64,000 nt of DNA from Planctomycetota bacterium (GTDB lineage: Bacteria; Planctomycetota; Phycisphaerae; Phycisphaerales; UBA1924), in contig JACTNA010000030.1 of assembly GCA_014584315.1 (NCBI GenBank), forward strand, positions 1-64,000. The letters run 5' to 3'. The notes under the pieces were generated by a model. It made no database searches. It was not told where the DNA came from and saw only the letters and a list, made by a program, of their open reading frames with translations. A program made the position numbers and the translations under genes. Below are positions 1 to 64,000 of the stretch, piece after piece; the first letter of the stretch is position 1, and each line of letters starts with the position of its first letter.

Positions 1-50
1 ACCCGATCGCAGATCCAGTCAAGCTGCTCGTCCGTGAGTCGCATCGCCAT
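1..50 (-). CDS. Possible 5' end of a gene leaving the window (partial)
   Basis: Reading leftward, an ATG at position 50 opens a frame giving MAMRLTDEQLDWICDR before the window ends. It overlaps the 3' end of the upstream glycine-zipper gene in another frame, as translationally coupled genes do. The peptide is too short to assign; LTDEQ-type starts occur in several DNA-binding and transposase families, but nothing more can be claimed. Confidence 0.3.
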   Translation of the reverse strand, partial: MAMRLTDEQLDWICDR

Positions 51-741
51 GCAACCTCATACGCGCTGCAATGGAAGAGGTTCCGGGATAGGCTGTAGCA
101 AGCTTCTCAAGCTCGTCCGCCACCGAGGCAGCAGTCCCCGTTTGTGTTGGCTGCTGCTCGCCTCCATTGCTGCCTGCGCGTAGCACTTGTGTCAAGCGAC
201 CATGCCAAAGCTCTGCCTCTTTGAGGCGCGGCTGGTAGAGCGGACTATTGCGCTCGACCCCTGAATCCAACCACTCGAAAAAGACAATGTCGTGATTCGG
301 CGCCTCGAAATCAGTTGTAGTGATACGCAACGTCAGTTTGCTGACTCTCGCAGTCGATTTCTTCGATCCAGACAAGCCGCCGACAACAGCACCGACCCCA
401 CCGAGCAGCAATCCCCCCACCACTACGCCACCCAGTTGGCTCCCCCGGTTTGTCTTTAGGAGCGAGTGATTGTCCTCGAGCAGCTCTATACCGATGATGT
501 CGTTCGGCTGTAGCAGCTTTGTGCCGCTTGCTGTCGAGAGAAGCACACGCTTTGAGTCTTGTTCAACCGCAATCCCGTTCATGTTGAAACTGCTCACGAA
601 GGCAGCACTTGCACTGAACCCGGGGGCAGTTGCGAGCGCCGCCTGCGCCGATCGAGCCTGCTCGTTCTTCCCCATCGCGACCAGAATCAGCAGAACGACC
701 GCGCCCACCAGAACAACCAGTATGACGGTAAACGTATCCAC
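19..741 (-). CDS. Membrane-anchored glycine-zipper protein, unknown function
   Basis: The 240-residue product starts at a GTG and has one N-terminal membrane segment at about residues 5-23. A glycine-zipper stretch at about residues 103-127 (GGVVVGGLLLGGVGAVVGGL) could form a second helix pair or an oligomerising hairpin. The region between them is a small soluble domain, and the tail contains an ADELEKLA helix reminiscent of SHOCT-like ends. I do not recognise the family well enough to name a function. Base composition is visibly less GC-rich than the rest of the window, so recent acquisition is possible. The gene is preceded by a TATACT hexamer and looks independently transcribed. Confidence 0.7.
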   Translation of the reverse strand: MDTFTVILVVLVGAVVLLILVAMGKNEQARSAQAALATAPGFSASAAFVSSFNMNGIAVEQDSKRVLLSTASGTKLLQPNDIIGIELLEDNHSLLKTNRGSQLGGVVVGGLLLGGVGAVVGGLSGSKKSTARVSKLTLRITTTDFEAPNHDIVFFEWLDSGVERNSPLYQPRLKEAELWHGRLTQVLRAGSNGGEQQPTQTGTAASVADELEKLATAYPGTSSIAARMRLHGDATHGRAA

Positions 742-755
742 GGTGATTGGATCCG

Positions 756-761
756 AGTATA
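756..761 (-). promoter_or_regulatory. Candidate -10 box (TATACT) for the glycine-zipper gene
   Basis: TATACT on the minus strand lies 14 bases before the GTG at 741, which predicts a very short 5' leader. The upstream -35 is weak (TTTTAG-like). Seen directly; promoter activity is inference. Confidence 0.4.
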
Positions 762-898
762 CCGAACCTGCGGATTCCTAAAATCGCTACGTTCGGCTAT
801 TCGCTGGAAGGACCCGATCCGTGTAACTCGCGACAATGCCGAGCAGAAGGCGAACCTCGCATCAGCAACCCAAACACAGCCCTATCGGAACTGGCGGA

Positions 899-2884
899 CT
901 ACTCGCCAGATACCAACTCGACCGTCCCCCGAACCGTCGCGTGCGCGCGGTTCGGCGATTCGTCGTACATCCACGGCCCGACGCGACCGTCCATGTTCAG
1001 CAGCAGCAGTGTGTCACCGTCCGGCGCGTGGCGACGTTCGGGCGTGAAGCGGTCGCCCGAGTAGCGCGCCACGCGCGACAGCCGCACGCCGTCGATCAGC
1101 CCGTCGAAGTGCGAGACCGCCGCGCCCCGCCCGTCCACGTCCGCCCCGATCATCAGCGGCAGCCGGTTCGTGCGCCTGCGCCCCGCCCGCTCGATCGACG
1201 CGACGAGCGTGCCGTCCACGTACAGCCGCGCTTCGCGCCCGTCGTACACGCCCGCGACGTGGTGCCACCGTTCGACCTCCAGCATCGGCGAACCAGGCCC
1301 GACCTCCGCGTACCGATCGCCCAGGTAGACGAAGAACTCCGGCCGCCCGCGGCTGACGAAGATGCCGTAGTCCGACGTTTCGGTCTTGCAGACCAGACCG
1401 GTCCGCTCGCCGAACGACCGCGCCCGCATCCAGCACTCGAGCGTCAGCGGGCCGTCCGGCAGTCGCAGGCGGTCGCTCGCCACGTCCAGCCACGACGCCC
1501 CGTCGAACGACGCCGCCAGGTCCGCGCCGGACTCCTCCGGCCGCGGCAGGTCCACCGTCAGCGGCACGTCCGCCCGCGTCTCGGGGATGCGGAACCGCAC
1601 CGACTCCGCCAGGTACTCCATCGCCAGCGACACCTCGACCGGCCGGAACGTCTCGTCGATCCCGCCGCCGATCCGGTCGGCGCGGAACTCGAACGCGCGC
1701 GTGGAGCCCGGCTCGACGACGCCGTGCGCGTGGTCCGGCACGAGCAGCCACCGGCTGTCTCGGCTGTCGAGCGACACGGTCGCGTCCACGGGACGGCTCG
1801 TGGGATTCGCGACCTCGACGCGCACCCGCCCGCGCGCCGACCCGTCGCGTTCCACCGCCAGCGCCTCCCCGAACGCCGGGCGCACGTCCGCGAGGCGCGA
1901 GCACTCGTCGCTCACCTGCCCCGTGATCGCGCGCACGTCCATGGCCGCTCCGACCGGCAGGCACGCGAGCGAGATGCCCTCATCCCGCACCGTGACGACG
2001 TGGTACTGGTGCAGGTAGCCCGCCTCGGGCACCTTGCCCGACTGCCCGCCCCCGACCGTCGCCAGCGTCACGTACTCGACGCCGTCGCGCCACCCGTCGT
2101 GGCGCATGCGGTGGATATGCCCGGCGAAGACGGCCGTCACGTTCCCCGCGCTCGCCAGCAGCGCGTGGACGCGCTCCCAGTCGTCGCCGTAGTTCCCGCC
2201 CAACCATCGCGGGTGGTGGAGGAAAACGAAGACGTGCCGCGCCCCGCGGGCACGCTCCAGCGTCGCCGCCAGCCACGCCAACTGCTCCTCGCTGATCCGC
2301 TGGCACTCGGGTTTGTTGAAGTTCTTCTCGCCCGTCTCCGGGTTCCCCTCGTCGGAATAGAGCGCGATGAACCAGCACCCCTTGTGCTCGAACGCGTACC
2401 ACAGCGGGCCGAAGTGGGCCTCGTAGTTGCTCTCGTGCTCGCCCGCGGGCTTGCCGTCGCCGCGCCAGTAGATGTCGTGGTTCCCCGCCACCGGAAACCA
2501 CGGACAGACCAGCCCGTCCATGATCCCCTTGAACTCGCTCATCTGCGCCATCCAGCGGTCGGTCTGGTTGTACCCCTCGACGAGATCGCCCACCGTCATC
2601 ACCAGGTCGGGGCCGAGCAGGTTCACATCCCGCACCGCCTCGGCAAGCACTTTCACTCCCTCCGCCGGCCCGCCGGTGCGGTCGCCGAACACCACGAAGA
2701 AGAAGGCGTCCTTCTCCTCCGGCAACGGCAGCATCGGCGTGCCGCGGTCGGTCGTGAAGCGCGTCTCGTCCAGCACTCGGGCGTGGCGGTGCTGGCGCCC
2801 CCCCTCCTGCTGGGCGTGCAGGGAGGCCGCCAGCGCACACACGATGAGAGCGGTCAGAGAGATTGTACGGCGTCGCGTGTCCAT
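899..2884 (-). CDS. Secreted metallophosphoesterase with C-terminal LamG/concanavalin-like domain
   Basis: The 661-residue product begins at ATG 2884 with a signal peptide (MDTRRRTISL, hydrophobic core to about residue 24); an in-frame extension further upstream has no supporting site and would run through the divergent gene. Residues about 60-330 carry calcineurin-like phosphoesterase motifs: GDRTG near 67, VGDLVEG near 98, GNHD near 134, FLHHP near 221 and GHIH near 255, the residues that bind two metals in this family. The later third (about 440-660) has LamG-like features (LECWMRARSF, WHHVAGVYDG, LYVDG). A phosphatase or nucleotidase acting outside the cytoplasm, tethered to a glycan or surface by the lectin-like domain, is likely; the substrate is unknown. 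Confidence 0.85.
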   Translation of the reverse strand: MDTRRRTISLTALIVCALAASLHAQQEGGRQHRHARVLDETRFTTDRGTPMLPLPEEKDAFFFVVFGDRTGGPAEGVKVLAEAVRDVNLLGPDLVMTVGDLVEGYNQTDRWMAQMSEFKGIMDGLVCPWFPVAGNHDIYWRGDGKPAGEHESNYEAHFGPLWYAFEHKGCWFIALYSDEGNPETGEKNFNKPECQRISEEQLAWLAATLERARGARHVFVFLHHPRWLGGNYGDDWERVHALLASAGNVTAVFAGHIHRMRHDGWRDGVEYVTLATVGGGQSGKVPEAGYLHQYHVVTVRDEGISLACLPVGAAMDVRAITGQVSDECSRLADVRPAFGEALAVERDGSARGRVRVEVANPTSRPVDATVSLDSRDSRWLLVPDHAHGVVEPGSTRAFEFRADRIGGGIDETFRPVEVSLAMEYLAESVRFRIPETRADVPLTVDLPRPEESGADLAASFDGASWLDVASDRLRLPDGPLTLECWMRARSFGERTGLVCKTETSDYGIFVSRGRPEFFVYLGDRYAEVGPGSPMLEVERWHHVAGVYDGREARLYVDGTLVASIERAGRRRTNRLPLMIGADVDGRGAAVSHFDGLIDGVRLSRVARYSGDRFTPERRHAPDGDTLLLLNMDGRVGPWMYDESPNRAHATVRGTVELVSGE

Positions 2885-2928
2885 GCCGCACGATACCGCG
2901 CCGCCGCCCCTCGCGCCCCCCGCCTCTG

Positions 2929-2934
2929 TACCAT
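2929..2934 (+). promoter_or_regulatory. Leaderless-type -10 box (TACCAT)
   Basis: TACCAT is followed by six bases and then the GTG at 2941, with no ribosome-binding site between. Transcription would start on the start codon. Confidence 0.5.
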
Positions 2935-2940
2935 CCGACT

Positions 2941-3699
2941 GTGAAGGTTTCGTTTCCCACGACCCCCGAGCCGCACTGGGACTGGATGCTCGAGTTCCGC
3001 GCGTTCTCACTCCAGCACGTCCTCACCGTCGCCTTGATCGCCGCGCTCATGGCCGGCGCGGCGTGGCTCGGGCGGCGATGGCGCGGCACGCGACGCGAAC
3101 GCCGGCTCCGGTTCGCCTGGATCGCCACCACCATGCTCTGGCAGGCGGCGGCCGTGGTCTGGTGGCTCCTGCCCGCGAACTTCGACCCGCGCGAGAGTTT
3201 CCCGCTCCACCTGTGCGACCTGGCCGCGTGGGTCGCGCCGTTCGCGCTGCTCTTGCAGGCCCGATGGCTCCGCACGCTGCTCTACTTCTGGGCCTTCGCG
3301 CTCTCCACGCAGGCCTACTTCACGCCGGTCCTCGACGAGGGCTTCGGCACGATCCGCTTCTGGCTCTTCTTCGTCGGGCACACGCACATCGTCGGCTCGG
3401 CCGTCTACGACGTCGTCGCGCTCGGCTACCGCCCCATGCTCCGCGACTGGCTCATCGCCGCGGGCCTCAGCCTCGCGTACGGCGCGCTGGTTCTCATCAT
3501 CAACCTCGCCTTTGACCTCAACTACGGCTACCTCGGGCGGACCAAGCCCGAGCACCGCACGCTCCTGGACTCGCTCGGCCCCTGGCCCTGGCGACCGATC
3601 GCCCTCGTCCTGATCGCCCAGGCCGCGCTCGCCCTCGCCTACCTTCCATGGCCGATCGCACGGCGGCTCGCCCGGCGCCGCGGTACAGTCGCCGGATGA
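2941..3699 (+). CDS. YwaF-like (TIGR02206-type) integral membrane protein
   Basis: The 252-residue product starts at GTG 2941, chosen because a TACCAT box sits six bases upstream and because an earlier ATG would overlap the divergent phosphoesterase gene. About six or seven membrane helices are visible. The pattern fits the YwaF/TIGR02206 family: an early amphipathic MLEFRAFSLQH, the conserved FPLHLCDLAAW helix, a WAFALSTQAYFTP segment and the GHTHIVGSAVYD segment. The biochemical role of this family is not established. Its stop overlaps the start of the next gene (ATGA), so it is probably co-translated with the glycosyl transferase, although that gene has its own promoter-like box. Confidence 0.8.
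   Translation: MKVSFPTTPEPHWDWMLEFRAFSLQHVLTVALIAALMAGAAWLGRRWRGTRRERRLRFAWIATTMLWQAAAVVWWLLPANFDPRESFPLHLCDLAAWVAPFALLLQARWLRTLLYFWAFALSTQAYFTPVLDEGFGTIRFWLFFVGHTHIVGSAVYDVVALGYRPMLRDWLIAAGLSLAYGALVLIINLAFDLNYGYLGRTKPEHRTLLDSLGPWPWRPIALVLIAQAALALAYLPWPIARRLARRRGTVAG
3684..3689 (+). promoter_or_regulatory. Leaderless-type -10 box (TACAGT)
   Basis: TACAGT lies inside the end of the upstream gene, exactly six bases before the ATG at 3696. It would give a leaderless internal transcript for the sugar-phosphate transferase and the gene after it. Confidence 0.4.
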
Positions 3700-4838
3700 T
3701 CTGGCTCTGCCTGGCGCTGATCCCCGCGGCGTTGGCGGTCTCGTTCCCGCTCACGGGTGTTCTCGCCCGCCTCGGCCACCGGCTCCGCACCTACGACTCG
3801 CCCGGCGTCGAGGGGCAGGTCAAGGCGCCGCCGCGCCGCGTGCCGAACACCGGCGGCATTGCCATCTTCGCCGGCGTCGCGCTCCCAATGATCGCCGGGC
3901 TGGCCCTGCTCGTGCCGCTCGGACGGTCCAGCGATCGTGAGTGGCAGGAGGAACCGGGCCTCATCCCCGTCGCGCTCTGGGAGCACCTGCCCGGCATCGC
4001 CCAGCAGGCCCCGCTCGCCGTCGGACTGCTCGTGGCGCTCGCCGCGCTCCACCTGCTCGGGTTGATCGACGACCGACGCCCGCTCGGCCCCTGGGTCAAA
4101 CTCGCCGTGATGCTCGTCGCGGCCGGCGCGATCTCGGCGTTCACCGACACTCGCCTGCTCACCGCGCTCGACCCGCACGTCGGAGGCCCGTGGCTCTCCA
4201 TCGCCGCAACCGTGCTCTGGATTGCTGTCGTCACGAATGCCATGAACTTCATCGACAACATGGACGGCCTGTGCGCGGGCGTCGCGAGCGTGGCGGGCGC
4301 GTGCTTCCTCGCCGCCTCCCTGCTCGCCGGGCAGTGGTTCGTCGCCGCGACCCTCGCGCTGCTCGTCGGCTCCTGTCTCGGCTTCCTCGCCTTCAACCGC
4401 CCGCCCGCCCGCATCTTCATGGGCGACGGCGGCTCGCTTGTCATCGGGTTCCTGCTCGGCTTTCTCACCGTCCGCACGACCTACTACGACCCCGACGCCG
4501 CGGGAGGCTGGTACGCCGTCTTCATGCCCCTCGTCGTGCTCGCCGTCCCGCTGTACGACTTCGCCTCGGTCACAATCGTCCGGCTCAGCCAGGGCAGAAG
4601 CCCCTTCGTCGGTGACCTCAACCACTTCTCACACCGCCTCGTGCGCCGCGGCCTGGGCAAACCGGCCGCGGTCGCCGTCATCTGCGGCCTCACCGGCGTG
4701 ACCGGCCTCTCGGGCGTCATGCTCGCCTCGCTCGCCCCCTGGCAGGCGATCCTCGTCGGCGTGCAATGCGTCGTCATCCTGCTGGTCGTCGCCGCGTTCG
4801 AGTTCGCGAGCGCACCGCGCAACGGGGCTGGCGCATGA
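3696..4838 (+). CDS. Polyprenyl-phosphate sugar-1-phosphate transferase (WecA/MraY superfamily)
   Basis: The 380-residue polytopic protein belongs to the PNPT superfamily, which moves a UDP-activated amino-sugar phosphate onto undecaprenyl phosphate at the inner face of the membrane. Diagnostic motifs are present: LGLIDDRRPLGPW (acidic pair for Mg), NFIDNMDGLCAG, FNRPPARIFMGDGGS and the HFSHRLVRRGLG motif, whose histidines are typical of WecA/TagO-type rather than MraY enzymes. The ATG at 3696 is preferred over an upstream ATG because it forms the ATGA overlap with the preceding gene. The O-antigen-ligase-like gene that follows, again by ATGA overlap, suggests the pair starts and finishes an envelope polysaccharide. 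Confidence 0.85.
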   Translation: MIWLCLALIPAALAVSFPLTGVLARLGHRLRTYDSPGVEGQVKAPPRRVPNTGGIAIFAGVALPMIAGLALLVPLGRSSDREWQEEPGLIPVALWEHLPGIAQQAPLAVGLLVALAALHLLGLIDDRRPLGPWVKLAVMLVAAGAISAFTDTRLLTALDPHVGGPWLSIAATVLWIAVVTNAMNFIDNMDGLCAGVASVAGACFLAASLLAGQWFVAATLALLVGSCLGFLAFNRPPARIFMGDGGSLVIGFLLGFLTVRTTYYDPDAAGGWYAVFMPLVVLAVPLYDFASVTIVRLSQGRSPFVGDLNHFSHRLVRRGLGKPAAVAVICGLTGVTGLSGVMLASLAPWQAILVGVQCVVILLVVAAFEFASAPRNGAGA

Positions 4839-7234
4839 ACGACGACGCGCCCACATCCGCACGACGCCTCCTCTGGATCGGCTCGACCACCATCCTCGCC
4901 GCCGCGCTCGCCCGCGCCACCGTCCGCCACGACCCCCTCCCCGGCTGGACCATGGACCCGACGGCCGCATGGTCCCCGCTGCTCGGTGTCGGCCCGGCAG
5001 GCTCGATCGCCCTCGACACCATCACCATGCTCGGCGCGGCCGCAGTGTTGTTCGCGCAGCGCCTGGCGGGGCGACGCCTGCCTTCGGGCGCGCTGCTGCT
5101 CTTCGCGATCGGCGCGCTCCCCGCCCTCTGGCACGCCCTGCTCCGCCCCGACCGCACCCTCGACGACGTGCGCCTCGCCTCCGCGTGGATCGCCGCGCTC
5201 GCGGGCGCAATCGCCCTGCGCGAGGCCGCCCGCGACGCCGCGATCCGCCGCATGACGCTCGCCGTCGTCTTCGGCTTCGCGGTCGCGCTCGCGGGACGCG
5301 GCGTGATGCAGGTCTTCGTCGAGCACCGCGCCACCGTGCAGGATTTCAACCTCCGCCGGGACGCGATCCTCCGCTCGCACGGCTGGGAACCCGGCTCGTC
5401 CGCCGCCCTCATCTTCGAACGCCGACTCACGCAGGCAGAAGCCTCCGGCTGGTTCGGCCTGTCCAACGTCTTCGCGAGCGTGATGGCGGCGTGCTTCGTC
5501 GGGCTGGTCGGCGTCTCGCTCGCGTCGCTGCGACGGCCCGCGGACGCCCCCCCTGCCCCGCGCATCCTGCTCGCCCTGCCGACGCTCGGCGCATTCGCCG
5601 CCGGCGCGGGCCTGCTCCTCGGCCCCATCGCCGGCGGCCAAACGCCCAAGGGCGCGATCGCCGCCGCCGCGCTTGGGATCATCCTCCTGCCGCTCCCGGT
5701 GCTCGCCCGACGCCTCCGCCTTCCCCCTCGCGCGGGCGTTGCAATCGGTCTCGGCGTCGTCGCGACCGCGCTCGGCGCGGTCGTCGCCCGCGGCCTCGTC
5801 GGCGAACGAATCGGCGAACTCTCCCTGCTGTTCCGATGGTTCTACCTCCAGGGCGCAGCACGCATCTTCACGCACGCGCCGCTGCTCGGCGTCGGCCCGG
5901 ACGGTTTCAAGTCCGCCTACCTCATCCACCGCCCCCCCCTCAGCCCCGAGGAAGTCGCCAGCCCCCACAGCGTCCTCTCCGACTGGCTCGCGACGCTCGG
6001 CGCCGGCGCGGCCGCCTGGGCCGCACTCTGGCTCGCCTGGATCGCCGCCGCGGGCCGACGACTGCTCGAAGCCCCCCCCGACGGCTCGCCCCCCCCCTTC
6101 ACCCCGCGCTCTCCCGCGTGCATCGCGGGCCTGTCCGCCATCGCAATCGCCCTCGGCCTGTCGTTCCTCCTCGAAGAACTCCCCGTCGCCCGCGCTGTCC
6201 CGTCCTCGGCCGTGCTCCTCGCCGTCGAGTCGATCGTGCGGCTGCTCGCGTGGGGCATCGCGTGGGCGGCCATTGCCGGCGCGGCCCTCGCGCTCGCGCC
6301 GCGCGCCATCGACGCCGCCGCCCCCGCCGCGGCGCTCGCACTCGCCGCGCACGCGCAGATCGAACTGACGCTGACCACCGCCGGCTCGGCCGCGCTCGCG
6401 ATGCTCGTCATCGCCGCCGCCTCCGCGCCGCGGACGGACGCGGTCCCATCGGCGAGTCGATCGGCGTCCGCCGTCCCGGTGTGCGCCGCGCTTCTCACCG
6501 CCGCGATCGTCGTCCTCGCGTTGCTCCCCGCGTCGTCCGTGGAGCGCCACCTCCGTGCCGCCGCCCGCTCGGCCTCAATCGCCGCCGAGTTCGACCAGCG
6601 CGCGCTCGCCCTCCAGGCAGGCTCTCCCCAGCCCGGCGACTCGTACGACGCCCTCGCGCTCGACCTCGGCGTCGCGCTGCGCCGCCAGCCCCCTCGCACC
6701 GCCTCGCAACTCACCGCCACGCTCGACGAGATCCGCCTGCTCGCCATCGACGCCGCGGCCCCGACCCTCACCCGCGCGGCCTACGCCCGACCGGGCCACC
6801 CCGCCATCGCCCGCGCGCTCGCCCGCCTCCACGGTCAGGGCGCTTCTGTCGCTCGTTCACTCGGTCGCCCCGTGGGGAGCCGCCTCGCCGACGCCGAGCG
6901 AGCCGCCCGCGCCATGGCCGACCGCTGGCCCCATCGCCCCGAGTCGTGGAGCACGCTGGCGAGCGTCCTGCTGCTCCGCGCCGACCTGCTCAACGACTCC
7001 GAGGCCCGCGCCGCCGCCGCCGCCGCCCTCGAACGCGGCGCGTCCCTCGACCCGCACGGCCTGGACTTCCCGGTCCGGCTGGCCGAAGTCTCCCACTCCC
7101 TCGGCCGCGCCGACGACGCCCGCCGCTGGGCCGCCAGGGCGATCGAGATCGACGCCCTCAAGCGGCTCGACCCCCTCGCCGGCCTCGACCCCGCCCGGCG
7201 GCACAGGATCGATGAACTTCTCGGCGGTTCTTGA
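4835..7234 (+). CDS. O-antigen ligase-like polytopic membrane protein with a TPR-like tail
   Basis: The 799-residue product has about 11-13 hydrophobic helices over roughly the first 570 residues, then a soluble, alanine- and arginine-rich helical tail resembling degenerate TPR repeats (PESWSTLASVLLLRADLL; DFPVRLAEVSHSLGRADDARRWA). The periplasmic segment GVGPDGFKSAYL followed by ASPHSVLSDWLATLG matches the Wzy_C/O-antigen ligase pattern of a large loop followed by PHS/N. Such proteins ligate or polymerise lipid-linked glycans. The start overlaps the stop of the glycosyl transferase. Exact polymerase versus ligase function cannot be told from sequence. Confidence 0.75.
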   Translation: MNDDAPTSARRLLWIGSTTILAAALARATVRHDPLPGWTMDPTAAWSPLLGVGPAGSIALDTITMLGAAAVLFAQRLAGRRLPSGALLLFAIGALPALWHALLRPDRTLDDVRLASAWIAALAGAIALREAARDAAIRRMTLAVVFGFAVALAGRGVMQVFVEHRATVQDFNLRRDAILRSHGWEPGSSAALIFERRLTQAEASGWFGLSNVFASVMAACFVGLVGVSLASLRRPADAPPAPRILLALPTLGAFAAGAGLLLGPIAGGQTPKGAIAAAALGIILLPLPVLARRLRLPPRAGVAIGLGVVATALGAVVARGLVGERIGELSLLFRWFYLQGAARIFTHAPLLGVGPDGFKSAYLIHRPPLSPEEVASPHSVLSDWLATLGAGAAAWAALWLAWIAAAGRRLLEAPPDGSPPPFTPRSPACIAGLSAIAIALGLSFLLEELPVARAVPSSAVLLAVESIVRLLAWGIAWAAIAGAALALAPRAIDAAAPAAALALAAHAQIELTLTTAGSAALAMLVIAAASAPRTDAVPSASRSASAVPVCAALLTAAIVVLALLPASSVERHLRAAARSASIAAEFDQRALALQAGSPQPGDSYDALALDLGVALRRQPPRTASQLTATLDEIRLLAIDAAAPTLTRAAYARPGHPAIARALARLHGQGASVARSLGRPVGSRLADAERAARAMADRWPHRPESWSTLASVLLLRADLLNDSEARAAAAAALERGASLDPHGLDFPVRLAEVSHSLGRADDARRWAARAIEIDALKRLDPLAGLDPARRHRIDELLGGS

Positions 7235-7584
7235 TTCGGACCAACGCCCCTCGAAGAATCGACCGATCAGGGAGTAGCCCGTGGTCGCGGCGGGAGGCGT
7301 TCGCCCAAGCCGCGCCCGAAACCGGCCGATCCGAGAAGGGGACCGCGCCATGGACGAGGAAGACGAATCCGGGCCGACCCCCGCCGCACTCTGACGCGGC
7401 GGGCGGCCCGGACGGCCCGAGGGGGGCCGACACCGAGAGCCGCCCGCAGCGACTCCACACCTCTCAGCCACCCGACCCCGACACGGGCGACCGCGCCGGG
7501 GACCATCCACCAGACCACCACGGCCCGTGCCGGCACGAACCGGCGCACGCCACGATCGCACGAACCAACCACCGAGACCGACCC
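7235..7584 (+). other. 350-base leader/spacer upstream of fusA with a 14-codon ORF and a GC hairpin
   Basis: No full gene is visible. A small ORF at 7350-7394 encodes MDEEDESGPTPAAL and is preceded by GAGAAGGGG, a plausible ribosome-binding site. Shortly after it, CGGCCC-GAGGG-GGGCCG can form a six-pair hairpin. The layout of a short translated ORF followed by a hairpin before a translation-factor gene is compatible with a leader, but could be chance in such GC-rich DNA. The long reading frame running through this stretch into fusA is a GC artefact. Confidence 0.35.
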
Positions 7585-9699
7585 ATGGCCACCGACCTTT
7601 CCCGAATCCGCAACATCGGCATCTGCGCCCACATCGACGCCGGCAAGACCACCGTCACCGAGCGCATTCTGTTCTACACCGGCAAGAACTACAAGATGGG
7701 CGAGGTCCACGAGGGCACCGCGACCATGGACTTCCTCCAGGAAGAGCAGGAGCGCGGCATCACCATCCAGTCCGCCGCCACGACCTGCCCGTGGACGCGC
7801 AACGGCGTCGAGTACAAGATCAACCTGATCGACACGCCCGGGCACGTGGACTTCACGATCGAGGTCGAGCGCTCGCTCCGGGTGCTCGACGGCGCGGTCG
7901 CGGTCTTCGACGGCAAGGAGGGCGTCGAGGCGCAGTCCGAGACCGTCTGGCGCCAGGCCGACCGCTACCGCGTGCCGCGGCTCTGCTTCATCAACAAGAT
8001 GGACAAACTCGGCGCGAACTTCGAGTTCTCGTTCCGCTCGATTCGCCAGCGCCTCGGCGCGAATCCGATCGCCGTGCAGTACCCCATCGGCCAGGGCCAG
8101 ACCCTCGAGGGCCTGATCGACCTGCTCACCATGCGGGCGTACTACTTCGACGCCGACGAGCAGGGCGCGGTCGTCACCGAGAAGGACATCCCCGAGCACC
8201 TCCGCGAGACCGCCGAACTCTGGCGCCACGAACTGGTCGAGAAGGCTGCCGAACTCGACGACGCCCTCATGGAGCGATACCTCGAGGACGAGTCCTCCAT
8301 CACCGACGCCGACATCCGCAAGGCCCTCCGCGCCGGCACGCTCGCCCGCAAGTGCAACCCGGTCTTCTGCGGCGCGGCCCTGCGCAACATCGGCGTCCAG
8401 CGGCTCCTCGACGGCGTCATCGACTACCTCCCCAACCCCACCGAAGTCCCCGAGGTCGAGGGCGTCGATCCCGACGACCGCGAGAGGAAACTCACGCGCC
8501 CCAACTCCGACACCGCTCCCTTCTCCGCGCTCGTCTTCAAGGTCGTGAGCGACACGCACGGCGACCTCACCTATGTCCGCGTCTACTCCGGCGTCCTGAA
8601 GAAGGGGACGCGCCTCCTCAACCCGGTCAACCGCAAGCGCGAGATCGCCAGCCGCATCTTCGAGATGCACGCCAAGGACCGCATCCCTCTCGAGGAGGTC
8701 GGCGCGGGCAACATCGTCGCCGTCGTCGGCATCAAGGACTCCATCACCGGCGACACGCTCTGCGACCCCGACAACCCCATCATCCTCGAGCGCATGGACT
8801 TCCCCGAGCCGGTCATCTCGATGTCCATCGAGCCGAAGACCGCCGACGACAAGCGCAAGCTCTCCGAGGCCCTCGTCACCATCCGCCGTGAGGACCCGTC
8901 CTTCCGCTCGAACTTCGACGAGGAAACCGGCCAGACCATCATCGCCGGCATGGGCGAACTCCACCTCGAGATCATCAAGAACAAGCTCGTCCGCGACATG
9001 AAGGTCAACGTCGAGGTCGGCAAGCCACGCGTCTCCTACCGAGAGGCCATCGCCGGACCCGCCAAGAACGTCCGGGGCCGGTTCGTCAAGCAGACCGGCG
9101 GGCGTGGCCAGTACGGCGACGTCATCATCAACCTCGAGCCTTGCACGCCCGAGCAGGCCAAGGCCGAGGGCCTCGACTTCCGCGACTCCGTCGCCTTCGT
9201 CAACAAGATCATCGGCGGCTCCGTCCCACGCGAGTACATCCCCTCCGTCGAGGCCGGCATCCGACAGACGGCCATCTCGGGCGTCACCGCGGGCTACCCC
9301 CTCATCAACATCAAGGTCGAACTGATCGACGGCTCCTACCACCAGGTGGACTCGTCACAGGTCGCCTTCGAGCAGGCCGCACGCCTCGCCCTGCGCGAGG
9401 CCGTCGCCAAGGCCGGCAGCCTCCTCCTCGAACCCATCATGAAGGTCGTCATCCTCACGCCAGAGGACTACGTCGGCAACGTCACGGGCGACATCTCCTC
9501 GCGCCGCGGCATGATCGTCGACACCGAGGACCGCGACGGCGTCAAGGTCATCACCTGCGAGGTCCCCCTCTCCGAGATGTTCGGCTACACCACCGTCCTC
9601 CGCGGCCTCTCCCAGGGACGCGCCAGCAACACCATGGAGTTCCTCGCCTACCGACCCATGCCCGCCAACATGGCCAAGGAAGTGCTCGCCGCGGGCTGA
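7585..9699 (+). CDS. fusA: Elongation factor G
   Basis: The 704-residue translational GTPase drives ribosomal translocation in the cytoplasm. The start MATDLSRIRNIGICAHIDAG leads straight into the P-loop (AHIDAGKTT, about residues 17-25). The switch region RGITIQSAA, the DTPGH motif near residue 83 and NKMDKLG near 137 are intact. Domains II-V follow, ending with MFGYTTVLRGLSQGRASNTM. Length and motifs fit canonical EF-G rather than a tetracycline-resistance or LepA relative. It stands alone here, not next to rpsL, rpsG or tuf. A palindromic repeat, rather than an obvious T-tailed terminator, lies just after the stop. Confidence 0.97.
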   Translation: MATDLSRIRNIGICAHIDAGKTTVTERILFYTGKNYKMGEVHEGTATMDFLQEEQERGITIQSAATTCPWTRNGVEYKINLIDTPGHVDFTIEVERSLRVLDGAVAVFDGKEGVEAQSETVWRQADRYRVPRLCFINKMDKLGANFEFSFRSIRQRLGANPIAVQYPIGQGQTLEGLIDLLTMRAYYFDADEQGAVVTEKDIPEHLRETAELWRHELVEKAAELDDALMERYLEDESSITDADIRKALRAGTLARKCNPVFCGAALRNIGVQRLLDGVIDYLPNPTEVPEVEGVDPDDRERKLTRPNSDTAPFSALVFKVVSDTHGDLTYVRVYSGVLKKGTRLLNPVNRKREIASRIFEMHAKDRIPLEEVGAGNIVAVVGIKDSITGDTLCDPDNPIILERMDFPEPVISMSIEPKTADDKRKLSEALVTIRREDPSFRSNFDEETGQTIIAGMGELHLEIIKNKLVRDMKVNVEVGKPRVSYREAIAGPAKNVRGRFVKQTGGRGQYGDVIINLEPCTPEQAKAEGLDFRDSVAFVNKIIGGSVPREYIPSVEAGIRQTAISGVTAGYPLINIKVELIDGSYHQVDSSQVAFEQAARLALREAVAKAGSLLLEPIMKVVILTPEDYVGNVTGDISSRRGMIVDTEDRDGVKVITCEVPLSEMFGYTTVLRGLSQGRASNTMEFLAYRPMPANMAKEVLAAG

Positions 9700-9719
9700 T
9701 CGAACACTCCCAAACGAGC

Positions 9720-9737
9720 CCCACGCGGAAGCGTGGG
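9720..9737. repeat. REP-like palindrome after fusA
   Basis: CCCACGC-GGAA-GCGTGGG forms a perfect seven-pair stem with a four-base loop, and neighbouring bases extend the GC-rich context. Translated in one frame the surrounding DNA reads SPTRKRG, a peptide string that recurs in annotated planctomycete proteins as a by-product of this repeat. No T-run follows, so it is not a standard intrinsic terminator, although it may stabilise the 3' end of the fusA message. Confidence 0.6.
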
Positions 9738-9766
9738 ACGCCGCACAGCATAACATCCGTCGCGCC

Positions 9767-11429
9767 TCACTCCTCCGAGCACACGCCCGAGTACGAGGCC
9801 GTGAACAGCACGTAGTCCTCGGCATCGACTCCGCCGTCGGCGTTCAGGTCGGCCTCGCTCTCGCCGACGAAGAAGGCCGCGTTGAAGAGCGCCACGTCCT
9901 CGGCGTCCGCCTCGCCGTTGAGGTTGAAGTCCGCCAGGCACGTCACCGCGATCTTCTGCACGAAGAACCGGCGTCTCCAGTCTTGCAGCGTGTCGTCCCA
10001 GACGTACTTCACATAGCTCGGGTAGACGAGTCGCCCCCGTGCGGCGATCTGCTGATAGTGACCGAAGAGGAGTGGAGTCGGTCCGTACTGTCCTTGGTAT
10101 GTCGCAGAGAAGCTCTGCTCCGAAAGGCGCATGACGGTCACGATCGGGTTGGGCGTCGCGAAGTCGCGGATGCGCGCGAAGTAGACATCCACCTCCGTGT
10201 CGTCCGTGCTCGTGATGTCGTTGCGCGTGTCGTACCAGATGAGGCACGGCACGCCGCACCCGTCCACCACGATCGCCGGCAGCAACTGGTCCGGCCCGTT
10301 GCTGTCCGGCGTGATCCCGTGGAGCATCTCGTCCGTCAGGTGCAGGATGTTTTGGTTCAGAAAGGTCACACCCCCATTGAGACTCAGCGCGACGTAGATG
10401 TCGACATTCGACGAACCGACCTCGCGCCGCGCGGTGAACGCAACGTACACCCAGTTCGGCGTCTTCGAGCGGTCCACCGCGATGTTCGGCCAGTGCTTGC
10501 CACCGTCGATAAGAGGCGCCGGGGTCGTATCCGTGTACGCGGGCGCCTCGATCGCGGGAATCGCATTCAGTCCGATGCGCGCCGCCGTCGACCACGAGTC
10601 GGGATCCGCCTCGTTGTCGGACACCACCACCCACGGCCTCCCGTCGTTCCTCAGCGGTGAGAACTCGGAACTGTACCGGTCCGATGAGACGACGACAACC
10701 GTCCCATCGCTCAGCACGACCGGACCCGGCGCGTGCCCGCGGTACTCGCACGGCCCGCCGCCCGGCTCCTTGACCTGAAGCTTCTCCTCCGACCACGACG
10801 CGCCGCCATCGACCGACACTGCGCCGAACAGCATCAGGTCCACAGCGTCGCAGGTTCCGGAGATCTTGCTTACGAACGTGGCGTAGAGACGCTCCGGATC
10901 GTTCAGATTCAGCGCCGGCCCCGTCGCCAGCAGGGGCTTGTCGAGGAACGCCGCCTGATCGACTGCCTGCACGCGCGGCCAGAGATCGGGCTCGCCCACG
11001 GGCAAGGGGTGAACGAAGAGCGTCTTGCTGTCGTGGGACGCAACGTAGGCCAGCCACATGCTCCCGTCCGCCAGTGAAGCGACGGCGCTCGGATCACCCG
11101 CGGTCTTGAACGGGTGGCTGCCCCGGGGCCTCCAGGAACCCCTTGTTCACGAACGTCTGCCCACCGTCCAGGCTGATCGCGTACGCGATCTTCGACGTCT
11201 CGAACGTTGGGCTGTTGGTGAGCCGCCGGATAGCGGCCACGAGGATCTTGTGCGCGTTCCCCTGCGGCCCGGCGACATCGACCGCGATCGTCGGCTCGAA
11301 GTAGTTGTGATCGTCCTCGAACACCACGACGGGCGGGTACACCACCTGCGCGGCGGTCCGCTCCGCGATACCCCCGAACAGCGCCGTACCGACGAGCAGC
11401 GGACAGACGTGAACGGTGCGATATGACAT
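9767..11429 (-). pseudogene. Frameshifted sialidase-like secreted protein with dockerin-like C-terminus
   Basis: Two reading frames make one protein. The 5' part starts at ATG 11429 with a signal peptide (MSYRTVHVCPLLVGTALFGG) and runs through ISLDGGQTFVNKGFLEAPG, then stops at 11094. The 3' part, in the neighbouring frame, continues sensibly as SHPFKTAGDPSAVASLADGS and then the long frame from 11059. The switch maps to about 11118-11128, in the run GCCCCGGGGCC, so a one-base insertion (real or sequencing error) explains it. The body has Asp-box-like SxDGGxxW/F motifs (SLDGGQTF, SVDGGASW, SLNGGVTF) of sialidase-type propellers. The end carries two EF-hand-like dockerin repeats (ADFNLNGEADAEDVALF; ADLNADGGVDAEDYVLF). 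Confidence 0.75.
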
Positions 11430-11578
11430 GGCGTGTCCCCTTGGCTGAAAAGGCCTCGGCCAGAGTGCCCACGGAAACCCGGCCAGCGTGAGCGTACAGG
11501 GGAACCTCGGCCAGTGCGACCCTTCCATGAGCTTCCGCAACCGAACACAAACCGCTTGTATTGCCTCCCGCACGGAGG

Positions 11579-11584
11579 TATGCT
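11579..11584 (+). promoter_or_regulatory. -10 box (TATGCT) close to a start codon
   Basis: TATGCT is followed by eight bases and the ATG at 11593. The leader would be zero to three bases long. Confidence 0.4.
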
Positions 11585-11592
11585 GGCAGGCG

Positions 11593-12657
11593 ATGTCGCG
11601 ATTCGGACTCCGCCGCTGGTGGCTCCTGCCGGTGTTCTGCGCGGTCGTCACGCCGTCCTCCGCATTCGCGCAGTATGTCTGGAAGGCAATCCGCCTTCAT
11701 GTTGCGGACTCGTACACCACGGAAGCCCATGCGGCATGGGGTCCATTGCAGGGCGGATTCGTGTATTACTCTGGTCAGCCCGGGCGTGGCGCGATCTGGC
11801 GGGGTACATCCGAAGGATGGATGGACCTCACGCCCCCGTGGGCCGATTTGGGAATCATCCACGGGATGGACGCTTCGGGCCAAGTCGGCCAGGTCGGACC
11901 GGCACCGAACACCTACCACGCCGCACTCTGGCGCGGCACGCCCGAGAGTGCCGTCGATCTGAACCCTGGAGGACCGTACTTCGCATCATCCGCCTATGCG
12001 ATTCAAGATGATCAGCAGGTTGGCCAAGCGGCGCACGCAAGCGATGGCCTGCCACACGCCGCCCTCTGGCGCGGCACGCCCGAGAGCTTTGTCGATCTCC
12101 ATCCTCCCGGCGCGCAGTGGTCCGAGGCGTTCGCCACGGACGGCGAATACCAGGGCGGCTGGTTCGTTCCCGCCGCGGGCGGCCTCCACGCCATCATCTG
12201 GAACGGCACGGCCCAGAGCGCTGTCGACCTCCACCCGCCCGGCGCCGTCTCCTCGGCGGTCCGCGACATGGCTCCCGGCGTGCAGGTCGGCTACGTGCGC
12301 TGGGTCGGGCAGAGCGGCCACGCCGCCCTCTGGCGCGGCACCGTCGCCAGCCTCGTCGATCTGAACCCTCCCGGAACCGGCAAGTCCGAACTCTACGCGA
12401 CCGACGGCACGATCCACGGCGGCGCTGCCTGGTTCGGAGGCCTCGGACACGCCACCATCTGGCTTGATGGAGCAGACAACGTTGTCGACCTGCACCCGCT
12501 GCTCGGGCCCGGCTACGCAGGGTCGGTGGTGCGGGCCGTCTGGACCGACGGGCGAACCATCCGCGCGGCAGGCATCGCATACCCCAGCACAGCGCCCGAC
12601 GAGGCCTGGGTCTGGATCGGCACCCGAATCGAGACCGACGCCCCGAAGCGGCGGTGA
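11593..12657 (+). CDS. Secreted HAF-repeat protein
   Basis: The 354-residue product starts at ATG 11593 with a twin-arginine-like basic end (MSRFGLRRWW) and a signal peptide cleaved near SAFAQ. The mature part is built from about five to six repeats of 40-45 residues with the core HAALWRGTxxSxVDLxPPG, the signature of extracellular HAF repeats (HAALWRG, HAIIWNG, HATIWLDG). The repeats probably stack as a beta-propeller or solenoid. Function is unknown; repeat similarity suggests a surface or secreted structural or binding role. It is divergent from the frameshifted sialidase-like gene. Confidence 0.8.
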   Translation: MSRFGLRRWWLLPVFCAVVTPSSAFAQYVWKAIRLHVADSYTTEAHAAWGPLQGGFVYYSGQPGRGAIWRGTSEGWMDLTPPWADLGIIHGMDASGQVGQVGPAPNTYHAALWRGTPESAVDLNPGGPYFASSAYAIQDDQQVGQAAHASDGLPHAALWRGTPESFVDLHPPGAQWSEAFATDGEYQGGWFVPAAGGLHAIIWNGTAQSAVDLHPPGAVSSAVRDMAPGVQVGYVRWVGQSGHAALWRGTVASLVDLNPPGTGKSELYATDGTIHGGAAWFGGLGHATIWLDGADNVVDLHPLLGPGYAGSVVRAVWTDGRTIRAAGIAYPSTAPDEAWVWIGTRIETDAPKRR

Positions 12658-12785
12658 GGCCGTTGCGCGCGATCCACCGGCACCGCCTCCCCCTCCGCGC
12701 GGGCGACCAGAGAACCCCACCTCAGGTCGCCCGCCGCCAGCGCCGATCGGCGTAGACTGCCCCCTACCAGACGCGGAGTCCCCCC

Positions 12786-13403
12786 ATGCCCGACCGGTAC
12801 CAGACCATCCTCCTCTTCGGCGCGCCCGGCGCGGGCAAGGGCACTCAGGGGAAGATTCTCGGCCTCATCCCCGGCTTCTACCACCTCTCCTGCGGCGAGG
12901 TCTTCCGCACCCTCGACATCCACTCCCCGCTCGGCAAGACCTTCGTCGAGTATTCCTCTCGAGGCGAACTCGTCCCGGACGACGTCACGGTCCAAATGTG
13001 GCAGGAGAACCTCCACGCCCAGACCGTGCTCAGCCTCTTCAAGCCCCGGGTTGACCTGCTCGTTCTCGACGGCATTCCTCGGAACGTCAATCAGGCCAGG
13101 CTGATGGACAAGCACATCAACGTGCTCGCCATCGTGCACCTCATCTGCTCCGACAAGGAGAAGATGATCGAGCGCCTCCGCCGCCGCGCCCTCAAGGAGA
13201 ACCGCGCTGACGACGCCAAGGAGGAGGTCATCCGCCGCCGGTGGGAGGTCTACGAGGCCGAGACGCGCCCCGTCCTCGCCCACTACCCGAAGACCATCAT
13301 CCACGATGTGGACGCGATGGGCTCCCCGGGGCGGGTCCTCCAGCGGGTGCTCGAGGTCGTCGTCCCCGTGCAGGAACGGCACTTCTCCAACGCCCTGCAA
13401 TAG
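12786..13403 (+). CDS. adk: Adenylate kinase (nucleoside monophosphate kinase family)
   Basis: The 205-residue cytosolic kinase catalyses reversible transfer of phosphate between ATP and AMP. The P-loop GAPGAGKGTQG is at about residues 12-22, the NMP-binding segment HLSCGEVFR follows, and LDGIPRNVNQA stands where family members have the GFPR/DGFPR motif. The LID region is short, without a zinc-binding insert. GFPR is replaced by GIPR, a mild change. A TAGACT hexamer about 30 bases upstream is a plausible -10. A different nucleotide monophosphate specificity cannot be excluded. Confidence 0.85.
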   Translation: MPDRYQTILLFGAPGAGKGTQGKILGLIPGFYHLSCGEVFRTLDIHSPLGKTFVEYSSRGELVPDDVTVQMWQENLHAQTVLSLFKPRVDLLVLDGIPRNVNQARLMDKHINVLAIVHLICSDKEKMIERLRRRALKENRADDAKEEVIRRRWEVYEAETRPVLAHYPKTIIHDVDAMGSPGRVLQRVLEVVVPVQERHFSNALQ

Positions 13404-13419
13404 CGGCCCCTCCACGCGG

Positions 13420-13425
13420 TACCAT
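13420..13425 (+). promoter_or_regulatory. Leaderless-type -10 box (TACCAT)
   Basis: TACCAT-GTCGGC-ATG: the hexamer is exactly six bases before the start at 13432, in the short gap after adk. Confidence 0.5.
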
Positions 13426-13431
13426 GTCGGC

Positions 13432-14217
13432 ATGGCACGCCCACGCGCCTTCACGCTCATCGAACTGCTCGTCGTCATCGCCATCATCGCGCTGCTCATC
13501 GGCATCCTGCTGCCCGCCCTCGGCGCGGCCCGCCAGACCGCCCGCAACACCCTCTGCGGCTCGCGCACGCAGCAGATCAACCTCGCCGTCGCCATGTACC
13601 TGCACGACCACGGCGAGCACCTGCCGCAGGTGCTCGTGCCGGGCTTCGACGGCGAGCCGACGGTCGTCGGCGCGCTCTTCGCCGGCAAGAAGGGCACGCT
13701 GCCGATGCTCAAGATCGACGAGTACGGCGCGGAGCGTCGCCCGCTCAACCGCTACCTGATCGACTGGACCCCCCCGCCGGACGACGCCGACGTGATCGCC
13801 GAAGTCGAGCCGTGCCGATCGCCGACCGACCGCGGCGCGGAGAACCTCCCCATCCCGGGCTACGAGCACTCCGACTCCATGTACGACCTGCTCGGCGCAA
13901 GTTACACGCTCAACGACCACGCCCCGGACGTCAACCCCTGGGGCGACGACTACCCGACCCTCATCCCGCCGAAGGGCGGACGGATGCCCCCCGTCCACGA
14001 CACCACGAAGACCTGGGTCGTCGGCACGCACCCCATCTACAACTACGACGACGGCGGCGATCGGCAGCAACGCTGGTACTCGCCCAAGGCCGTGCAGGCC
14101 ACCCTCGGCTTCCTCGACGGCCACTGCCGCATCGCCCTGCCCGTGCCCGCCGACCGCGCGCACACCACGCAGGACTACACCTACCTGCCGCAGCCGAACT
14201 GGATGGACCGGTTCTGA
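13432..14217 (+). CDS. Pseudopilin-like protein with prepilin N-terminal signal
   Basis: The 261-residue product opens with MARPRAFTLIELLVVIAI, a type IV prepilin/pseudopilin leader; cleavage after the alanine and methylation of the phenylalanine are expected, followed by one long hydrophobic helix. The C-terminal half has the H-X-G type features common in the large planctomycete family of such proteins (QATLGFLDGHCRIALP near residues 223-238). Type II secretion pseudopilins use this signal, but planctomycete members are numerous and their role is not settled. The start is fixed by the TACCAT box six bases upstream and the absence of signal-peptide sense further upstream. Confidence 0.85.
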   Translation: MARPRAFTLIELLVVIAIIALLIGILLPALGAARQTARNTLCGSRTQQINLAVAMYLHDHGEHLPQVLVPGFDGEPTVVGALFAGKKGTLPMLKIDEYGAERRPLNRYLIDWTPPPDDADVIAEVEPCRSPTDRGAENLPIPGYEHSDSMYDLLGASYTLNDHAPDVNPWGDDYPTLIPPKGGRMPPVHDTTKTWVVGTHPIYNYDDGGDRQQRWYSPKAVQATLGFLDGHCRIALPVPADRAHTTQDYTYLPQPNWMDRF

Positions 14218-14224
14218 AACGGGG

Positions 14225-15649
14225 TCAGTTCCCGGGTCTGGCGCGCGGCGGCGTCGCCCGCGCCGGCGTGGTCTGCGCCCGGAACGACAGCCGCTGGAAC
14301 GCGGTGTCGGGCGGCACCGGCGTCACGAACCACCCCCAGAAGCCGGGCGACCCGTACGCGCGCACGGTCGTCGGCGGGTGGAAGTGGAACGCGAACGGAA
14401 TCACCCGGTCCAGTTCGTCGTGCGTGCCGAAGTACCGCAGATCGCGGTCCATGAAGTTCGGCGGCAGGCGCGACGAGGAGCCTCGCATCGCCGCCGGGTC
14501 TACGGGCACCCAGCCGAACGTCCCGTTGGTCTCGTCGTAGAGCGCGAACTCGACCCACGCCCGCAGGTCCGGCACGTTCTTCGGCCGCTTGAGGTAGACC
14601 TGCTTGCCGCTGCGCGACTCGTTGTCGTACCCGATGACGATCCTCGCCGGCAGGCCCGCCTTGCGGTAGACGGCCGCCAGCAGGCACACCATGTCGAACT
14701 CGCTGCCCCGCTTCTCCAGCGCGGTCAGCGGCGCGCCCCTCAGGTCCAGGCCCTCGATCAGGCCCGTGCGGTCGAACGCCAGCCCGTCCCCGCTCAGTTG
14801 CACGTGCTCGACCACCTTGCCCGCGAACCACTTGGCCAGCGTCACCGGCGCGATCGACTTCGGGTCGCGGCCCTCCGTCCACTCCGCCACGAGATCGACC
14901 ACGGGGGCGGTGTCGTAGGGCCTGCCGTCCGGCCCGAAGTCGATGAACATCTGCGGCGCGAACGTCGCGTGCGCCGCCGCCGGCCACGCCCCCTGCGGCC
15001 AGGCCACCGAACGCGCCCCCCGCTCGTCGAACTTCGTTCGGTACGACGTCACGGGGACCACCACCTGCAGGCTCATTTCCCGGCCGTCGTAGAGCGACGC
15101 CCCCTCGAGCGGCGGCATCACCCACTGCGCCCGCCACGTCCCCGAGTGCAGCACGTTCCCGCCAGCGTCCGCCGCGATGATCGTCGTCTCGCGGGTCACC
15201 TCGCGGTCCTGGAACTTCACGACGCCGGTGATCGCGGGCTGAAGGCCGCCCGCCGACTCCACCGCGTCCATCACGCTCGAAGCCGTCTCCGGCACGAGCG
15301 GCCACACGATCGTCGCGCTGCTGAACGTGAATCGCTCGTTGTACGGCTGCTGCCCCTCGACGTACAGCTTGTAGGCCTCGATGTTCACGTCCGCCGTCAG
15401 CGTCCATCGCCTGGATCGGTTCTCCTCGCGCACGATGTACGGGCTTGGCTTCAAGGGCGTCGCCTGAGCCGCGGGCTGTGTGCCAGCGGGCGTCGTCACG
15501 GGCGTCGAGCCGGGGGGCGCCTGCGCGGGCTGCTGCTGCTGGCGGTCGCGCGGGGTCGTCCGGCCGCCCTGCGCCATCGCGCTATCGCCCGCCACGCCGA
15601 CCGCCACGACCGATGCGATCAACCCCGCCAACCGTCGCTTTGCGTTCAT
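14225..15649 (-). CDS. Secreted transglutaminase-fold protein lacking catalytic Cys and His
   Basis: The 474-residue product has a signal peptide (MNAKRRLAGLIASVVAVGVA, cut near AMAQ), a Gln/Pro-rich linker, an N-terminal beta domain, and a transglutaminase-like core at about residues 290-375. The core keeps the structural hallmarks RKAGLPARIVIGYD and GWVPVDPA, but the position of the nucleophilic Cys (G-x-C in active members) reads GSE, and the His of HAWVE is replaced by Arg (RAWVEF). The Asp of the triad is kept. It is therefore probably non-enzymatic, perhaps a peptide- or wall-binding protein. It converges on the pseudopilin gene with an eight-base gap. Confidence 0.75.
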   Translation of the reverse strand: MNAKRRLAGLIASVVAVGVAGDSAMAQGGRTTPRDRQQQQPAQAPPGSTPVTTPAGTQPAAQATPLKPSPYIVREENRSRRWTLTADVNIEAYKLYVEGQQPYNERFTFSSATIVWPLVPETASSVMDAVESAGGLQPAITGVVKFQDREVTRETTIIAADAGGNVLHSGTWRAQWVMPPLEGASLYDGREMSLQVVVPVTSYRTKFDERGARSVAWPQGAWPAAAHATFAPQMFIDFGPDGRPYDTAPVVDLVAEWTEGRDPKSIAPVTLAKWFAGKVVEHVQLSGDGLAFDRTGLIEGLDLRGAPLTALEKRGSEFDMVCLLAAVYRKAGLPARIVIGYDNESRSGKQVYLKRPKNVPDLRAWVEFALYDETNGTFGWVPVDPAAMRGSSSRLPPNFMDRDLRYFGTHDELDRVIPFAFHFHPPTTVRAYGSPGFWGWFVTPVPPDTAFQRLSFRAQTTPARATPPRARPGN

Positions 15650-15816
15650 CGCGTGTCCTTTCGCTGGACCACCCCTGCCCCAGGTTCCCGCTCACCAAGT
15701 GGTACGGCCTCGCGCGCCCGAGGTTCCTCCCCGTCCGCCCGACGCCCCCCAACTCGGCCGTTCCCCGCACGAACATCCTATGACCGTCCGCTAGAATCCG
15801 GCACAAGGAGCACTCC

Positions 15817-17265
<1,449 letters not shown>

Positions 17266-17345
17266 GGGTTCCCGCCGTGCCCGCTGCACGCCCGAGAAGT
17301 GGGCCGAGGTCCCCGGAAATCGTTGGCGTCGCGGACCATCGCAGG

Positions 17346-17351
17346 TAGCAT
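17346..17351 (+). promoter_or_regulatory. Leaderless-type -10 box (TAGCAT)
   Basis: TAGCAT-CTGGCC-ATG, exactly six bases before the start at 17358. Confidence 0.5.
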
Positions 17352-17357
17352 CTGGCC

Positions 17358-18863
17358 ATGCCCCGCCGCCTGACCGTCGTTCTGGTTCTCGCGCTCCTCG
17401 GCACGGCCGCTATCGCCGCCGACGGCCTCCGCGTCGCCACATGGAACATCTCCTTCTACTCCGGCGGGCGCATCCCGCAGATCCAGACATCGGTCTACGG
17501 CGAGTTCGACGGGCGGTCGTTCGCCCCGGACGCGATCCTCCTCCAGGAGATGACGAGCGAGTCCGCCGTCGCGCAGGTCGTCTTCGCCCTCAACACCGCC
17601 CCCGGCTCGCCCGGCGACTGGGCCATGGCCCCGTTCATCGACGGCAACGACACCGACAACGGCTTCGTCTACCGCACGTCGAGACTCGACCTCATCGGCG
17701 CGATCGTCGTTGCCGAGGGCGGCCCCCCCCCGAACCACCCTCGCGATGTCAACCGCTACGACGTGCGCCTCGCCGGCTACCAGTCCGACGCCGCCGTCAT
17801 CTCGCTGTATTCCTCGCACATGAAGGCCGGAACGTCCAGCCAGGACCAGCAGCGGCGCCTGCTCGAAGCCCAGGCCATCCGTGCCGACGCCGAGTCGCTC
17901 CCGGCCGACCGTCATTTCCTTCTCGGCGGCGACTTCAACATCCAGTCTTCGAGCCAGGCAGCCTATCAGGAACTGGTCGGCTCGCAGGCCAACAACGCGG
18001 GCCGCTTCTTCGACCCGATCGCCACCCCCGGCTCCTGGAACAACAACAGCGCCTTCCGCTTCGTCCACACCCAGGACCCCGTAGGCCCCGGCGGCATGGA
18101 CGATCGGCACGACCAACTCCTTCTCTCCGCCACGCTGATCGACGGCCAAGGCCTCGACTACATCGGCGATCCGGCCGTCCCGTACTCGACCTTCACATGG
18201 AACGACGCCAACCACTCCTACTGCGCCTGGGGCAACGACGGCTCGTCGTTCGACACCGTCCTCCGAAGTGAGGGCAACGAAATGGTCGGCCCCGCGATCG
18301 CCGACGCCCTCAAGGCCGTCGCCAACGGCGCGGGCCATCTCCCGGTCTTCCTCGACCTTCGCGTCCCAGCGCGCATCGTGGCCGATGGGCTGCTCGACTT
18401 CGGCACCGTCGTGCAAGGCTCGGACGCCGCCGTGATCCTCACCGTCGGCAACGCGGGCGACACGACCCTGTGGGGCGAGGGCGGCATTGAGGACGCGATC
18501 TACACACTCGCCGTCGCCCCCCCCTATGCTGCGCCCTTCGGCCCGCACACCGACGCCCCCGGCGGAACGCTCAACCAGCACACCGTCACGCTCGACACCT
18601 CGACCGTCGGCTTCTTCGAGACCACCCTCGTCATCGCGTCGAACGACCCCGACGTGCCCGAGTTCCACGTCGCCGTCATTGCCGACGTCGTCGAGCCTTG
18701 CCTCGCCGATTGGAACCGCGACGGGACGGTGAACACCCTCGACTTCCTCCAGTTCCTCAACGCCTTCACCGCCGGCGACCCCACCGCAGACCTCAACGGC
18801 GACACCACGGTCAACACGCTCGACGTGCTCGTCTTCCTGACGGCCTGGGCCGACGGCTGCTGA
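17358..18863 (+). CDS. Secreted endonuclease/exonuclease/phosphatase-fold protein with dockerin-like tail
   Basis: The 501-residue product has a signal peptide (MPRRLTVVLVLALLGTAAIA), then an endonuclease/exonuclease/phosphatase core at about residues 24-335. Visible motifs are RVATWNISFY (start of the fold), AILLQEM (metal-binding Glu), LYSSHMKAG (catalytic His), GGDFNIQ (Asp/Asn) and GAGHLPVFLDL (terminal His). A single-sheet domain (FGTVVQGSDAAVILTVGNAG) resembles choice-of-anchor/ASPM-SPD-2-Hydin modules. The end has two dockerin-like repeats (ADWNRDGTVNTLDFLQFL and ADLNGDTTVNTLDVLVFL). DNase, sphingomyelinase or phosphatase activity are all possible; the substrate cannot be read from sequence. 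Confidence 0.85.
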   Translation: MPRRLTVVLVLALLGTAAIAADGLRVATWNISFYSGGRIPQIQTSVYGEFDGRSFAPDAILLQEMTSESAVAQVVFALNTAPGSPGDWAMAPFIDGNDTDNGFVYRTSRLDLIGAIVVAEGGPPPNHPRDVNRYDVRLAGYQSDAAVISLYSSHMKAGTSSQDQQRRLLEAQAIRADAESLPADRHFLLGGDFNIQSSSQAAYQELVGSQANNAGRFFDPIATPGSWNNNSAFRFVHTQDPVGPGGMDDRHDQLLLSATLIDGQGLDYIGDPAVPYSTFTWNDANHSYCAWGNDGSSFDTVLRSEGNEMVGPAIADALKAVANGAGHLPVFLDLRVPARIVADGLLDFGTVVQGSDAAVILTVGNAGDTTLWGEGGIEDAIYTLAVAPPYAAPFGPHTDAPGGTLNQHTVTLDTSTVGFFETTLVIASNDPDVPEFHVAVIADVVEPCLADWNRDGTVNTLDFLQFLNAFTAGDPTADLNGDTTVNTLDVLVFLTAWADGC

Positions 18864-19616
<753 letters not shown>

Positions 19617-19655
19617 CCCCGCACACCCCCCCCACACCCGCCCGTCCTTGCCCGC

Positions 19656-19661
19656 TATAGT
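19656..19661 (+). promoter_or_regulatory. Candidate -10 box (TATAGT)
   Basis: TATAGT lies 44 bases before the ATG at 19706 and the leader holds a perfect AGGAGG ribosome-binding site. Confidence 0.4.
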
Positions 19662-19705
19662 GCCAGCCACGCCGACGCCCCGTGTCGGCCAGGAGGATCG
19701 AACCC

Positions 19706-20011
19706 ATGGCCGACAAGGCCCCCCCCGCCAAGGTCGCCGAGCAACTCGCCGCGTTCTACAAGCGCAACGGGTACGTGCGCAAACAGAACTCCAAGCGCCT
19801 CGACAAGGAAGGCTACATGGGGTACAAGAAGGGCGACGAGGCCCGGCTCGTCGTCGCCACCCGAGCCGAACTGGCGACCGTCAAGCGGCTCCTCAAAGCC
19901 GCCGGCATCAAGCACGGAAAGCCGTTCGCCAAGGCGCAACAGATCGCCGTCCCCATCTACGGACGCGAGCAGGTCGCGCGGTTCCTCAAGATCATCGGCA
20001 GCCGTGGCTGA
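19706..20011 (+). CDS. Small basic protein of unknown function
   Basis: The 101-residue product starts at ATG 19706 behind an AGGAGG site, which makes it a confident gene. It is lysine- and arginine-rich and predicted soluble. The pattern (helix - KRNGYVRKQN - GYMGYKKG - helix - KHGKPFAKAQQIAVPIYG - helix) suggests a compact alpha/beta fold, and the basic surface would suit nucleic-acid binding. I do not recognise the family. It is monocistronic, with a TATAGT box upstream. Confidence 0.75.
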   Translation: MADKAPPAKVAEQLAAFYKRNGYVRKQNSKRLDKEGYMGYKKGDEARLVVATRAELATVKRLLKAAGIKHGKPFAKAQQIAVPIYGREQVARFLKIIGSRG

Positions 20012-20032
20012 AGCGGTCCCCGCGCGACCGCG

Positions 20033-21043
20033 TCAATCCCCGCCCAACCGCGCCGCCATCTCCTCCGCGCCGGGATGCCCGAGTTCCGCGGCACGAACCG
20101 CGTATCGCATGGCGCTCTCGGCGTCCTGCGCTCGCTCCAGCCACGTTGCCGCCTCGAACGCGAGTTCTGCATCGCCCGGACGAGCATCGGACGCCAGCGC
20201 GAACTCGCGCGCCGCGTCCGCGGGCGTGCCGAGCAGCCCGTAACACTCGCCCATCAGCCGCAGCACAGGCAGCGAACGCGCGTCCGCGCCCTCGATGCCG
20301 CGCAGCGCGAGCAGCGCCCGCTCCGGCTCGCCAAGCCGGTTGAGCGCACGCGCCTCCACCACGCGCCACGCCGTCACCCGCGGCTCGATCTCGCGCGCCC
20401 GCGCCACGTGCTGCAACGCCAGGTCCGGCTTGTTCTCGCGCAGCGCAACCTCCGCGAGCGTCCCCCACACGACCGCCCGCCCCTCATCCAGCCTCGCCGC
20501 CAGCAGCAGGTTCACCTTCGCACGCTGCACGTCGCCCTGACGCAACTGCACCTGCGCCAGGTACAGCGGGTAATCCGCTCTCGTCGGGTCCGCGGCCTGC
20601 GCCGCCGAGAAGTGCTCGACCGCTCGCTCGGGCAGCCCGGCCATGCTCGCCACCGTCCCCGCCGCGAAGTGCGTCGCCGCCCCGTCCGCGCCGCTCGCGA
20701 GGGCGGCCTCGTACTCGCGGTACGCCTCGCCCGGCCGCCCCAGCGCGACCAGCACCTCCCCGAACGCCAGCCGCAGGTCCGGGTTCGCAGGGTGCTCGCG
20801 CACCGCCGCCGAGAGCACCGCCTCCGCCTTCGCCCGCTCCCCGGCCTGCATGTAGTCCGCCGCGGCCCGCAGCACGGCCTCGACCGTGCGCGCGGAGGCG
20901 GGCCGGTCCCCCTCCGCCCCCGCCGGCGAAGGCCGACGCACCGCCACCGCCGTCACAAACACCGCCAGCGCAACCACGAACAGCCCCACGAGCGCCCACG
21001 CTCCGCGCCCGCCTCTCGCTCTGTCGCCGGATGCCTCGCTCAT
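20033..21043 (-). CDS. Membrane-anchored TPR protein
   Basis: The 336-residue product has a cytoplasmic Arg-rich start, one membrane helix at about residues 15-36 and then about six to seven tetratricopeptide-like repeats to the end (LAFGEVLVALGRPGEAYREYEAAL is cut here to its type: A-G-G-A-Y pattern; also VWGTLAEVALRENKPDLALQ). Such proteins are scaffolds in envelope or secretion complexes. It is divergent from valS with only 37 bases between the starts, and its ATG is six bases from a TACGCT box, so the message is probably leaderless. Confidence 0.8.
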   Translation of the reverse strand: MSEASGDRARGGRGAWALVGLFVVALAVFVTAVAVRRPSPAGAEGDRPASARTVEAVLRAAADYMQAGERAKAEAVLSAAVREHPANPDLRLAFGEVLVALGRPGEAYREYEAALASGADGAATHFAAGTVASMAGLPERAVEHFSAAQAADPTRADYPLYLAQVQLRQGDVQRAKVNLLLAARLDEGRAVVWGTLAEVALRENKPDLALQHVARAREIEPRVTAWRVVEARALNRLGEPERALLALRGIEGADARSLPVLRLMGECYGLLGTPADAAREFALASDARPGDAELAFEAATWLERAQDAESAMRYAVRAAELGHPGAEEMAARLGGD

Positions 21044-21049
21044 GCCTCT

Positions 21050-21055
21050 AGCGTA
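21050..21055 (-). promoter_or_regulatory. Leaderless-type -10 box (TACGCT) for the TPR gene
   Basis: On the minus strand, TACGCT-AGAGGC-ATG places the hexamer exactly six bases from the start at 21043. Confidence 0.5.
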
Positions 21056-21065
21056 TCGGCACGCT

Positions 21066-21071
21066 TAGACT
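21066..21071 (+). promoter_or_regulatory. -10 box (TAGACT) for valS
   Basis: TAGACT-N9-ATG on the plus strand, in the same 37-base gap as the divergent TPR promoter. A leader of at most two or three bases is predicted. Confidence 0.45.
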
Positions 21072-21080
21072 GCTGGCTCC

Positions 21081-24000
21081 ATGACGGAACCGAACGCCCC
21101 CCGCCCAACCCCGCTGCCCACCCGCTACGTCCCCGCCGAGCACGAGGACCGCGTCCGCGCCCGCTGGGACCGGGCCGGCGCGTTCCACGCCGACCCGCAA
21201 CGCGTGCTGGCCGGCCGCACCGCGCCCTTCTGCATCCTGATCCCCCCGCCGAATGTCACCGCGGCGCTGCACCTCGGCCACGCCCTGAACAACTCGCTCC
21301 AGGACATGCTCTGCCGCGCCCACCGCATGATGGGCTTCGAGACACTCTGGATGCCCGGCACCGACCACGCGGGCATCGCCACACAGACCGTCGTCGAGAA
21401 GCGCATCCTGGCCGAAGAGGGCAAGCGGCGCACCGATTTCACGCGCGATGCGTTCGTGGCGCGGATCCAGGCCTTCAAGGACGAGTACGAGGCCACGATC
21501 ACCGACCAACTGAAACGCATCGGCTGCTCCTGCGACTGGCAACGCCAGCGGTTCACCATGGACGAGGTCTGCGCCCGCGCCGTGCGTGAGGCTTTCTTCC
21601 GTCTCTTCCGCGACGGCCTCATCTACCGGGGCAAGCGCCTCGTCAACTGGGACCCCGTCTCCCAGACCGCCCTCGCCGACGACGAGGTCGAGATGGAAGA
21701 AGTAGACGGCCACTTCTACTACCTCCGCTACCCGCTCGTCCACGCGCCCGCCAACCCCGCCGACCCGCGCGACGCGCAGGAGGTCACCTGGAGCGAACTC
21801 GCAGCCCGCGGCTACCCGGGCGCGGACGCCCACGACCCCGACGACAACGCGTGGGTCACGGTCGCCACGACGCGCCCCGAGACCTACCTCGGCGACACAG
21901 CCGTCGCGGTGAACCCGAAGGACCCGCGGGCCGTCCCGCTCCGCGGCCTGTTCGTGCAGTTGCCGCTGGTGGGGCGCGTCATCCCGATCGTGGAGGATGA
22001 CTACGTCGTCATGCCCGATGCGGAAAGCGGCGACGCCAAGGCCCGCTACGCCACCGGGTTCCTCAAGGTCACGCCCGCGCACGACCCCAACGACTACGAG
22101 ATCGGCCGCCGGCACAACCTGCCGGTCATCAACGTCATGGCCCCCGACGCATCCATCAGCGACAGGCACGGCTGGAGCGACGTCGGCGACGCCGGCGTCT
22201 TCGTCGGCAAGCCGCGCGAAGCGGCCCGCGAGCTCGTCGTCCGCGAGTTCCACGCCCGCGGCCTGCTCGAACGCACCACGCCCTACCGCCACGCCGTCGG
22301 GCATTCGTACCGCAGCCACGTCCCGATCGAGCCGTACCTGAGCGACCAGTGGTACGTCAAGGTCACGGACGACCGCCTCCGCGGCGCGGCGCTGCGGGCC
22401 ATGGCGCCGGACCAACGCGCTCCGACTCCCATGGGACGCGTAAGTCCTATCGGTCCCATGGATCCTGTTGCCCCTCCCGCTGCCGACGGTTCACTCCGCT
22501 TCCACCCCGACCGCTACGCCCGAACTTTCCAAACCTGGCACGAACACCTCCGCGATTGGTGCATCAGCCGACAACTCTGGTGGGGGCACAGGATTCCCGT
22601 GTGGCATCGTCGGATGACGATCGAGCGGGGTGACCACGCCGAAGCGGGTGAGTTCGGGGCGATCGGGCTTGACCATCTCGTCCGAGGCGAGTACGAACAC
22701 GGCGTCATCCGCGTCCACAACGAGGCCGGCGAGCCGATCGACCCGCACGAGGTGGTGCGCCTCGATCCCGGGAAGAGCCGCACCTTCGACATTTTCGTCT
22801 GCTACGACGGGTCCGACCCTCGAGACACCGAGCGGCTGGAAGAGGCGGGCTTCACCCAGGACCCCGACGTCCTCGACACCTGGTTCTCCTCCGCTCTCTG
22901 GCCGCTGTCCACCATGGGCTGGCCCGATGCCGAGCAGGCCGCGCGCGACACCGGCATCGCCGACTTCCCCGCCCTCCTCGACGCCTTCAATCCTACCGAT
23001 GTCCTCTGCACCGGCCGCGACATTATCACGCTCTGGGTGTCGCGCATGGTGATGTTCAACCGCTACTTCCTCGACGAGGGCGCGGGCACGGGCCGCCTGC
23101 CATTCCGCGACGTCTACATCCACCCCATCATCCAGGACGGGCACGGCCAGCGCATGAGCAAGAGCCTCGGCAACGGCGTGAACCCCCTCGACATCGTTCA
23201 CTCGCACGGCGCGGACGCCCTCCGCCTCGTCCTCTGCCAGACCGCCACGGCGACGCAGGATGTCCGCATGCCCGTGGATGCCCTCTGCCCGCACTGTGCG
23301 CACACGTTCGAACCCGCGTGGGCCACTACTCCCGCGGGCCACCGCGTCGCCGCCCCGCGCCAGACCTGCCCGGCCTGCTCGAAGCCGATGGTCACCTCCT
23401 ACGGCGTCGCGAGCGGGCACGCGAAGCCGACCGCCGACGCTCCGCTGGCGATGAACTCCTCCTCGCGCTTCGACGCCGGCCGGAACTTCTGCAACAAACT
23501 CTGGAACGCCTCGCGCTTCGCGCTCTCCATTCTCGAACAGCCCGGCGAGCACGACTCCGGCGAACCCGTGGGCCGCGCTTCGCTTTCGCTCGTGGACCGC
23601 TGGATGCTCTCACGCCTCGAAGCGGCCGTTCGTGCGTGCGAGGACGCGATTTCGGGCTACCAGTTCGCCGCCTACGCCCAGGCCGCGTACGACCTGCTCT
23701 GGCGCGATTTCTGCGATTGGTATCTCGAAGCCGTCAAGCCGACGGTCGCGTCGAGCCGCGCCCAGCGGTCCGTCCTCGCCCACGTCTTCGAGGCGACGCT
23801 CCGCCTGCTGCACCCGGTCATCCCGTTCGTCACCGAGGCGATCTACGAGCGTGCCCGCGACATCACCGCCGACCCCCTCGAAGGCGTGACGCTCGCGCCC
23901 ACTCGCACGGGCGGCCTGCTCGCCACGGCCGGCTGGCCGATCCTCGACGACGGCCTGCACGACGAGGCCGCCGAGCGCGAGTTCGAGCGCGTCCGCTCGC

Positions 24001-24428
24001 TCGTAACCGCGATCCGAGACGTGCGCTCGCAGCATCAGACGCCGCCGAAGCGCCGCGTGCGCCTGCACGCGCCGCCCGAGGTCGTTCGTCTCGTCGCCGA
24101 TGCCGAGCCGATCGTGCAGACGCTCGCCGGCCTGCACACGGTGACCGCCGACGCCCCCGACGGCCCCTCGGTCTCGTTCCTCTTCGAGGGCCGCGACGCC
24201 CGCCTGAGCGACCTGGCCGACGCGGTGGACGCCGACGCGGAGCGCGACCGACTCTCGAAACGCATCGCCGACCTCGACCGATCGATCGCCGCGCTCGAGC
24301 AGCGCCTCGCCAACCCGGGCTACTCGGAACGCGCCCCGCCCCACCTCGTGCAGCAGACGCGCGACCAACTCGACCGGGCCCGATCCGACCGCGCCGCCGC
24401 CGCCGACACGTTGGAGTCGCTCCGGTGA
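21081..24428 (+). CDS. valS: Valine--tRNA ligase with two unusual insertions
   Basis: The 1115-residue class Ia synthetase charges tRNA-Val. The HIGH-type motif is HLGHALNN at about residue 72 and the KMSKS-type motif is RMSKSLGNG at about 691. The CP1 editing domain lies between (TTRPETYLGDTAVAVNP near 270) and the C-terminal coiled-coil tRNA arm fills the last 70 residues. It is longer than typical bacterial ValRS (about 880-950). Two inserts account for part of this: PTPMGRVSPIGPMDP near residue 448, encoded by a palindromic repeat, and a CPHC...CPAC zinc-ribbon-like segment at about 735-775, between KMSKS and the anticodon domain. The downstream gene overlaps by GTGA. Confidence 0.95.
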   Translation: MTEPNAPRPTPLPTRYVPAEHEDRVRARWDRAGAFHADPQRVLAGRTAPFCILIPPPNVTAALHLGHALNNSLQDMLCRAHRMMGFETLWMPGTDHAGIATQTVVEKRILAEEGKRRTDFTRDAFVARIQAFKDEYEATITDQLKRIGCSCDWQRQRFTMDEVCARAVREAFFRLFRDGLIYRGKRLVNWDPVSQTALADDEVEMEEVDGHFYYLRYPLVHAPANPADPRDAQEVTWSELAARGYPGADAHDPDDNAWVTVATTRPETYLGDTAVAVNPKDPRAVPLRGLFVQLPLVGRVIPIVEDDYVVMPDAESGDAKARYATGFLKVTPAHDPNDYEIGRRHNLPVINVMAPDASISDRHGWSDVGDAGVFVGKPREAARELVVREFHARGLLERTTPYRHAVGHSYRSHVPIEPYLSDQWYVKVTDDRLRGAALRAMAPDQRAPTPMGRVSPIGPMDPVAPPAADGSLRFHPDRYARTFQTWHEHLRDWCISRQLWWGHRIPVWHRRMTIERGDHAEAGEFGAIGLDHLVRGEYEHGVIRVHNEAGEPIDPHEVVRLDPGKSRTFDIFVCYDGSDPRDTERLEEAGFTQDPDVLDTWFSSALWPLSTMGWPDAEQAARDTGIADFPALLDAFNPTDVLCTGRDIITLWVSRMVMFNRYFLDEGAGTGRLPFRDVYIHPIIQDGHGQRMSKSLGNGVNPLDIVHSHGADALRLVLCQTATATQDVRMPVDALCPHCAHTFEPAWATTPAGHRVAAPRQTCPACSKPMVTSYGVASGHAKPTADAPLAMNSSSRFDAGRNFCNKLWNASRFALSILEQPGEHDSGEPVGRASLSLVDRWMLSRLEAAVRACEDAISGYQFAAYAQAAYDLLWRDFCDWYLEAVKPTVASSRAQRSVLAHVFEATLRLLHPVIPFVTEAIYERARDITADPLEGVTLAPTRTGGLLATAGWPILDDGLHDEAAEREFERVRSLVTAIRDVRSQHQTPPKRRVRLHAPPEVVRLVADAEPIVQTLAGLHTVTADAPDGPSVSFLFEGRDARLSDLADAVDADAERDRLSKRIADLDRSIAALEQRLANPGYSERAPPHLVQQTRDQLDRARSDRAAAADTLESLR
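22425..22466. repeat. Palindromic repeat embedded in the valS reading frame
   Basis: The DNA includes the ten-base palindrome TCCCATGGGA (22427-22436) and, a few bases on, GGTCCCATGGATCC, separated by AAGTCCTATC. Runs of TCCCATGGG/TCCTATCGG units resemble intergenic palindromic elements of planctomycetes that translate as GPMGPIGP-type strings. It is in frame in valS and adds about 14 residues. Confidence 0.5.
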
Positions 24429-25477
24429 GGCCCTCGTGCCTGCTCGTCGCGCTGCTGCTCCCGCCTGCCTGCGCTCCCGCGCCGGCGATCCGCGACACCG
24501 TGCCCGGCCCGTCGCCAGGCGTCGTCGCATCCGTCTCCGCGACCAGCCCCGTCCTCGCGGTCGAGCCGTGGACCTTCGGCGGCCGCGTCGGCCAGGCGAT
24601 GACCACGCCGTCCTACCGCGTCTTCACGACCCAGCGCGACACCCCGCTGGCCCACCGACTGCCCGGATTCATGGAGGCCGCGCTGGCCAACTACGCGACC
24701 GCGCTCGTCCCGCTGCCTCCCCCTCGGCGCCGGCTGGACGTGTATGTGCTCTCGAACCGCGTCGAGTGGGCGAGCCTCACGCGCGACCTCCTGGGCGAGG
24801 ACCGCGCCGCCCGCTACCTCCACATCGAACGGGGCGGCTTCTCCGACGACGCTCGGGCCGTCCTCTTCAACATCGGCCTGCACGACACGCTCTCGATCGC
24901 CGCCCACGAGGGCTGGCACCAGTACACGCAGTCCGCGTTCGCCGAGCCGCTCCCCGCCTGGCTCGACGAGGGGCTGGCCGCGTGGATGGAGGGCTTCCGG
25001 TGGGACCACCAGCGCCCCGACCGGCCTGTCTTCCTCCCCTGGGCGAACGTCGAGCGCTTCGATCACCTTCGCGCCGCCTGGGCGCGCGGCGAGACCCTAT
25101 CCCTCGTCACCCTGCTCGAATCACGCCCCGAAGACCTGATCCGGGCCTCCACGAACGGCACGCTCACCTATTACTCGCAGGTCTGGGCGCTCGCCCACTT
25201 TCTCAACGAGGGCGACGACGCACGCCACCGCGACGCGCTTCGCCGCCTGCTCCTCGACGCCGCCGAAGGGCGGATGCGCCGCGCCGTCCAGTCGCACCTC
25301 GGCCAGCGTGCCGCGCGATCGGCCGTCATGCGACGCACCGGCCCCGAGGTCTTCATGACCTACTTCGATGACGATCTCGACGCCGCTTCGCGCCGGTTCG
25401 ACGCCTTCATCGAGCGCGTCGTCGCCACCGGCTCCAAGGACCGGATCATCGCGGGGCAGTCCCCCGTCGCGCCGTGA
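24425..25477 (+). CDS. Exported gluzincin-like (HExxH) metalloprotease-like protein
   Basis: The 350-residue product starts at GTG 24425, overlapping the valS stop (GTGA). A hydrophobic N-terminus (CLLVALLLPPACAP) suggests export, perhaps as a lipoprotein, although the lipobox is poor. HEGWH at about residues 160-164 is an HExxH zinc site, and WLDEGLAAWMEG about 16 residues later supplies the distal glutamate of peptidase-MA/DUF1570-like families. The rest is helical. A protease acting in the periplasm or on the surface is likely; the substrate is unknown. Co-translation with valS is suggested by the overlap but has no obvious functional logic. Confidence 0.75.
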   Translation: MRPSCLLVALLLPPACAPAPAIRDTVPGPSPGVVASVSATSPVLAVEPWTFGGRVGQAMTTPSYRVFTTQRDTPLAHRLPGFMEAALANYATALVPLPPPRRRLDVYVLSNRVEWASLTRDLLGEDRAARYLHIERGGFSDDARAVLFNIGLHDTLSIAAHEGWHQYTQSAFAEPLPAWLDEGLAAWMEGFRWDHQRPDRPVFLPWANVERFDHLRAAWARGETLSLVTLLESRPEDLIRASTNGTLTYYSQVWALAHFLNEGDDARHRDALRRLLLDAAEGRMRRAVQSHLGQRAARSAVMRRTGPEVFMTYFDDDLDAASRRFDAFIERVVATGSKDRIIAGQSPVAP

Positions 25478-25493
25478 CACCGCGCGCACGAAA

Positions 25494-25525
25494 AACGGGC
25501 GGCCCTCGCGTGCGAGCCGCCCGTT
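25494..25525 (-). terminator. Rho-independent terminator between convergent genes
   Basis: AACGGGCGGC pairs with GCCGCCCGTT around a loop that can itself pair (TCGC/GCGA). Read leftward, the stem is followed by TTTTTCG, a classic T-run for the PEP-CTERM-like gene. Read rightward it is followed by CGGTTTGT, so it may also serve the upstream gene. Confidence 0.75.
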
Positions 25526-25552
25526 CGGTTTGTCTGTCGCGCCCGTTGCGTC

Positions 25553-26239
25553 TCAGCGACGACGGCGCGCGCCAACGGCTCCCGCCACGCTCAGCAGCAC
25601 GAGCGCACCCGGCGAGGGCACTTCGAAGGCCCGCCAGCGCCCCCGCTCGAGGTCCAGTTCGAACCGCACGGGCAGCGCGCCCCCGACCGTGATCGAGTTG
25701 TTCGACGCCGCGTTGCCGAAGTCGTCCCCGATCGAGTAGCCCCAGTCTCCGACGCGACGGAACTTGAACTCGTAGGTGCCGCCGGCGAGCGCGAAATCGG
25801 CCGAGTGCAGCCCGCCGCCCTGATCCACGAGTTCCCACCCCGCGCCGCCGCCCCATCCGTTCATGTCGCCCACCAGTTCCCACCCGAACAGCCCCGAGTC
25901 GGCCCAGCCGAGGCGCCACTTGCCCTCGGGCGACCACCCGTCGCCGTGGGTGTCGGTGTCGTACAGGTACACGGTCAACTCCCCGTTCGCATCCCCGACG
26001 TACCGGGCGTTGCTCCCCGGCGCGTTCATGGACCAGTCATCCACGGTCGCCTTGAACTCGTACCCCTGCCCGGGGGTCAGCCCCGTCACCGTGTACTTCC
26101 ACGCGTTCGGACCGATCTGGGACATCGCGTCCGTGCTGTTCGTCCAGCCGTTGAACTCACCGCGCACGTAGTACGGCTGGGCGAACGCCGTTCCCGCCAG
26201 CAGACCGACGCAGACGAACGAAACCACACAAGCCTTCAT
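25553..26239 (-). CDS. Secreted E-set/CBM48-like protein with PEP-CTERM-like tail
   Basis: The 228-residue product has a signal peptide (MKACVVSFVCVGLLAGTAFA) followed by two copies of a glycogen-binding-like fold: YYVRGEFNGWTN...KYTVTGLTPGQGYEFKATVDDW at about 23-85 and WELVGDMNGWGG...GGTYEFKFRRVGDWGYS at about 115-175. The FNGW and MNGW tryptophans are typical of AMPK-CBM48 and pullulanase-N modules. The end, PSPGALVLLSVAGAVGARRRR, is a Pro-hydrophobic-Arg sorting tail like the PEP-CTERM signals of this phylum. It has its own promoter-like site and terminator. Confidence 0.8.
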   Translation of the reverse strand: MKACVVSFVCVGLLAGTAFAQPYYVRGEFNGWTNSTDAMSQIGPNAWKYTVTGLTPGQGYEFKATVDDWSMNAPGSNARYVGDANGELTVYLYDTDTHGDGWSPEGKWRLGWADSGLFGWELVGDMNGWGGGAGWELVDQGGGLHSADFALAGGTYEFKFRRVGDWGYSIGDDFGNAASNNSITVGGALPVRFELDLERGRWRAFEVPSPGALVLLSVAGAVGARRRR

Positions 26240-26331
26240 GCCTCATCTCCTCGCTGGCGCGCGCACCGCGCGTTCGCCGCGTGCCTCCGCTCCGGCGCAT
26301 CGCACGCCGCAGCGGCACGGCACTCTCCCCG

Positions 26332-26361
26332 AGTATAAGCCCTCGACGCGTGCTGACACAA
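26332..26361 (-). promoter_or_regulatory. Promoter candidate TTGTGT-N18-TATACT
   Basis: On the minus strand a -35-like TTGTGT is 18 bases from TATACT, about 92 bases before the PEP-CTERM-like gene. Confidence 0.45.
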
Positions 26362-26395
26362 GCCTATTGACGCCCGGTGGCCGCCCTCACCGCCG

Positions 26396-28540
26396 TCAAT
26401 CTGGGAGGTCTGGCGTGTCCGGCGCGCCGGACGCGGCCGCGAGACCAACACCACCCAAACGCTCCGGCGGTTCGCCCAGGTACAGGAGCGAACGCTCCAG
26501 GACCCGCCGCGCCACCGGACCCGCCACCCACGAGCCGTAATGCTGCCGGTTGCGGATCGTCTCCGGCCCCGGGTCGTCGATCACCACGATGACGACGAGC
26601 CGCGGGCTCTCGAACGGCGCGCCCGCCACGAAACTGGAGTTGTACTGGTTGTCGTAGTACCCGGTCGATCCCGGCGGCCTTCGCTTGCCCTCGGGCGCCT
26701 TGCCCAACGGGATCTCGGCCGTCCCCGACTTGCCCCACATCGGGTAGCGCCACTCGCGCTCCGAGGGGTCCGCCTTCGCCATGTTCTGCTCGACCTTCTC
26801 CGCCATGCGCCGCAGCACGAGCCGCGTGTGCGCCGCCACCTCGGGCGTGAGCACGCGCTGGCGCAGCGCCAACGCCGGATCGCCCGGCTCCGGCGCGGTC
26901 AGCCGAACCTGCGGCAGCGTCGCGGCGAGTTCGCCAGTGCGCGCGAACACGCTGAAGGCGCGCACCATCTGCACCGGCGTCACCGCGACTTCATGCCCGA
27001 ACGCCACCGACGTGTGCGTGTACTTCGTCCACTGCCGCTCGGACGTGATGATCCCCGACGCCTCGCCCGCCAGCCCGATCCCGGTCGGCCTGCCGAACCC
27101 GAACCGCGTCAGGCCGTCACGCAACTGCCGGTGCCCGACCCGCTCCGTCACCTTCACCATGCCGATGTTCGATGAGTTCATCAGCACGTCTTCCCACGTC
27201 ATCGTCGCCCGACGCGTGACATCGGCGATCGCGCGCCCGTATGACGTGCGCCATTGCCCGCCCTCGGTGTCGATCACCTCGTCGTACCGCGCTGCGCCCG
27301 CTTCGGTCGCAACCGCCCACACGAACGCCTTGAACGTCGAACCGGGTTCGTAGATGTCCTCCACGCACCGGTTCCGCCCCAGAGCGGGATGCACGTCGCG
27401 GCCCGGGTCGGCGGAGATCGTCCGGTAGCGCACGCCCGCCGACGGGTCGTACCGCGGGGGCTGGGGCGCGCCCGGCTCCGGCTTCGCGGGCCACCACGGG
27501 AACTCCGCCAGCCCCGGCATGTCCCGGATCACGTCCACCATCGCCAGGATCTCGCCCGTCACCGGATCAGCGAGGACCAGCCTCCCTCCCACGGCGTCCG
27601 CGTCCGACACGCCGCGCTCCAACTCCTCCGTCGCGATCCGCTGCAACTCGACGTCGATCGACAGCCGGCGGTCGCGCCCGTGCTCCGCCGGCGACCACTG
27701 CCCTCGTTCGATCCACAGCGGCCGCCCCCACGCGTCGCGCGCGTACCGCGCCTGCCCGTCGCGCGCCGCCAGGTCCTTCTCCATCGCGAGTTCCGCCCCG
27801 AGCAGCCCCGTGTGCTCGAACCCGACCTTGCCCACGATCGACGCCGCGATCTCGCCGCTCGCGTACTCGCGCACCGGGCGCCGCTCCACGTGAACGCCCG
27901 GCAACCCGAGCCGCCGAACCTCGTCCAACCGCGCGTCGCTCAGGATGCCCCCGATCGGCACGTACCGGATCAACGGCTTCGGTGCCTGCTCCGCCTGTTC
28001 CTTCTCTTCCTCTTGCTCCCGGGGCGGGGCCTTTCCAGGTCCCAACTCCCCCGAACCCCCCCCTGCGCCGAACACCACCGCCAGCGCGTCCTTCACCCCT
28101 CCCCGCTGCCCCTCGTCCTGCCCACGGGCCGTTGCGAGCGCGCCGGCCCGATCCCGATTGATGCCCATCGCCCGCACGATCCGCCGGCCCACCTCCTCCG
28201 CGGGCACGCCGGTCGCCTCCGCCAGCGCGACGATCGCCTCGTCCGGCGGCGACGGGAACCGCGTCGGATCGACGAACGCCCGGTATCCGATTCTCGTCGT
28301 CGAAAGCAGCCGCCCGCGCCGGTCCAGCAACTCGCCGCGATACCCCACCACGGGCCGAGTCGCCACACGCTCCGAGACATACGCCGACAGACTCTCCCCG
28401 GGACGCACCTGCAACTGCGCCACTCTCCCGAGCATCACCGCGAGCGCAAGCACGACGCCGCCGATCACGACCAGCGCGATCCGATCCGCCCTGCCCGAGC
28501 CGGGCCGTTCAAGGCCCGGACGGCCACGCCCGCGCCTCAT
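26396..28540 (-). CDS. ftsI: Penicillin-binding protein, peptidoglycan transpeptidase (FtsI/PBP2 type)
   Basis: The 714-residue product has one N-terminal membrane helix (about residues 20-40), a PBP dimerisation domain and a transpeptidase domain. The active-site motifs are EPGSTFKAF (S-x-x-K, serine at about 400), NSSNIGM (S-x-N) and GKSGTAEI (K-S/T-G). It cross-links peptide stems in the periplasm, probably at division. A charged low-complexity insert (REQEEEKEQAEQAPKP) interrupts the non-catalytic part near residue 210. The ATG at 28540 overlaps the stop of the ftsL-like gene, which supports both the start and the division-cluster assignment. An upstream in-frame extension is rejected. 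Confidence 0.92.
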   Translation of the reverse strand: MRRGRGRPGLERPGSGRADRIALVVIGGVVLALAVMLGRVAQLQVRPGESLSAYVSERVATRPVVGYRGELLDRRGRLLSTTRIGYRAFVDPTRFPSPPDEAIVALAEATGVPAEEVGRRIVRAMGINRDRAGALATARGQDEGQRGGVKDALAVVFGAGGGSGELGPGKAPPREQEEEKEQAEQAPKPLIRYVPIGGILSDARLDEVRRLGLPGVHVERRPVREYASGEIAASIVGKVGFEHTGLLGAELAMEKDLAARDGQARYARDAWGRPLWIERGQWSPAEHGRDRRLSIDVELQRIATEELERGVSDADAVGGRLVLADPVTGEILAMVDVIRDMPGLAEFPWWPAKPEPGAPQPPRYDPSAGVRYRTISADPGRDVHPALGRNRCVEDIYEPGSTFKAFVWAVATEAGAARYDEVIDTEGGQWRTSYGRAIADVTRRATMTWEDVLMNSSNIGMVKVTERVGHRQLRDGLTRFGFGRPTGIGLAGEASGIITSERQWTKYTHTSVAFGHEVAVTPVQMVRAFSVFARTGELAATLPQVRLTAPEPGDPALALRQRVLTPEVAAHTRLVLRRMAEKVEQNMAKADPSEREWRYPMWGKSGTAEIPLGKAPEGKRRPPGSTGYYDNQYNSSFVAGAPFESPRLVVIVVIDDPGPETIRNRQHYGSWVAGPVARRVLERSLLYLGEPPERLGGVGLAAASGAPDTPDLPD

Positions 28541-28845
28541 CGGTCTCCCCCCCCCTGCGCCACGGCGGGAGCATCCAGCCACAACCACGCCGTCTGCTCC
28601 GGCAGGATCGGCTCCAGCCCCCCGAAGTCGGCCCCGAGTTCCTCCGCCATTCGCCGAACGTGATCCGGCGACACCAGCCGCCCGATCTCCGCCCGGCGCA
28701 GGGCCACGCGCTCGTCGATCGCCCGCACGCGCAGCCGGGCTTCGGCCAGGTCGTGCGCCGCCTGGAGCCGCGCCTGCCGCATCGCGAGCAGGGTGCAGGC
28801 GCACACGCCGACAGCCACGATCACCGCCGCCAGTTTCGCGAACAT
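28537..28845 (-). CDS. FtsL-like small bitopic division protein
   Basis: The 102-residue product has one membrane helix (about residues 3-21, FAKLAAVIVAVGVCACTLLA) followed by a heptad-rich coiled coil (about 25-60) and a short acidic end. Size, topology and position between the rsmH and ftsI genes match FtsL, which diverges beyond sequence recognition in most bacteria. It overlaps ftsI by four bases. Assignment is by synteny and topology, not by sequence similarity. Confidence 0.65.
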   Translation of the reverse strand: MFAKLAAVIVAVGVCACTLLAMRQARLQAAHDLAEARLRVRAIDERVALRRAEIGRLVSPDHVRRMAEELGADFGGLEPILPEQTAWLWLDAPAVAQGGGDR

Positions 28846-28867
28846 GCCCGCGCCCCGTTTCGCCCCG

Positions 28868-29746
28868 TCACCTCGCCGGGATCGTCAGCACCATGCCGGC
28901 GCGGATGTCGTCCGGGTCATCGATGCGCCCCTTGTTCGCCGCGAGCAGTTCGCTCATCCGGCGTGACGAGCCGAGCGTCCGTTGCGCGATCTCGCCCAGC
29001 GTGTCGCCTTTGCGCACCGTGTACGTCGTCGGGCCGGGACGCGCCGGCTCCGTCGGGCGCGGCGACGCCTCACGCGGCTGCGGCCGGCTCTCCGGCTGCA
29101 CGCGCGACCGATCGGGCGCGACCGTCCCCGCCACGCCCGGAATCTCCAGCCGAACGCCCTCGCGCACCGTTCCGTCCGCAGAGACCTTCCCGCGGTTGTG
29201 TTCCGCGATCCGTCGCCACTGGTTCCCGTCGCCGTAGTACCGCTTCGCAATCCCGTACAACGACTCACCCTTCGCCACGAAGTGCACCTGCACCGGTGCG
29301 GCCGTCGGCGGCGGTGTCGCGCTCGAGTCCGATTCATGAGACGCATGGTTCACCGCCGGAGGCAGATGAATCACGCCGTTGCGGATCTGCCCGCCGTAGT
29401 CCTTCACGACATCCAGCAGCGACCGCCCTTCATCGCCCGTCGCCGGCCCTTGGGCGAGCGCGGTGCCCAGGCCCGTGCGCCCCGACCCTTGCTCGAACAC
29501 GAACGGCTCGACAGGCGGAGACTCCACCGTCGGCGTCGGATCCGGGGATGGCAGCCGAACCGGCGGCGTCCACCCCGAGTCCGGCAGCGTTGCGCCCGGC
29601 CCCAGCGCGAGCAGCCCCGGATCATCGCCCGCCGGATCGTTCAACTCGAGATGCCGCGCCCGCGAGAGGTGGTCGCTGATCAGCACCCCCACGACCAGCA
29701 CCAGGGCGAACCCGACAATCAGGGCGATCTTGTTTTCTCTGGTCAC
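28868..29746 (-). CDS. Membrane-anchored protein with two LysM domains
   Basis: The 292-residue product starts most probably at GTG 29746 (AAGGA seven bases upstream; an ATG nine codons earlier lacks a site). After TRENKIALIVGFALVLVVG there is one membrane helix, a Pro-rich linker, a LysM at about residues 155-205 (VAKGESLYGIAKRYYGD) and a second at the end (VRKGDTLGEIAQRTLGS). LysM modules bind N-acetylglucosamine in peptidoglycan. Its place between rsmH and the ftsL-like gene suggests a wall-tethered division or elongation factor. Confidence 0.8.
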   Translation of the reverse strand: MTRENKIALIVGFALVLVVGVLISDHLSRARHLELNDPAGDDPGLLALGPGATLPDSGWTPPVRLPSPDPTPTVESPPVEPFVFEQGSGRTGLGTALAQGPATGDEGRSLLDVVKDYGGQIRNGVIHLPPAVNHASHESDSSATPPPTAAPVQVHFVAKGESLYGIAKRYYGDGNQWRRIAEHNRGKVSADGTVREGVRLEIPGVAGTVAPDRSRVQPESRPQPREASPRPTEPARPGPTTYTVRKGDTLGEIAQRTLGSSRRMSELLAANKGRIDDPDDIRAGMVLTIPAR

Positions 29747-29821
29747 GTGCGCGTCCTTGCCTTCGCGTTCCATCCCGTCATCGCCGGCCGCCGATCCGTG
29801 GCGCCCGACGCGGCCGACAGT

Positions 29822-30775
29822 CTACCGGCTCTCATCCCCGCCCGCTGCGCCGCCGAGCGCGATCGCGCGAACCTTCGCCGACCGTGCCCGCGGGTTCGCC
29901 TCGATCTCCTCGTCCCCCGGCCCGACGTGCCCGCGCGCCAACGCCCGGGCCAGGCCGCGCTCGACCAGGCTCGCGAACGCGCGCTTCACCGGCCGGTCCT
30001 CGAGCGAGTGGAACGAGATCACCGCCACACGACCTCCCGGCGCGAGCCACGACGCCGACCCCGCCGCGACCGACTGCGCCGCACGCTCGACCGCGCGCAG
30101 CAACCCATGGAGCGAACCCAACTCGTCGTTCACCGCGATCCGCAACGCCTGGAACGTCCGGGTCGCGGGGTCGATCCCGCCCGGGCCGCGTGCCCGACCG
30201 CACACCGACCGCACGATCCCGGCCAGACGCTGCGTCGTGGTGATCGGCTCGACCGCGCGCTCCGCGACAAGTTTTCGGGCGATGCGCCCCGCCTCCCGCT
30301 CCTCGCCGTATTCCCGCAGAATCGACGCCAGTTCCGCCTCAGGCAGCCCGTTCACCAACTCCGCCGCCGTCCCGCCCACCGACTCGTCGTACCGCATGTC
30401 CAAAGGCCCCTCGCGCATGAACGAGAAGCCCCTCGCGGCGTCCTCGACCTGCACCGACGCGAATCCGAGGTCCGCCAGCACCCCGTCCGCCGACAGACCC
30501 TCCGCCTCCATCCGACGCGGCAACTCCGCAAAGTTCCCCTGGAACCGCACGAGCCTCGGAACCTCCCTCCCGCACGCCTCCCGCACGGCCGCGGCCGCCC
30601 GCTCAAGGTTCCCAGCGTCGAGGTCGTTGAGCACCACCGTCCCCCTCGACCCGACCCGCCGCGCCGCCTCGACCGCGTGCCCCCCCAGGCCCGCCGTGCA
30701 GTCCGCGTACATCTCCCCAGGCCGCAGCCCGAGCAGGCCCATCACCTCCCCGACCATGACCGGCACGTGCCCCAT
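29822..30775 (-). CDS. rsmH: 16S rRNA (cytosine-1402-N4)-methyltransferase
   Basis: The 317-residue SAM-dependent methyltransferase modifies the ribosomal P site. It opens with MGHVPVMVGEVMGLLGLRPG and the SAM motif DCTAGLGGHA at about residues 25-34, and contains LADLGFASVQVEDAARGFSF and SFHSLEDRPVKRAF, all signatures of MraW/RsmH. As in many bacteria it heads the division and wall cluster, but mraZ is not upstream; the divergent neighbour is sppA. The start is fixed by TAGGCT six bases upstream and by conserved N-terminal residues. Confidence 0.95.
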   Translation of the reverse strand: MGHVPVMVGEVMGLLGLRPGEMYADCTAGLGGHAVEAARRVGSRGTVVLNDLDAGNLERAAAAVREACGREVPRLVRFQGNFAELPRRMEAEGLSADGVLADLGFASVQVEDAARGFSFMREGPLDMRYDESVGGTAAELVNGLPEAELASILREYGEEREAGRIARKLVAERAVEPITTTQRLAGIVRSVCGRARGPGGIDPATRTFQALRIAVNDELGSLHGLLRAVERAAQSVAAGSASWLAPGGRVAVISFHSLEDRPVKRAFASLVERGLARALARGHVGPGDEEIEANPRARSAKVRAIALGGAAGGDESR

Positions 30776-30781
30776 AGCCGG

Positions 30782-30787
30782 AGCCTA
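30782..30787 (-). promoter_or_regulatory. Leaderless-type -10 box (TAGGCT) for the rsmH cluster
   Basis: Minus strand TAGGCT-CCGGCT-ATG, exactly six bases from the start at 30775. A CATATA just upstream offers an alternative hexamer. Confidence 0.45.
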
Positions 30788-30872
30788 TATGCCACTCGAC
30801 GCCACGACGCCGCCCGGCCCAGACGCACCTCTTCCGATCGATCAAGATCCCAAGAGCGTCGCTCCTGTGCTC

Positions 30873-30878
30873 TACACT
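30873..30878 (+). promoter_or_regulatory. Leaderless-type -10 box (TACACT) for sppA
   Basis: TACACT-CCCCGG-ATG, exactly six bases before the start at 30885. Confidence 0.5.
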
Positions 30879-30884
30879 CCCCGG

Positions 30885-31901
30885 ATGCTCCGCCTCCTCG
30901 TCACCCTCATTGGCCTTTTCGCCCTCGTCGGGTGCGCCCCGCTTTCCTTCACGGTCTCCCTCGACGGCTCCGGCGGGCGGCTCAACGAGCACACAGCCCT
31001 AGCCGACCCCGGCAGCCCCGCGGCCAAGGTCGCTCTCATCGACCTCACCGGCGTCATCGCCGACCGCCCCCGCTTCTCCCTCCTCGGCCGCGGCGAGAAT
31101 CCCGTCGACGAGTTTCTCCTCCGCCTCGACCGGGCCGCCGCCGACGCCGCCGTCCGCGCCGTCGTCGTCCGCATCAACTCCCCCGGCGGCTCGGTCACGG
31201 CCAGCGACATCCTTCACGATGAACTGCGTCGCTTCGCCGACGAGACCGGCAAGCCCGTCGTCGCCTCCCTCGGCGAGGTCGCAGCCAGCGGCGGCTACTA
31301 CGTCGCACTCGCCGCAGACGAGATCGTCGCCCACCCCACCGCCATCACCGGCTCCATCGGCGTCATCATCCCCACCGTGAACGTCAGCCAGGGGCTTGCG
31401 AAGATCGGCATCCACTCGCGCTCCGTCACCAGCGGCCCCAACAAGGACCTCGCCAACCCCCTCGAACCGCCCCGCGAGCCGCACTACGCCATCCTCCAGG
31501 GCATGGTGGACGAGTTCTACGGCCGCTTCCGCTCGCTCGTCGTCGAGCGCCGGACCGGCCTCGACGCCTCGCGCCTCGACGCCATGACCGACGGCCGCAT
31601 CTTCAGCGGCACGGACGCCGTCGCCGCGGGCCTCGCCGACAGCGAGGGCGGGGTCCGCGACGCCTTCGATGCCGCCAAGCGACTCGCCGGCATCGACCGC
31701 GCCCGCCTCGTGAAATACGGCTACGCCCGCAAGGGCACGCCCGCCACCGCCTACTCGCTCGTCGACGCCCCCCCCTCGTCTCCCGCCCGGCCCGACGACG
31801 GCCCCGGCGTCTCGCTCGTCCAACTCAACCTCGGCGCCGGCCTCGCCGCCGAGGTCGAACCGGGCCGGCCGTACTACCTCTGGCTCCCCGAGTACCCCTG
31901 A
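30885..31901 (+). CDS. sppA: Signal peptide peptidase SppA, lipoprotein form (peptidase S49)
   Basis: The 338-residue product has a lipoprotein signal peptide (LLVTLIGLFALVGC, lipobox LVGC at about residue 17), so it is membrane-anchored by lipid rather than by a transmembrane helix. The S49 core contains VRINSPGGSVTASD (oxyanion region), GEVAASGGYYVALAAD (nucleophile serine) and SVTSGPNKDLANP (general-base lysine), the Ser-Lys pair of the short SppA class. It degrades cleaved signal peptides in other bacteria. Start and promoter are set by the TACACT box. The small zinc-ribbon gene follows eight bases after the stop. Confidence 0.9.
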   Translation: MLRLLVTLIGLFALVGCAPLSFTVSLDGSGGRLNEHTALADPGSPAAKVALIDLTGVIADRPRFSLLGRGENPVDEFLLRLDRAAADAAVRAVVVRINSPGGSVTASDILHDELRRFADETGKPVVASLGEVAASGGYYVALAADEIVAHPTAITGSIGVIIPTVNVSQGLAKIGIHSRSVTSGPNKDLANPLEPPREPHYAILQGMVDEFYGRFRSLVVERRTGLDASRLDAMTDGRIFSGTDAVAAGLADSEGGVRDAFDAAKRLAGIDRARLVKYGYARKGTPATAYSLVDAPPSSPARPDDGPGVSLVQLNLGAGLAAEVEPGRPYYLWLPEYP

Positions 31902-31908
31902 GCACGGC

Positions 31909-32430
31909 ATGCCAAAGCGACCGCCCGACCCCGACCGCATGGTGCCCGTCGCGCACACGCCCGTCGAGTTCGAGGCCGAACTGCTCGTCCATTCGCTCCG
32001 CGCGATGGGCGTGCCGGCCGCGGTCACCGGGGGCTTCGGCCAAGTCATCCCCATTGCGGGCATCTCCTCGCCGCTCTCCGTCATGGTCCGCTACGCCGAC
32101 CACGCCCGCGCCCGCGCCATGCTCGCCGAGATCGCCTCGCAGGCCGCCCGCCGCCGCAGCGAGCAGGGCCTGCCCCCCGTCTGCCCCGTCTGCGCCTACG
32201 ACCTCTCCGGCCTGCCCGACGCCACGCCCTGCCCCGAGTGCGGCGCGGACGCCGACGCCCTCATCTCCGGCGCGATGGGCGCGGTCCAGTGGACCCTCGC
32301 CCCCCCCCTCGAACGCCTCGAAGGGACGGCCGCGGGCCGCGTCATTGCCTGGACCGTCATCGGCATCACGGTCATCGTGCTGGTCGTCGGCATCGGCGCG
32401 GCGATCCTCGACGCCTTCGGCCTGATCTGA
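31909..32430 (+). CDS. DUF2007-like membrane protein with a zinc ribbon
   Basis: The 173-residue product begins with a DUF2007-type domain (VPVAHTPVEFEAELLVHSLR, then AVTGG), a small ferredoxin-like fold proposed as a signal-transducing or binding module. A CPVC...CPEC zinc ribbon follows at about residues 93-115, and one membrane helix near the C-terminus (AWTVIGITVIVLVVGIGAAI). It sits just after sppA and is probably co-transcribed. Function unknown. Confidence 0.75.
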   Translation: MPKRPPDPDRMVPVAHTPVEFEAELLVHSLRAMGVPAAVTGGFGQVIPIAGISSPLSVMVRYADHARARAMLAEIASQAARRRSEQGLPPVCPVCAYDLSGLPDATPCPECGADADALISGAMGAVQWTLAPPLERLEGTAAGRVIAWTVIGITVIVLVVGIGAAILDAFGLI

Positions 32431-32431
32431 A

Positions 32432-33574
32432 TCACGCCGGCGCTGGGAAGCCGTCGCGCGTGAACCGTCCGTCCCTGTGGAACACCTCCCCGTCCGCCTC
32501 GATCGTCCCGCCCGGGCGCAGGTCGCAGACCATGTCCCAGTGCAGCGCGGACTTGTTGTCGCTCCCGCTCTCCGGGTAGCCCGCCCCCACCGCCGCGTGG
32601 AACGTCCCGCCGATCTTCTCGTCGAAGAGCGTGTTGCGCGAGAACTCCCTGATGGCGTAGTTCGTCCCGATGGCGATCTCGCCCAGCGTGCGCGCCCCCT
32701 CGTCCTGGTCCAGCATCGCGATCAGGTACGCCTCGTTCTTCTTCGCCGAGGCCTCCACCACGCGCCCGCCCTTGAACGCCAGCCGCACACCCTCGACCTC
32801 GCGCCCGTGATAAACCGCCGGGAAGGTGTAGTTCACGTGCCCGTCCACGCCCTGCGGCCCGGTGAAGACCTCGCCGTCCGGGAAGTTCTCGTGCCCGGCG
32901 CAGTTGATCCACTTCGACCGTGACGGGTCCACGTTCACGCGCAGGTCCGTGCCGTCGTGCCCATCTCCCGGCGGCACGCGGAACCGCAGTTCCCGCTTCG
33001 CCCCGAGGTACTCGCACACCCGCTGCTGGCGCTCGTGGATCGCCGTCCACGCCGCCACCGGGTCCGGCAGGTGCAGCAGCCCGGCCTCGAAGACGAACCG
33101 CTCGTACTGCGGCAGGCTCATCTCCGCGTCCTGCGCGCTCGCGAGCGTCGGGAACTGCGTCCCCACCCACCGCAGTTTCCCCTCCGCGAACCGCGTCAGG
33201 AACCGGTCCATGTACGCCCGGCGCGACTGCTGCCGCTTCGCCAACCGAGCCGCCTCGAACCGGCTCATCGACCGCGTGTTCACGTCCGCCCACAGCCCGA
33301 TGTGCACGTCCATCGTCTCCACGCGGTGCGCGTCGAACGGCGAGACCCACGCCAGTTGCTCGTCGCTCGCGTGCTCCATCAGCGCAACGTCCAGCGCATC
33401 GCTTCGCGCCGCCCACACCGGGTGCCCGCCCGCCTTCAGCACGGCCTCGAACACCGCCTCCACCAGCGGCAGCGCGGCCGGCTCGGAGTTCACGCTCACC
33501 ACGTCGCCGCGCTTCACCCGCGTCGAGTACCGCACGAGCACGTCCGCCATCCGATCCAGCCTCTGGTCACGCAT
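32432..33574 (-). CDS. Aminopeptidase, M29 (thermophilic metalloprotease) family
   Basis: The 380-residue cytosolic enzyme removes N-terminal residues from peptides using two metal ions. Typical M29 residues are present in order: FPDGEVFTGP (Glu ligand), GTFHAAVGAGYPES (His and Tyr) and ALHWDMVCDLR (His and Asp). The ATG at 33574 is preferred over one 19 codons upstream because GGAGG stands ten bases before it and the upstream extension would run into the repeat-rich spacer. It converges on the zinc-ribbon gene with one base between stops. Confidence 0.88.
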   Translation of the reverse strand: MRDQRLDRMADVLVRYSTRVKRGDVVSVNSEPAALPLVEAVFEAVLKAGGHPVWAARSDALDVALMEHASDEQLAWVSPFDAHRVETMDVHIGLWADVNTRSMSRFEAARLAKRQQSRRAYMDRFLTRFAEGKLRWVGTQFPTLASAQDAEMSLPQYERFVFEAGLLHLPDPVAAWTAIHERQQRVCEYLGAKRELRFRVPPGDGHDGTDLRVNVDPSRSKWINCAGHENFPDGEVFTGPQGVDGHVNYTFPAVYHGREVEGVRLAFKGGRVVEASAKKNEAYLIAMLDQDEGARTLGEIAIGTNYAIREFSRNTLFDEKIGGTFHAAVGAGYPESGSDNKSALHWDMVCDLRPGGTIEADGEVFHRDGRFTRDGFPAPA

Positions 33575-33616
33575 GGGCGCCTCCGGGGGCGAGTGTAGGG
33601 CAAGCGAGAAAGCGCA

Positions 33617-33791
33617 AGTGGCAAATAGCAAATGGGCAAATAGCAGATGAGAGATTGAGACGTGGGGTCAAGGACAGACGCTGTGCGGCGCAGGCGAGGG
33701 GATGCCGGGCCTAAACGCTCGTAGGGCTCAATCGGGCCTCTTGGATTTGCCATCTGCCCATTTGCCATTTGCCATTTGCCATTTGCTATCC
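33617..33791. repeat. Inverted arrays of a heptamer repeat (ATTTGCC/GGCAAAT)
   Basis: Left arm 33617-33650 carries GGCAAATAGCAAATGGGCAA-type units; right arm 33746-33791 carries four to six units of ATTTGCC in opposite orientation. About 95 bases of unrelated sequence lie between. Both arms could pair in RNA or cruciform DNA. Nothing codes for protein here. Confidence 0.7.
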
Positions 33792-33820
33792 GCCCTTTCC
33801 CCCCTCTCCCCTCCGCCTCC

Positions 33821-33826
33821 TACACT
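33821..33826 (+). promoter_or_regulatory. Candidate -10 box (TACACT) for the OmpH-like gene
   Basis: TACACT lies 27 bases before the ATG at 33854, directly after the heptamer repeats; CCGGAGCC supplies a weak ribosome-binding site. Confidence 0.35.
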
Positions 33827-33853
33827 CCCCCCACCTCTAACCCCGGAGCCACC

Positions 33854-34528
33854 ATGTCCACCATCACGCGTTCCCTGACCGGCGGCGCGATCGTCGCGGC
33901 CGCGATCCTCGCCGTCGGCCTCCGACCCGCCACGGGCACCCTCTCCCCCGCCCCCACGAGCCCCGCCGAGGTCCGCATCGCCACCGTGGACACCCTCAGC
34001 CTCCTCGAGCGACTCATGGAGACCGAGGCCTACCGCCTCGAACGAGAGCAGCACACCGCCTCGTGGAACGAACAACTCAAGGCCATGAGCGACAACATCC
34101 AGGCCCTCGAAGCCCGGCTCATCGCCATGACCGCGCAGGACCCCGCCGCCCAGGAGGTCTACGGCCAGTACCAGTCGCAGCAGCAGGCCATCCAGGAACT
34201 CCAGCAGCGGGCTTTCGCCGACGTGGACGAGTTCAGCGCCCGCCAACTCGCCGACGGCTACCGCAAACTCCACGAGGCCTGCAACCGCGTCGCCGCCGAA
34301 CGCGGCTACACGCACGTCGTCAGCACGCGCCTGGCCACGGACGATCTGCGCGAGGTCGGCACGAACGTCCTGCTCCAGGAGGTCATGATCCGCCCGCTCA
34401 TCCGCGCCCCCGAGGGCGACGATCTCACCGACGCGATCGCCGAAGCCCTCCAACTGCCCGAAGTCCTGCCCGAGCCGTCCGGCCCGGAACCTGAGGATGC
34501 CCCGGCAGAGACAGACGAGGGACGCTGA
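33854..34528 (+). CDS. OmpH/Skp-like periplasmic chaperone
   Basis: The 224-residue product has a signal peptide (SLTGGAIVAAAILAVGL), then RIATVDTLSLLERLMET, the beta-strand start of the OmpH/Skp fold, followed by about 100 residues of coiled coil rich in Glu and Gln (YQSQQQAIQELQQRAF) and a short terminal beta/alpha part. The last 40 residues are acidic and Pro-rich. Skp trimers hold outer-membrane proteins during transport. The assignment rests on fold pattern; sequence identity to Skp is low in this phylum. The ATG at 33854 is chosen by the signal peptide. Confidence 0.75.
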   Translation: MSTITRSLTGGAIVAAAILAVGLRPATGTLSPAPTSPAEVRIATVDTLSLLERLMETEAYRLEREQHTASWNEQLKAMSDNIQALEARLIAMTAQDPAAQEVYGQYQSQQQAIQELQQRAFADVDEFSARQLADGYRKLHEACNRVAAERGYTHVVSTRLATDDLREVGTNVLLQEVMIRPLIRAPEGDDLTDAIAEALQLPEVLPEPSGPEPEDAPAETDEGR

Positions 34529-34589
34529 GACGGTCGGCCGGTCCCCGCGGCGAGAGCAGGACACTTCGTGTGTTTCCACGATCCTGAAC

Positions 34590-34676
34590 GGGGCCTGAAG
34601 GCCCCGGCTCTGAGTCCGACGCCATTCCGAGCCACGGGTCAGAGCCGCGGGTCAGAGCCGCGGGCTTCAGCCCGCG
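34590..34676. repeat. Cluster of REP-like palindromes
   Basis: GGGGCCT-GA-AGGCCCC (34590-34605) and CGCGGGCT-TC-AGCCCGCG (34659-34676) are perfect seven- and eight-pair stems with two-base loops. Between them GGGTCAGAGCCGC occurs twice in tandem. Such elements recur between planctomycete genes. No coding sense. Confidence 0.6.
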
Positions 34677-34729
34677 CGCACGTGCATCCCCAGTGCCCTC
34701 GCCCCGCAGGGCCGGGGAGCGGCAAAAAG

Positions 34730-34757
34730 AACGCCCGGGCCTTTCGGCCCGGGCGTT
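34730..34757. terminator. Bidirectional Rho-independent terminator
   Basis: AACGCCCGGGCC-TTTC-GGCCCGGGCGTT forms a perfect 12-pair stem. Leftward the stem is followed by CTTTTTGCC. Rightward it is followed by GGGTGC without a T-run. It separates the convergent OmpH-like and dockerin-tailed genes. Confidence 0.8.
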
Positions 34758-34810
34758 GGGTGCTACCTAGGGGTCAGGAACGAACGAGGTAGCGTTGCCT
34801 TGCCGTCAGA

Positions 34811-35854
34811 TTACGGGCAGGGCGGGTTGTTGTAGAGGTTGAGGAAGCAGAGGAAGTCGAGCGAGTTGATGACCGTGTCGCCGTTGCAGTCGGCGGCGGG
34901 GTTCTGGCTGGTGTAGAGGTTGAGGAAGCAGAGGAAGTCGAGCGAGTTGATGACCGTGTCGCCGTTGCAATCGACGTAGCACTCATCGCCGCCGTCGGTG
35001 TTGCCCCAGAAGGCCATCATGTTGCAGAGCGGGTCGGGGCAGACGCCGAAGTCGTAGTAGTAGCACTCATCGGGCATCGTGTGGACGCCGTCGAGCGGGA
35101 AGTCGTCGTCGTGCTGCTGCGAGTCGTTGGTGCCGGGACGGCCCGGGAGACCGCCGTCGTCCGCGGTGCCCCACGCGCCGAAGTGGCAGTTGAAGGTGGC
35201 GAGGTAGAAGAACGCGCCGTCGAAGAAGTCGGAGAGGAAGTAGACGTTGGAGCCGTCGCCGTCCTTGACGAGCGTCCAGCCGTCGGCCGAGCCGTCGCCG
35301 AAGGAGAACTCGGAGTACCAGAAGCCGCGGGGGAGCACGCCGTAGTCGAAGACCCAGCCGTCCGCCACGGCGACCGCGGCGTCGCACGCGAGCGAAATGA
35401 ACTCGGCCGAGGTCAGGATGCCGACGTAGGCCTGGGAGGTCATGCCCCACCAGAAGACCCAGGCGGCGCGGGCCGAGAAGTCCTCCAGAGCGTCCGACAT
35501 GTCGTTGGCGGAGAAGGGGTTCGCGTAGACGGTGCCGAAGTACCAGCGGCTGCCCTCGCCGATGCCGCACTCAGGGCCGCCGATGGGCGGGAAGCCGGAG
35601 GTGCAGTCGTCGGTGGGCTGAACGGCGTCCCACAGCATGTCGCAGACCTCGTCGACGCGGCCGAACGAGGAAGCGTCGCGCCACTCGCCCATGATCTTCA
35701 TCTGGCCATCGACCAGCGACACGGGCGCCACGCGGACGGGCTTGACCATCCCGTCGATGGCCTTGACCTGGGGCTGCGGCTTGTCACCGGCGATCGCGGC
35801 GCCGGCGAGGCCCAGACACATCCCAGCACAGACAAACAGGTTTCTCGCCTTCAT
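34811..35854 (-). CDS. Secreted protein with two near-identical dockerin-like repeats
   Basis: The 347-residue product starts at ATG 35854 behind GAAGGAG and a signal peptide (MKARNLFVCAGMCLGLAGAA). The body (about 60-250) is rich in aromatic and acidic residues with several Cys pairs and looks like an extracellular beta-structure; I cannot name the fold. The C-terminus holds two copies of DCNGDTVINSLDFLCFLNLY, 27 residues apart, which are EF-hand-like dockerin half-repeats. Their DNA is almost identical, so the duplication is recent or maintained by conversion. It is probably displayed or anchored extracellularly. Confidence 0.78.
   Translation of the reverse strand: MKARNLFVCAGMCLGLAGAAIAGDKPQPQVKAIDGMVKPVRVAPVSLVDGQMKIMGEWRDASSFGRVDEVCDMLWDAVQPTDDCTSGFPPIGGPECGIGEGSRWYFGTVYANPFSANDMSDALEDFSARAAWVFWWGMTSQAYVGILTSAEFISLACDAAVAVADGWVFDYGVLPRGFWYSEFSFGDGSADGWTLVKDGDGSNVYFLSDFFDGAFFYLATFNCHFGAWGTADDGGLPGRPGTNDSQQHDDDFPLDGVHTMPDECYYYDFGVCPDPLCNMMAFWGNTDGGDECYVDCNGDTVINSLDFLCFLNLYTSQNPAADCNGDTVINSLDFLCFLNLYNNPPCP
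34831..34973 (-). repeat. 62-base direct repeat within the dockerin-like region
   Basis: Copies at 34831-34892 and 34912-34973 differ at a single visible base, in phase with the reading frame at an 81-base period. They encode the two dockerin half-repeats. Confidence 0.85.
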
Positions 35855-36356
35855 TGAGCAAACTCCTTCTTCGATGCAAAGGAACCAGACGCACTCTTGC
35901 CCCGATCACTCCGCGGGGCAAACGCGGAACACGCGATCAACCCGCCACGGAACGCCCGTGACGGTAGTACGACCACCAGCAGATACACCGGCGCACACGC
36001 CGCGCGAATCGGCACGGGACATGGCATGGGCCGACGCCTTGCGCAACGAACCGTCTCCTTCCCCCAACGAGATTCGCGAGTCTCCAGCCTGCGAATCCGC
36101 TCCGATACGGAAGACCCCCCGATCGGAGCCTGCGAACACCGTCTCTCCTTCCGCGGCGGCTCGAACGAGACACCGGGCTATGCGCAATATACACACCTTG
36201 GCCCGCAACGCAATAGGGGTCCGGGCATTTTTCCGTGTATCCTGACATTCTCCGCAAAGTTCCGTCCCGGCCAGGGTTACCCCAACTTGACACACGATCG
36301 GCCGGGTACGGCACGATAGCCGATCAGATTCCAAACTCACAGGCCCAGTCGCCCCG
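35855..36356. other. 502-base spacer between carA and the dockerin-tailed gene
   Basis: I find no convincing gene. The leftward 144-codon frame here has no family sense or ribosome-binding site. The spacer is less GC-rich than its surroundings, contains a promoter candidate (36186-36213), an AT-rich patch (CATTTTTCCGTGTATCC) and a repeated AGCCTGCGAA. It may provide a long 5' leader to the leftward gene. Confidence 0.5.
36186..36213 (-). promoter_or_regulatory. Promoter candidate TTGCGT-N16-TATATT
   Basis: The best -10/-35 pair on the minus strand in this spacer. If used, the 5' leader of the dockerin-tailed gene would be about 320 bases. Confidence 0.4.
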
Positions 36357-37568
36357 TCACCCCGTCTCGACCCCGTCGGCCGCCGGCTCCGGAGGCCGAC
36401 GCGACGCCATCATCGCCACGAAAGCGTCGAACAGGCCCGCCGCATCGTGCGGCCCGGGGGATGCCTCCGGGTGGTACTGGACGGCAAATATGGGACGATC
36501 CGCCAGCCGGAACCCCGCGACCGTGCCGTCGTTCAAGTGCCAGTGCGTGGCCTCCGCCCCGGCCGCCCGGAGCGATTCCGGGTCCACCGCGAAGCCGTGG
36601 TTCTGGCTCGTGATCTCGACGCGGTCGGTGAGGCGGTCGTGGACGGGCTGGTTCGCGCCGCGGTGCCCGAACGGCAACTTGTAGGTCTTCGCGCCGAGCG
36701 CCAGCGCCAGCAACTGGTGCCCGAGGCAGATGCCGAACGTCGGGATCGGGTCACGCTCCGTCGGCCCGATGAGTTCGCGCAGCGTGGCGATGGTCCGATC
36801 CACGGCCGCCGGATCGCCCGGGCCGTTCGACACGAACAGGCCGTCCGCCTTGCCCTCCGCGCGCAGTCGGCGCACTTCGTCGGGCGACACGTCGTGGGGC
36901 ACGACCGTCACCTCGCACCCGCGCTGCGCGAGATGCCGCAGGATGTTCCGCTTCGCGCCGCAGTCGAGCGCAAGGACGTGGAACGCCCGCGTGGATCGTG
37001 CCGCGCCCTGCGGCGCCCAGTCGCCGAGCGTTTCCGCCCACGTCGCCGACGAGGTGCATCCGACCCTCGGCACGAGGTTCTGCCCCGCCATCGAGGGCGC
37101 GTTCCGCGCTGCCTCGACGAGCGCGGCGTCGGTGAGGTCGTCGCGATCGGTGAGCGCGCCGGGCATTGCGCCCCGCGTGCGGATGCGCCGCGTGATGGCC
37201 CGCGTGTCGGCGTCCGTCATGCCCAGCACGCCCCGGCCCTCGAGCCACGAGGCAAGGTCGCCCTTCGCCCGGTAGTTCGAGTGGCGGCGAGCGAGTTCGC
37301 GCACCACGAAGCCCGCCACCTGCACGCGGGCCGACTCCATGTCCTCGTCGTTCACGCCCGTGTTGCCGATGAGCGGGAAGGTCTGCACCAGGATCTGCCC
37401 GTTGTACGAGGGGTCGGTCAGCGACTCCTGGTACCCGGTCATCGCCGTGTTGAAGACCACCTCCGCGACCGACAGCACGCCCCGCCCCGCGGCCCCGAAC
37501 GCCCGACCTCGGACGATCGAGCCGTCGGCAAGGGCGAGTCGGGCGGTGCGCTGGGGTTGGTTCGGCAT
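36357..37568 (-). CDS. carA: Carbamoyl-phosphate synthase small (glutaminase) subunit
   Basis: The 403-residue subunit hydrolyses glutamine and feeds ammonia to CarB for arginine and pyrimidine synthesis. The N-terminal CarA domain (FNTAMTGYQESLTDPSYNGQ) is followed by a class I amidotransferase domain: FVSNGPGDP, FGICLGHQLLALALG with the nucleophile Cys, SQNHGFAVD and the YHPEASPGP catalytic His and Glu. All are intact. The start at 37568 is fixed by the TACACT box six bases upstream. carB is not adjacent. The very long leftward frame that continues across priA is a GC artefact. Confidence 0.95.
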   Translation of the reverse strand: MPNQPQRTARLALADGSIVRGRAFGAAGRGVLSVAEVVFNTAMTGYQESLTDPSYNGQILVQTFPLIGNTGVNDEDMESARVQVAGFVVRELARRHSNYRAKGDLASWLEGRGVLGMTDADTRAITRRIRTRGAMPGALTDRDDLTDAALVEAARNAPSMAGQNLVPRVGCTSSATWAETLGDWAPQGAARSTRAFHVLALDCGAKRNILRHLAQRGCEVTVVPHDVSPDEVRRLRAEGKADGLFVSNGPGDPAAVDRTIATLRELIGPTERDPIPTFGICLGHQLLALALGAKTYKLPFGHRGANQPVHDRLTDRVEITSQNHGFAVDPESLRAAGAEATHWHLNDGTVAGFRLADRPIFAVQYHPEASPGPHDAAGLFDAFVAMMASRRPPEPAADGVETG

Positions 37569-37571
37569 CGG

Positions 37572-37580
37572 TAGAGTGTA
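37572..37580. promoter_or_regulatory. Interlocked divergent -10 boxes for carA and priA
   Basis: Within the 21-base gap, TAGAGT (37572-37577, plus strand, 12 bases before priA) and TACACT (37575-37580, minus strand, exactly six bases before carA) overlap by three bases. The two polymerases could not bind at the same time. Confidence 0.5.
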
Positions 37581-37589
37581 CGCGGAACC

Positions 37590-39908
37590 ATGGGCGAGAC
37601 GCTGTTCGGACGCGAGGAACGCGGCCCCGTGCGCGAGGGCGGGGTGTACGTGCGCGTCGCGGTCGAACGAGGCATCGAGGGCACGGGCGAACTCACCTAC
37701 TGGTCGCCCCAGGGCGTGATCGTCGGGCAACGCGTCAGCGTCCCTCTCGGGCGCAAGGACAAGCCCGCCGGCGGCGTCGTCGTCGCCGTCGGCGGCGAGG
37801 AACTGCTGGACGGGTTCGCCCCCGACCGCGTCAAGGCCGTGCTCGCCACCGGCACGGCACGCCTGCCCGAGCCCATGCTCGAACTCGGCCGCTGGATGTC
37901 CCGCTACTACGTCTGCCCGCTGGGCATGGCCCTGGCGACGATGATGCCGGCGGCCGTCAAGCGGCGTGCGGGACGCCGGGTCGTCACCGAACTCGCGCCC
38001 GCCGAGGGCGTGGACACGCCGACACATCTCACGCCCGGGGCACGCCGCGCCTGGGAGGCGATCCGCGCGATGCCCCGGGGGGCGTTCCCGATCGCGCCGC
38101 GCGACCTGGCGGCCCGCATCGGCGAGAAGACGCTGGGGGCGATCAACCGGCTGGTCCGCGCGGGCCTGCTGCTCGAGGTCGACCGCGAGACCGTCCGCGA
38201 GGCCGGCGCGGCCCGGAGCCTGTACGTCGAGGCCGACCGGCCGGTCGAACTGACTCCGGAGCAGGCCCGCATCGTCGAGGGGATCGGGGCGGGGCTGGGC
38301 GCGTTCGGGGTCCACCTGCTCCGCGGGATCACGGGCAGCGGCAAGACCGAGGTGTATCTGCGCCTCATCGAGCGCGTGCTGCAAGGGGGGGGGAGCGCGC
38401 TCGTGCTCGTCCCCGAGATCTCGCTGACGCCCCAGACCGCCGCCCGCTTCGAGGCCCGGCTGCGCGCGCACGGGGTGGTGACGCTGCACTCCGGCCTCAG
38501 CGCGACCCAGCGCCACGCCGCCTGGGCACGCGCCGCGTCCGGCTCGGCGCGGGTGGTCGTCGGGGCGCGATCGGCCGTCTTCGCGCCGTTGGTGCGCCCC
38601 GCCCTGATCGTCGTCGACGAGGAGCACGACGCCTCCTACAAGCAGGACCAGGTCCCGCGGTACAACGCCCGCGACGTGGCCGTCATGCGCGGACGCTTCG
38701 AGCACTGCCCCGTCCTGCTCGGGAGCGCGACGCCCTCGCTCGAGAGTTGGGCCAACGCCAAGAGCCGCCGCTATCGCCTGTGGGAGTTGCGCGAGCGCGT
38801 CGGCGGCGGGCGGCTGCCCCCGGTTGAGATCGTGGACATGCGAGAAGAGCGGCGCGCCCGAGCCGAGCGGGGCGGCGACCGCGAGGCTTCGCTCGGCCCC
38901 ACGCTCGAACGCGCCATCGCCGAGGCGCTCGCCGAGGGGGGGCAGGTCATCCTGCTCGTCAACCGCCGCGGCTTCGCCCACTACCTCGCCTGCCCGAACG
39001 CGAGGTGCGGCTGGGTGATGACGTGCGACCACTGCGACGCGGGCATGGTGCTGCACGTCGGCCGCTCGCTGCCCAAGGGTGGGGTGGTCCGCTGCCACCA
39101 TTGCCTCGCCGAGCAGCGCGTGCCCTCGGTCTGCCCGGTCTGCGGCCTGGGCGTCTCGCGCCTCGGCGCGGGCACGCAGCGCCTCGAGGACGAGCTCGCC
39201 CGCACCTTCGGGCCCGAAAGCCTCGAGCCGGGGCGCACCATGCTCAGGGTCGACTCCGACGCCATGCGGTCCGGGCGCGACTACGCCGACGCCCTCGCCC
39301 GCTTCGCGCGCGGCGAGGTCCGGCTCCTGCTCGGGACCCAGATGATCGCCAAGGGCCTCGACTTCCCCGGCGTCACGCTGGTCGGCGTCGTGAGCGCGGA
39401 CACCGCCCTGGCGATGCCCGATTTCCGCGCCGCGGAGCGCACCTTCCAACTCGTCAGCCAGGTCGCCGGGCGGGCGGGTCGCGGCGAACGCCCCGGCCGC
39501 GTCATTGTTCAGACCTGGGAGCCGCACGCGCCGCCGATCCGCCACGCGGCAGCGCACGACTACACGTCGTTCGCGGACGACGAACTGCACCAGCGGCACG
39601 CCGCCGGCCTCCCTCCCGCAACGCGCATGGTGCGCATCGTCTGCCGCGACGAGGATTCGGCCAGGGCGGGCGAGGCCGCCCGGGCCTTGGCCCACACCCT
39701 GCGCGAGACCGGCGGGCGCGGCGTGCGGGTCGAGGGGCCGATGCCCTGCCCCATCTCGCGGATCGCCGGGCAGTACCGCTTCGCCGTCGAGGCCTACGGC
39801 GCGACGGCCGCGTCGATCCAGGCCGTGCTCGCCGCGGCACGCTCCGCGGGGCTGCTGCTGAGCGACGCGAAGACCGCGGTTGACGTGGACCCGGTGGCGT
39901 TGATGTAA
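37590..39908 (+). CDS. priA: Primosomal protein N' (replication restart helicase)
   Basis: The 772-residue superfamily 2 helicase reloads the replisome at stalled forks. An N-terminal 3'-end-binding domain (VRVAVERGIEGTGELTYWSP) is followed by Walker A GITGSGKTEVYLR at about residue 247, the DEEH box VVDEEHDASYKQD near 343, and the zinc-binding region with eight Cys (CPNARCGW, CDHC, CHHC, CPVCG at about 470-525). Motifs IV-VI follow (LLLGTQMIAKGLDFPGVTLV; QVAGRAGRG). Length matches the family. A run of nine G (38385-38393) lies in the coding sequence. Confidence 0.95.
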   Translation: MGETLFGREERGPVREGGVYVRVAVERGIEGTGELTYWSPQGVIVGQRVSVPLGRKDKPAGGVVVAVGGEELLDGFAPDRVKAVLATGTARLPEPMLELGRWMSRYYVCPLGMALATMMPAAVKRRAGRRVVTELAPAEGVDTPTHLTPGARRAWEAIRAMPRGAFPIAPRDLAARIGEKTLGAINRLVRAGLLLEVDRETVREAGAARSLYVEADRPVELTPEQARIVEGIGAGLGAFGVHLLRGITGSGKTEVYLRLIERVLQGGGSALVLVPEISLTPQTAARFEARLRAHGVVTLHSGLSATQRHAAWARAASGSARVVVGARSAVFAPLVRPALIVVDEEHDASYKQDQVPRYNARDVAVMRGRFEHCPVLLGSATPSLESWANAKSRRYRLWELRERVGGGRLPPVEIVDMREERRARAERGGDREASLGPTLERAIAEALAEGGQVILLVNRRGFAHYLACPNARCGWVMTCDHCDAGMVLHVGRSLPKGGVVRCHHCLAEQRVPSVCPVCGLGVSRLGAGTQRLEDELARTFGPESLEPGRTMLRVDSDAMRSGRDYADALARFARGEVRLLLGTQMIAKGLDFPGVTLVGVVSADTALAMPDFRAAERTFQLVSQVAGRAGRGERPGRVIVQTWEPHAPPIRHAAAHDYTSFADDELHQRHAAGLPPATRMVRIVCRDEDSARAGEAARALAHTLRETGGRGVRVEGPMPCPISRIAGQYRFAVEAYGATAASIQAVLAAARSAGLLLSDAKTAVDVDPVALM

Positions 39909-39910
39909 AG

Positions 39911-39946
39911 CAAGGGATCGAGGCATCGTGGCGTCGAGGCATCAAG
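39911..39946. repeat. Short array of a GCATCGA-like heptamer
   Basis: The spacer after priA reads as imperfect tandem units GGATCGA, GGCATCG, GGCGTCGA, GGCATCA. It is a second, different example of short-unit repeats filling a spacer. Confidence 0.45.
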
Positions 39947-39968
39947 GGCGCGGCACGCCGGAAGCCTC

Positions 39969-39974
39969 TATGCT
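39969..39974 (+). promoter_or_regulatory. Leaderless-type -10 box (TATGCT)
   Basis: TATGCT-CCCGC-ATG, five bases before the start at 39980. Confidence 0.45.
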
Positions 39975-39979
39975 CCCGC

Positions 39980-40837
39980 ATGATCGTCCACCTGAACGGG
40001 GAACTCGTGCCGCGCGATCGCGCCGCCGTCAGCGCGTTCGACCGCGGCTTCCTGTTCGGCGACGGCGTGTACGAGGGCCTGCGATCGTTCGACGGGTGGG
40101 TCATCGCGATGGACCGGCACATTGCGCGGATGCGCGAAGGACTGGCCGAGGCGAGGATCCACTGGGACGCCGCCCGTCTCGCTCGATTGACGGACGACCT
40201 GCTGGCCGCCAACGGCTTCAAGGACGCCTTCGTTTATTGGCAGGTGACGCGCGGCACGCCCGGGCCGGACGACCCCGTGCGCACGCGGCTTCCGGCGCGC
40301 TCCATGCGCCCGACGGTCTTCGGGTACTGCGTGCCGACGCCGGGCCTTGCACAGTGCGTCGAGCCGGGCCGCGTGCGGGCCGCCACCGTCGAGGACCGAC
40401 GCTGGCTGCGCGGCACGCTCAAGTCGATCTCCCTGCTGGGCAACGTGCTCGCGGCGGCGGAGGCACGCGAACGCGGCGCGGACGACGCGATCATGGTTCG
40501 CGATGGGCTTGTCGCCGAGAGTTGCACCTGCAATCTGGTCGCCGTCGATCGGGACGGGCAGATGGCGACACCGTCCCTCGACAGCGTGCCGATCCTCGCT
40601 GGCGTCACCCGGGCGCTCCTGCCGGAGATCGCGCCCGGCGTCGAGTCGCGCCCTGTGCGGGCGGACGAACTCCGCGAAGCAAGCGAGATCGTGCTTCTCG
40701 GCACGCTCACCATGGTGGCGAGCGTCGTCGAACTCGACGGCAGGCCCGTCGGCTCGGGCGAGCCGGGACCGGCGGCGCGGCGACTCCTCGCCCGCTACAC
40801 CGAGTGGATCGCCGAGCGTTCGAGGGGACGCCGATGA
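39980..40837 (+). CDS. Class IV PLP aminotransferase, probably D-amino acid type
   Basis: The 285-residue fold-type IV enzyme carries the PLP lysine in RGTLKSISLLGNVLAA at about residue 150, the early AFDRGFLFGDGVYEGLRSFDG block and the ESCTCNLVAV phosphate-binding region. The late DELREASEIVLLGTLTMVASVVELDG block resembles D-alanine transaminases more than branched-chain enzymes, but 4-amino-4-deoxychorismate lyase is another relative. Its stop overlaps the murD start (ATGA). D-alanine transaminase makes D-glutamate, the substrate of MurD, so the coupling supports a cell-wall role. That functional link is inference. Confidence 0.8.
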   Translation: MIVHLNGELVPRDRAAVSAFDRGFLFGDGVYEGLRSFDGWVIAMDRHIARMREGLAEARIHWDAARLARLTDDLLAANGFKDAFVYWQVTRGTPGPDDPVRTRLPARSMRPTVFGYCVPTPGLAQCVEPGRVRAATVEDRRWLRGTLKSISLLGNVLAAAEARERGADDAIMVRDGLVAESCTCNLVAVDRDGQMATPSLDSVPILAGVTRALLPEIAPGVESRPVRADELREASEIVLLGTLTMVASVVELDGRPVGSGEPGPAARRLLARYTEWIAERSRGRR

Positions 40838-42177
40838 CGGACTTCGACGGGGCGCGGGTCACGGTGATGGGCCTGGGCCGATTCGGCGGCGGCGTCGGTG
40901 TCGCGCGCTGGCTCGCCGCGCAGGGGGCCGACGTGCTGGTGACCGACCTCGAACCGGAAGATCGGCTGGGCGGATCGATCGCCGCGCTGGCCGACCTGAT
41001 CGACGAAGGGCGGGTGCGACTCCGCCTCGGCGGACACAACGTCAGCGACTTCACGACTTGCGATCTCGTCGTCGCCAACCCCGCCGTCCCTACGCCGTGG
41101 GAGAACCGCTTCTTGCGTGCGGCCGGCGCCGCGGGGGTCGCCGTTACCACGGAGATCGCCCTGCTGGTCGAGCGTCTTCCTTCGCGGCAGCGCGTCATCG
41201 GCGTCACCGGCACGGTCGGCAAAAGCACGACCGCGGCCATGATCGCCGCCGGGCTGCGCGGCGCGGAGCAACCCACCACATTGGGCGGCAACATCGGCGG
41301 CACGCTCCTCGGCGAACTCGAATCGCTCGACCCGTCGTCGTGGATCGTGCTCGAACTCTCCAGCGCGATGCTCCACTGGCTTGGCGACGCCCGCTGGTCG
41401 CCCGGCATCGCGGTCGTCACCGGATTCGCGCCGAACCACGCCGACTGGCACGGCACGCTTGACCATTACGAGGCGTCGAAGCGCCGGATGCTCGCCCACC
41501 AGGCGCCCGGCGACGCCTGCGTGCTCGGGCCGGGCGTGCACGGCTGGGCGTCCGCCCCCGGCGTTCGTCGGACGCTCGTCGACGCCGCCGCTCGCCTGGA
41601 CGGCCTGCGCGTGCCCGGCGCGCACAACGCGGCGAACGCCGCCATCGCGCTCGCGGCGTGCGCGGCCGCGGGCGCGAGCCGCGAGGGCTGCGAGCGTGGC
41701 GTCCGCGCCTTCGAGGGGTTGCCTCACCGCCTGGAGGCCGTGGGCGAGGCGGGCGTTGGGGGGGGGGTGGTCCGTGTCTTCAACGACTCGAAGGCGACGA
41801 CCCCCGAGGCGACGCTCGTCGCGCTGGAAGCCGTGCGCCCTCTCGGGCCGGTGCACCTCATCGCGGGCGGATACGACAAGGGCATCGACCTCTCGCCCAT
41901 CGTCCGGGCCGCGCCGCGACTCGCCGGCCTCTACACGATCGGCGCGACCGGTGATGCGCTCGCACGCGCGACGGGCGGGAACGCCGAGTCCTGCGGCACC
42001 CTCGAGGCCGCCGTCGCCCGCGCGTTCGAGCGCGCCCGCCCCGGCGACGTCGTCCTGCTCAGCCCGGGGTGCGCATCGTGGGACCAGTTCGAGAACTACG
42101 AACGCCGCGGCGAGGCCTTTCGCCGGCTCGTCCGCGAGCGAGTGGAGGCGATGCGATGCGCGCCGTCGTCCCGCTGA
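40834..42177 (+). CDS. murD: UDP-N-acetylmuramoyl-L-alanine--D-glutamate ligase
   Basis: The 447-residue cytosolic ligase adds D-Glu to the peptidoglycan precursor using ATP. An N-terminal Rossmann-like domain (VTVMGLGRFGGG) precedes the P-loop GVTGTVGKSTTAAM at about residues 127-140. NHADWHGTLDHYEASKRRM carries the conserved His and the carbamylated Lys, and VFNDSKATTPEAT and AGGYDKGIDLSP are the Mur ligase C-terminal motifs. A run of ten G lies at 41758-41767 in the coding region. The start overlaps the aminotransferase stop; the end overlaps the next gene by 22 bases. Confidence 0.95.
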   Translation: MTDFDGARVTVMGLGRFGGGVGVARWLAAQGADVLVTDLEPEDRLGGSIAALADLIDEGRVRLRLGGHNVSDFTTCDLVVANPAVPTPWENRFLRAAGAAGVAVTTEIALLVERLPSRQRVIGVTGTVGKSTTAAMIAAGLRGAEQPTTLGGNIGGTLLGELESLDPSSWIVLELSSAMLHWLGDARWSPGIAVVTGFAPNHADWHGTLDHYEASKRRMLAHQAPGDACVLGPGVHGWASAPGVRRTLVDAAARLDGLRVPGAHNAANAAIALAACAAAGASREGCERGVRAFEGLPHRLEAVGEAGVGGGVVRVFNDSKATTPEATLVALEAVRPLGPVHLIAGGYDKGIDLSPIVRAAPRLAGLYTIGATGDALARATGGNAESCGTLEAAVARAFERARPGDVVLLSPGCASWDQFENYERRGEAFRRLVRERVEAMRCAPSSR

Positions 42178-42914
42178 TCTTCGCGGCCACGCTCGCCGGG
42201 TGTGCCACGCACGAGGGCACGCCGGACCCAACACCGCCCGCCGGCGCGGTTCCGAGCGATGGCCCGCACGCCGTCGCCCCCGATGACGGCTGGGTCGAGG
42301 CGTTCCCGGGCGTTCGCGTCAACGTCGCGCGCCGGGCCGTCGAGGTCGAGGGAATCGTGCCGATCGACTGCCACCATCCGGAAACGCCGGACGTCTACCT
42401 CGAAGTCATCGTCTGCACGCCGGACACGCGCGAGCACGAGGCGCTGGTGATGACGCGTGCGCTGCCGTCGCACGTTCACGCCGCCCTGCTGCTCGTTGGG
42501 CTTGCGCCCGGCTCGCCCGGCGCCTTCGTCCCCGACAACGAGGGCCGGCTGATCCGCGTGCCGCCTCGCGGCGATCCGGTCCGTGTCCTGCTCTTCACCG
42601 ACGGCGACGAAGCGGGAGCGCCCGCGAGCGACTGGGTCGTCAATGTCACGTCCGGCCGCGCGCTGAGCGATGAGGCCGCGGGCGGCTGGGTCTTCGCCGG
42701 CTCGCGCATGGTCCGGCGGCAGGGTCGCGAGCGCTACGACGCCGACGGCGAGGGGACGCTCGTCGGGCTGCACACCTTCGGCGCGGAAGTGGTTGCGTGG
42801 CGGCCTGTCTACAACCCCGAGTCCGTGATCGACGAGCCGGAGTGGATCGCGAACCGGGCGGTTGTGCCGGCGTTCGGAACGACCGTCCGCGTCCGGCTCG
42901 AGGCCGCCGACTGA
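42156..42914 (+). CDS. YdjY-domain lipoprotein
   Basis: The 252-residue product has a lipoprotein signal (MRAVVPLIFAATLAGC, lipobox LAGC). The following region (about 45-140) matches the YdjY pattern found in planctomycete secreted proteins: VEVEGIVPIDCHHPETPDVY, LEVIVCTPDTREHEALVM, HVHAALLLVGLAPG. The remainder (AGGWVFAGSRM; EVVAWRPVYNPES) continues the same fold. Function is unknown. It overlaps murD by 22 bases and is probably co-translated. Confidence 0.8.
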   Translation: MRAVVPLIFAATLAGCATHEGTPDPTPPAGAVPSDGPHAVAPDDGWVEAFPGVRVNVARRAVEVEGIVPIDCHHPETPDVYLEVIVCTPDTREHEALVMTRALPSHVHAALLLVGLAPGSPGAFVPDNEGRLIRVPPRGDPVRVLLFTDGDEAGAPASDWVVNVTSGRALSDEAAGGWVFAGSRMVRRQGRERYDADGEGTLVGLHTFGAEVVAWRPVYNPESVIDEPEWIANRAVVPAFGTTVRVRLEAAD

Positions 42915-42917
42915 CCG

Positions 42918-44375
42918 TCACCGACCGAGGCGGAGTTCGATGTCACGCGGCTCGGGGCTGGGGTTCGACTCGTCGCCGGGGACCTGGACGGTGAACCGCG
43001 TGCGCCGACCGAGCAGGAACCCCGACTCGTCGAGCGCGGCGATGAGTTCGCCGACGGACCGAACGGGCCGGCCGTTGACCGCCGTGATGCTCTGCCCGGC
43101 CGCGAAGCCGCGCAGTTCAGCGGGCGACGCAGGGCGCACGCCGATGACGGCGGGCCGCTCGTCGAGCGCGATCCGTCCCCGCCGCGCGTCGAGCGAGTCT
43201 CGCACGTACAAGCCCGCGGACTCGAGCGCCTCGATCACCGAAGCGTTCACCAGGTTGCCGCGTGGGTTCTCGACGAGCGTGGCCGTCGCTTCGAGAAACT
43301 CGCCTTCGCGCCAGAACCGCACCCGCACAGGGTTACCAGGCTGAACGTTCGAGACGAGCGATCGCAGCACCCCGTCGCCTGTGACCGGCTCGCCCTCGAT
43401 CGCGACGATCACGTCGCCGACGCGGATGCCCGCCTGCTCCGCCGGCCCCCGCGGCGAAATCCCCTCAACCAGCACGCCGTAGCCGTTGTAGCCCGACCGT
43501 TCGGTGAGGGCCGCGCCGGATCGCGGGGAGAACGTGATGCCGAGCAGCCCGCGCGAGACGGACCCGTGCTGTATGAGTTGGGAGACGACGGACTCGATCG
43601 TCGCCAGCGGGATCGCGAACGAGATGCCCGCGGACTGCCCCTCGGTTGTTCCCTCGGACTCGGTCCCGGTGGCGATGGCGACATTCATGCCGACGACGCG
43701 CCCGCGCGAATCGACCAGCGGCCCCCCGGAGTTGCCGGGGTTCACGGCCGCGTCGGTCTGGATGAAGTTCGTGTACCCGTTGGCCGAGGCCACCGCGCCG
43801 CGCGGCTCGCGGCCCACCCCCGACACGATGCCCTGCGACATCGAGAACTTGAACCCGAACGGCGAACCGAAGGCGTAGACATGGTCGCCCTGCTGAAGCC
43901 GAACGCCCGTCGCGCGCGTTGCGGGGAACAGCCCCGCCGACGTCGGCGCCTTCAGCACCGCGATGTCGGTGAACGGGTCCGCCCCGACCAGCGTCGCTTC
44001 GTACAGCCGCCCGTCGGAGAACTGCACACGGATCGCATCCGCGCCGCGCACAACGTGGGCGTTCGTCACAACGTGCCCGTCGGCGTCGTACACCCACCCC
44101 GAGCCGGTCGACCCCGATCCGAACAGCCACGGCCCCGCATTCGTGCGCACTTCGACATGGACCACCGAGGGAGCGACCGCGTCCGCGACCGCCCGCGTGG
44201 CGCGGCTGATGCGGTCCAGAATGTCGTCCGTTTCGAGCGACTGCCGAGCGTGCAGGACGCGGGCAGAGGTCGTCGCGTACCCGATCTGGCGGACGAAGGC
44301 CGGGACCGTGAGGATGGCGAGCAGGGCAACCAAGCCAACGACCAGCGCGGGTCCGACTGCAACGAATCGACGCAT
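42918..44375 (-). CDS. HtrA/Deg-type serine protease with two PDZ domains
   Basis: The 485-residue product has an N-terminal membrane anchor (about residues 8-28). The trypsin-like domain has all three catalytic residues: TNAHVV (His), DPFTDIAVLK (Asp) and PGNSGGPLV (Ser). Two PDZ domains follow (GVLVEGISPRGPAEQAGIRV; VIGVRPASPAELRGFAAG). It would degrade or refold damaged periplasmic proteins. ATG 44375 is chosen over the GTG one codon earlier because AGGAGG stands six bases from it. It converges on the YdjY gene with three bases between stops. Confidence 0.9.
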   Translation of the reverse strand: MRRFVAVGPALVVGLVALLAILTVPAFVRQIGYATTSARVLHARQSLETDDILDRISRATRAVADAVAPSVVHVEVRTNAGPWLFGSGSTGSGWVYDADGHVVTNAHVVRGADAIRVQFSDGRLYEATLVGADPFTDIAVLKAPTSAGLFPATRATGVRLQQGDHVYAFGSPFGFKFSMSQGIVSGVGREPRGAVASANGYTNFIQTDAAVNPGNSGGPLVDSRGRVVGMNVAIATGTESEGTTEGQSAGISFAIPLATIESVVSQLIQHGSVSRGLLGITFSPRSGAALTERSGYNGYGVLVEGISPRGPAEQAGIRVGDVIVAIEGEPVTGDGVLRSLVSNVQPGNPVRVRFWREGEFLEATATLVENPRGNLVNASVIEALESAGLYVRDSLDARRGRIALDERPAVIGVRPASPAELRGFAAGQSITAVNGRPVRSVGELIAALDESGFLLGRRTRFTVQVPGDESNPSPEPRDIELRLGR

Positions 44376-44441
44376 CACGGGCCTCCTGCCTCCACACCGG
44401 CTCGTGCACGGTCGAGTCGCCCGTGCCTCCCCGGCCCGAGT

Positions 44442-45329
44442 TTATTCGGTTTGCCGGGCCGGTCGGCTGCGGAGTCGGTCCAGTTCTCCGGGCAGCATCT
44501 CGTACCGCACCCCTCCCACACGCCGTTCCGCGACTCTCCGGACCCACTCCGCCGCCGCCGACTGGAACGCCGGCCCAAGGGCCGCTACCGGCTCGGCGAA
44601 CCGGGGCGCCTGCTCCGACAACCCCAGGAGGTCCTGAAGCACCAGCACCTGCCCGTGGCAGTCCGGTCCCGCCCCGATCCCGATCACGGGCACGGTCGTG
44701 GCGTCGACGATCCGCCGGGCGACCTCGTTCGGCACCGCCTCGACGAGCAACAGCACCGCACCCGCCTGCTCCATGGCGACCGCGTCCGCCACCAGCCGCT
44801 CCGCCTGCTGCGCCGTCCGCCCGGCCGAGGCGTATCCGCTCGTCAGCGCAGCGGTCTGGGGCCTGCTCCCGACATGACCGCAGATCGGCACGCCCGCGCG
44901 CGTCATCTTCTCGACCAGCGCCGCGAACGAGGCGTTCGCCTCGATCTTCACGCAGTCCGCCAGGCCCTCCGTCAGGAACCGGCCCGCGTTGCGGATCGCC
45001 TCAGCCTCGTCGGCCTGGTACGACATGAACGGCATATCCGCCATCACGAACGTGTGCGGCGCGCCGCGCTTGACGCCCGCCGTCAGGGCGATCGCGACCT
45101 CCAACGGCATGTCGATCGTGCGCCGAAAGCCGAGGATCACCTCCGCCGCCGTGTCGCCCACGAGCAGCACGTGAACCCCGGCCCGCGCCAGCCACCGGGC
45201 CGTCGTCGCGTCGTAGCACGTCAGGCACGCGAACGGCTCGCCGCGCTCACGCATCCGACGGAGCGCCCGGAGCGTGACCGGCGCGGGCGGGAACGGCTCG
45301 ACCGGCTGGGCGGTCGGCGAGTCGGCCAT
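44442..45329 (-). CDS. panB: 3-methyl-2-oxobutanoate hydroxymethyltransferase (ketopantoate synthesis)
   Basis: The 295-residue TIM-barrel enzyme transfers a hydroxymethyl group from methylene-tetrahydrofolate in pantothenate and CoA synthesis. The family motifs are FACLTCYDATTARWLARAG, LLVGDTAAEVILGF, VMADMPFMSY, CVKIEA, GHVGSRPQ and VIGIGAGPDCHGQVLVLQDL. Length fits. The start MADSPTAQP at 45329 is supported by the TATACA/TACAGT box about 38 bases upstream. panC is not nearby. Confidence 0.93.
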   Translation of the reverse strand: MADSPTAQPVEPFPPAPVTLRALRRMRERGEPFACLTCYDATTARWLARAGVHVLLVGDTAAEVILGFRRTIDMPLEVAIALTAGVKRGAPHTFVMADMPFMSYQADEAEAIRNAGRFLTEGLADCVKIEANASFAALVEKMTRAGVPICGHVGSRPQTAALTSGYASAGRTAQQAERLVADAVAMEQAGAVLLLVEAVPNEVARRIVDATTVPVIGIGAGPDCHGQVLVLQDLLGLSEQAPRFAEPVAALGPAFQSAAAEWVRRVAERRVGGVRYEMLPGELDRLRSRPARQTE

Positions 45330-45404
45330 CGGGTCGGATCGGGTATGCACGCACAACTGTATACGGATCGGCGGCGGGGGGATGTTCGGGTCGTTCTCCG
45401 GCAA

Positions 45405-45410
45405 TACGAT
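45405..45410 (+). promoter_or_regulatory. Leaderless-type -10 box (TACGAT)
   Basis: TACGAT-CGTCCC-GTG, exactly six bases before the GTG start at 45417. Confidence 0.5.
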
Positions 45411-45416
45411 CGTCCC

Positions 45417-47393
45417 GTGCCTCTCCTCGCCGCCGCCAACCTGCGCCTGCACTACGGCAACGTCATCATCCTCGACGGCTGCTCCATCAGCGTCGAGGCG
45501 GGCGAGCGGGTCGGCGTGGTGGGCCGGAACGGCACCGGCAAGACGACCCTGCTCCGCGTCCTCGCCGGCTCGCTGCGGGCGGACTCGGGCGACGTGAACC
45601 TCCAGCGCGGCGCACGGGCGGGCTACCTGGCGCAGGTCGTGCAGGTGACACCCGGGCGAACGGTCCGCGAGGAAGCCGCGAGCGCGTTCGAGGAGTTGTC
45701 CCGGCTGCACCGCGACCTGGACGCCGTGTTCCACGACATGGCCGGCGCGCACGGCGAAGACCTCGCCCGCTTCATGCGCCGCCAGGAGGACCTGGAGCGC
45801 CGGATCGAGGCGGCGGGCGGGTACGCCATCGACCACCGCGTCGAGGCCGTCCTGCACGGGCTGGGTTTCACCGACGCGCAGTTCGCGCTCGCGACCGACG
45901 TGCTGTCGGGGGGGCAGAAGGCGCGGCTCGCGCTCGCCCGCCTGCTCCTCGAAGACCCGGACCTGCTGCTGCTCGACGAGCCGACGAACCACCTCGACAT
46001 CGAGGGCCGGGAATGGCTGGAGACGTTTCTTCGCGAGGAGTTCCGCGGCGCGGTCGTCATGGTCTCGCACGACCGGCGACTGCTCGACAACGTCGTCTCG
46101 CGGATCGTGGAGGTCGAAGCCGGAAGGCTCATCGAGTACCCCGGCAACTACGCCAAGTTCCGCGAGTTGCGCGCCGAGCGACGCCTGACGCAGATGCGCG
46201 CCTACGAGCGACAGCAGACCCGATTCCGCAAGGAAGAGGAATACATCCGTCGCTTCAAGGCGGGCCAGCGCGCCAAGCAGGCCCGCGGGCGCGAGTCGCG
46301 CCTCGACCGCGAGAAGGCCGACGGACGCCTCGAACGCCCCGCCGAACTCGCCACCTTCCAGCTCGAGCTCCCCAGGGCCGAGCGCAGCGGCGACGCCGTC
46401 GCCTCCGCACGCGGCCTCGGCAAGCGATACCGAAACGAGGACGGCGCCGAACGCGTCCTCTTCCACGACCTCGACGTGACCATCGCCCGCGGCGAACGCT
46501 GGGGCGTCATCGGGCCGAACGGCGCGGGCAAGACCACGCTCGTGCGCTGCCTGCTCGGCGAAGTCGCGCCGGACCAGGGAACCGTGCGCATCGGCAGCAA
46601 GGTCATCGTCGGCTACCTGCGCCAGGTCCACGACGAGGCCGACCCCGACCTGAGCGTCGTCGAGTACCTCCGGTGGGCCGTCGCTCGGGAGAGCGGCGGG
46701 CGCGTGATGAGCGAGCAGGAAACCCGCGACCTCGCCGGCGCGTTCCTCTTCAGCGGTGAAGAGCAGGACAAGCCGCTCCGCTCGCTCTCAGGCGGCGAGC
46801 GCAGCCGCGCCGCCCTCGCCGCCATGCTCGCCAGCGCCAAAAACCTCCTCGTCCTCGACGAGCCGACGAACCACCTCGACATCCCCAGCGCGGAGCGCCT
46901 CGAAGACGCCCTCTCGACCCAGGGCGGGTACGACGGCACCATCATCCTCATCAGCCACGACCGCGCCCTGATCGACGCCGTCTGCGACCGTCTCCTCGTG
47001 CTCGACGGCCGCGGCGGCGCGGAGGTCTTTGTCGGGAACTACACCGAATGGCTGGACAGACACCCCCGCCGCGCCGGGCCAGAGCCCCACGCCCGTGTCC
47101 CCGTCGATCGACGAACCGAGGCCGCAAAGCCGACCTCAGCGGTGCGTCCGAACCCCGACGGAAGCACGCGACCGGCGGCGGCGGCGAAGTCCCGCTTCTC
47201 GTGGATGTCCGTCGATCGGATCGAGGAACGGCTCGGCGAACTCCAGGCGGAGATCGCCGATGTGGACGCTGCGCTCGCCGAGCCGGAGACGTGGCGGGAC
47301 TCCGCCAAGTCGGCCTCGCTCCAGGAGCGTCGCGGTATGCTGGCCGCCGAGGTCGAGGAACTCGAGGCCGAGTGGCTTCGCAAGACCGACTGA
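45417..47393 (+). CDS. ABC-F family ATPase, Uup-like
   Basis: The 658-residue soluble protein has two ABC domains without membrane parts. Domain 1: Walker A GRNGTGKTT near residue 38, signature LSGGQKARLAL near 162, Walker B LLLLDEPTNHLD near 182. Domain 2: GPNGAGKTT near 366, LSGGERSRAAL near 459, LVLDEPTNHLD near 479. The linker between them is Arg/Lys-rich, as expected for ribosome-associated ABC-F factors, and the C-terminal coiled coil (about 595-658) is Uup-like. The GTG start is fixed by the TACGAT box; PLLAAANLRLHYG begins the fold. Confidence 0.92.
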   Translation: MPLLAAANLRLHYGNVIILDGCSISVEAGERVGVVGRNGTGKTTLLRVLAGSLRADSGDVNLQRGARAGYLAQVVQVTPGRTVREEAASAFEELSRLHRDLDAVFHDMAGAHGEDLARFMRRQEDLERRIEAAGGYAIDHRVEAVLHGLGFTDAQFALATDVLSGGQKARLALARLLLEDPDLLLLDEPTNHLDIEGREWLETFLREEFRGAVVMVSHDRRLLDNVVSRIVEVEAGRLIEYPGNYAKFRELRAERRLTQMRAYERQQTRFRKEEEYIRRFKAGQRAKQARGRESRLDREKADGRLERPAELATFQLELPRAERSGDAVASARGLGKRYRNEDGAERVLFHDLDVTIARGERWGVIGPNGAGKTTLVRCLLGEVAPDQGTVRIGSKVIVGYLRQVHDEADPDLSVVEYLRWAVARESGGRVMSEQETRDLAGAFLFSGEEQDKPLRSLSGGERSRAALAAMLASAKNLLVLDEPTNHLDIPSAERLEDALSTQGGYDGTIILISHDRALIDAVCDRLLVLDGRGGAEVFVGNYTEWLDRHPRRAGPEPHARVPVDRRTEAAKPTSAVRPNPDGSTRPAAAAKSRFSWMSVDRIEERLGELQAEIADVDAALAEPETWRDSAKSASLQERRGMLAAEVEELEAEWLRKTD

Positions 47394-47413
47394 ACGCGTC
47401 AGGGAACACGGAC

Positions 47414-47773
47414 GTGCAGCACGAACCACCCCCGCCGCCGACACCCGCCGCGCCACCGACGCAGCCGGGAGCCCTCGGCCCCAAGTCCCACGAGCCGGAC
47501 GGCCTCGATACCTACCAACACGTCGCCGAGACCGTGGGCATGTTGCCGTCGCTCCGGCGGCGCGACAACCTGATCCAGGCTGTCCTTGTGGTCGCGGGCG
47601 CTGTGGTCGGCGCGCCGCTCGGCCTCTGGCTCATGTCGGGCGACCGACTCGGCGAGGACATCCCCTCGTGGGCCGGGCTGGCCGTGGGCGGGGTCGGCGG
47701 CGCGGTCGTCGCCTGCCTGCTCAGCGGCTTCGTCCTGATGGTCCTCGGCTGGGTCCGCGCGCTGAAGAAGTAG
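47414..47773 (+). CDS. Small two-helix membrane protein, unknown
   Basis: The 119-residue product, from GTG 47414, has a Pro-rich N-terminus (PPPPPTPAAPPTQPG), a short amphipathic part and two membrane helices (about residues 52-70 and 84-112). It follows the ABC-F gene by 20 bases and is probably in its operon. No family is recognised. It converges on the pseudopilin gene at nine bases. Confidence 0.65.
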   Translation: MQHEPPPPPTPAAPPTQPGALGPKSHEPDGLDTYQHVAETVGMLPSLRRRDNLIQAVLVVAGAVVGAPLGLWLMSGDRLGEDIPSWAGLAVGGVGGAVVACLLSGFVLMVLGWVRALKK

Positions 47774-47782
47774 GGTCGGCGT

Positions 47783-48760
47783 TCAATCGCGGAACAGCGT
47801 CATGCCCGCGTGATTCTGGCTGACCGTGACGTTCCCGAAGATGGAGATGAGCGCGTTTCGCTGGTCCCCGGGCACGCTCTCGCTCAACTGATCCCCGGTG
47901 AGATCGTTCTCGTTCACGAAGATGTTGTCCCCGTAGGCGCGATCCCGCGCCACGCCCCCGGTCGCCGCCGAGAACGTGATCGGAATCTCCTCCGGGTCCG
48001 CTCGCGTCAGCAGCTCGACGCTGCCGTCGCCCATCGCCGCGTGCCCCCGCCACTCCGTCTTCGGAGGGAAGAACTTGAGCGTGTTCGATCCCGATCCGGT
48101 CGGCCCCGGCGCGAGCGTCCACTCGCCCGGCTGCCCGATGAACCGCGGCCCGCGCGTGCCCGCCACCACCGCCCTCGGATCGAACGACCCCGCGAACCGC
48201 TCGATGCGCGCCCCGTGCGGCGGCATGATCGCGTAGGACACGTTCCCCACGTTCGGATCGCGCCGCCCCAGCCCCACGCCCGTGTACGAGTTCTGCTCGC
48301 CAGGGAAGCCGCAGAACCCCGGGTCCCAGACCGCGGCTTCGGGGCGCACGGCTTTCTGGGGCGACGCCCGCTCGAAGAGGAAGTCCACCTGGATGTTGGT
48401 GTTCATCTCCAGCGGGCTGCGGCACTGCTCGACGGTCAGCACCTCGTTGTAGATCAGCACCGACAGGATGTTGGCGAGGTTGTCCTTGACGAACGGCGGG
48501 TTGCTGCCCTTGGAGACCGTGGCGTCGGCGAGGTCGAGCCGACTCGGCAGCGGGTACGCGCCGGCGTTGTTCCCGGCCCAGACCGTCATCGCCTGCGCGA
48601 TCGCCCGCACGTGCGTCGAGTCCTTGAGCCGGCGCGCCCGCTCGCGCGCCCCCGCGAGCGTCGGGAGCAGGATGCCGAGCAGAAGCCCGACGATCAGGAT
48701 GACGAGCAGCAACTCGACGAGCGTGAAGGCTCGGAGGGTGCGGGTCCGGCAGCGGGTCAT
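47783..48760 (-). CDS. Pseudopilin-like protein, first of a tandem pair
   Basis: The 325-residue product has a prepilin leader (TLRAFTLVELLLVILIVGLL) and one hydrophobic helix, then an extracellular domain. It is a clear paralogue of the next gene upstream: both share GARxxARxLKDSTxxR, YPLxSRLD, LSVLIYNE/LSVLIFNG, WDPGF and DNIFVNEND/DNIFVNEDD. The C-terminus contains HAAMGDGSVELL, the H-x-G block of planctomycete pseudopilin-like families. A minor pseudopilin or surface fibre role is possible. Confidence 0.85.
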   Translation of the reverse strand: MTRCRTRTLRAFTLVELLLVILIVGLLLGILLPTLAGARERARRLKDSTHVRAIAQAMTVWAGNNAGAYPLPSRLDLADATVSKGSNPPFVKDNLANILSVLIYNEVLTVEQCRSPLEMNTNIQVDFLFERASPQKAVRPEAAVWDPGFCGFPGEQNSYTGVGLGRRDPNVGNVSYAIMPPHGARIERFAGSFDPRAVVAGTRGPRFIGQPGEWTLAPGPTGSGSNTLKFFPPKTEWRGHAAMGDGSVELLTRADPEEIPITFSAATGGVARDRAYGDNIFVNENDLTGDQLSESVPGDQRNALISIFGNVTVSQNHAGMTLFRD

Positions 48761-48890
48761 GGCTGGCCTCCGTCGATGCCTCGCCCACGGGGTACGGGAG
48801 TGAAACGGGTCCGCCGCCCTTCGACGACGGACCCGATGCGTTCAGAGAACTCGGCGAACGGGCCGGGCCGGGCGGCCCGCCCGACGCGGA

Positions 48891-49859
<969 letters not shown>

Positions 49860-50337
49860 GGTGAGACTCTCCAATCTCTGGCGCGAGATGCGGCGGGATT
49901 GATGTGGCCCGCCCGCGCCGGTGTGTTCGACCGCGGTTGCTTCCAACACCCGGGCCACCGAACCGGACGCCCGATCGCCGCCGCCCGCTCCACGCGGACG
50001 CCGCGACGCTCGAAGCGGACCGGGGCGATGCGCCCACGATTCCGTCTGGCACACCGACCGATCAGTCCGAACGCACGGGCGCAGTCGATCCCCGTGGTGC
50101 GGGCCTCGCGGCCGGGTCGGATTGTCGGTGAGTGTCGGTCCCTTTCGGGATGACTGGCGACGGCACTGAGGCCGCCAATGAGAGCAGGAAAATCTGAATC
50201 CGGGCCTCGATACTCACCAAGCACGCGCGTGTGCTGCACTACCCTACTGACTCCGGTTCGCATGTCAAGCCCGTTGGTTCCGGTATCCTGCCGAACAGGC
50301 CCCCCACTCTCACGAAACACCCCAATCTGAGTTCACC
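49860..50337. other. 478-base divergent spacer between the pseudopilin pair and ridA
   Basis: No gene is convincing in either direction. It holds promoter-like sites for both sides (minus 50241-50268; plus TATCCT at 50284-50289). The long leader on the leftward side is unexplained; no riboswitch fold was recognised. Confidence 0.45.
50241..50268 (-). promoter_or_regulatory. Promoter candidate TTGACA-N16-TAGGGT
   Basis: The -35 is a perfect TTGACA on the minus strand, with a moderate -10. It would transcribe the pseudopilin pair. Confidence 0.4.
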
Positions 50338-50826
50338 ATGCCAGAACAAATCACAAACAAACGGCCCGATGGGCCCGAGGCCCGTCTGGCCGCCCTCGGG
50401 ATCACCCTCCCCGACGCCCCCAGGCCCGTCGCCGCGTACATCCCGGCCGTTCGAACCGGCAATCTCGTCTTCGTCAGCGGCCAGATCCCGATGCGCGACG
50501 GCAGGCTCATCGCCCAAGGTCGCGTTCCCGGCGAGGTCTCCCAGGAAACAGCCCGGGATTGCGCTCGCCAGTGCGCACTGAACGGCCTCGCGGTCGTCCG
50601 CGCCGCCGCGGGCACGCTCGACGCCGTCAAGCGCGTCGTCCGGCTCGGCGTGTTCGTCGCCAGCGAGCCCGGCTTCCACGCTCAGCCGCAGGTCGCCAAC
50701 GCCGCCAGCGAACTCATGGAGCAGGTTTTCGGCGAAACAGGGCGGCACGCCCGCGCGGCCGTCGGGTCCATCGACCTGCCCCTGGGCGCCCCCGTGGAGA
50801 TCGAGTTCCTGTTCGAAGTCGAGTAG
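50338..50826 (+). CDS. RidA-family protein (YjgF-like)
   Basis: The 162-residue cytosolic protein belongs to the RidA/YjgF superfamily, whose classical members hydrolyse reactive enamine and imine intermediates. It has NLVFVSGQIPMRDG, the QCALNGLAVVRAAAGTLDAV helix, VRLGVFVASEPGFH and the terminal HARAAVGSIDLPLGAPVEIE, with the conserved Arg that binds the substrate carboxylate. The length and long N-terminus fit the RidA-like YjgF/AMD subgroup rather than RidA itself. It is divergent from the pseudopilin pair and converges on the aldolase gene. Confidence 0.88.
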   Translation: MPEQITNKRPDGPEARLAALGITLPDAPRPVAAYIPAVRTGNLVFVSGQIPMRDGRLIAQGRVPGEVSQETARDCARQCALNGLAVVRAAAGTLDAVKRVVRLGVFVASEPGFHAQPQVANAASELMEQVFGETGRHARAAVGSIDLPLGAPVEIEFLFEVE

Positions 50827-50834
50827 GGACGGCC

Positions 50835-51479
50835 TCAACCGAACGCCTTTTTGTAGTCCGCCACGAACTTCTCCAGCCCGGTGTCCGTCAGCGGGTGCTG
50901 CATCACCTGCTCGATCACCTTGTACGGCACGGTCGCCACGTCGGCCCCCGCCAGCGCGCAATGCACCATGTGCAGCGGGTGCCTGATCGACGCCGCCAGA
51001 ATCTTGGTAGCGAACCCGTAGTTGTCGTACACCTGGCGGATCTGCCGGATCAGGTCCATGCCGTCCGTCGCCACGTCGTCGAGCCGGCCGATGAACGGGC
51101 TGACGAGGAACGCGCCCGCCTTCGCCACCATCAGCGCCTGGAGCGTCTGGAAGCAGAGCGTCATGTTCGTCCGTGTGCCCTCGTCCGTCAGCGTCTTGCA
51201 CGCCTTGAGGCCCGCGATCGTGCTCGGGAGTTTCACCACGATGTTTCCGGCGATCTTCGCCCGCTCGCGTCCCTCGCGCACCATGCCCTCGTAGTCCGTC
51301 GCGATCACCTCCGCCGAGACCGGACCCTTGACGACCTCGCAGATCTCCGCAAGCCGCTTGACGTAGTCCACGCCCTCCTTTGCAATGAGCGAAGGGTTCG
51401 TCGTCACGCCGTCCAGCACGCCGAGGTCGGCCGCCTTGCGGATCTCCTCGAGGTTCGCGGTATCGATGTACAGGTCCAC
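50835..51479 (-). CDS. Transaldolase-like aldolase (TalC / fructose-6-phosphate aldolase family)
   Basis: The 214-residue protein is a small class I aldolase. [16 protein letters not shown] opens the barrel (GTG start at 51479 behind AAGGAG), [12 protein letters not shown] follows, and NIVVKLPST carries the Schiff-base lysine at about residue 83. [29 protein letters not shown] is the usual late block (quoted here as TLCFQ...SPFIGRLDD). It may act as a transaldolase in the pentose phosphate pathway or as a fructose-6-phosphate aldolase; sequence alone does not decide. Expression is leadered. Confidence 0.9.
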
Positions 51480-51512
51480 GGTTCGTCTCCTTCCCTGTGA
51501 ATCCGCCGGATG

Positions 51513-53015
51513 CTACCCGCCCGTCCGGCCTTCGCCCGAAACGAGCGTCGCCGAGAGTTCCCGCCGCAGGATCTTGCCCGTTGGGTTCCGCGGCAACTTC
51601 TCCAGCACCCGCACCTCGCGCGGCACCTTGTAGCCCGCCAGCCGCTCCCGGCAGTGCGCCAGCAACGCCCGCTCGTCGATCGTCTGCCCCTCCGACGGCT
51701 CGACGAACGCGATCGGAACCTCGCCGCGCACGGGGTCGTGCAGCCCGACCACGCCCGACGCCCCCACCGACGGGTGCTGGTTCAGCACTTCCTCGATCTC
51801 GCGGGGGAAGACGTTCTCGCCGCCGACGATGAGCATCTCCTTGATCCGGCCGGTGATGTACAGGTGCCCGTCCTCGTCCAGCCGACCCATGTCCCCGGTG
51901 TGCAGCCAGCCGTCGGCGTCGATAGCCCTGGCCGTCTCCTCCGGCAGGTTGAAGTAGCCCTTCATCAGGTTCGGCCCGCGGATGCGCACCTCGCCGTCCA
52001 CGCCCGGCGGCTGCGGGCGCCCCGACGACGGATCGACCACCACCTCCTCCACCCGCGGCAGCGCACGACCGACCGACCTCGCCCGCCACTCGTGCGGCCG
52101 GCACCAGTTCGTCACCGGCGACGTCTCCGTCAGCCCGTACCCCTCGTTGATTGTTACGCCGAACCGCTCTCGGAACCGCGTGAACACGTCCTCGGAGAGC
52201 GGCTCGCCCCCGGACACCACGTACCGAAGCGACGCAAAGTCCTCCGGCGTCGCGTCCTTCACGGTCAGCAACGCGCCGTACATCGACGGGATCGCCACCA
52301 GAACCGTCGGGCGGTGCTCACGGATCAACCGCACGATCTTTTGCGGCACGAACCTCGCCGCGTACACGGCCCGCATCCCCACGGTCAGCGGCAGCAGCGT
52401 CAGCACCGTCAGGCCGAAGGAGTGGAACTGCGGCAGCACGCCCAGGATCACGTCCCGACGCGAGAAGTCCACCCACTCGCCCACCTGCCGCACGTTCGCC
52501 GCGAGGTTCCCGTGCGTCAGCATCACGCCCTTGGGCCGCCCGCTCGTGCCCGACGTGTACAGCAGCACCGCGAGGTCGTCCGGCGCGGCGACCGACGGCC
52601 AGCGAGGCTCGGGAAACGACCGGAAGTTGATCGACTCCATGCGCACAAGGTTCGGCACACGCGGCTCGCCGCCCAGGAACTCGAGCATCGGCCCGACCGT
52701 GAACACCGTGTCCGTGCCGCAATCGTCGATGACGTACTGCAACTCCTCCGGCTTCAAGAGGTAGTTCAGCGGCACCGCCGTCCGCCCAGCGATCCACGTC
52801 CCCAGCGCGGCGATCGGGAACGCCCCGCTCGTCGGCAGCAGCAGCCCCACCGTCGCAGACTTGGAGCGCCGCTCGATCTCGTCCGCCACGTGGAACGCGG
52901 CCAGCAGAATCTCGAGCGCCTTGTACCGCCTCTGATCGTCGATCACGACCGTCGAAAGCGGCCGGCTCAGGCACGAACGGATGATCGGCCAGTGAACGCT
53001 CACGCTGTTCTCCAC
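51513..53015 (-). CDS. AMP-forming acyl-CoA synthetase / ligase (ANL superfamily)
   Basis: The 500-residue protein activates a carboxylic acid as acyl-AMP and probably transfers it to CoA. The phosphate loop is LLYTSGTSGRPKGV at about residue 150, the A5 motif YGLTETSP near 293, the A7 region GWLHTGDMGRLDEDG near 385, and the A10 lysine NPTGKILRREL near 483. It is typical of fatty-acid CoA ligases. The GTG start is shorter at the N-terminus than most relatives. Substrate length is unknown. A TAGAGT box lies about 26 bases upstream. Confidence 0.87.
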   Translation of the reverse strand: MENSVSVHWPIIRSCLSRPLSTVVIDDQRRYKALEILLAAFHVADEIERRSKSATVGLLLPTSGAFPIAALGTWIAGRTAVPLNYLLKPEELQYVIDDCGTDTVFTVGPMLEFLGGEPRVPNLVRMESINFRSFPEPRWPSVAAPDDLAVLLYTSGTSGRPKGVMLTHGNLAANVRQVGEWVDFSRRDVILGVLPQFHSFGLTVLTLLPLTVGMRAVYAARFVPQKIVRLIREHRPTVLVAIPSMYGALLTVKDATPEDFASLRYVVSGGEPLSEDVFTRFRERFGVTINEGYGLTETSPVTNWCRPHEWRARSVGRALPRVEEVVVDPSSGRPQPPGVDGEVRIRGPNLMKGYFNLPEETARAIDADGWLHTGDMGRLDEDGHLYITGRIKEMLIVGGENVFPREIEEVLNQHPSVGASGVVGLHDPVRGEVPIAFVEPSEGQTIDERALLAHCRERLAGYKVPREVRVLEKLPRNPTGKILRRELSATLVSGEGRTGG

Positions 53016-53090
53016 GGGAGCAACCGTCCCCCCGGTACTCTAACGAAGCCCGACGCGAACGGGGCGGCAACCCCCGGCGCGGTTCGGGCG

Positions 53091-53096
53091 TATCGT
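53091..53096 (+). promoter_or_regulatory. Candidate -10 box (TATCGT)
   Basis: TATCGT lies 90 bases before the ATG at 53187, which has a GGGGAG ribosome-binding site. Confidence 0.3.
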
Positions 53097-53186
53097 GGAA
53101 CGGCCGCGAGCCGTCGCGGCGCGACGCGGGCCAGCCGGGGCCGCCACGAGCGGCCCTCCCCACCTCCGGCCCGCGGGGAGTTGACC

Positions 53187-54176
53187 ATGAGCCTGTGGCT
53201 TCGTCGTGCGGGCACTGTCGCGGCTGTCGGCGTGGCGCTGGCGGTCACCGGTGCGGCGAACCCCGCGACCGCCCAGCCGACGACGCGCACCACGGTCGAG
53301 GCCGGGGACTCGATCCCCGAGTGGCTGCGGGCGCACATCCCGAACCCGGACGACCCTCGCTACCGGGAATGGGCCGCCCAGCAGAAGCAGCGCCGGGAAC
53401 TCGAGCGCGAGTTGCAGCGCCTCCGCGCGACCTACTTCCGGGATGTGCGTGCCGTCGAACGCCGCCAGGTCGGCATCGCCGAACTCCGCACGTACACCGA
53501 GCCGTTCGCGTACCCGTCCCTGCTCGAGGTCTTCAAACGCGAAGCCTCGGACGTGCGCACCGCGATCCTCGACATGCTCGTGGACCAGGCCACCGACGAG
53601 GCCGACGCGACCCTCGCCTGGGTCGCCGTCTTCGACCACGACCCGGCCATCAAGGCCCGGGCCGAGGAGCGGCTCCTGAAGCGCATCGCGCGCTGCGGCG
53701 AGGTCTCCGACCGCGTGAAACTCGTGCTCGCCGGCGGCCTCCAGCGCGACCGCAACGCCGACGCCGCCTCCGCCGCGGGCATCATCCGCACGCTCCGCCT
53801 GCACGAGATGATCCCGCTGCTCATCGCCTCGCAGGTCCGCGGCGACACGCGCGGCGCGGAAGAATCCCGCACCGGCGGCCTCGGATGGATCGTCATCGGC
53901 CAGCAGATCGCCTTCGTCAGCGACCTCACGCCCGTCGTCGCCGACAGCGCGGTCGGCTTCGACCCCACGCTCAGCGTCGTCACCGAGGGCGTCGTGCTGC
54001 GCATCATCGACGCCGTCGTCGTCACCTACCGCGTCGAGGTCCACAACGCACTCGTCGGCCTGACCAGCGAACTCTGGGGCAGGTCCACCGCCGGGCTGGG
54101 CTGGGACCGTCACGCGTGGATGCGCTGGTACAACGACGAGTTCCTGCCGCACATGCGCGAGCGCGCAGGCGGCTGA
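53187..54176 (+). CDS. Secreted HEAT-repeat-like helical protein, unknown
   Basis: The 329-residue product starts at ATG 53187 with a signal peptide (LWLRRAGTVAAVGVALAVTG). A charged helix (QQKQRRELERELQRLRATYF) is followed by repeated helical pairs reminiscent of HEAT/Armadillo repeats (LLEVFKREASDVRTAILDML; RVKLVLAGGLQRDRNADAAS). The later part includes GWIVIGQQIAFVSDLTPVVAD and a WxRWYNDEFLPHM end. Similar proteins occur near planctomycete surface genes, but I do not recognise a named family. It converges on acpS with seven bases between stops. Confidence 0.7.
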   Translation: MSLWLRRAGTVAAVGVALAVTGAANPATAQPTTRTTVEAGDSIPEWLRAHIPNPDDPRYREWAAQQKQRRELERELQRLRATYFRDVRAVERRQVGIAELRTYTEPFAYPSLLEVFKREASDVRTAILDMLVDQATDEADATLAWVAVFDHDPAIKARAEERLLKRIARCGEVSDRVKLVLAGGLQRDRNADAASAAGIIRTLRLHEMIPLLIASQVRGDTRGAEESRTGGLGWIVIGQQIAFVSDLTPVVADSAVGFDPTLSVVTEGVVLRIIDAVVVTYRVEVHNALVGLTSELWGRSTAGLGWDRHAWMRWYNDEFLPHMRERAGG

Positions 54177-54183
54177 CGCACGC

Positions 54184-54573
54184 TCACCGCTCCGCCACCG
54201 CGATCACCGACGCCGCCGCGTGCGTCGACGTGTGCGTCAGCGAGACGAGCCACCCCGTGATGCCGCGATCGGCCGCGATCTCCGCGGCCCGCCCGTGCAG
54301 CCGCACCGTCGGCGCGCCCGAGGGCAGCAGCACGACCTCCGCGTCGGTCCACGCGATGCCCTCGCTCCAGCCCGTCGCCAGCGCCTTGAAGACCGCCTCC
54401 TTGGCGGCGAAACGTGAGGCGAAACGCTGCCACCGCAGCCGCGACGATGCCTCGGCGTACGCCGCCTCGCCCGGCGTGAAGACGCGCTCGACCGCCCGGG
54501 CGCCATGCCGACCGATCAGCGCCTCCACCCGCGCGATCTCCACGAGATCGATGCCGTGTCCGACGATCCGCAC
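54184..54573 (-). CDS. acpS: Holo-[acyl-carrier-protein] synthase
   Basis: The 129-residue enzyme transfers the phosphopantetheine arm from CoA to acyl carrier protein. GHGIDLVEIARVEAL at the start holds the metal-binding Asp, and RFASRFAAKEAVFKAL the Glu and Lys. The size fits trimeric AcpS. The start is GTG 54573, set by TACCAT six bases upstream. It is the last gene of the leftward block, but its own leaderless promoter suggests independent control. Confidence 0.93.
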   Translation of the reverse strand: MRIVGHGIDLVEIARVEALIGRHGARAVERVFTPGEAAYAEASSRLRWQRFASRFAAKEAVFKALATGWSEGIAWTDAEVVLLPSGAPTVRLHGRAAEIAADRGITGWLVSLTHTSTHAAASVIAVAER

Positions 54574-54579
54574 GCCGGG

Positions 54580-54585
54580 ATGGTA
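54580..54585 (-). promoter_or_regulatory. Leaderless-type -10 box (TACCAT) for acpS
   Basis: Minus strand TACCAT-CCCGGC-GTG, exactly six bases from the start at 54573. Confidence 0.5.
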
Positions 54586-54592
54586 CGGCCGC

Positions 54593-55555
54593 TCAGTACG
54601 GCCAGATCTCCAGCCCGTGCGGGCAGTTGCGGACGTCCTTTGAGACGCTCACCTGCTGCACGACACGTCCCGTCTCGAACTCGTACACCGTGATGGTCGT
54701 GGGTGAACACCCGGCGATCACGAACCCGTCGTCGGTCGCGCACAGCCCGCGTGCGAAGCCCGGCCGCGCGTGGTCCGCGGGGATGTTCGCGTTCAGCAGC
54801 GCTCCGCTGTCGAACTCCGGCACCGCGAACCGCCGCACCACGTTCCCCTCCAGATCGGCGTAGCACACCGCGTTCTCCGACGTGCTGTTGTAGAGCACGC
54901 CGTCACGGAACGGCCGGGCGTTGTGCGTCCACTGCGGGGTCGGAGCGTACGGGCGAGCGCCGTCGCGGTCGATGGCGTGGACCGCGTCCAGCCGCACGCC
55001 CCCGACGAACGTCCTCCCACGCCCGCGCCACACGCTGTTCACGTGCGTCGTATCGCCCGGCTTCGGGCCGTCCGATCGGGTCGGGTCGAACCGGCCCACG
55101 CGAAGGCGATGCTGGATCACCGGCCCCAGGTCGGTCAGCAGCCGGTGCGGGTAGTGCCGGATGAGCCTCGCGCCCGTGAACACGCCCGTGCGCAGGTCGA
55201 GTTCCAGCACAGAATCGAACCCGGTCGAGGTGAGGAAGAGCCGATCCCCGTCGGCATGGATCTCGTGGCAGTGCCGGAGGTAGCGGTTGCGGAAGGAGCG
55301 CAGGTGCTTGAACGACGGGTCGAAGACCATGATCTCGTCCGAGGCCGCGATGAGCACCGTGCCGTCGTGGTACGCGATGCCGCGCAGGCCGCGGTCGAAC
55401 CCGCGCCCCGACCAGTCGATCTCCATCGTGTCCCAGTCGAGCACCTGCGTCGAAGCGCCGATCTCCAGATCGATCAGGTACGCGCCGCCATGGCTCTCGC
55501 CCTGGCGCGTCGAACGGATCACGTCGGTCACGAGAACGGTCGGGAGTCGTGGCAT
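54593..55555 (-). CDS. Beta-propeller protein with blade-spaced histidines, unknown
   Basis: The 320-residue soluble protein has repeated strand patterns typical of a six- or seven-bladed propeller (LIDLEIG, VFDPSFKHL, VLELDLRTG, VHAIDRDG, VCYADLEGNVV, VYEFETGRVV). Histidines recur at similar places in the blades: H97 in HCHEI, H171 in THVNSV, H201 in THNARP and H313 in PHGLEIW. Arg269 in GFARGL is similarly placed. This spacing suggests a central metal or active site. There is no signal peptide. It lies 20 bases before acpS. DUF4915/TIGR03032-like families are possible relatives; I am not certain. Confidence 0.7.
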   Translation of the reverse strand: MPRLPTVLVTDVIRSTRQGESHGGAYLIDLEIGASTQVLDWDTMEIDWSGRGFDRGLRGIAYHDGTVLIAASDEIMVFDPSFKHLRSFRNRYLRHCHEIHADGDRLFLTSTGFDSVLELDLRTGVFTGARLIRHYPHRLLTDLGPVIQHRLRVGRFDPTRSDGPKPGDTTHVNSVWRGRGRTFVGGVRLDAVHAIDRDGARPYAPTPQWTHNARPFRDGVLYNSTSENAVCYADLEGNVVRRFAVPEFDSGALLNANIPADHARPGFARGLCATDDGFVIAGCSPTTITVYEFETGRVVQQVSVSKDVRNCPHGLEIWPY

Positions 55556-55594
55556 GGCGTTCCGGCACGTCGCGTGCGCCGGCGCGCCACGCGG

Positions 55595-55915
55595 TCACGC
55601 ACCGGACGCGGACGTTGTCTTCCTCTGCCCCGACGAGGTCTTGTCCTGCGCGGGAGTCGCGGATGCGCACCCGCATGATTCGGAGCACGGGCCGGGCTTC
55701 GACTCCGCCTCCGCCGCCTTGCGGTACGACGACGATCGGTAATCGGTTTGATAGAAGCCGGAACCTTTGAACAGAATCGCGCCGCCCGCGCCGATCACGC
55801 GCTCGAGCGATCGCTTCTTGCATCGAGGGCAACCCTTCAGGGGAGACGCCTTGATCGAGTGGAACCGCTCGAAGGAATGCCCGCAGTTCCGGCACGAATA
55901 CTCATACGTCGGCAT
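55595..55915 (-). CDS. FmdB-family zinc-ribbon protein
   Basis: The 106-residue product begins with the FmdB pattern: MPTYEYSCRNCGHSFERFHS, then GCPRCKK, giving a C-x2-C...C-x2-C zinc ribbon at residues 8-33, followed by IGAGGAILFKGSGFYQTDYR, the typical end of the family core. The tail has an extra CxxxCGC group and is Ser/Lys-rich. FmdB-like proteins are suspected regulators; direct function is unproven. It lies 36 bases after grpE in the chaperone block. Confidence 0.88.
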   Translation of the reverse strand: MPTYEYSCRNCGHSFERFHSIKASPLKGCPRCKKRSLERVIGAGGAILFKGSGFYQTDYRSSSYRKAAEAESKPGPCSESCGCASATPAQDKTSSGQRKTTSASGA

Positions 55916-55951
55916 GGCAAACCCTCTCGATGAATCGGTGGCTTTCTTCCA

Positions 55952-56521
55952 TCACGAGTCCGATACGCCGTCCCGCGCATCTTCGCACGGCGCAGCGACG
56001 ACAACCTTCGCCGGACGCAGCAGCCGGTCGCCGATCGCGTACCCGACCTGGCACGTCTCCGCGATGCGCCCCGGTTCGACGCCCTCGCGCGCCTGCTGCG
56101 AAACCGCCTGGTGACGCAGCGGGTCGTACTCGTCGTTCGGCTCCGGGCGGATCGTCGTGACGCCCAGCGACTGGATCGTCCGGTGCAGGTCGTCGCGGAT
56201 CATCCGCACGCCCTGCACCACCTGCTCGACGCTCGCCGCCCCCCCAGCGTGGCCGAGCGCGAGGTCGAAGTGGTCCAGCACGCTCAGGAGCCGCTCCACC
56301 ACCGACGCCACGCCCGCCTCGCGCGCCAGCCGGTGCTCCACCGCGGCTCGCTGCTGCGAGTTGCGGTAGTCCGCCAGCGACCGCTGGTACCGCCCTCGCA
56401 ACTCGTCCAGTTCGGCCCGCAGCGCGGCCGTCGCGTCCTCGGCCGCGGGCCGCTCCCCCCCGCCCGCGTCCGCCGTCGGGTCCGCGCCCCCGCTCGTGAT
56501 GTCCCGCTCGTGCTTCATCAT
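55952..56521 (-). CDS. grpE: GrpE, nucleotide exchange factor for DnaK
   Basis: The 189-residue protein has an acidic, flexible N-terminus, a long dimerising coiled coil (about residues 33-85, [20 protein letters not shown]), and the C-terminal beta-wing (about 130-180) with [12 protein letters not shown] and [18 protein letters not shown], the GrpE signature. It starts at ATG 56521, overlapping the dnaJ stop. dnaK is not in the window. Confidence 0.93.
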
Positions 56522-57708
56522 GGCTCACGGTTCGCATCGCGGCCCGAGGACGAGCCGCCGAAGAAATCCTTGACCTTCCGCAGCACGCTCGGCGAGTCCG
56601 CCAGCACGCTCGCCCCTTCCGTCTCCGCGTACTCGCGCAGCAGGGACTCCTGTTTCGCGCTCAGCCGCTTCGGGATCTCGACCCGCACGCCCACGCGCAG
56701 GTCGCCCCGCCGGCCCGTGCGCAGGTTCGGCAGTCCCTCGCCCTCCACGCGGAACACGGAGCCGTGCTGCGTTCCCGGCGGCACGCGCAGCGTGGCTTCG
56801 CCGTCGAGAGTCTCGATCGGCAGGTCCGCTCCCAGCGCGGCCTGCGTGAACGAGATCGGCTGCTCCATCAGCAGGTTGTCGCCGTCGCGCACGAACCGCG
56901 GGTGCTTGCGCACGCGGATCACCACGTGCAGATCGCCGCGCACGCCGGTCCCCGCCGGCGAGGCCTCGGGGGGGGGCGGCTCGCCCTCGCCCTGCACCCG
57001 CACGGCCTGCCCCTCCGACACCCCCGCCGGGACCTTGACGTTGATGCGCCGCTTGCGCGAGACGCGCCCCCGCCCGCGGCACGCGTCGCACTGCTCGCGG
57101 ATCACGGTCCCGCGCCCGCGGCAGGTCGGGCAGGCCGTCACCATGCGGAACATGCCCCCGAGTCCGGTCTGCTGCACCTTGCCCTGCCCGCCGCACGTCG
57201 GGCACGATTCGGGCGAGGTGCCGGGCTTCGCGCCCGTGCCGGTGCAGGCGTCGCAGACGTCGAGGCGCGTGAACTCGACCTCTCGCTCGCACCCGTGCAG
57301 CACGTCGTCGAGCGTGAGGGTGACCTCGGTCTCCAGGTCGTAGCCGCGGGCGACGCGCCGCCCCGAGGCGGATCGGCCGAACCCGCCCCCCCCTCCTCCC
57401 CCGAAGATGTCCTCGAACATCGAGAAGATGTCCGAGACGTCCATCCGCGAGAAGTCGTGCGTCGCCGGCCCTCCGCCGCGGCGCAGCCCTTCGTGCCCGA
57501 ACTGGTCGTAGAGGCGCCGTCTCGCGTCGTCCGAGAGCACCTCGTACGCCTCGGCGGCCTCCTTGAACTTCACCTCCGCCTCCGCGTCGCCGGGGTTGCG
57601 GTCCGGGTGGTGCTTCATCGCCAGCCGACGGTACGCGCGCTTGATCTCCTCCGCGCCGGCGGTGCGCTCGACGCCGAGAATCTCGTAATAGTCGCGGGTG
57701 GTGGGCAT
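56518..57708 (-). CDS. dnaJ: DnaJ (Hsp40) co-chaperone
   Basis: The 396-residue protein has a J domain ([23 protein letters not shown] at about residues 34-36), a Gly/Phe-rich region with a G-run, four zinc repeats ([32 protein letters not shown] at about 150-215) and the two C-terminal substrate domains. It is a type I DnaJ and activates DnaK. Unusually, dnaJ comes before grpE. A nine-base C run on the coding strand (56968-56976) encodes PPPP near residue 248. ATG 57708 is chosen because the J domain begins there. Confidence 0.95.
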
Positions 57709-57712
57709 GGCA

Positions 57713-57810
57713 AGGCACGCGGCATCTGGCACCAGGCACCGGGGAATGATGCAACCGCCCCGAAGACCTGCACCGCACAAGTGCCTGCCGCACAGTGCCC
57801 GGTGCCCAGG
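57713..57810. repeat. Inverted arrays of GGCACCA/GTGCC-type units upstream of dnaJ
   Basis: 57713-57744 reads as imperfect repeats of GGCACGC, GGCATCT, GGCACCA, GGCACCG; 57781-57810 carries GTGCCTG, GTGCCCG, GTGCCCA in the opposite orientation. It lies between groEL1 and dnaJ. Confidence 0.5.
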
Positions 57811-57861
57811 TTGTGAATCAAGCCCGCGAGCGTTCCCGCTCGGGGCTTGGAGATCGCTCGA

Positions 57862-59475
57862 TCACGCCACCGCGCCGGCCTCCGCGGCCTTGTCCTCCTT
57901 CAGTTCAGTGACCAGCACGTCTGTCGTCAGCATCAGCCCCGCGACCGATGCCGCGTTCGTCAGCGCGGTGCGCGCCACGAGCGCGGGGTCGATGATCCCG
58001 GCCTTCACCAGGTCGGTGTACTCGCCCGTCGCGGCATCGAACCCGAACCCGCCCTTCCCCTCGCGCACCTTCTCGACCACCAGGTCGCCGTCGTGGCCCG
58101 CGTTGACGGCGATCTGCCTGGCCGGCGCTTCGAGCGCGGCCTCGACGATGTCGAACCCGAGCCGCTCGTCCCCCTTCGCCTTCGAGCGCGCCGCCTCGAG
58201 CGCGGGCTGTGCGCGCAGCAGCGCAACCCCGCCGCCGGGGACGTACCCCTCCTTGGCGGCGGCGCGCGTGGCGTGCAGGGCGTCATCGACCAGGTCCTTG
58301 CGGGCCTTCATGTCCACTTCGGTCGCCCCGCCGACGTTGATGATCGCCACGCCGCCGACGAGTTTGGCGTGCCGCTCCATCAGTTTCTCCCGGTCGTAGT
58401 CGCTCGTGGACTTCTCGTGCTGCGCGAGGATCTGCTCCGCCCTCGCCTGGATGTCCTTCTTCTTCCCCGCGCCCTCGATGATCGTGGTGTCGTCCTTGGT
58501 GATGACGATCTTCTTGGCCTTGCCCAGTTCGCCCAGTTCGATGGACTCGAGGCTGCGCCCCAGGTCCTCCGAGAAGAACGTGCCGCCGGTCAGGACCGCG
58601 ATGTCGCCCAGCATCGCCTTGCGCCGGTCGCCGAAGCCCGGCGCCTTCACCGCGCAGATGCGCAGCACGCCCCGCAGCCGGTTCACGACCAGCGCGGCCA
58701 GCGCCTCGTTCTCCACGTCCTCGGCGATGATCAGCAGCGGCTTGTCCGACGCCGCGACGCGATTGAGCAGCGGCAGGAAGTCCGCCAGGTTCGCGATCTT
58801 CTTCTCGTGGATCAGCACCAGCGCGTCCTCGAGCACACACTCGGCCGTCTTCGGGTCGGTCATGAAGTACGGCGAGAGGTAGCCCTTGTCGAACTGCATG
58901 CCCTCGACGTACTCCAGCGTCGTCTCAGCGCTCTTGCCCTCCTCGACTTCGACCACGCCGTCGTGCCCGACCTTCGCGATCGCCTCGGCGATCAACTCGC
59001 CGATCTGCGCATCGTGGTTCGCCGAGACCGACGCGATCTTGCGGTAGTCGTCCTTGCCCTTGCACTTGACGGCCGACGCCGTGATCGCCTCGCCCACCAC
59101 CTCCGCCGCGCGGTTGATCCCGCGCTGCAGCAGCACCGGGTTCGCCCCCGCCGCCACGTGGCGCAGGCCCTCGGTGAAGATCGCCTGGGCGAGGATCGTC
59201 GCGGCCGTCGTGCCGTCGCCGGCCTTGTCGGCCGTCTTCTTGGCGACCTCGTTCACCATCTTCGCCCCCATCGCCTGGAACGGCTCGGGCAGCGAGACCT
59301 CCTTCGAGACCGAGACGCCGTCCTTCGTCACCGAGGGGCCGCCCCAGGACTTCTCGATCACCACGTGCCGTCCGCTCGGCCCCATGGTGCACTTGACGGC
59401 GTCGGCCAGTCGATCCACGCCCTTCTTCATCTCAAGGAGCGCGGCGTCGTGGAACATGATCTGTTTGGTGGACAT
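57862..59475 (-). CDS. groL: Chaperonin GroEL, copy 1 (no Gly-Met tail)
   Basis: The 537-residue chaperonin subunit starts at ATG 59475 behind [39 protein letters not shown] and [13 protein letters not shown] are standard GroEL motifs, so ATPase and folding-chamber functions are expected. The C-terminus ends [13 protein letters not shown] and lacks the usual GGM repeats. It is directly downstream of groES, with a repeat-filled 129-base gap, so it is the partner of that groES by position. It is a strongly diverged paralogue of copy 2. Confidence 0.95.
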
Positions 59476-59490
59476 GGGTACCTCTCAGAG

Positions 59491-59596
59491 TATCAAAGCA
59501 TCAGAGCAGCAAAGCAGCAGAGCGACACACGACCTGACATCGGAATCGAAGCCGGAGCAACGCGAGCACGCAGTCTGCTGTTCTGCTGCTCCGCTG
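59491..59596. repeat. Inverted arrays of AGCAGCA-type units between groES and groEL1
   Basis: 59491-59524 reads TATCAAAGCATCAGAGCAGC followed by AAAGCAGCAGAGC; 59571-59596 carries CTGCTGTTCTGCTGCTCCGC, the opposite orientation. The arms could pair in the groES-groEL1 message. Confidence 0.5.
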
Positions 59597-59604
59597 TACC
59601 TGCG

Positions 59605-59895
59605 TCAGCCCTCAATCACGCCGAGCAACTCCGTCTCGCGCAGGATCAGGTGCTTCACGCCCTTGATCTCGACCTCCGTGCCCGCGTACTTGCCGAAGAC
59701 GACGCGGTCGCCCTTGCCGACGGTCGGCTGGGCGCGCTTGCCGTTCTCCAGCAGTTTGCCCGGCCCGATCGCGACCACGTCGCCCTGCATCGGGCGCTCC
59801 TTCGCGGTCTCGGGCAGGTACAGCCCGCTGCTCGTCTTCGACTCCTGCTCCACGGGCTTGACGACGATCCGATCTTCCAGAGGCTTGATAGCCAT
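59605..59895 (-). CDS. groS: Co-chaperonin GroES
   Basis: The 96-residue cap protein starts MAIKPLEDRIVVKPVEQESK at ATG 59895; the mobile loop region SSGLYLPETAKERP, the VVAIGPGKLLENG turn and VGDRV-like VGKGDRVVFGKYAGTEVEIK (given in parts: VGKGDRVVFGKY, AGTEVEIKG) follow. An N-terminal extension of 29 codons is rejected because the fold starts at this ATG. It precedes groEL1. No perfect CIRCE element is visible upstream. Confidence 0.95.
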   Translation of the reverse strand: MAIKPLEDRIVVKPVEQESKTSSGLYLPETAKERPMQGDVVAIGPGKLLENGKRAQPTVGKGDRVVFGKYAGTEVEIKGVKHLILRETELLGVIEG

Positions 59896-59978
59896 GATGC
59901 GTTTCTCCGTTCGGTCTCTCGCGGGGAGTGCCCGCGTCGCGTTCCTGATTACCTCCGCGGCGTCCGCAGCCGCGGCGG

Positions 59979-60239
59979 TCATGCGTGCGTCTCGTCGTGG
60001 TACGACTGCTGGCGTCCCTTGTCCGTCAGGCGCACGTCGCGGCAGTCCAGCGTGCCGTCCGTCGCCGGGGTGTACGTCACCTCGCCCAACTCGTCCTGCA
60101 TCGTGCGCAGGGCCCGGATCACCGTCTCACGCGGCCGCTTCACGCCCGCCGCGATCGCCGCCGCGTCCACGGGCCGATCGCGCCCGGCTGAAGCCGCGTG
60201 CGAGAGCAGAAAACCGCGGATGGAGGCGTGGAGTTCCAT
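59979..60239 (-). CDS. Small winged-helix-like protein, candidate regulator
   Basis: The 86-residue product (MELHASIRGFLLSHAASAGR) has three helices and a beta-wing pattern: helix 20-35, then VDAAAIAAGVKRPRETVIRA with the recognition-like helix, then LGEVTYTPATDGTLDCRDVRL as strands. The layout is that of a winged helix-turn-helix. It lies 83 bases before groES in the same direction. It could bind DNA and regulate the chaperonin genes, but that is inference from position. Confidence 0.6.
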   Translation of the reverse strand: MELHASIRGFLLSHAASAGRDRPVDAAAIAAGVKRPRETVIRALRTMQDELGEVTYTPATDGTLDCRDVRLTDKGRQQSYHDETHA

Positions 60240-60285
60240 GCTGTTCTCGGGTCAGAAGTCTGCGCCAGACCGTTCGTGCTCCGTG

Positions 60286-60534
60286 TCAGGCGATCTTCCG
60301 GCGCTTGCCGCGGCTCGCCTTCAAGCGGCTCTCGTGCTCTGCAATGAGCGCCGTCACTTCCGGAACGAGTTCTGTCGGGATCTCCATGACGGTCGTCAGT
60401 CCTCGACCGAACGCCGCCTCATCTTCGGCCAAGGCTGCGTCCTCGGTCTGGGTGTCATACGCCCGGGCGATCTTCCGCGCCTTTGCGGCGGTCATCCTCT
60501 TCGGGTACCGGTTCGGGTCTTTCTTCTTCGCCAT
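60286..60534 (-). CDS. Small charged protein paired with the DUF4258-like gene, candidate antitoxin
   Basis: The 82-residue product starts MAKKKDPNRYPKRMTAAKAR at ATG 60534, five bases after the preceding stop. It is basic at both ends with an acidic middle (YDTQTEDAALAEDEAAF) and a conserved-looking VMEIPTELVPEVTALIAEH helix. I see no DNA-binding motif of a known antitoxin class. Pairing and size suggest it neutralises the upstream product. Confidence 0.6.
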   Translation of the reverse strand: MAKKKDPNRYPKRMTAAKARKIARAYDTQTEDAALAEDEAAFGRGLTTVMEIPTELVPEVTALIAEHESRLKASRGKRRKIA

Positions 60535-60539
60535 GATCG

Positions 60540-60824
60540 TTACCTGCCCCTTCGCCGACGCCTCCTGTTGTACGCAGTGAGCGGCTTCCCTTTCAGTTCA
60601 TAGGCCGTGATCACGAACACGCCTTCACCGTCATTGTCCGGAGCGTACACGAGCCGAAGAACGCGGCCGGCACGGGTATGTCCGATCGCCACACGGCTTC
60701 CCTCCCGTCCCGGCCTGTCCTCACCACGCTTGCCGAACGCCTCGGTCACCTCCTGCGTCGTCACTCCGTGATTCTCGACGTGCGGCCGCGCAGTCTCAGG
60801 GTCAAGATAGAAGCGAATCCGCAC
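60540..60824 (-). CDS. DUF4258/RelE-like protein, candidate toxin
   Basis: The 94-residue product starts at GTG 60824. RIRFYLDPETARPHVENHGV, then RAGRVLRLVYAPDNDGEGVF and ITAYELKGKPLTAYNRRRRR have the pattern of DUF4258/BrnT-like proteins: a RelE-type fold with a central LxxxY strand, VITAYEL strand and a C-terminal Arg-rich tail. Many act as mRNA-cutting toxins. It is followed five bases later by the small gene, and lies 18 bases after groEL2. Activity is not proven. Confidence 0.65.
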   Translation of the reverse strand: MRIRFYLDPETARPHVENHGVTTQEVTEAFGKRGEDRPGREGSRVAIGHTRAGRVLRLVYAPDNDGEGVFVITAYELKGKPLTAYNRRRRRRGR

Positions 60825-60842
60825 CGCGAAGCCCCGTTTGGT

Positions 60843-62564
60843 CTAGAAGTCCATCCCCCCCATGCCACCCATGCCACCCATGCCGCCTCCGTGGTGGTGG
60901 TGGTCATGCCCGCCGTTCGCGTCCTTCTTCTCAGGCTTCTCCGTGATGACGCAGTCCGCCGTCAGCAGCACCGTCGCCACGCTGGCGGCGTTCTGCAGCG
61001 CGAGCCGGTCCACCTTCGCCGGCGTGATCACGCCGTCCTGCACCAGGTCGACGTACTCGCCGGAGAGCGCGTTGTAGCCGAAGTTCGCCTTGTCGCTCTC
61101 GGCGACCTTCGCCACCACCACCGAACCCTTCGCGCCGGCGTTCTCAGCGATGGTGAACAGAGGCACCGTCAGCGCCTGTCGAACGACCTCCATCCCCACG
61201 GCCACGTCGAAACGGGCGTGGCCGACGTCCTCGGCCGTGACCTCCTTCGACTTCCCGAAGACCGCCTTCCACTCCTTCAGGTCCTCGATCGCGGCCCGCG
61301 CCCGGATGAACGACACGCCCCCGCCCGGCACGATGCCCTCGGCGACCGCCGCTCGCGTCGCGTGCAGCGCGTCCTCGACGCGGGCCTTCTTCTCCTTGAG
61401 TTCCGCCTCGCTCGCGGCACCGACGCGGACCTGCGCCACGCCCCCGCTCAGTTTCGCCAGCCGTTCCTGGAGTTTCTCGCGGTCGTAGTCGCTCGTCGTC
61501 GTCTCGATCTCGCGTCGGATCTGCTCGATGCGTCCCTGGATGTCCTTGGTCGAGCCGGCCCCCTCGATGATCGTCGTGTTGTCGGCGTCGATCTCCACCT
61601 TCTTCGCCATGCCCAACTGGCGCAACTCGATCTTGTCGAGCTCCACGCCCAGGTCCTTCATCACCGCCGTCGCCCCGGTCAGCACCGCGATGTCCTGCAG
61701 CATGGCCTTGCGGCGGTCGCCGTAGCCCGGCGCTTTCACGGCCGCGACCTGCAGCGTCCCGCGCAGCTTGTTGATCACCAGCGTCGCCAGCGCCTCGCCC
61801 GTCACGTCCTCCGCGATGATGAGCAGCGGCTTCTTGGCCTGCATCACCTTCTCGAGCAGCGGCACCAGCTTGGTCACGTTCTCGATCTTGTCCTCGTGGA
61901 CCAGCACCAGCGCCTTCTCGAGCACGGTCTTCATCTCGTCCGAGTTCGTCACGAAGTTCGGCGAGAGGAACCCCCGGTCGAACTGCATGCCCTCCACGAC
62001 CTTCACCTCGGTCTCGAGGCTCTTGCCCTCCTCGACCGTGATGACGCCGTCCTTCCCGACCTTGTCGAACGCTTCCGCCATGATGCGCCCGATCTCGGCG
62101 TCGTTGTTCGCGCTGATCGACGCCACGTTCTGCACGTCCGCCTTGCCCTTCACCGGCTTGGCGAGCGAGTCGATGTGCTCGCACGCCGCCTCCACCGCAC
62201 GCTTCATCCCCCGGACCAGCGCGTTCGCGTCCACCCCCGCCGCAATGTGCCGAAGGCCCTCGCGGAACAGCGCTTCGGCCAGCACCGTCGCCGTCGTCGT
62301 CCCGTCCCCGGCGTCGTCCGACGTCTTGCTCGACGCCTCCTTGACCAGCCTTGCTCCCATGTTCTCCGCCTTGTCGCGGAGTTCGATCTCCTCGGCCACC
62401 GTCACCCCGTCCTTCGTCACCGACGGGCCGCCCCACGACTTGTCAAGCACCGCGTTTCGCCCTCGAGGGCCGAGGGTGCTCTTGACGGCGCGGGCGAGTT
62501 TCTCAACCCCGGCCAGAAGGGCCTGACGGGCCTCGACGTCGAAGGTGAGCTGCTTGACTGCCAT
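60843..62564 (-). CDS. groL: Chaperonin GroEL, copy 2 (Gly-Met tail with His run)
   Basis: The 573-residue subunit starts [20 protein letters not shown] at ATG 62564 behind [39 protein letters not shown] and [13 protein letters not shown] are GroEL motifs. The C-terminus is long and ends [20 protein letters not shown] followed by MDF, with a His-rich stretch before the GGM repeats. It is the first gene of the leftward block and has no groES of its own beside it. The ORF upstream of this ATG has no chaperonin sense. Confidence 0.95.
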
Positions 62565-62837
62565 GGGCGTTTCGCTCCCTGTCTCGAATGAATGGACTGA
62601 CAACGGCTCGATCCACGCCCGGCATCGCACCGGGATGGACCGACAGCCTCGGTTCGGCCACCACTCCGGGCAACCGCGGTGCCAGCCCGGCTCGGTCCCA
62701 CACCCCCTCGAACACCCGGTCGTGCGGGGCAAAGCAGGGGCGTCCTCGACGTTGCCTGTCAGGCGTCCGGCCACACGCCGCGGGGGACTGCCGATTCGGC
62801 AGGCGCCAATCGCCCCCCACTCCCCATCGTCGCACGC

Positions 62838-62843
62838 TATAGT
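62838..62843 (+). promoter_or_regulatory. -10 box (TATAGT) for nuoA
   Basis: TATAGT-N9-ATG. The start at 62853 is nine bases on, so the leader is zero to three bases. A CTGCCG-ATT-CGGCAG palindrome (62788-62802) about 35 bases upstream, between the divergent genes, could be an operator. Confidence 0.45.
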
Positions 62844-62852
62844 CCCGCCCTC

Positions 62853-63251
62853 ATGGCCCCCACCCTCGCCAATGACGGACTCGCCCCCTACCTCCCGGTC
62901 GGCATCATCCTCCTCATGGCCGTCACCTTCGCGGTCGCGAACATCGTCCTCACCATGCTCATCGGCCCCGCCCGCAAGGGCCGCACCAAGGGCATGACCT
63001 ACGAGTCCGGCATGAACCCCGTCGGCACCGCCCGAAAGCGGTTCAACGTCCGCTTTTATCTCATCGCCATGGTCTTCCTCGTCTTCGACGTCGAGATCGT
63101 CTTCCTCTACCCGTGGGCGACCACCTTCCGCGGCCTCGAACCCGGCTCCGAGGAATCAGCCCTGTGGCTCGGCCGCATCATGTTCTTCCTGCTCACGACC
63201 GTGGTGGCCTACGTCTACGGCTACCGCAAGGGCGTTTTCCGCTTCGACTGA
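62853..63251 (+). CDS. nuoA: NADH-quinone oxidoreductase subunit A
   Basis: The 132-residue subunit of complex I has three membrane helices. The conserved loop [20 protein letters not shown] follows the first, with [20 protein letters not shown] in the second, the hallmarks of NuoA/NdhC (acidic pair DVE in the membrane). Start at 62853, chosen for the TATAGT box and the loss of similarity further upstream. nuoB and other subunits are not next to it; an EAL gene follows about 240 bases on. Confidence 0.92.
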
Positions 63252-63490
63252 AGGCCCGCCCCGGCGCCGCCTCCCACCGCATTCGAGACCTCCTGCTCCC
63301 GATAGCGCCCCCGGCTCGCGTGGCTGGGTGCCCGCTCGGCTGCCCGAGAACTCTCCCACCAGCCGCCCCTTTCGGCGCATCCGTTCAGGTCTGAACCACG
63401 CTCGTGAAGCCGCCCTGAGCCACGGAGTGTGGGCGTCGATGATGTTCCCGATCGACCGGCCAGGCAGCCGGCGAGTGGAGCACCAGACCG

Positions 63491-64000
63491 ATGCCCCACC
63501 CCGCGAAGCACAGCGAAACGCCCGGGAAGTCGCCGGATGACAACTCGCAGCGGCTGGATCGTCTCGTCCGCGAGAGTCTCGTGGATGCCGCGTTCCAGCC
63601 GATCGTGGACATGCGCCGAGGCATCGTGCTCGGACTTGAAGCCCTCTGCCGACCGAAGCCCGAGTCCGGCTTCGCCAACGCCGGCGAGTTGTTCGACGCG
63701 GCCGCGGCCGCCGACTGCCTCTGGGATGTCGAACGCGTCGCCCGCCGGACCGCGCTCCGATCGGCCGCCTCGTGGAAGGCCGGCGTCCTGCTCTTCATGA
63801 ACTGCTCGCCGCAGGTCTTCGGCGATCCCCGCTTCGCCGACACCGTCCGCGATGAACTCATGCAGGCCGGCGGCGTCGCGCCGGGACGTGTTGTACTCGA
63901 GATCACCGAACGCTCCGAGGCGCCCTTCGCCAGCGACCTCCTCGAACAGGCGCACCGGGTCAAAGACCACGGCTTCCAACTCGCCATCGACGACGTCGGC
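63491..64000 (+). CDS. EAL-domain cyclic-di-GMP phosphodiesterase-like protein (partial, runs off the window)
   Basis: From ATG 63491 a frame of 170 codons continues to the edge. After a short polar start, SLVDAAFQPIVDMRRGIVLG leads to LEALCRPK, the ExL signature of EAL domains; MNCSPQVFGDPRF, VLEITERSE and LAIDDVG match the metal- and substrate-binding motifs (NxN-like position N, ExTE, DD). The catalytic end is outside the window, so activity cannot be judged. A GGAG about ten bases upstream fits the start. Confidence 0.85.
   Translation, partial: MPHPAKHSETPGKSPDDNSQRLDRLVRESLVDAAFQPIVDMRRGIVLGLEALCRPKPESGFANAGELFDAAAAADCLWDVERVARRTALRSAASWKAGVLLFMNCSPQVFGDPRFADTVRDELMQAGGVAPGRVVLEITERSEAPFASDLLEQAHRVKDHGFQLAIDDVG

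Follow-up and report, generated by a model that had tools for sequence, protein, structure and literature searches.

In-frame repeats and RAYT elements in a variable loop of valine--tRNA ligase and in other housekeeping enzymes of Planctomycetota

Introduction

Mobile elements are expected to avoid essential genes or to destroy them. Inteins are in-frame mobile insertions in essential genes; they are tied to the host gene, patchy in distribution and able to spread horizontally, and they carry a splicing domain and a homing endonuclease. Closer to the locus described here are the RAYTs (REP-associated tyrosine transposases), which passages of one published account present as separate, single-copy, vertically inherited and domesticated genes that make no copies of themselves (PMC8049555). 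Part of another report deals with palindromic repeats that lie in frame within the genes of functionally known proteins and are translated with them, in Rickettsia and other organisms (PMC3733652). A survey of the TnpA-Y1 superfamily, in the sections relevant here, gives a class 3 with the signature NHVH; YV..EQ and a distribution in Planctomycetes, and puts over-long members aside, treating them as fused genes or errors of annotation (PMC6006769).

The elements analysed here resemble RAYT/TnpA-REP genes and REPtrons in their HUH and Tyr residues and in the inverted REPs at both ends of several examples; against the model NF047646, 4 of 11 proteins scanned scored above the cut-off. Unlike those systems, they occur in frame within housekeeping genes, occupy two or three hosts in some genomes, and provide one clear case of transfer between species. 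In-frame palindromic repeats in known proteins are also a feature of intragenic REPs and Rickettsia palindromic elements (RPEs), but RPEs, in the part of the literature that describes them, are short and without a transposase, whereas here a whole transposase gene is found in one ValRS loop in many genomes. Elements of our type A share the signature and the Planctomycetes distribution reported for TnpA-Y1 class 3 in the relevant sections of the survey (PMC6006769), and embedded RAYTs would fall among the long members which, according to those sections, were set aside. With inteins the elements have in common the in-frame mobile insertion in an essential gene, the tie to the host gene, the patchiness and the horizontal spread; unlike inteins, no splicing domain was found here, and the enzyme they carry is an HUH transposase in place of a homing endonuclease. 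In the open-licence PMC literature, we found no account that links RAYTs to aminoacyl-tRNA synthetases or describes them as embedded in frame in Planctomycetota.

Comparison of valS sequences makes it likely, in our judgement, that a loop around residues 446-471 of ValRS tolerates inserts and has been a recurrent landing place for REPs and REP-RAYT elements in Phycisphaerales, with a degraded scrap in the genome studied and whole elements in its relatives.

Results and Discussion

A repeat-like segment lies in frame in valS

The window analysed is a 64,000-nucleotide stretch of a Planctomycetota contig (JACTNA010000030.1); G and L numbers denote genomes and loci. The 1115-aa product of its gene at 21081-24428 (+ strand) scored 939.7 bits against NCBIfam NF004349 (cut-off 704) and 783.2 bits against TIGR00422 (cut-off 612.1), and contains the Pfam domains tRNA-synt_1, Anticodon_1 and Val_tRNA-synt_C; it is clearly predicted to be a valine--tRNA ligase (ValRS, encoded by valS). 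At 22425-22469 on the same strand, codons 449-463 form a repeat-like in-frame segment of five 9-bp units, encoding TPM GRV SPI GPM DPV, which the same-genus genome G001 lacks.

A sequence-only reading of this DNA had pointed to a palindrome, TCCCATGGGA, with a nearby GGTCCCATGGATCC, in frame in valS, and we confirmed both the coordinates and the reading frame. The palindrome is at 22427-22436, GGTCCCATGGATCC lies 3' of it, and a second TCCCATGG is present in the segment at 22454-22461. The palindrome and GGTCCCATGGATCC also form a perfect 9-bp inverted repeat (22429-22461), whose arms CCATGGGAC (22429-22437) and GTCCCATGG (22453-22461) are separated by a 15-nt gap. The same reading had estimated a gain of about 14 residues in a surface loop. 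From QWYVK to DWCISRQ, both conserved, the ValRS of the window genome counts 76 residues and that of its congener G001 counts 62, which agrees with that estimate.

The segment falls in a variable loop (residues ~446-471; 22416-22493, + strand), where REPs or whole RAYT elements are found in relatives. An AlphaFold2 model of the window ValRS, built with 31 aligned sequences (mean pLDDT 84.7), places predicted helices at 431-439 and 443-445 before the loop and a strand at 472-475 after it. Since pLDDT was below 50 for residues 451-463, between helix and strand, these residues most likely form a disordered surface loop, and the model thus supports the proposed location.

The segment resembles a worn array of 9-bp units

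The palindrome had been taken for an intergenic planctomycete repeat captured inside the gene. A genome-wide count went against this: no further copy of TCCCATGGGA was found in the window or in the 3,331,690-bp genome (one copy each), and with one mismatch allowed the window still held 1 copy, against 1.49 expected. The palindrome was therefore rejected as a genome-wide repeat. A presence/absence check in valS of relatives showed that the segment is not conserved there; conservation across distant ValRS would have counted against the reading.

The segment is better described as five 9-bp units at 22424-22468, based on the unit NNGTCCCAT. As such an array it scored 27 of 35 fixed positions and took the top place on both strands of the window, where the next highest score was 21, and none of 200 first-order Markov simulations reached 27 (maximum 24); the significance is somewhat optimistic, because the consensus was framed post hoc, after the segment and the arrays of relatives had been seen. 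Against the TCCCATNNG arrays of Phycisphaerales (period 9, GTCCCAT core) the agreement is likewise 27/35, a degenerate match to a post hoc consensus. Exact three-unit arrays occurred in 4 of 201 genomes of the order, with 0 in the reversed control, and the settings of these intact arrays include neighbouring inverted units. One similar intergenic place was found in the window genome (28 bp, 86%, E 0.024); it has a 17-bp core, GTCCTATCGGTCCCATG, in common with the segment. These comparisons are suggestive, but not proof, of a worn 9-bp array. The scrap would then be a short degraded repeat that stays in frame through its period of three codons.

The segment did not behave as a member of an RPE-like dispersed family: the two-unit pattern (two mismatches or fewer) was found 9+9 times in the window genome, hardly above the 7+6 of the reversed control (18 versus 13). 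This near-absence of enrichment would suit a rival reading, in which an ordinary hypervariable loop has grown by slippage and drift, and both its likeness to planctomycete 9-bp arrays and the RAYT insertions of relatives at this loop are coincidental. Such a process could have produced the scrap; the palindrome is unique in the genome, and loop lengths vary freely in relatives, including loops of tandem peptides in G246 and G011. It accounts poorly for an array score above all 200 simulations and every other place in the window, for the 17-bp core common to an intergenic place, and for the entry of repeats into the same loop in relatives. We regard slippage and drift as a possible but rather doubtful origin, and favour a worn repeat in an insert-tolerant loop.

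The idea of a captured repeat was thus right in kind, given the REPs and RAYTs of relatives, and wrong as to which repeat, the palindrome being single-copy. As to its intergenic planctomycete nature, the palindrome is unique, and the full segment matches a worn 9-bp array under a consensus chosen post hoc.

Candidate sources of the scrap within the window genome (G000) were also considered. No type A or type B RAYT was found in this genome, and no matching REP sequence was seen in the scrap; a remnant of either type was therefore rejected. Four Y1_Tnp matches are present (C16:234891, C10:454, C26:167374 and C26:7996; L094-L097), two of which hold an internal stop. In L094 and L095, the two examined for repeats, direct repeats of 95-137 bp and REP-like inverted repeats flank the transposase. 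None of the four genes has a TCCCAT array beside it, so that the idea of the scrap as a REP belonging to these Y1 transposases was rejected. Owing to both results, no transposase is tied to the scrap. By itself the scrap is of low interest, and matters mainly as a pointer to the loop.

Whole RAYT elements occupy the same loop in relatives

We surveyed ValRS in 61 genomes including that of the window; 58 gave full-length frames and 3 gave none. A whole RAYT was present in frame in the loop in 12 of the 58 sequences, as type A in G002, G004, G043, G044 and G047, and as type B in G005, G008, G017, G018, G026, G039 and G051. The large insertions map to residues 453-457 of the window ValRS. As G002 belongs to the genus of the window genome, three genomes of one genus display three states of the loop: short (G001), with a repeat scrap (window) and with a whole element (G002). 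Both filled and empty loops occur in genera g1, g3, g64, g66, g134 and g143. The loop has received at least three RAYT lineages, namely type A, type B and one related to the copies in LeuRS.

REP-like inverted repeats, CGCTCCCTNACGGTCGCGGCTCG, lie on both sides of the type A transposase, and inverted REPs, GTGGGACGGGCNTNCNGCCCGTC, flank type B in G018, with a close variant in G051. Inverted REPs at both ends were seen for type A in G002, G004 and G044, for type B in G018 and G051, and for a third type in G097 and G279; G336/G340, like G097/G279, have other inverted REP pairs around their ValRS inserts. These are several examples, as two exact REP consensus patterns matched only 23 and 10 of 412 loci. 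Loops with a REP only also exist, such as that of G013, which has a 45-bp palindromic stretch. A unit of REP, RAYT and inverted REP has probably entered this loop with the reading frame kept, and translation of the gene is predicted to give the essential enzyme an inserted domain. The sequence-only reading had suggested that palindromic mobile elements enter the loop in frame and make protein; relatives strongly support this, in the bolder form of a whole RAYT with its REPs.

No RAYT was found in the loop of 80 named ValRS loci, a set made up of the 80 best-scoring loci among 486, in which interrupted genes are probably under-represented.

Some observations concern ValRS more widely. A free type A copy in G067 (L347) is flanked by the inverted REP pair that also surrounds type A copies embedded in ValRS, and this genome also carries a type B element in ValRS. 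The valS loops of G246 (L383) and G011 (L053) consist of tandem peptide repeats, SKGLE-like and RFVEAPARSAEAP-like respectively, a third way of loop growth. A second in-frame insertion of ~110 aa, near residues 616-621 (22926-22943 in the window), is found in G015, G017, G022, G025 and G026; it contains no RAYT and is alike among these five genomes.

RAYTs are embedded in several housekeeping genes

A type B query taken from a ValRS insert was run over 400 genomes of the order and gave matches in 71 at E 1e-15 or better. Of 84 listed matches, 75 lay inside host proteins, 8 were free or other and 1 was in a masked contig; the hosts were ValRS (37), RdgB (19), LeuRS (16), MiaA (1), Hsp70 (1) and glycine C-acetyltransferase (KBL; 1). 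Since the query was itself a ValRS insert, the embedded share describes this RAYT family and not all RAYTs. Type A was found in ValRS in 17 cases among the 400 genomes, beside many stand-alone genes, and 19 of the type A rows listed outside ValRS have an internal stop. With both types together, 54 of the 400 sampled genomes have a RAYT in valS. More than one host gene can be occupied in one genome, as in G026, and two or three are in some.

We did not trust the length of an open frame alone, because GC-rich DNA has long spurious frames, and called a RAYT embedded when host sequence was present in the same open frame. This was so on both sides in 71 of 75 cases (by eye for G272 and G354) and on one side in 4: G277 ValRS, G018 RdgB and G329 RdgB, all three at the end of a contig, and G329 LeuRS. 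The evidence on the proteins is sequence-based throughout, and the genomes were for the most part probably assembled from metagenomes; finished or nearly finished ones among those with filled loops include G097, G094 and G068, each of one contig, and G051, of two. In G097 no uninterrupted twin of valS was found, both matches to a loop-spanning query being, at that threshold, halves of the one interrupted gene.

Interrupted hosts still scored above the curated cut-offs (in brackets) for valS (913.8; 704), leuS (928.7; 548.4), miaA (248.8; 148.65) and alaS (520.1; 457.05). The same example proteins match a transposase model, and Pfam and NCBIfam place the transposase between the stretches of host. 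LeuRS has at least two RAYT sites in use (L311, L391). In leuS of G071 (L391/L287) the RAYT is located between EAYWM and GVDLYVGGVEHAV, while the usual LeuRS site is before the editing domain.

Over the phylum, 31 of 392 genomes had matches to the same query, and the best of those outside the order were mostly in short frames. With Pfam identifying the hosts, in-frame RAYTs between two host parts were seen outside the order in AlaRS of G444 (L402) and in FabZ of G606 (L404) and G626 (L409), and in G535 a frame of DEAD-box helicase type holds a RAYT. The long frames L390, L403 and L406 look, by eye only, like DNA methyltransferases or restriction enzymes.

The embedded proteins retain the marks of an HUH transposase. 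Among the 84 type B matches the first His was found in 84, the second in 83 and the catalytic Tyr in 80, and the corresponding numbers for the 75 embedded RAYTs were 75, 74 and 73. Four of 11 scanned proteins passed the NF047646 cut-off of 80 bits (G051 ValRS, 95.2; G001 RdgB, 85.1; G013 LeuRS, 82.6; G242 KBL, 93.1). The other seven were below it but significant (G026, 74.4; G002 type A, 29.4; G097, 78.2; G004 MiaA, 76.1; G320, 75.9; G444, 75.9; G606, 66.6). Of 13 pairs compared, ten had both a dS that could be measured and one or more replacement changes; in these ten the RAYT dN/dS was 0.08-0.23, and this comparison of coding sequences shows purifying selection on embedded RAYTs. The linkers between host and RAYT in 41 ValRS inserts had 0 stops in 2878 codons in frame, versus 39 and 84 in 2796 codons in the other frames; as frames were picked as open, this openness shows constraint only relative to the other frames.

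We lean towards the view that a lineage of HUH transposases is at home in in-frame loops of essential enzymes (ValRS, LeuRS, AlaRS, RdgB, MiaA, FabZ and others) in Planctomycetota. It would be intein-like in its tie to host genes, its horizontal spread and its occasional jumps, would not splice, and would keep its catalytic site.

Elements of the IS605 type that contain a group I intron are known as IStrons. They set a precedent for another explanation, in which the insertions, sitting as they do in essential enzymes, are removed before the enzyme works, either from the protein as inteins are or from the RNA as in IStrons. No Rfam match, to group I intron RNA or otherwise, reached the gathering score in eight loci (50,408 bases), and no intein splicing domain was among the matches of 10 host proteins to Pfam or of 8 to NCBIfam. 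RNA splicing would, moreover, not require frames that stay open from end to end, as these do. Splicing of the inserts is thus not supported by these searches, and we consider it highly improbable; translation as an inserted domain is the reading that we retain.

Embedded RAYTs follow their host gene and have moved between species

The RAYT tree was built from 82 sequences (2 of the 84 left out) and 149 columns, and many of its forks are open. Host labels changed 10 times on this tree, compared with a mean of 39.8 after shuffling, and none of 200 shuffles was as low; the ValRS label alone changed 7 times on the best tree, of which the starred branches force only 1. This comparison shows that RAYT copies cluster by host gene. 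On the same tree, the KBL and MiaA copies fall among LeuRS copies, and the Hsp70 copy adjoins a ValRS copy. Distances between RAYTs correlate with those between ValRS sequences in 27 genomes (Mantel Spearman 0.43, 0 of 5000 permutations), so that part of the RAYT history is vertical.

Clustering by host, correlated distances and low dN/dS are also what one would see if RAYTs had become domesticated domains of the enzymes that contain them, retained because they serve the host and passed on by vertical descent. That explanation has difficulty with the patchy presence within genera, the three or more lineages at one ValRS loop, the REP ends and catalytic residues that are kept, and the recent transfer seen in G097 and G279. 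We think it unlikely, and prefer a mobile element tied to its host gene.

The RAYTs in valS of G097 and G279 (L301 and L302, congeners) are identical over 134 codons apart from a single silent change (RAYT dS 0.011 versus ValRS dS 0.567), and 750 alignment columns over the element and its right flank contain one mismatch. On this comparison, one recent transfer of a RAYT between species is shown. Along the two valS genes, almost identical stretches alternate with strongly diverged ones, a pattern indicative of recombination in the gene. As their valS is generally mosaic, the transfer can be explained by ordinary recombination between species just as well as by any homing.

A course of events can be proposed. 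An HUH/Tyr transposase would insert single-stranded DNA bounded by REPs, and in a single-copy essential gene only those insertions that are open, in frame and in a harmless loop would survive. The host gene may then drive expression of the element and select against frame-breaking deletions, which would favour its persistence. Spread between species would take place by recombination together with the surrounding gene, and an occasional jump may carry the element to another housekeeping gene.

For a RAYT family in frame inside essential genes, frame-breaking loss would be lethal and expression guaranteed, and embedding offers an explanation, open to test, for the persistence of REP/RAYT populations. 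Aminoacyl-tRNA synthetases would gain and lose an entire enzyme domain among members of one genus. Surveys that drop over-long RAYT matches would overlook the greater part of this family in Phycisphaerales. In RdgB of G001 and G002, where the host part includes a possibly non-coding upstream stretch, dS was 0.045 for the RAYT and 0.277 for the host.
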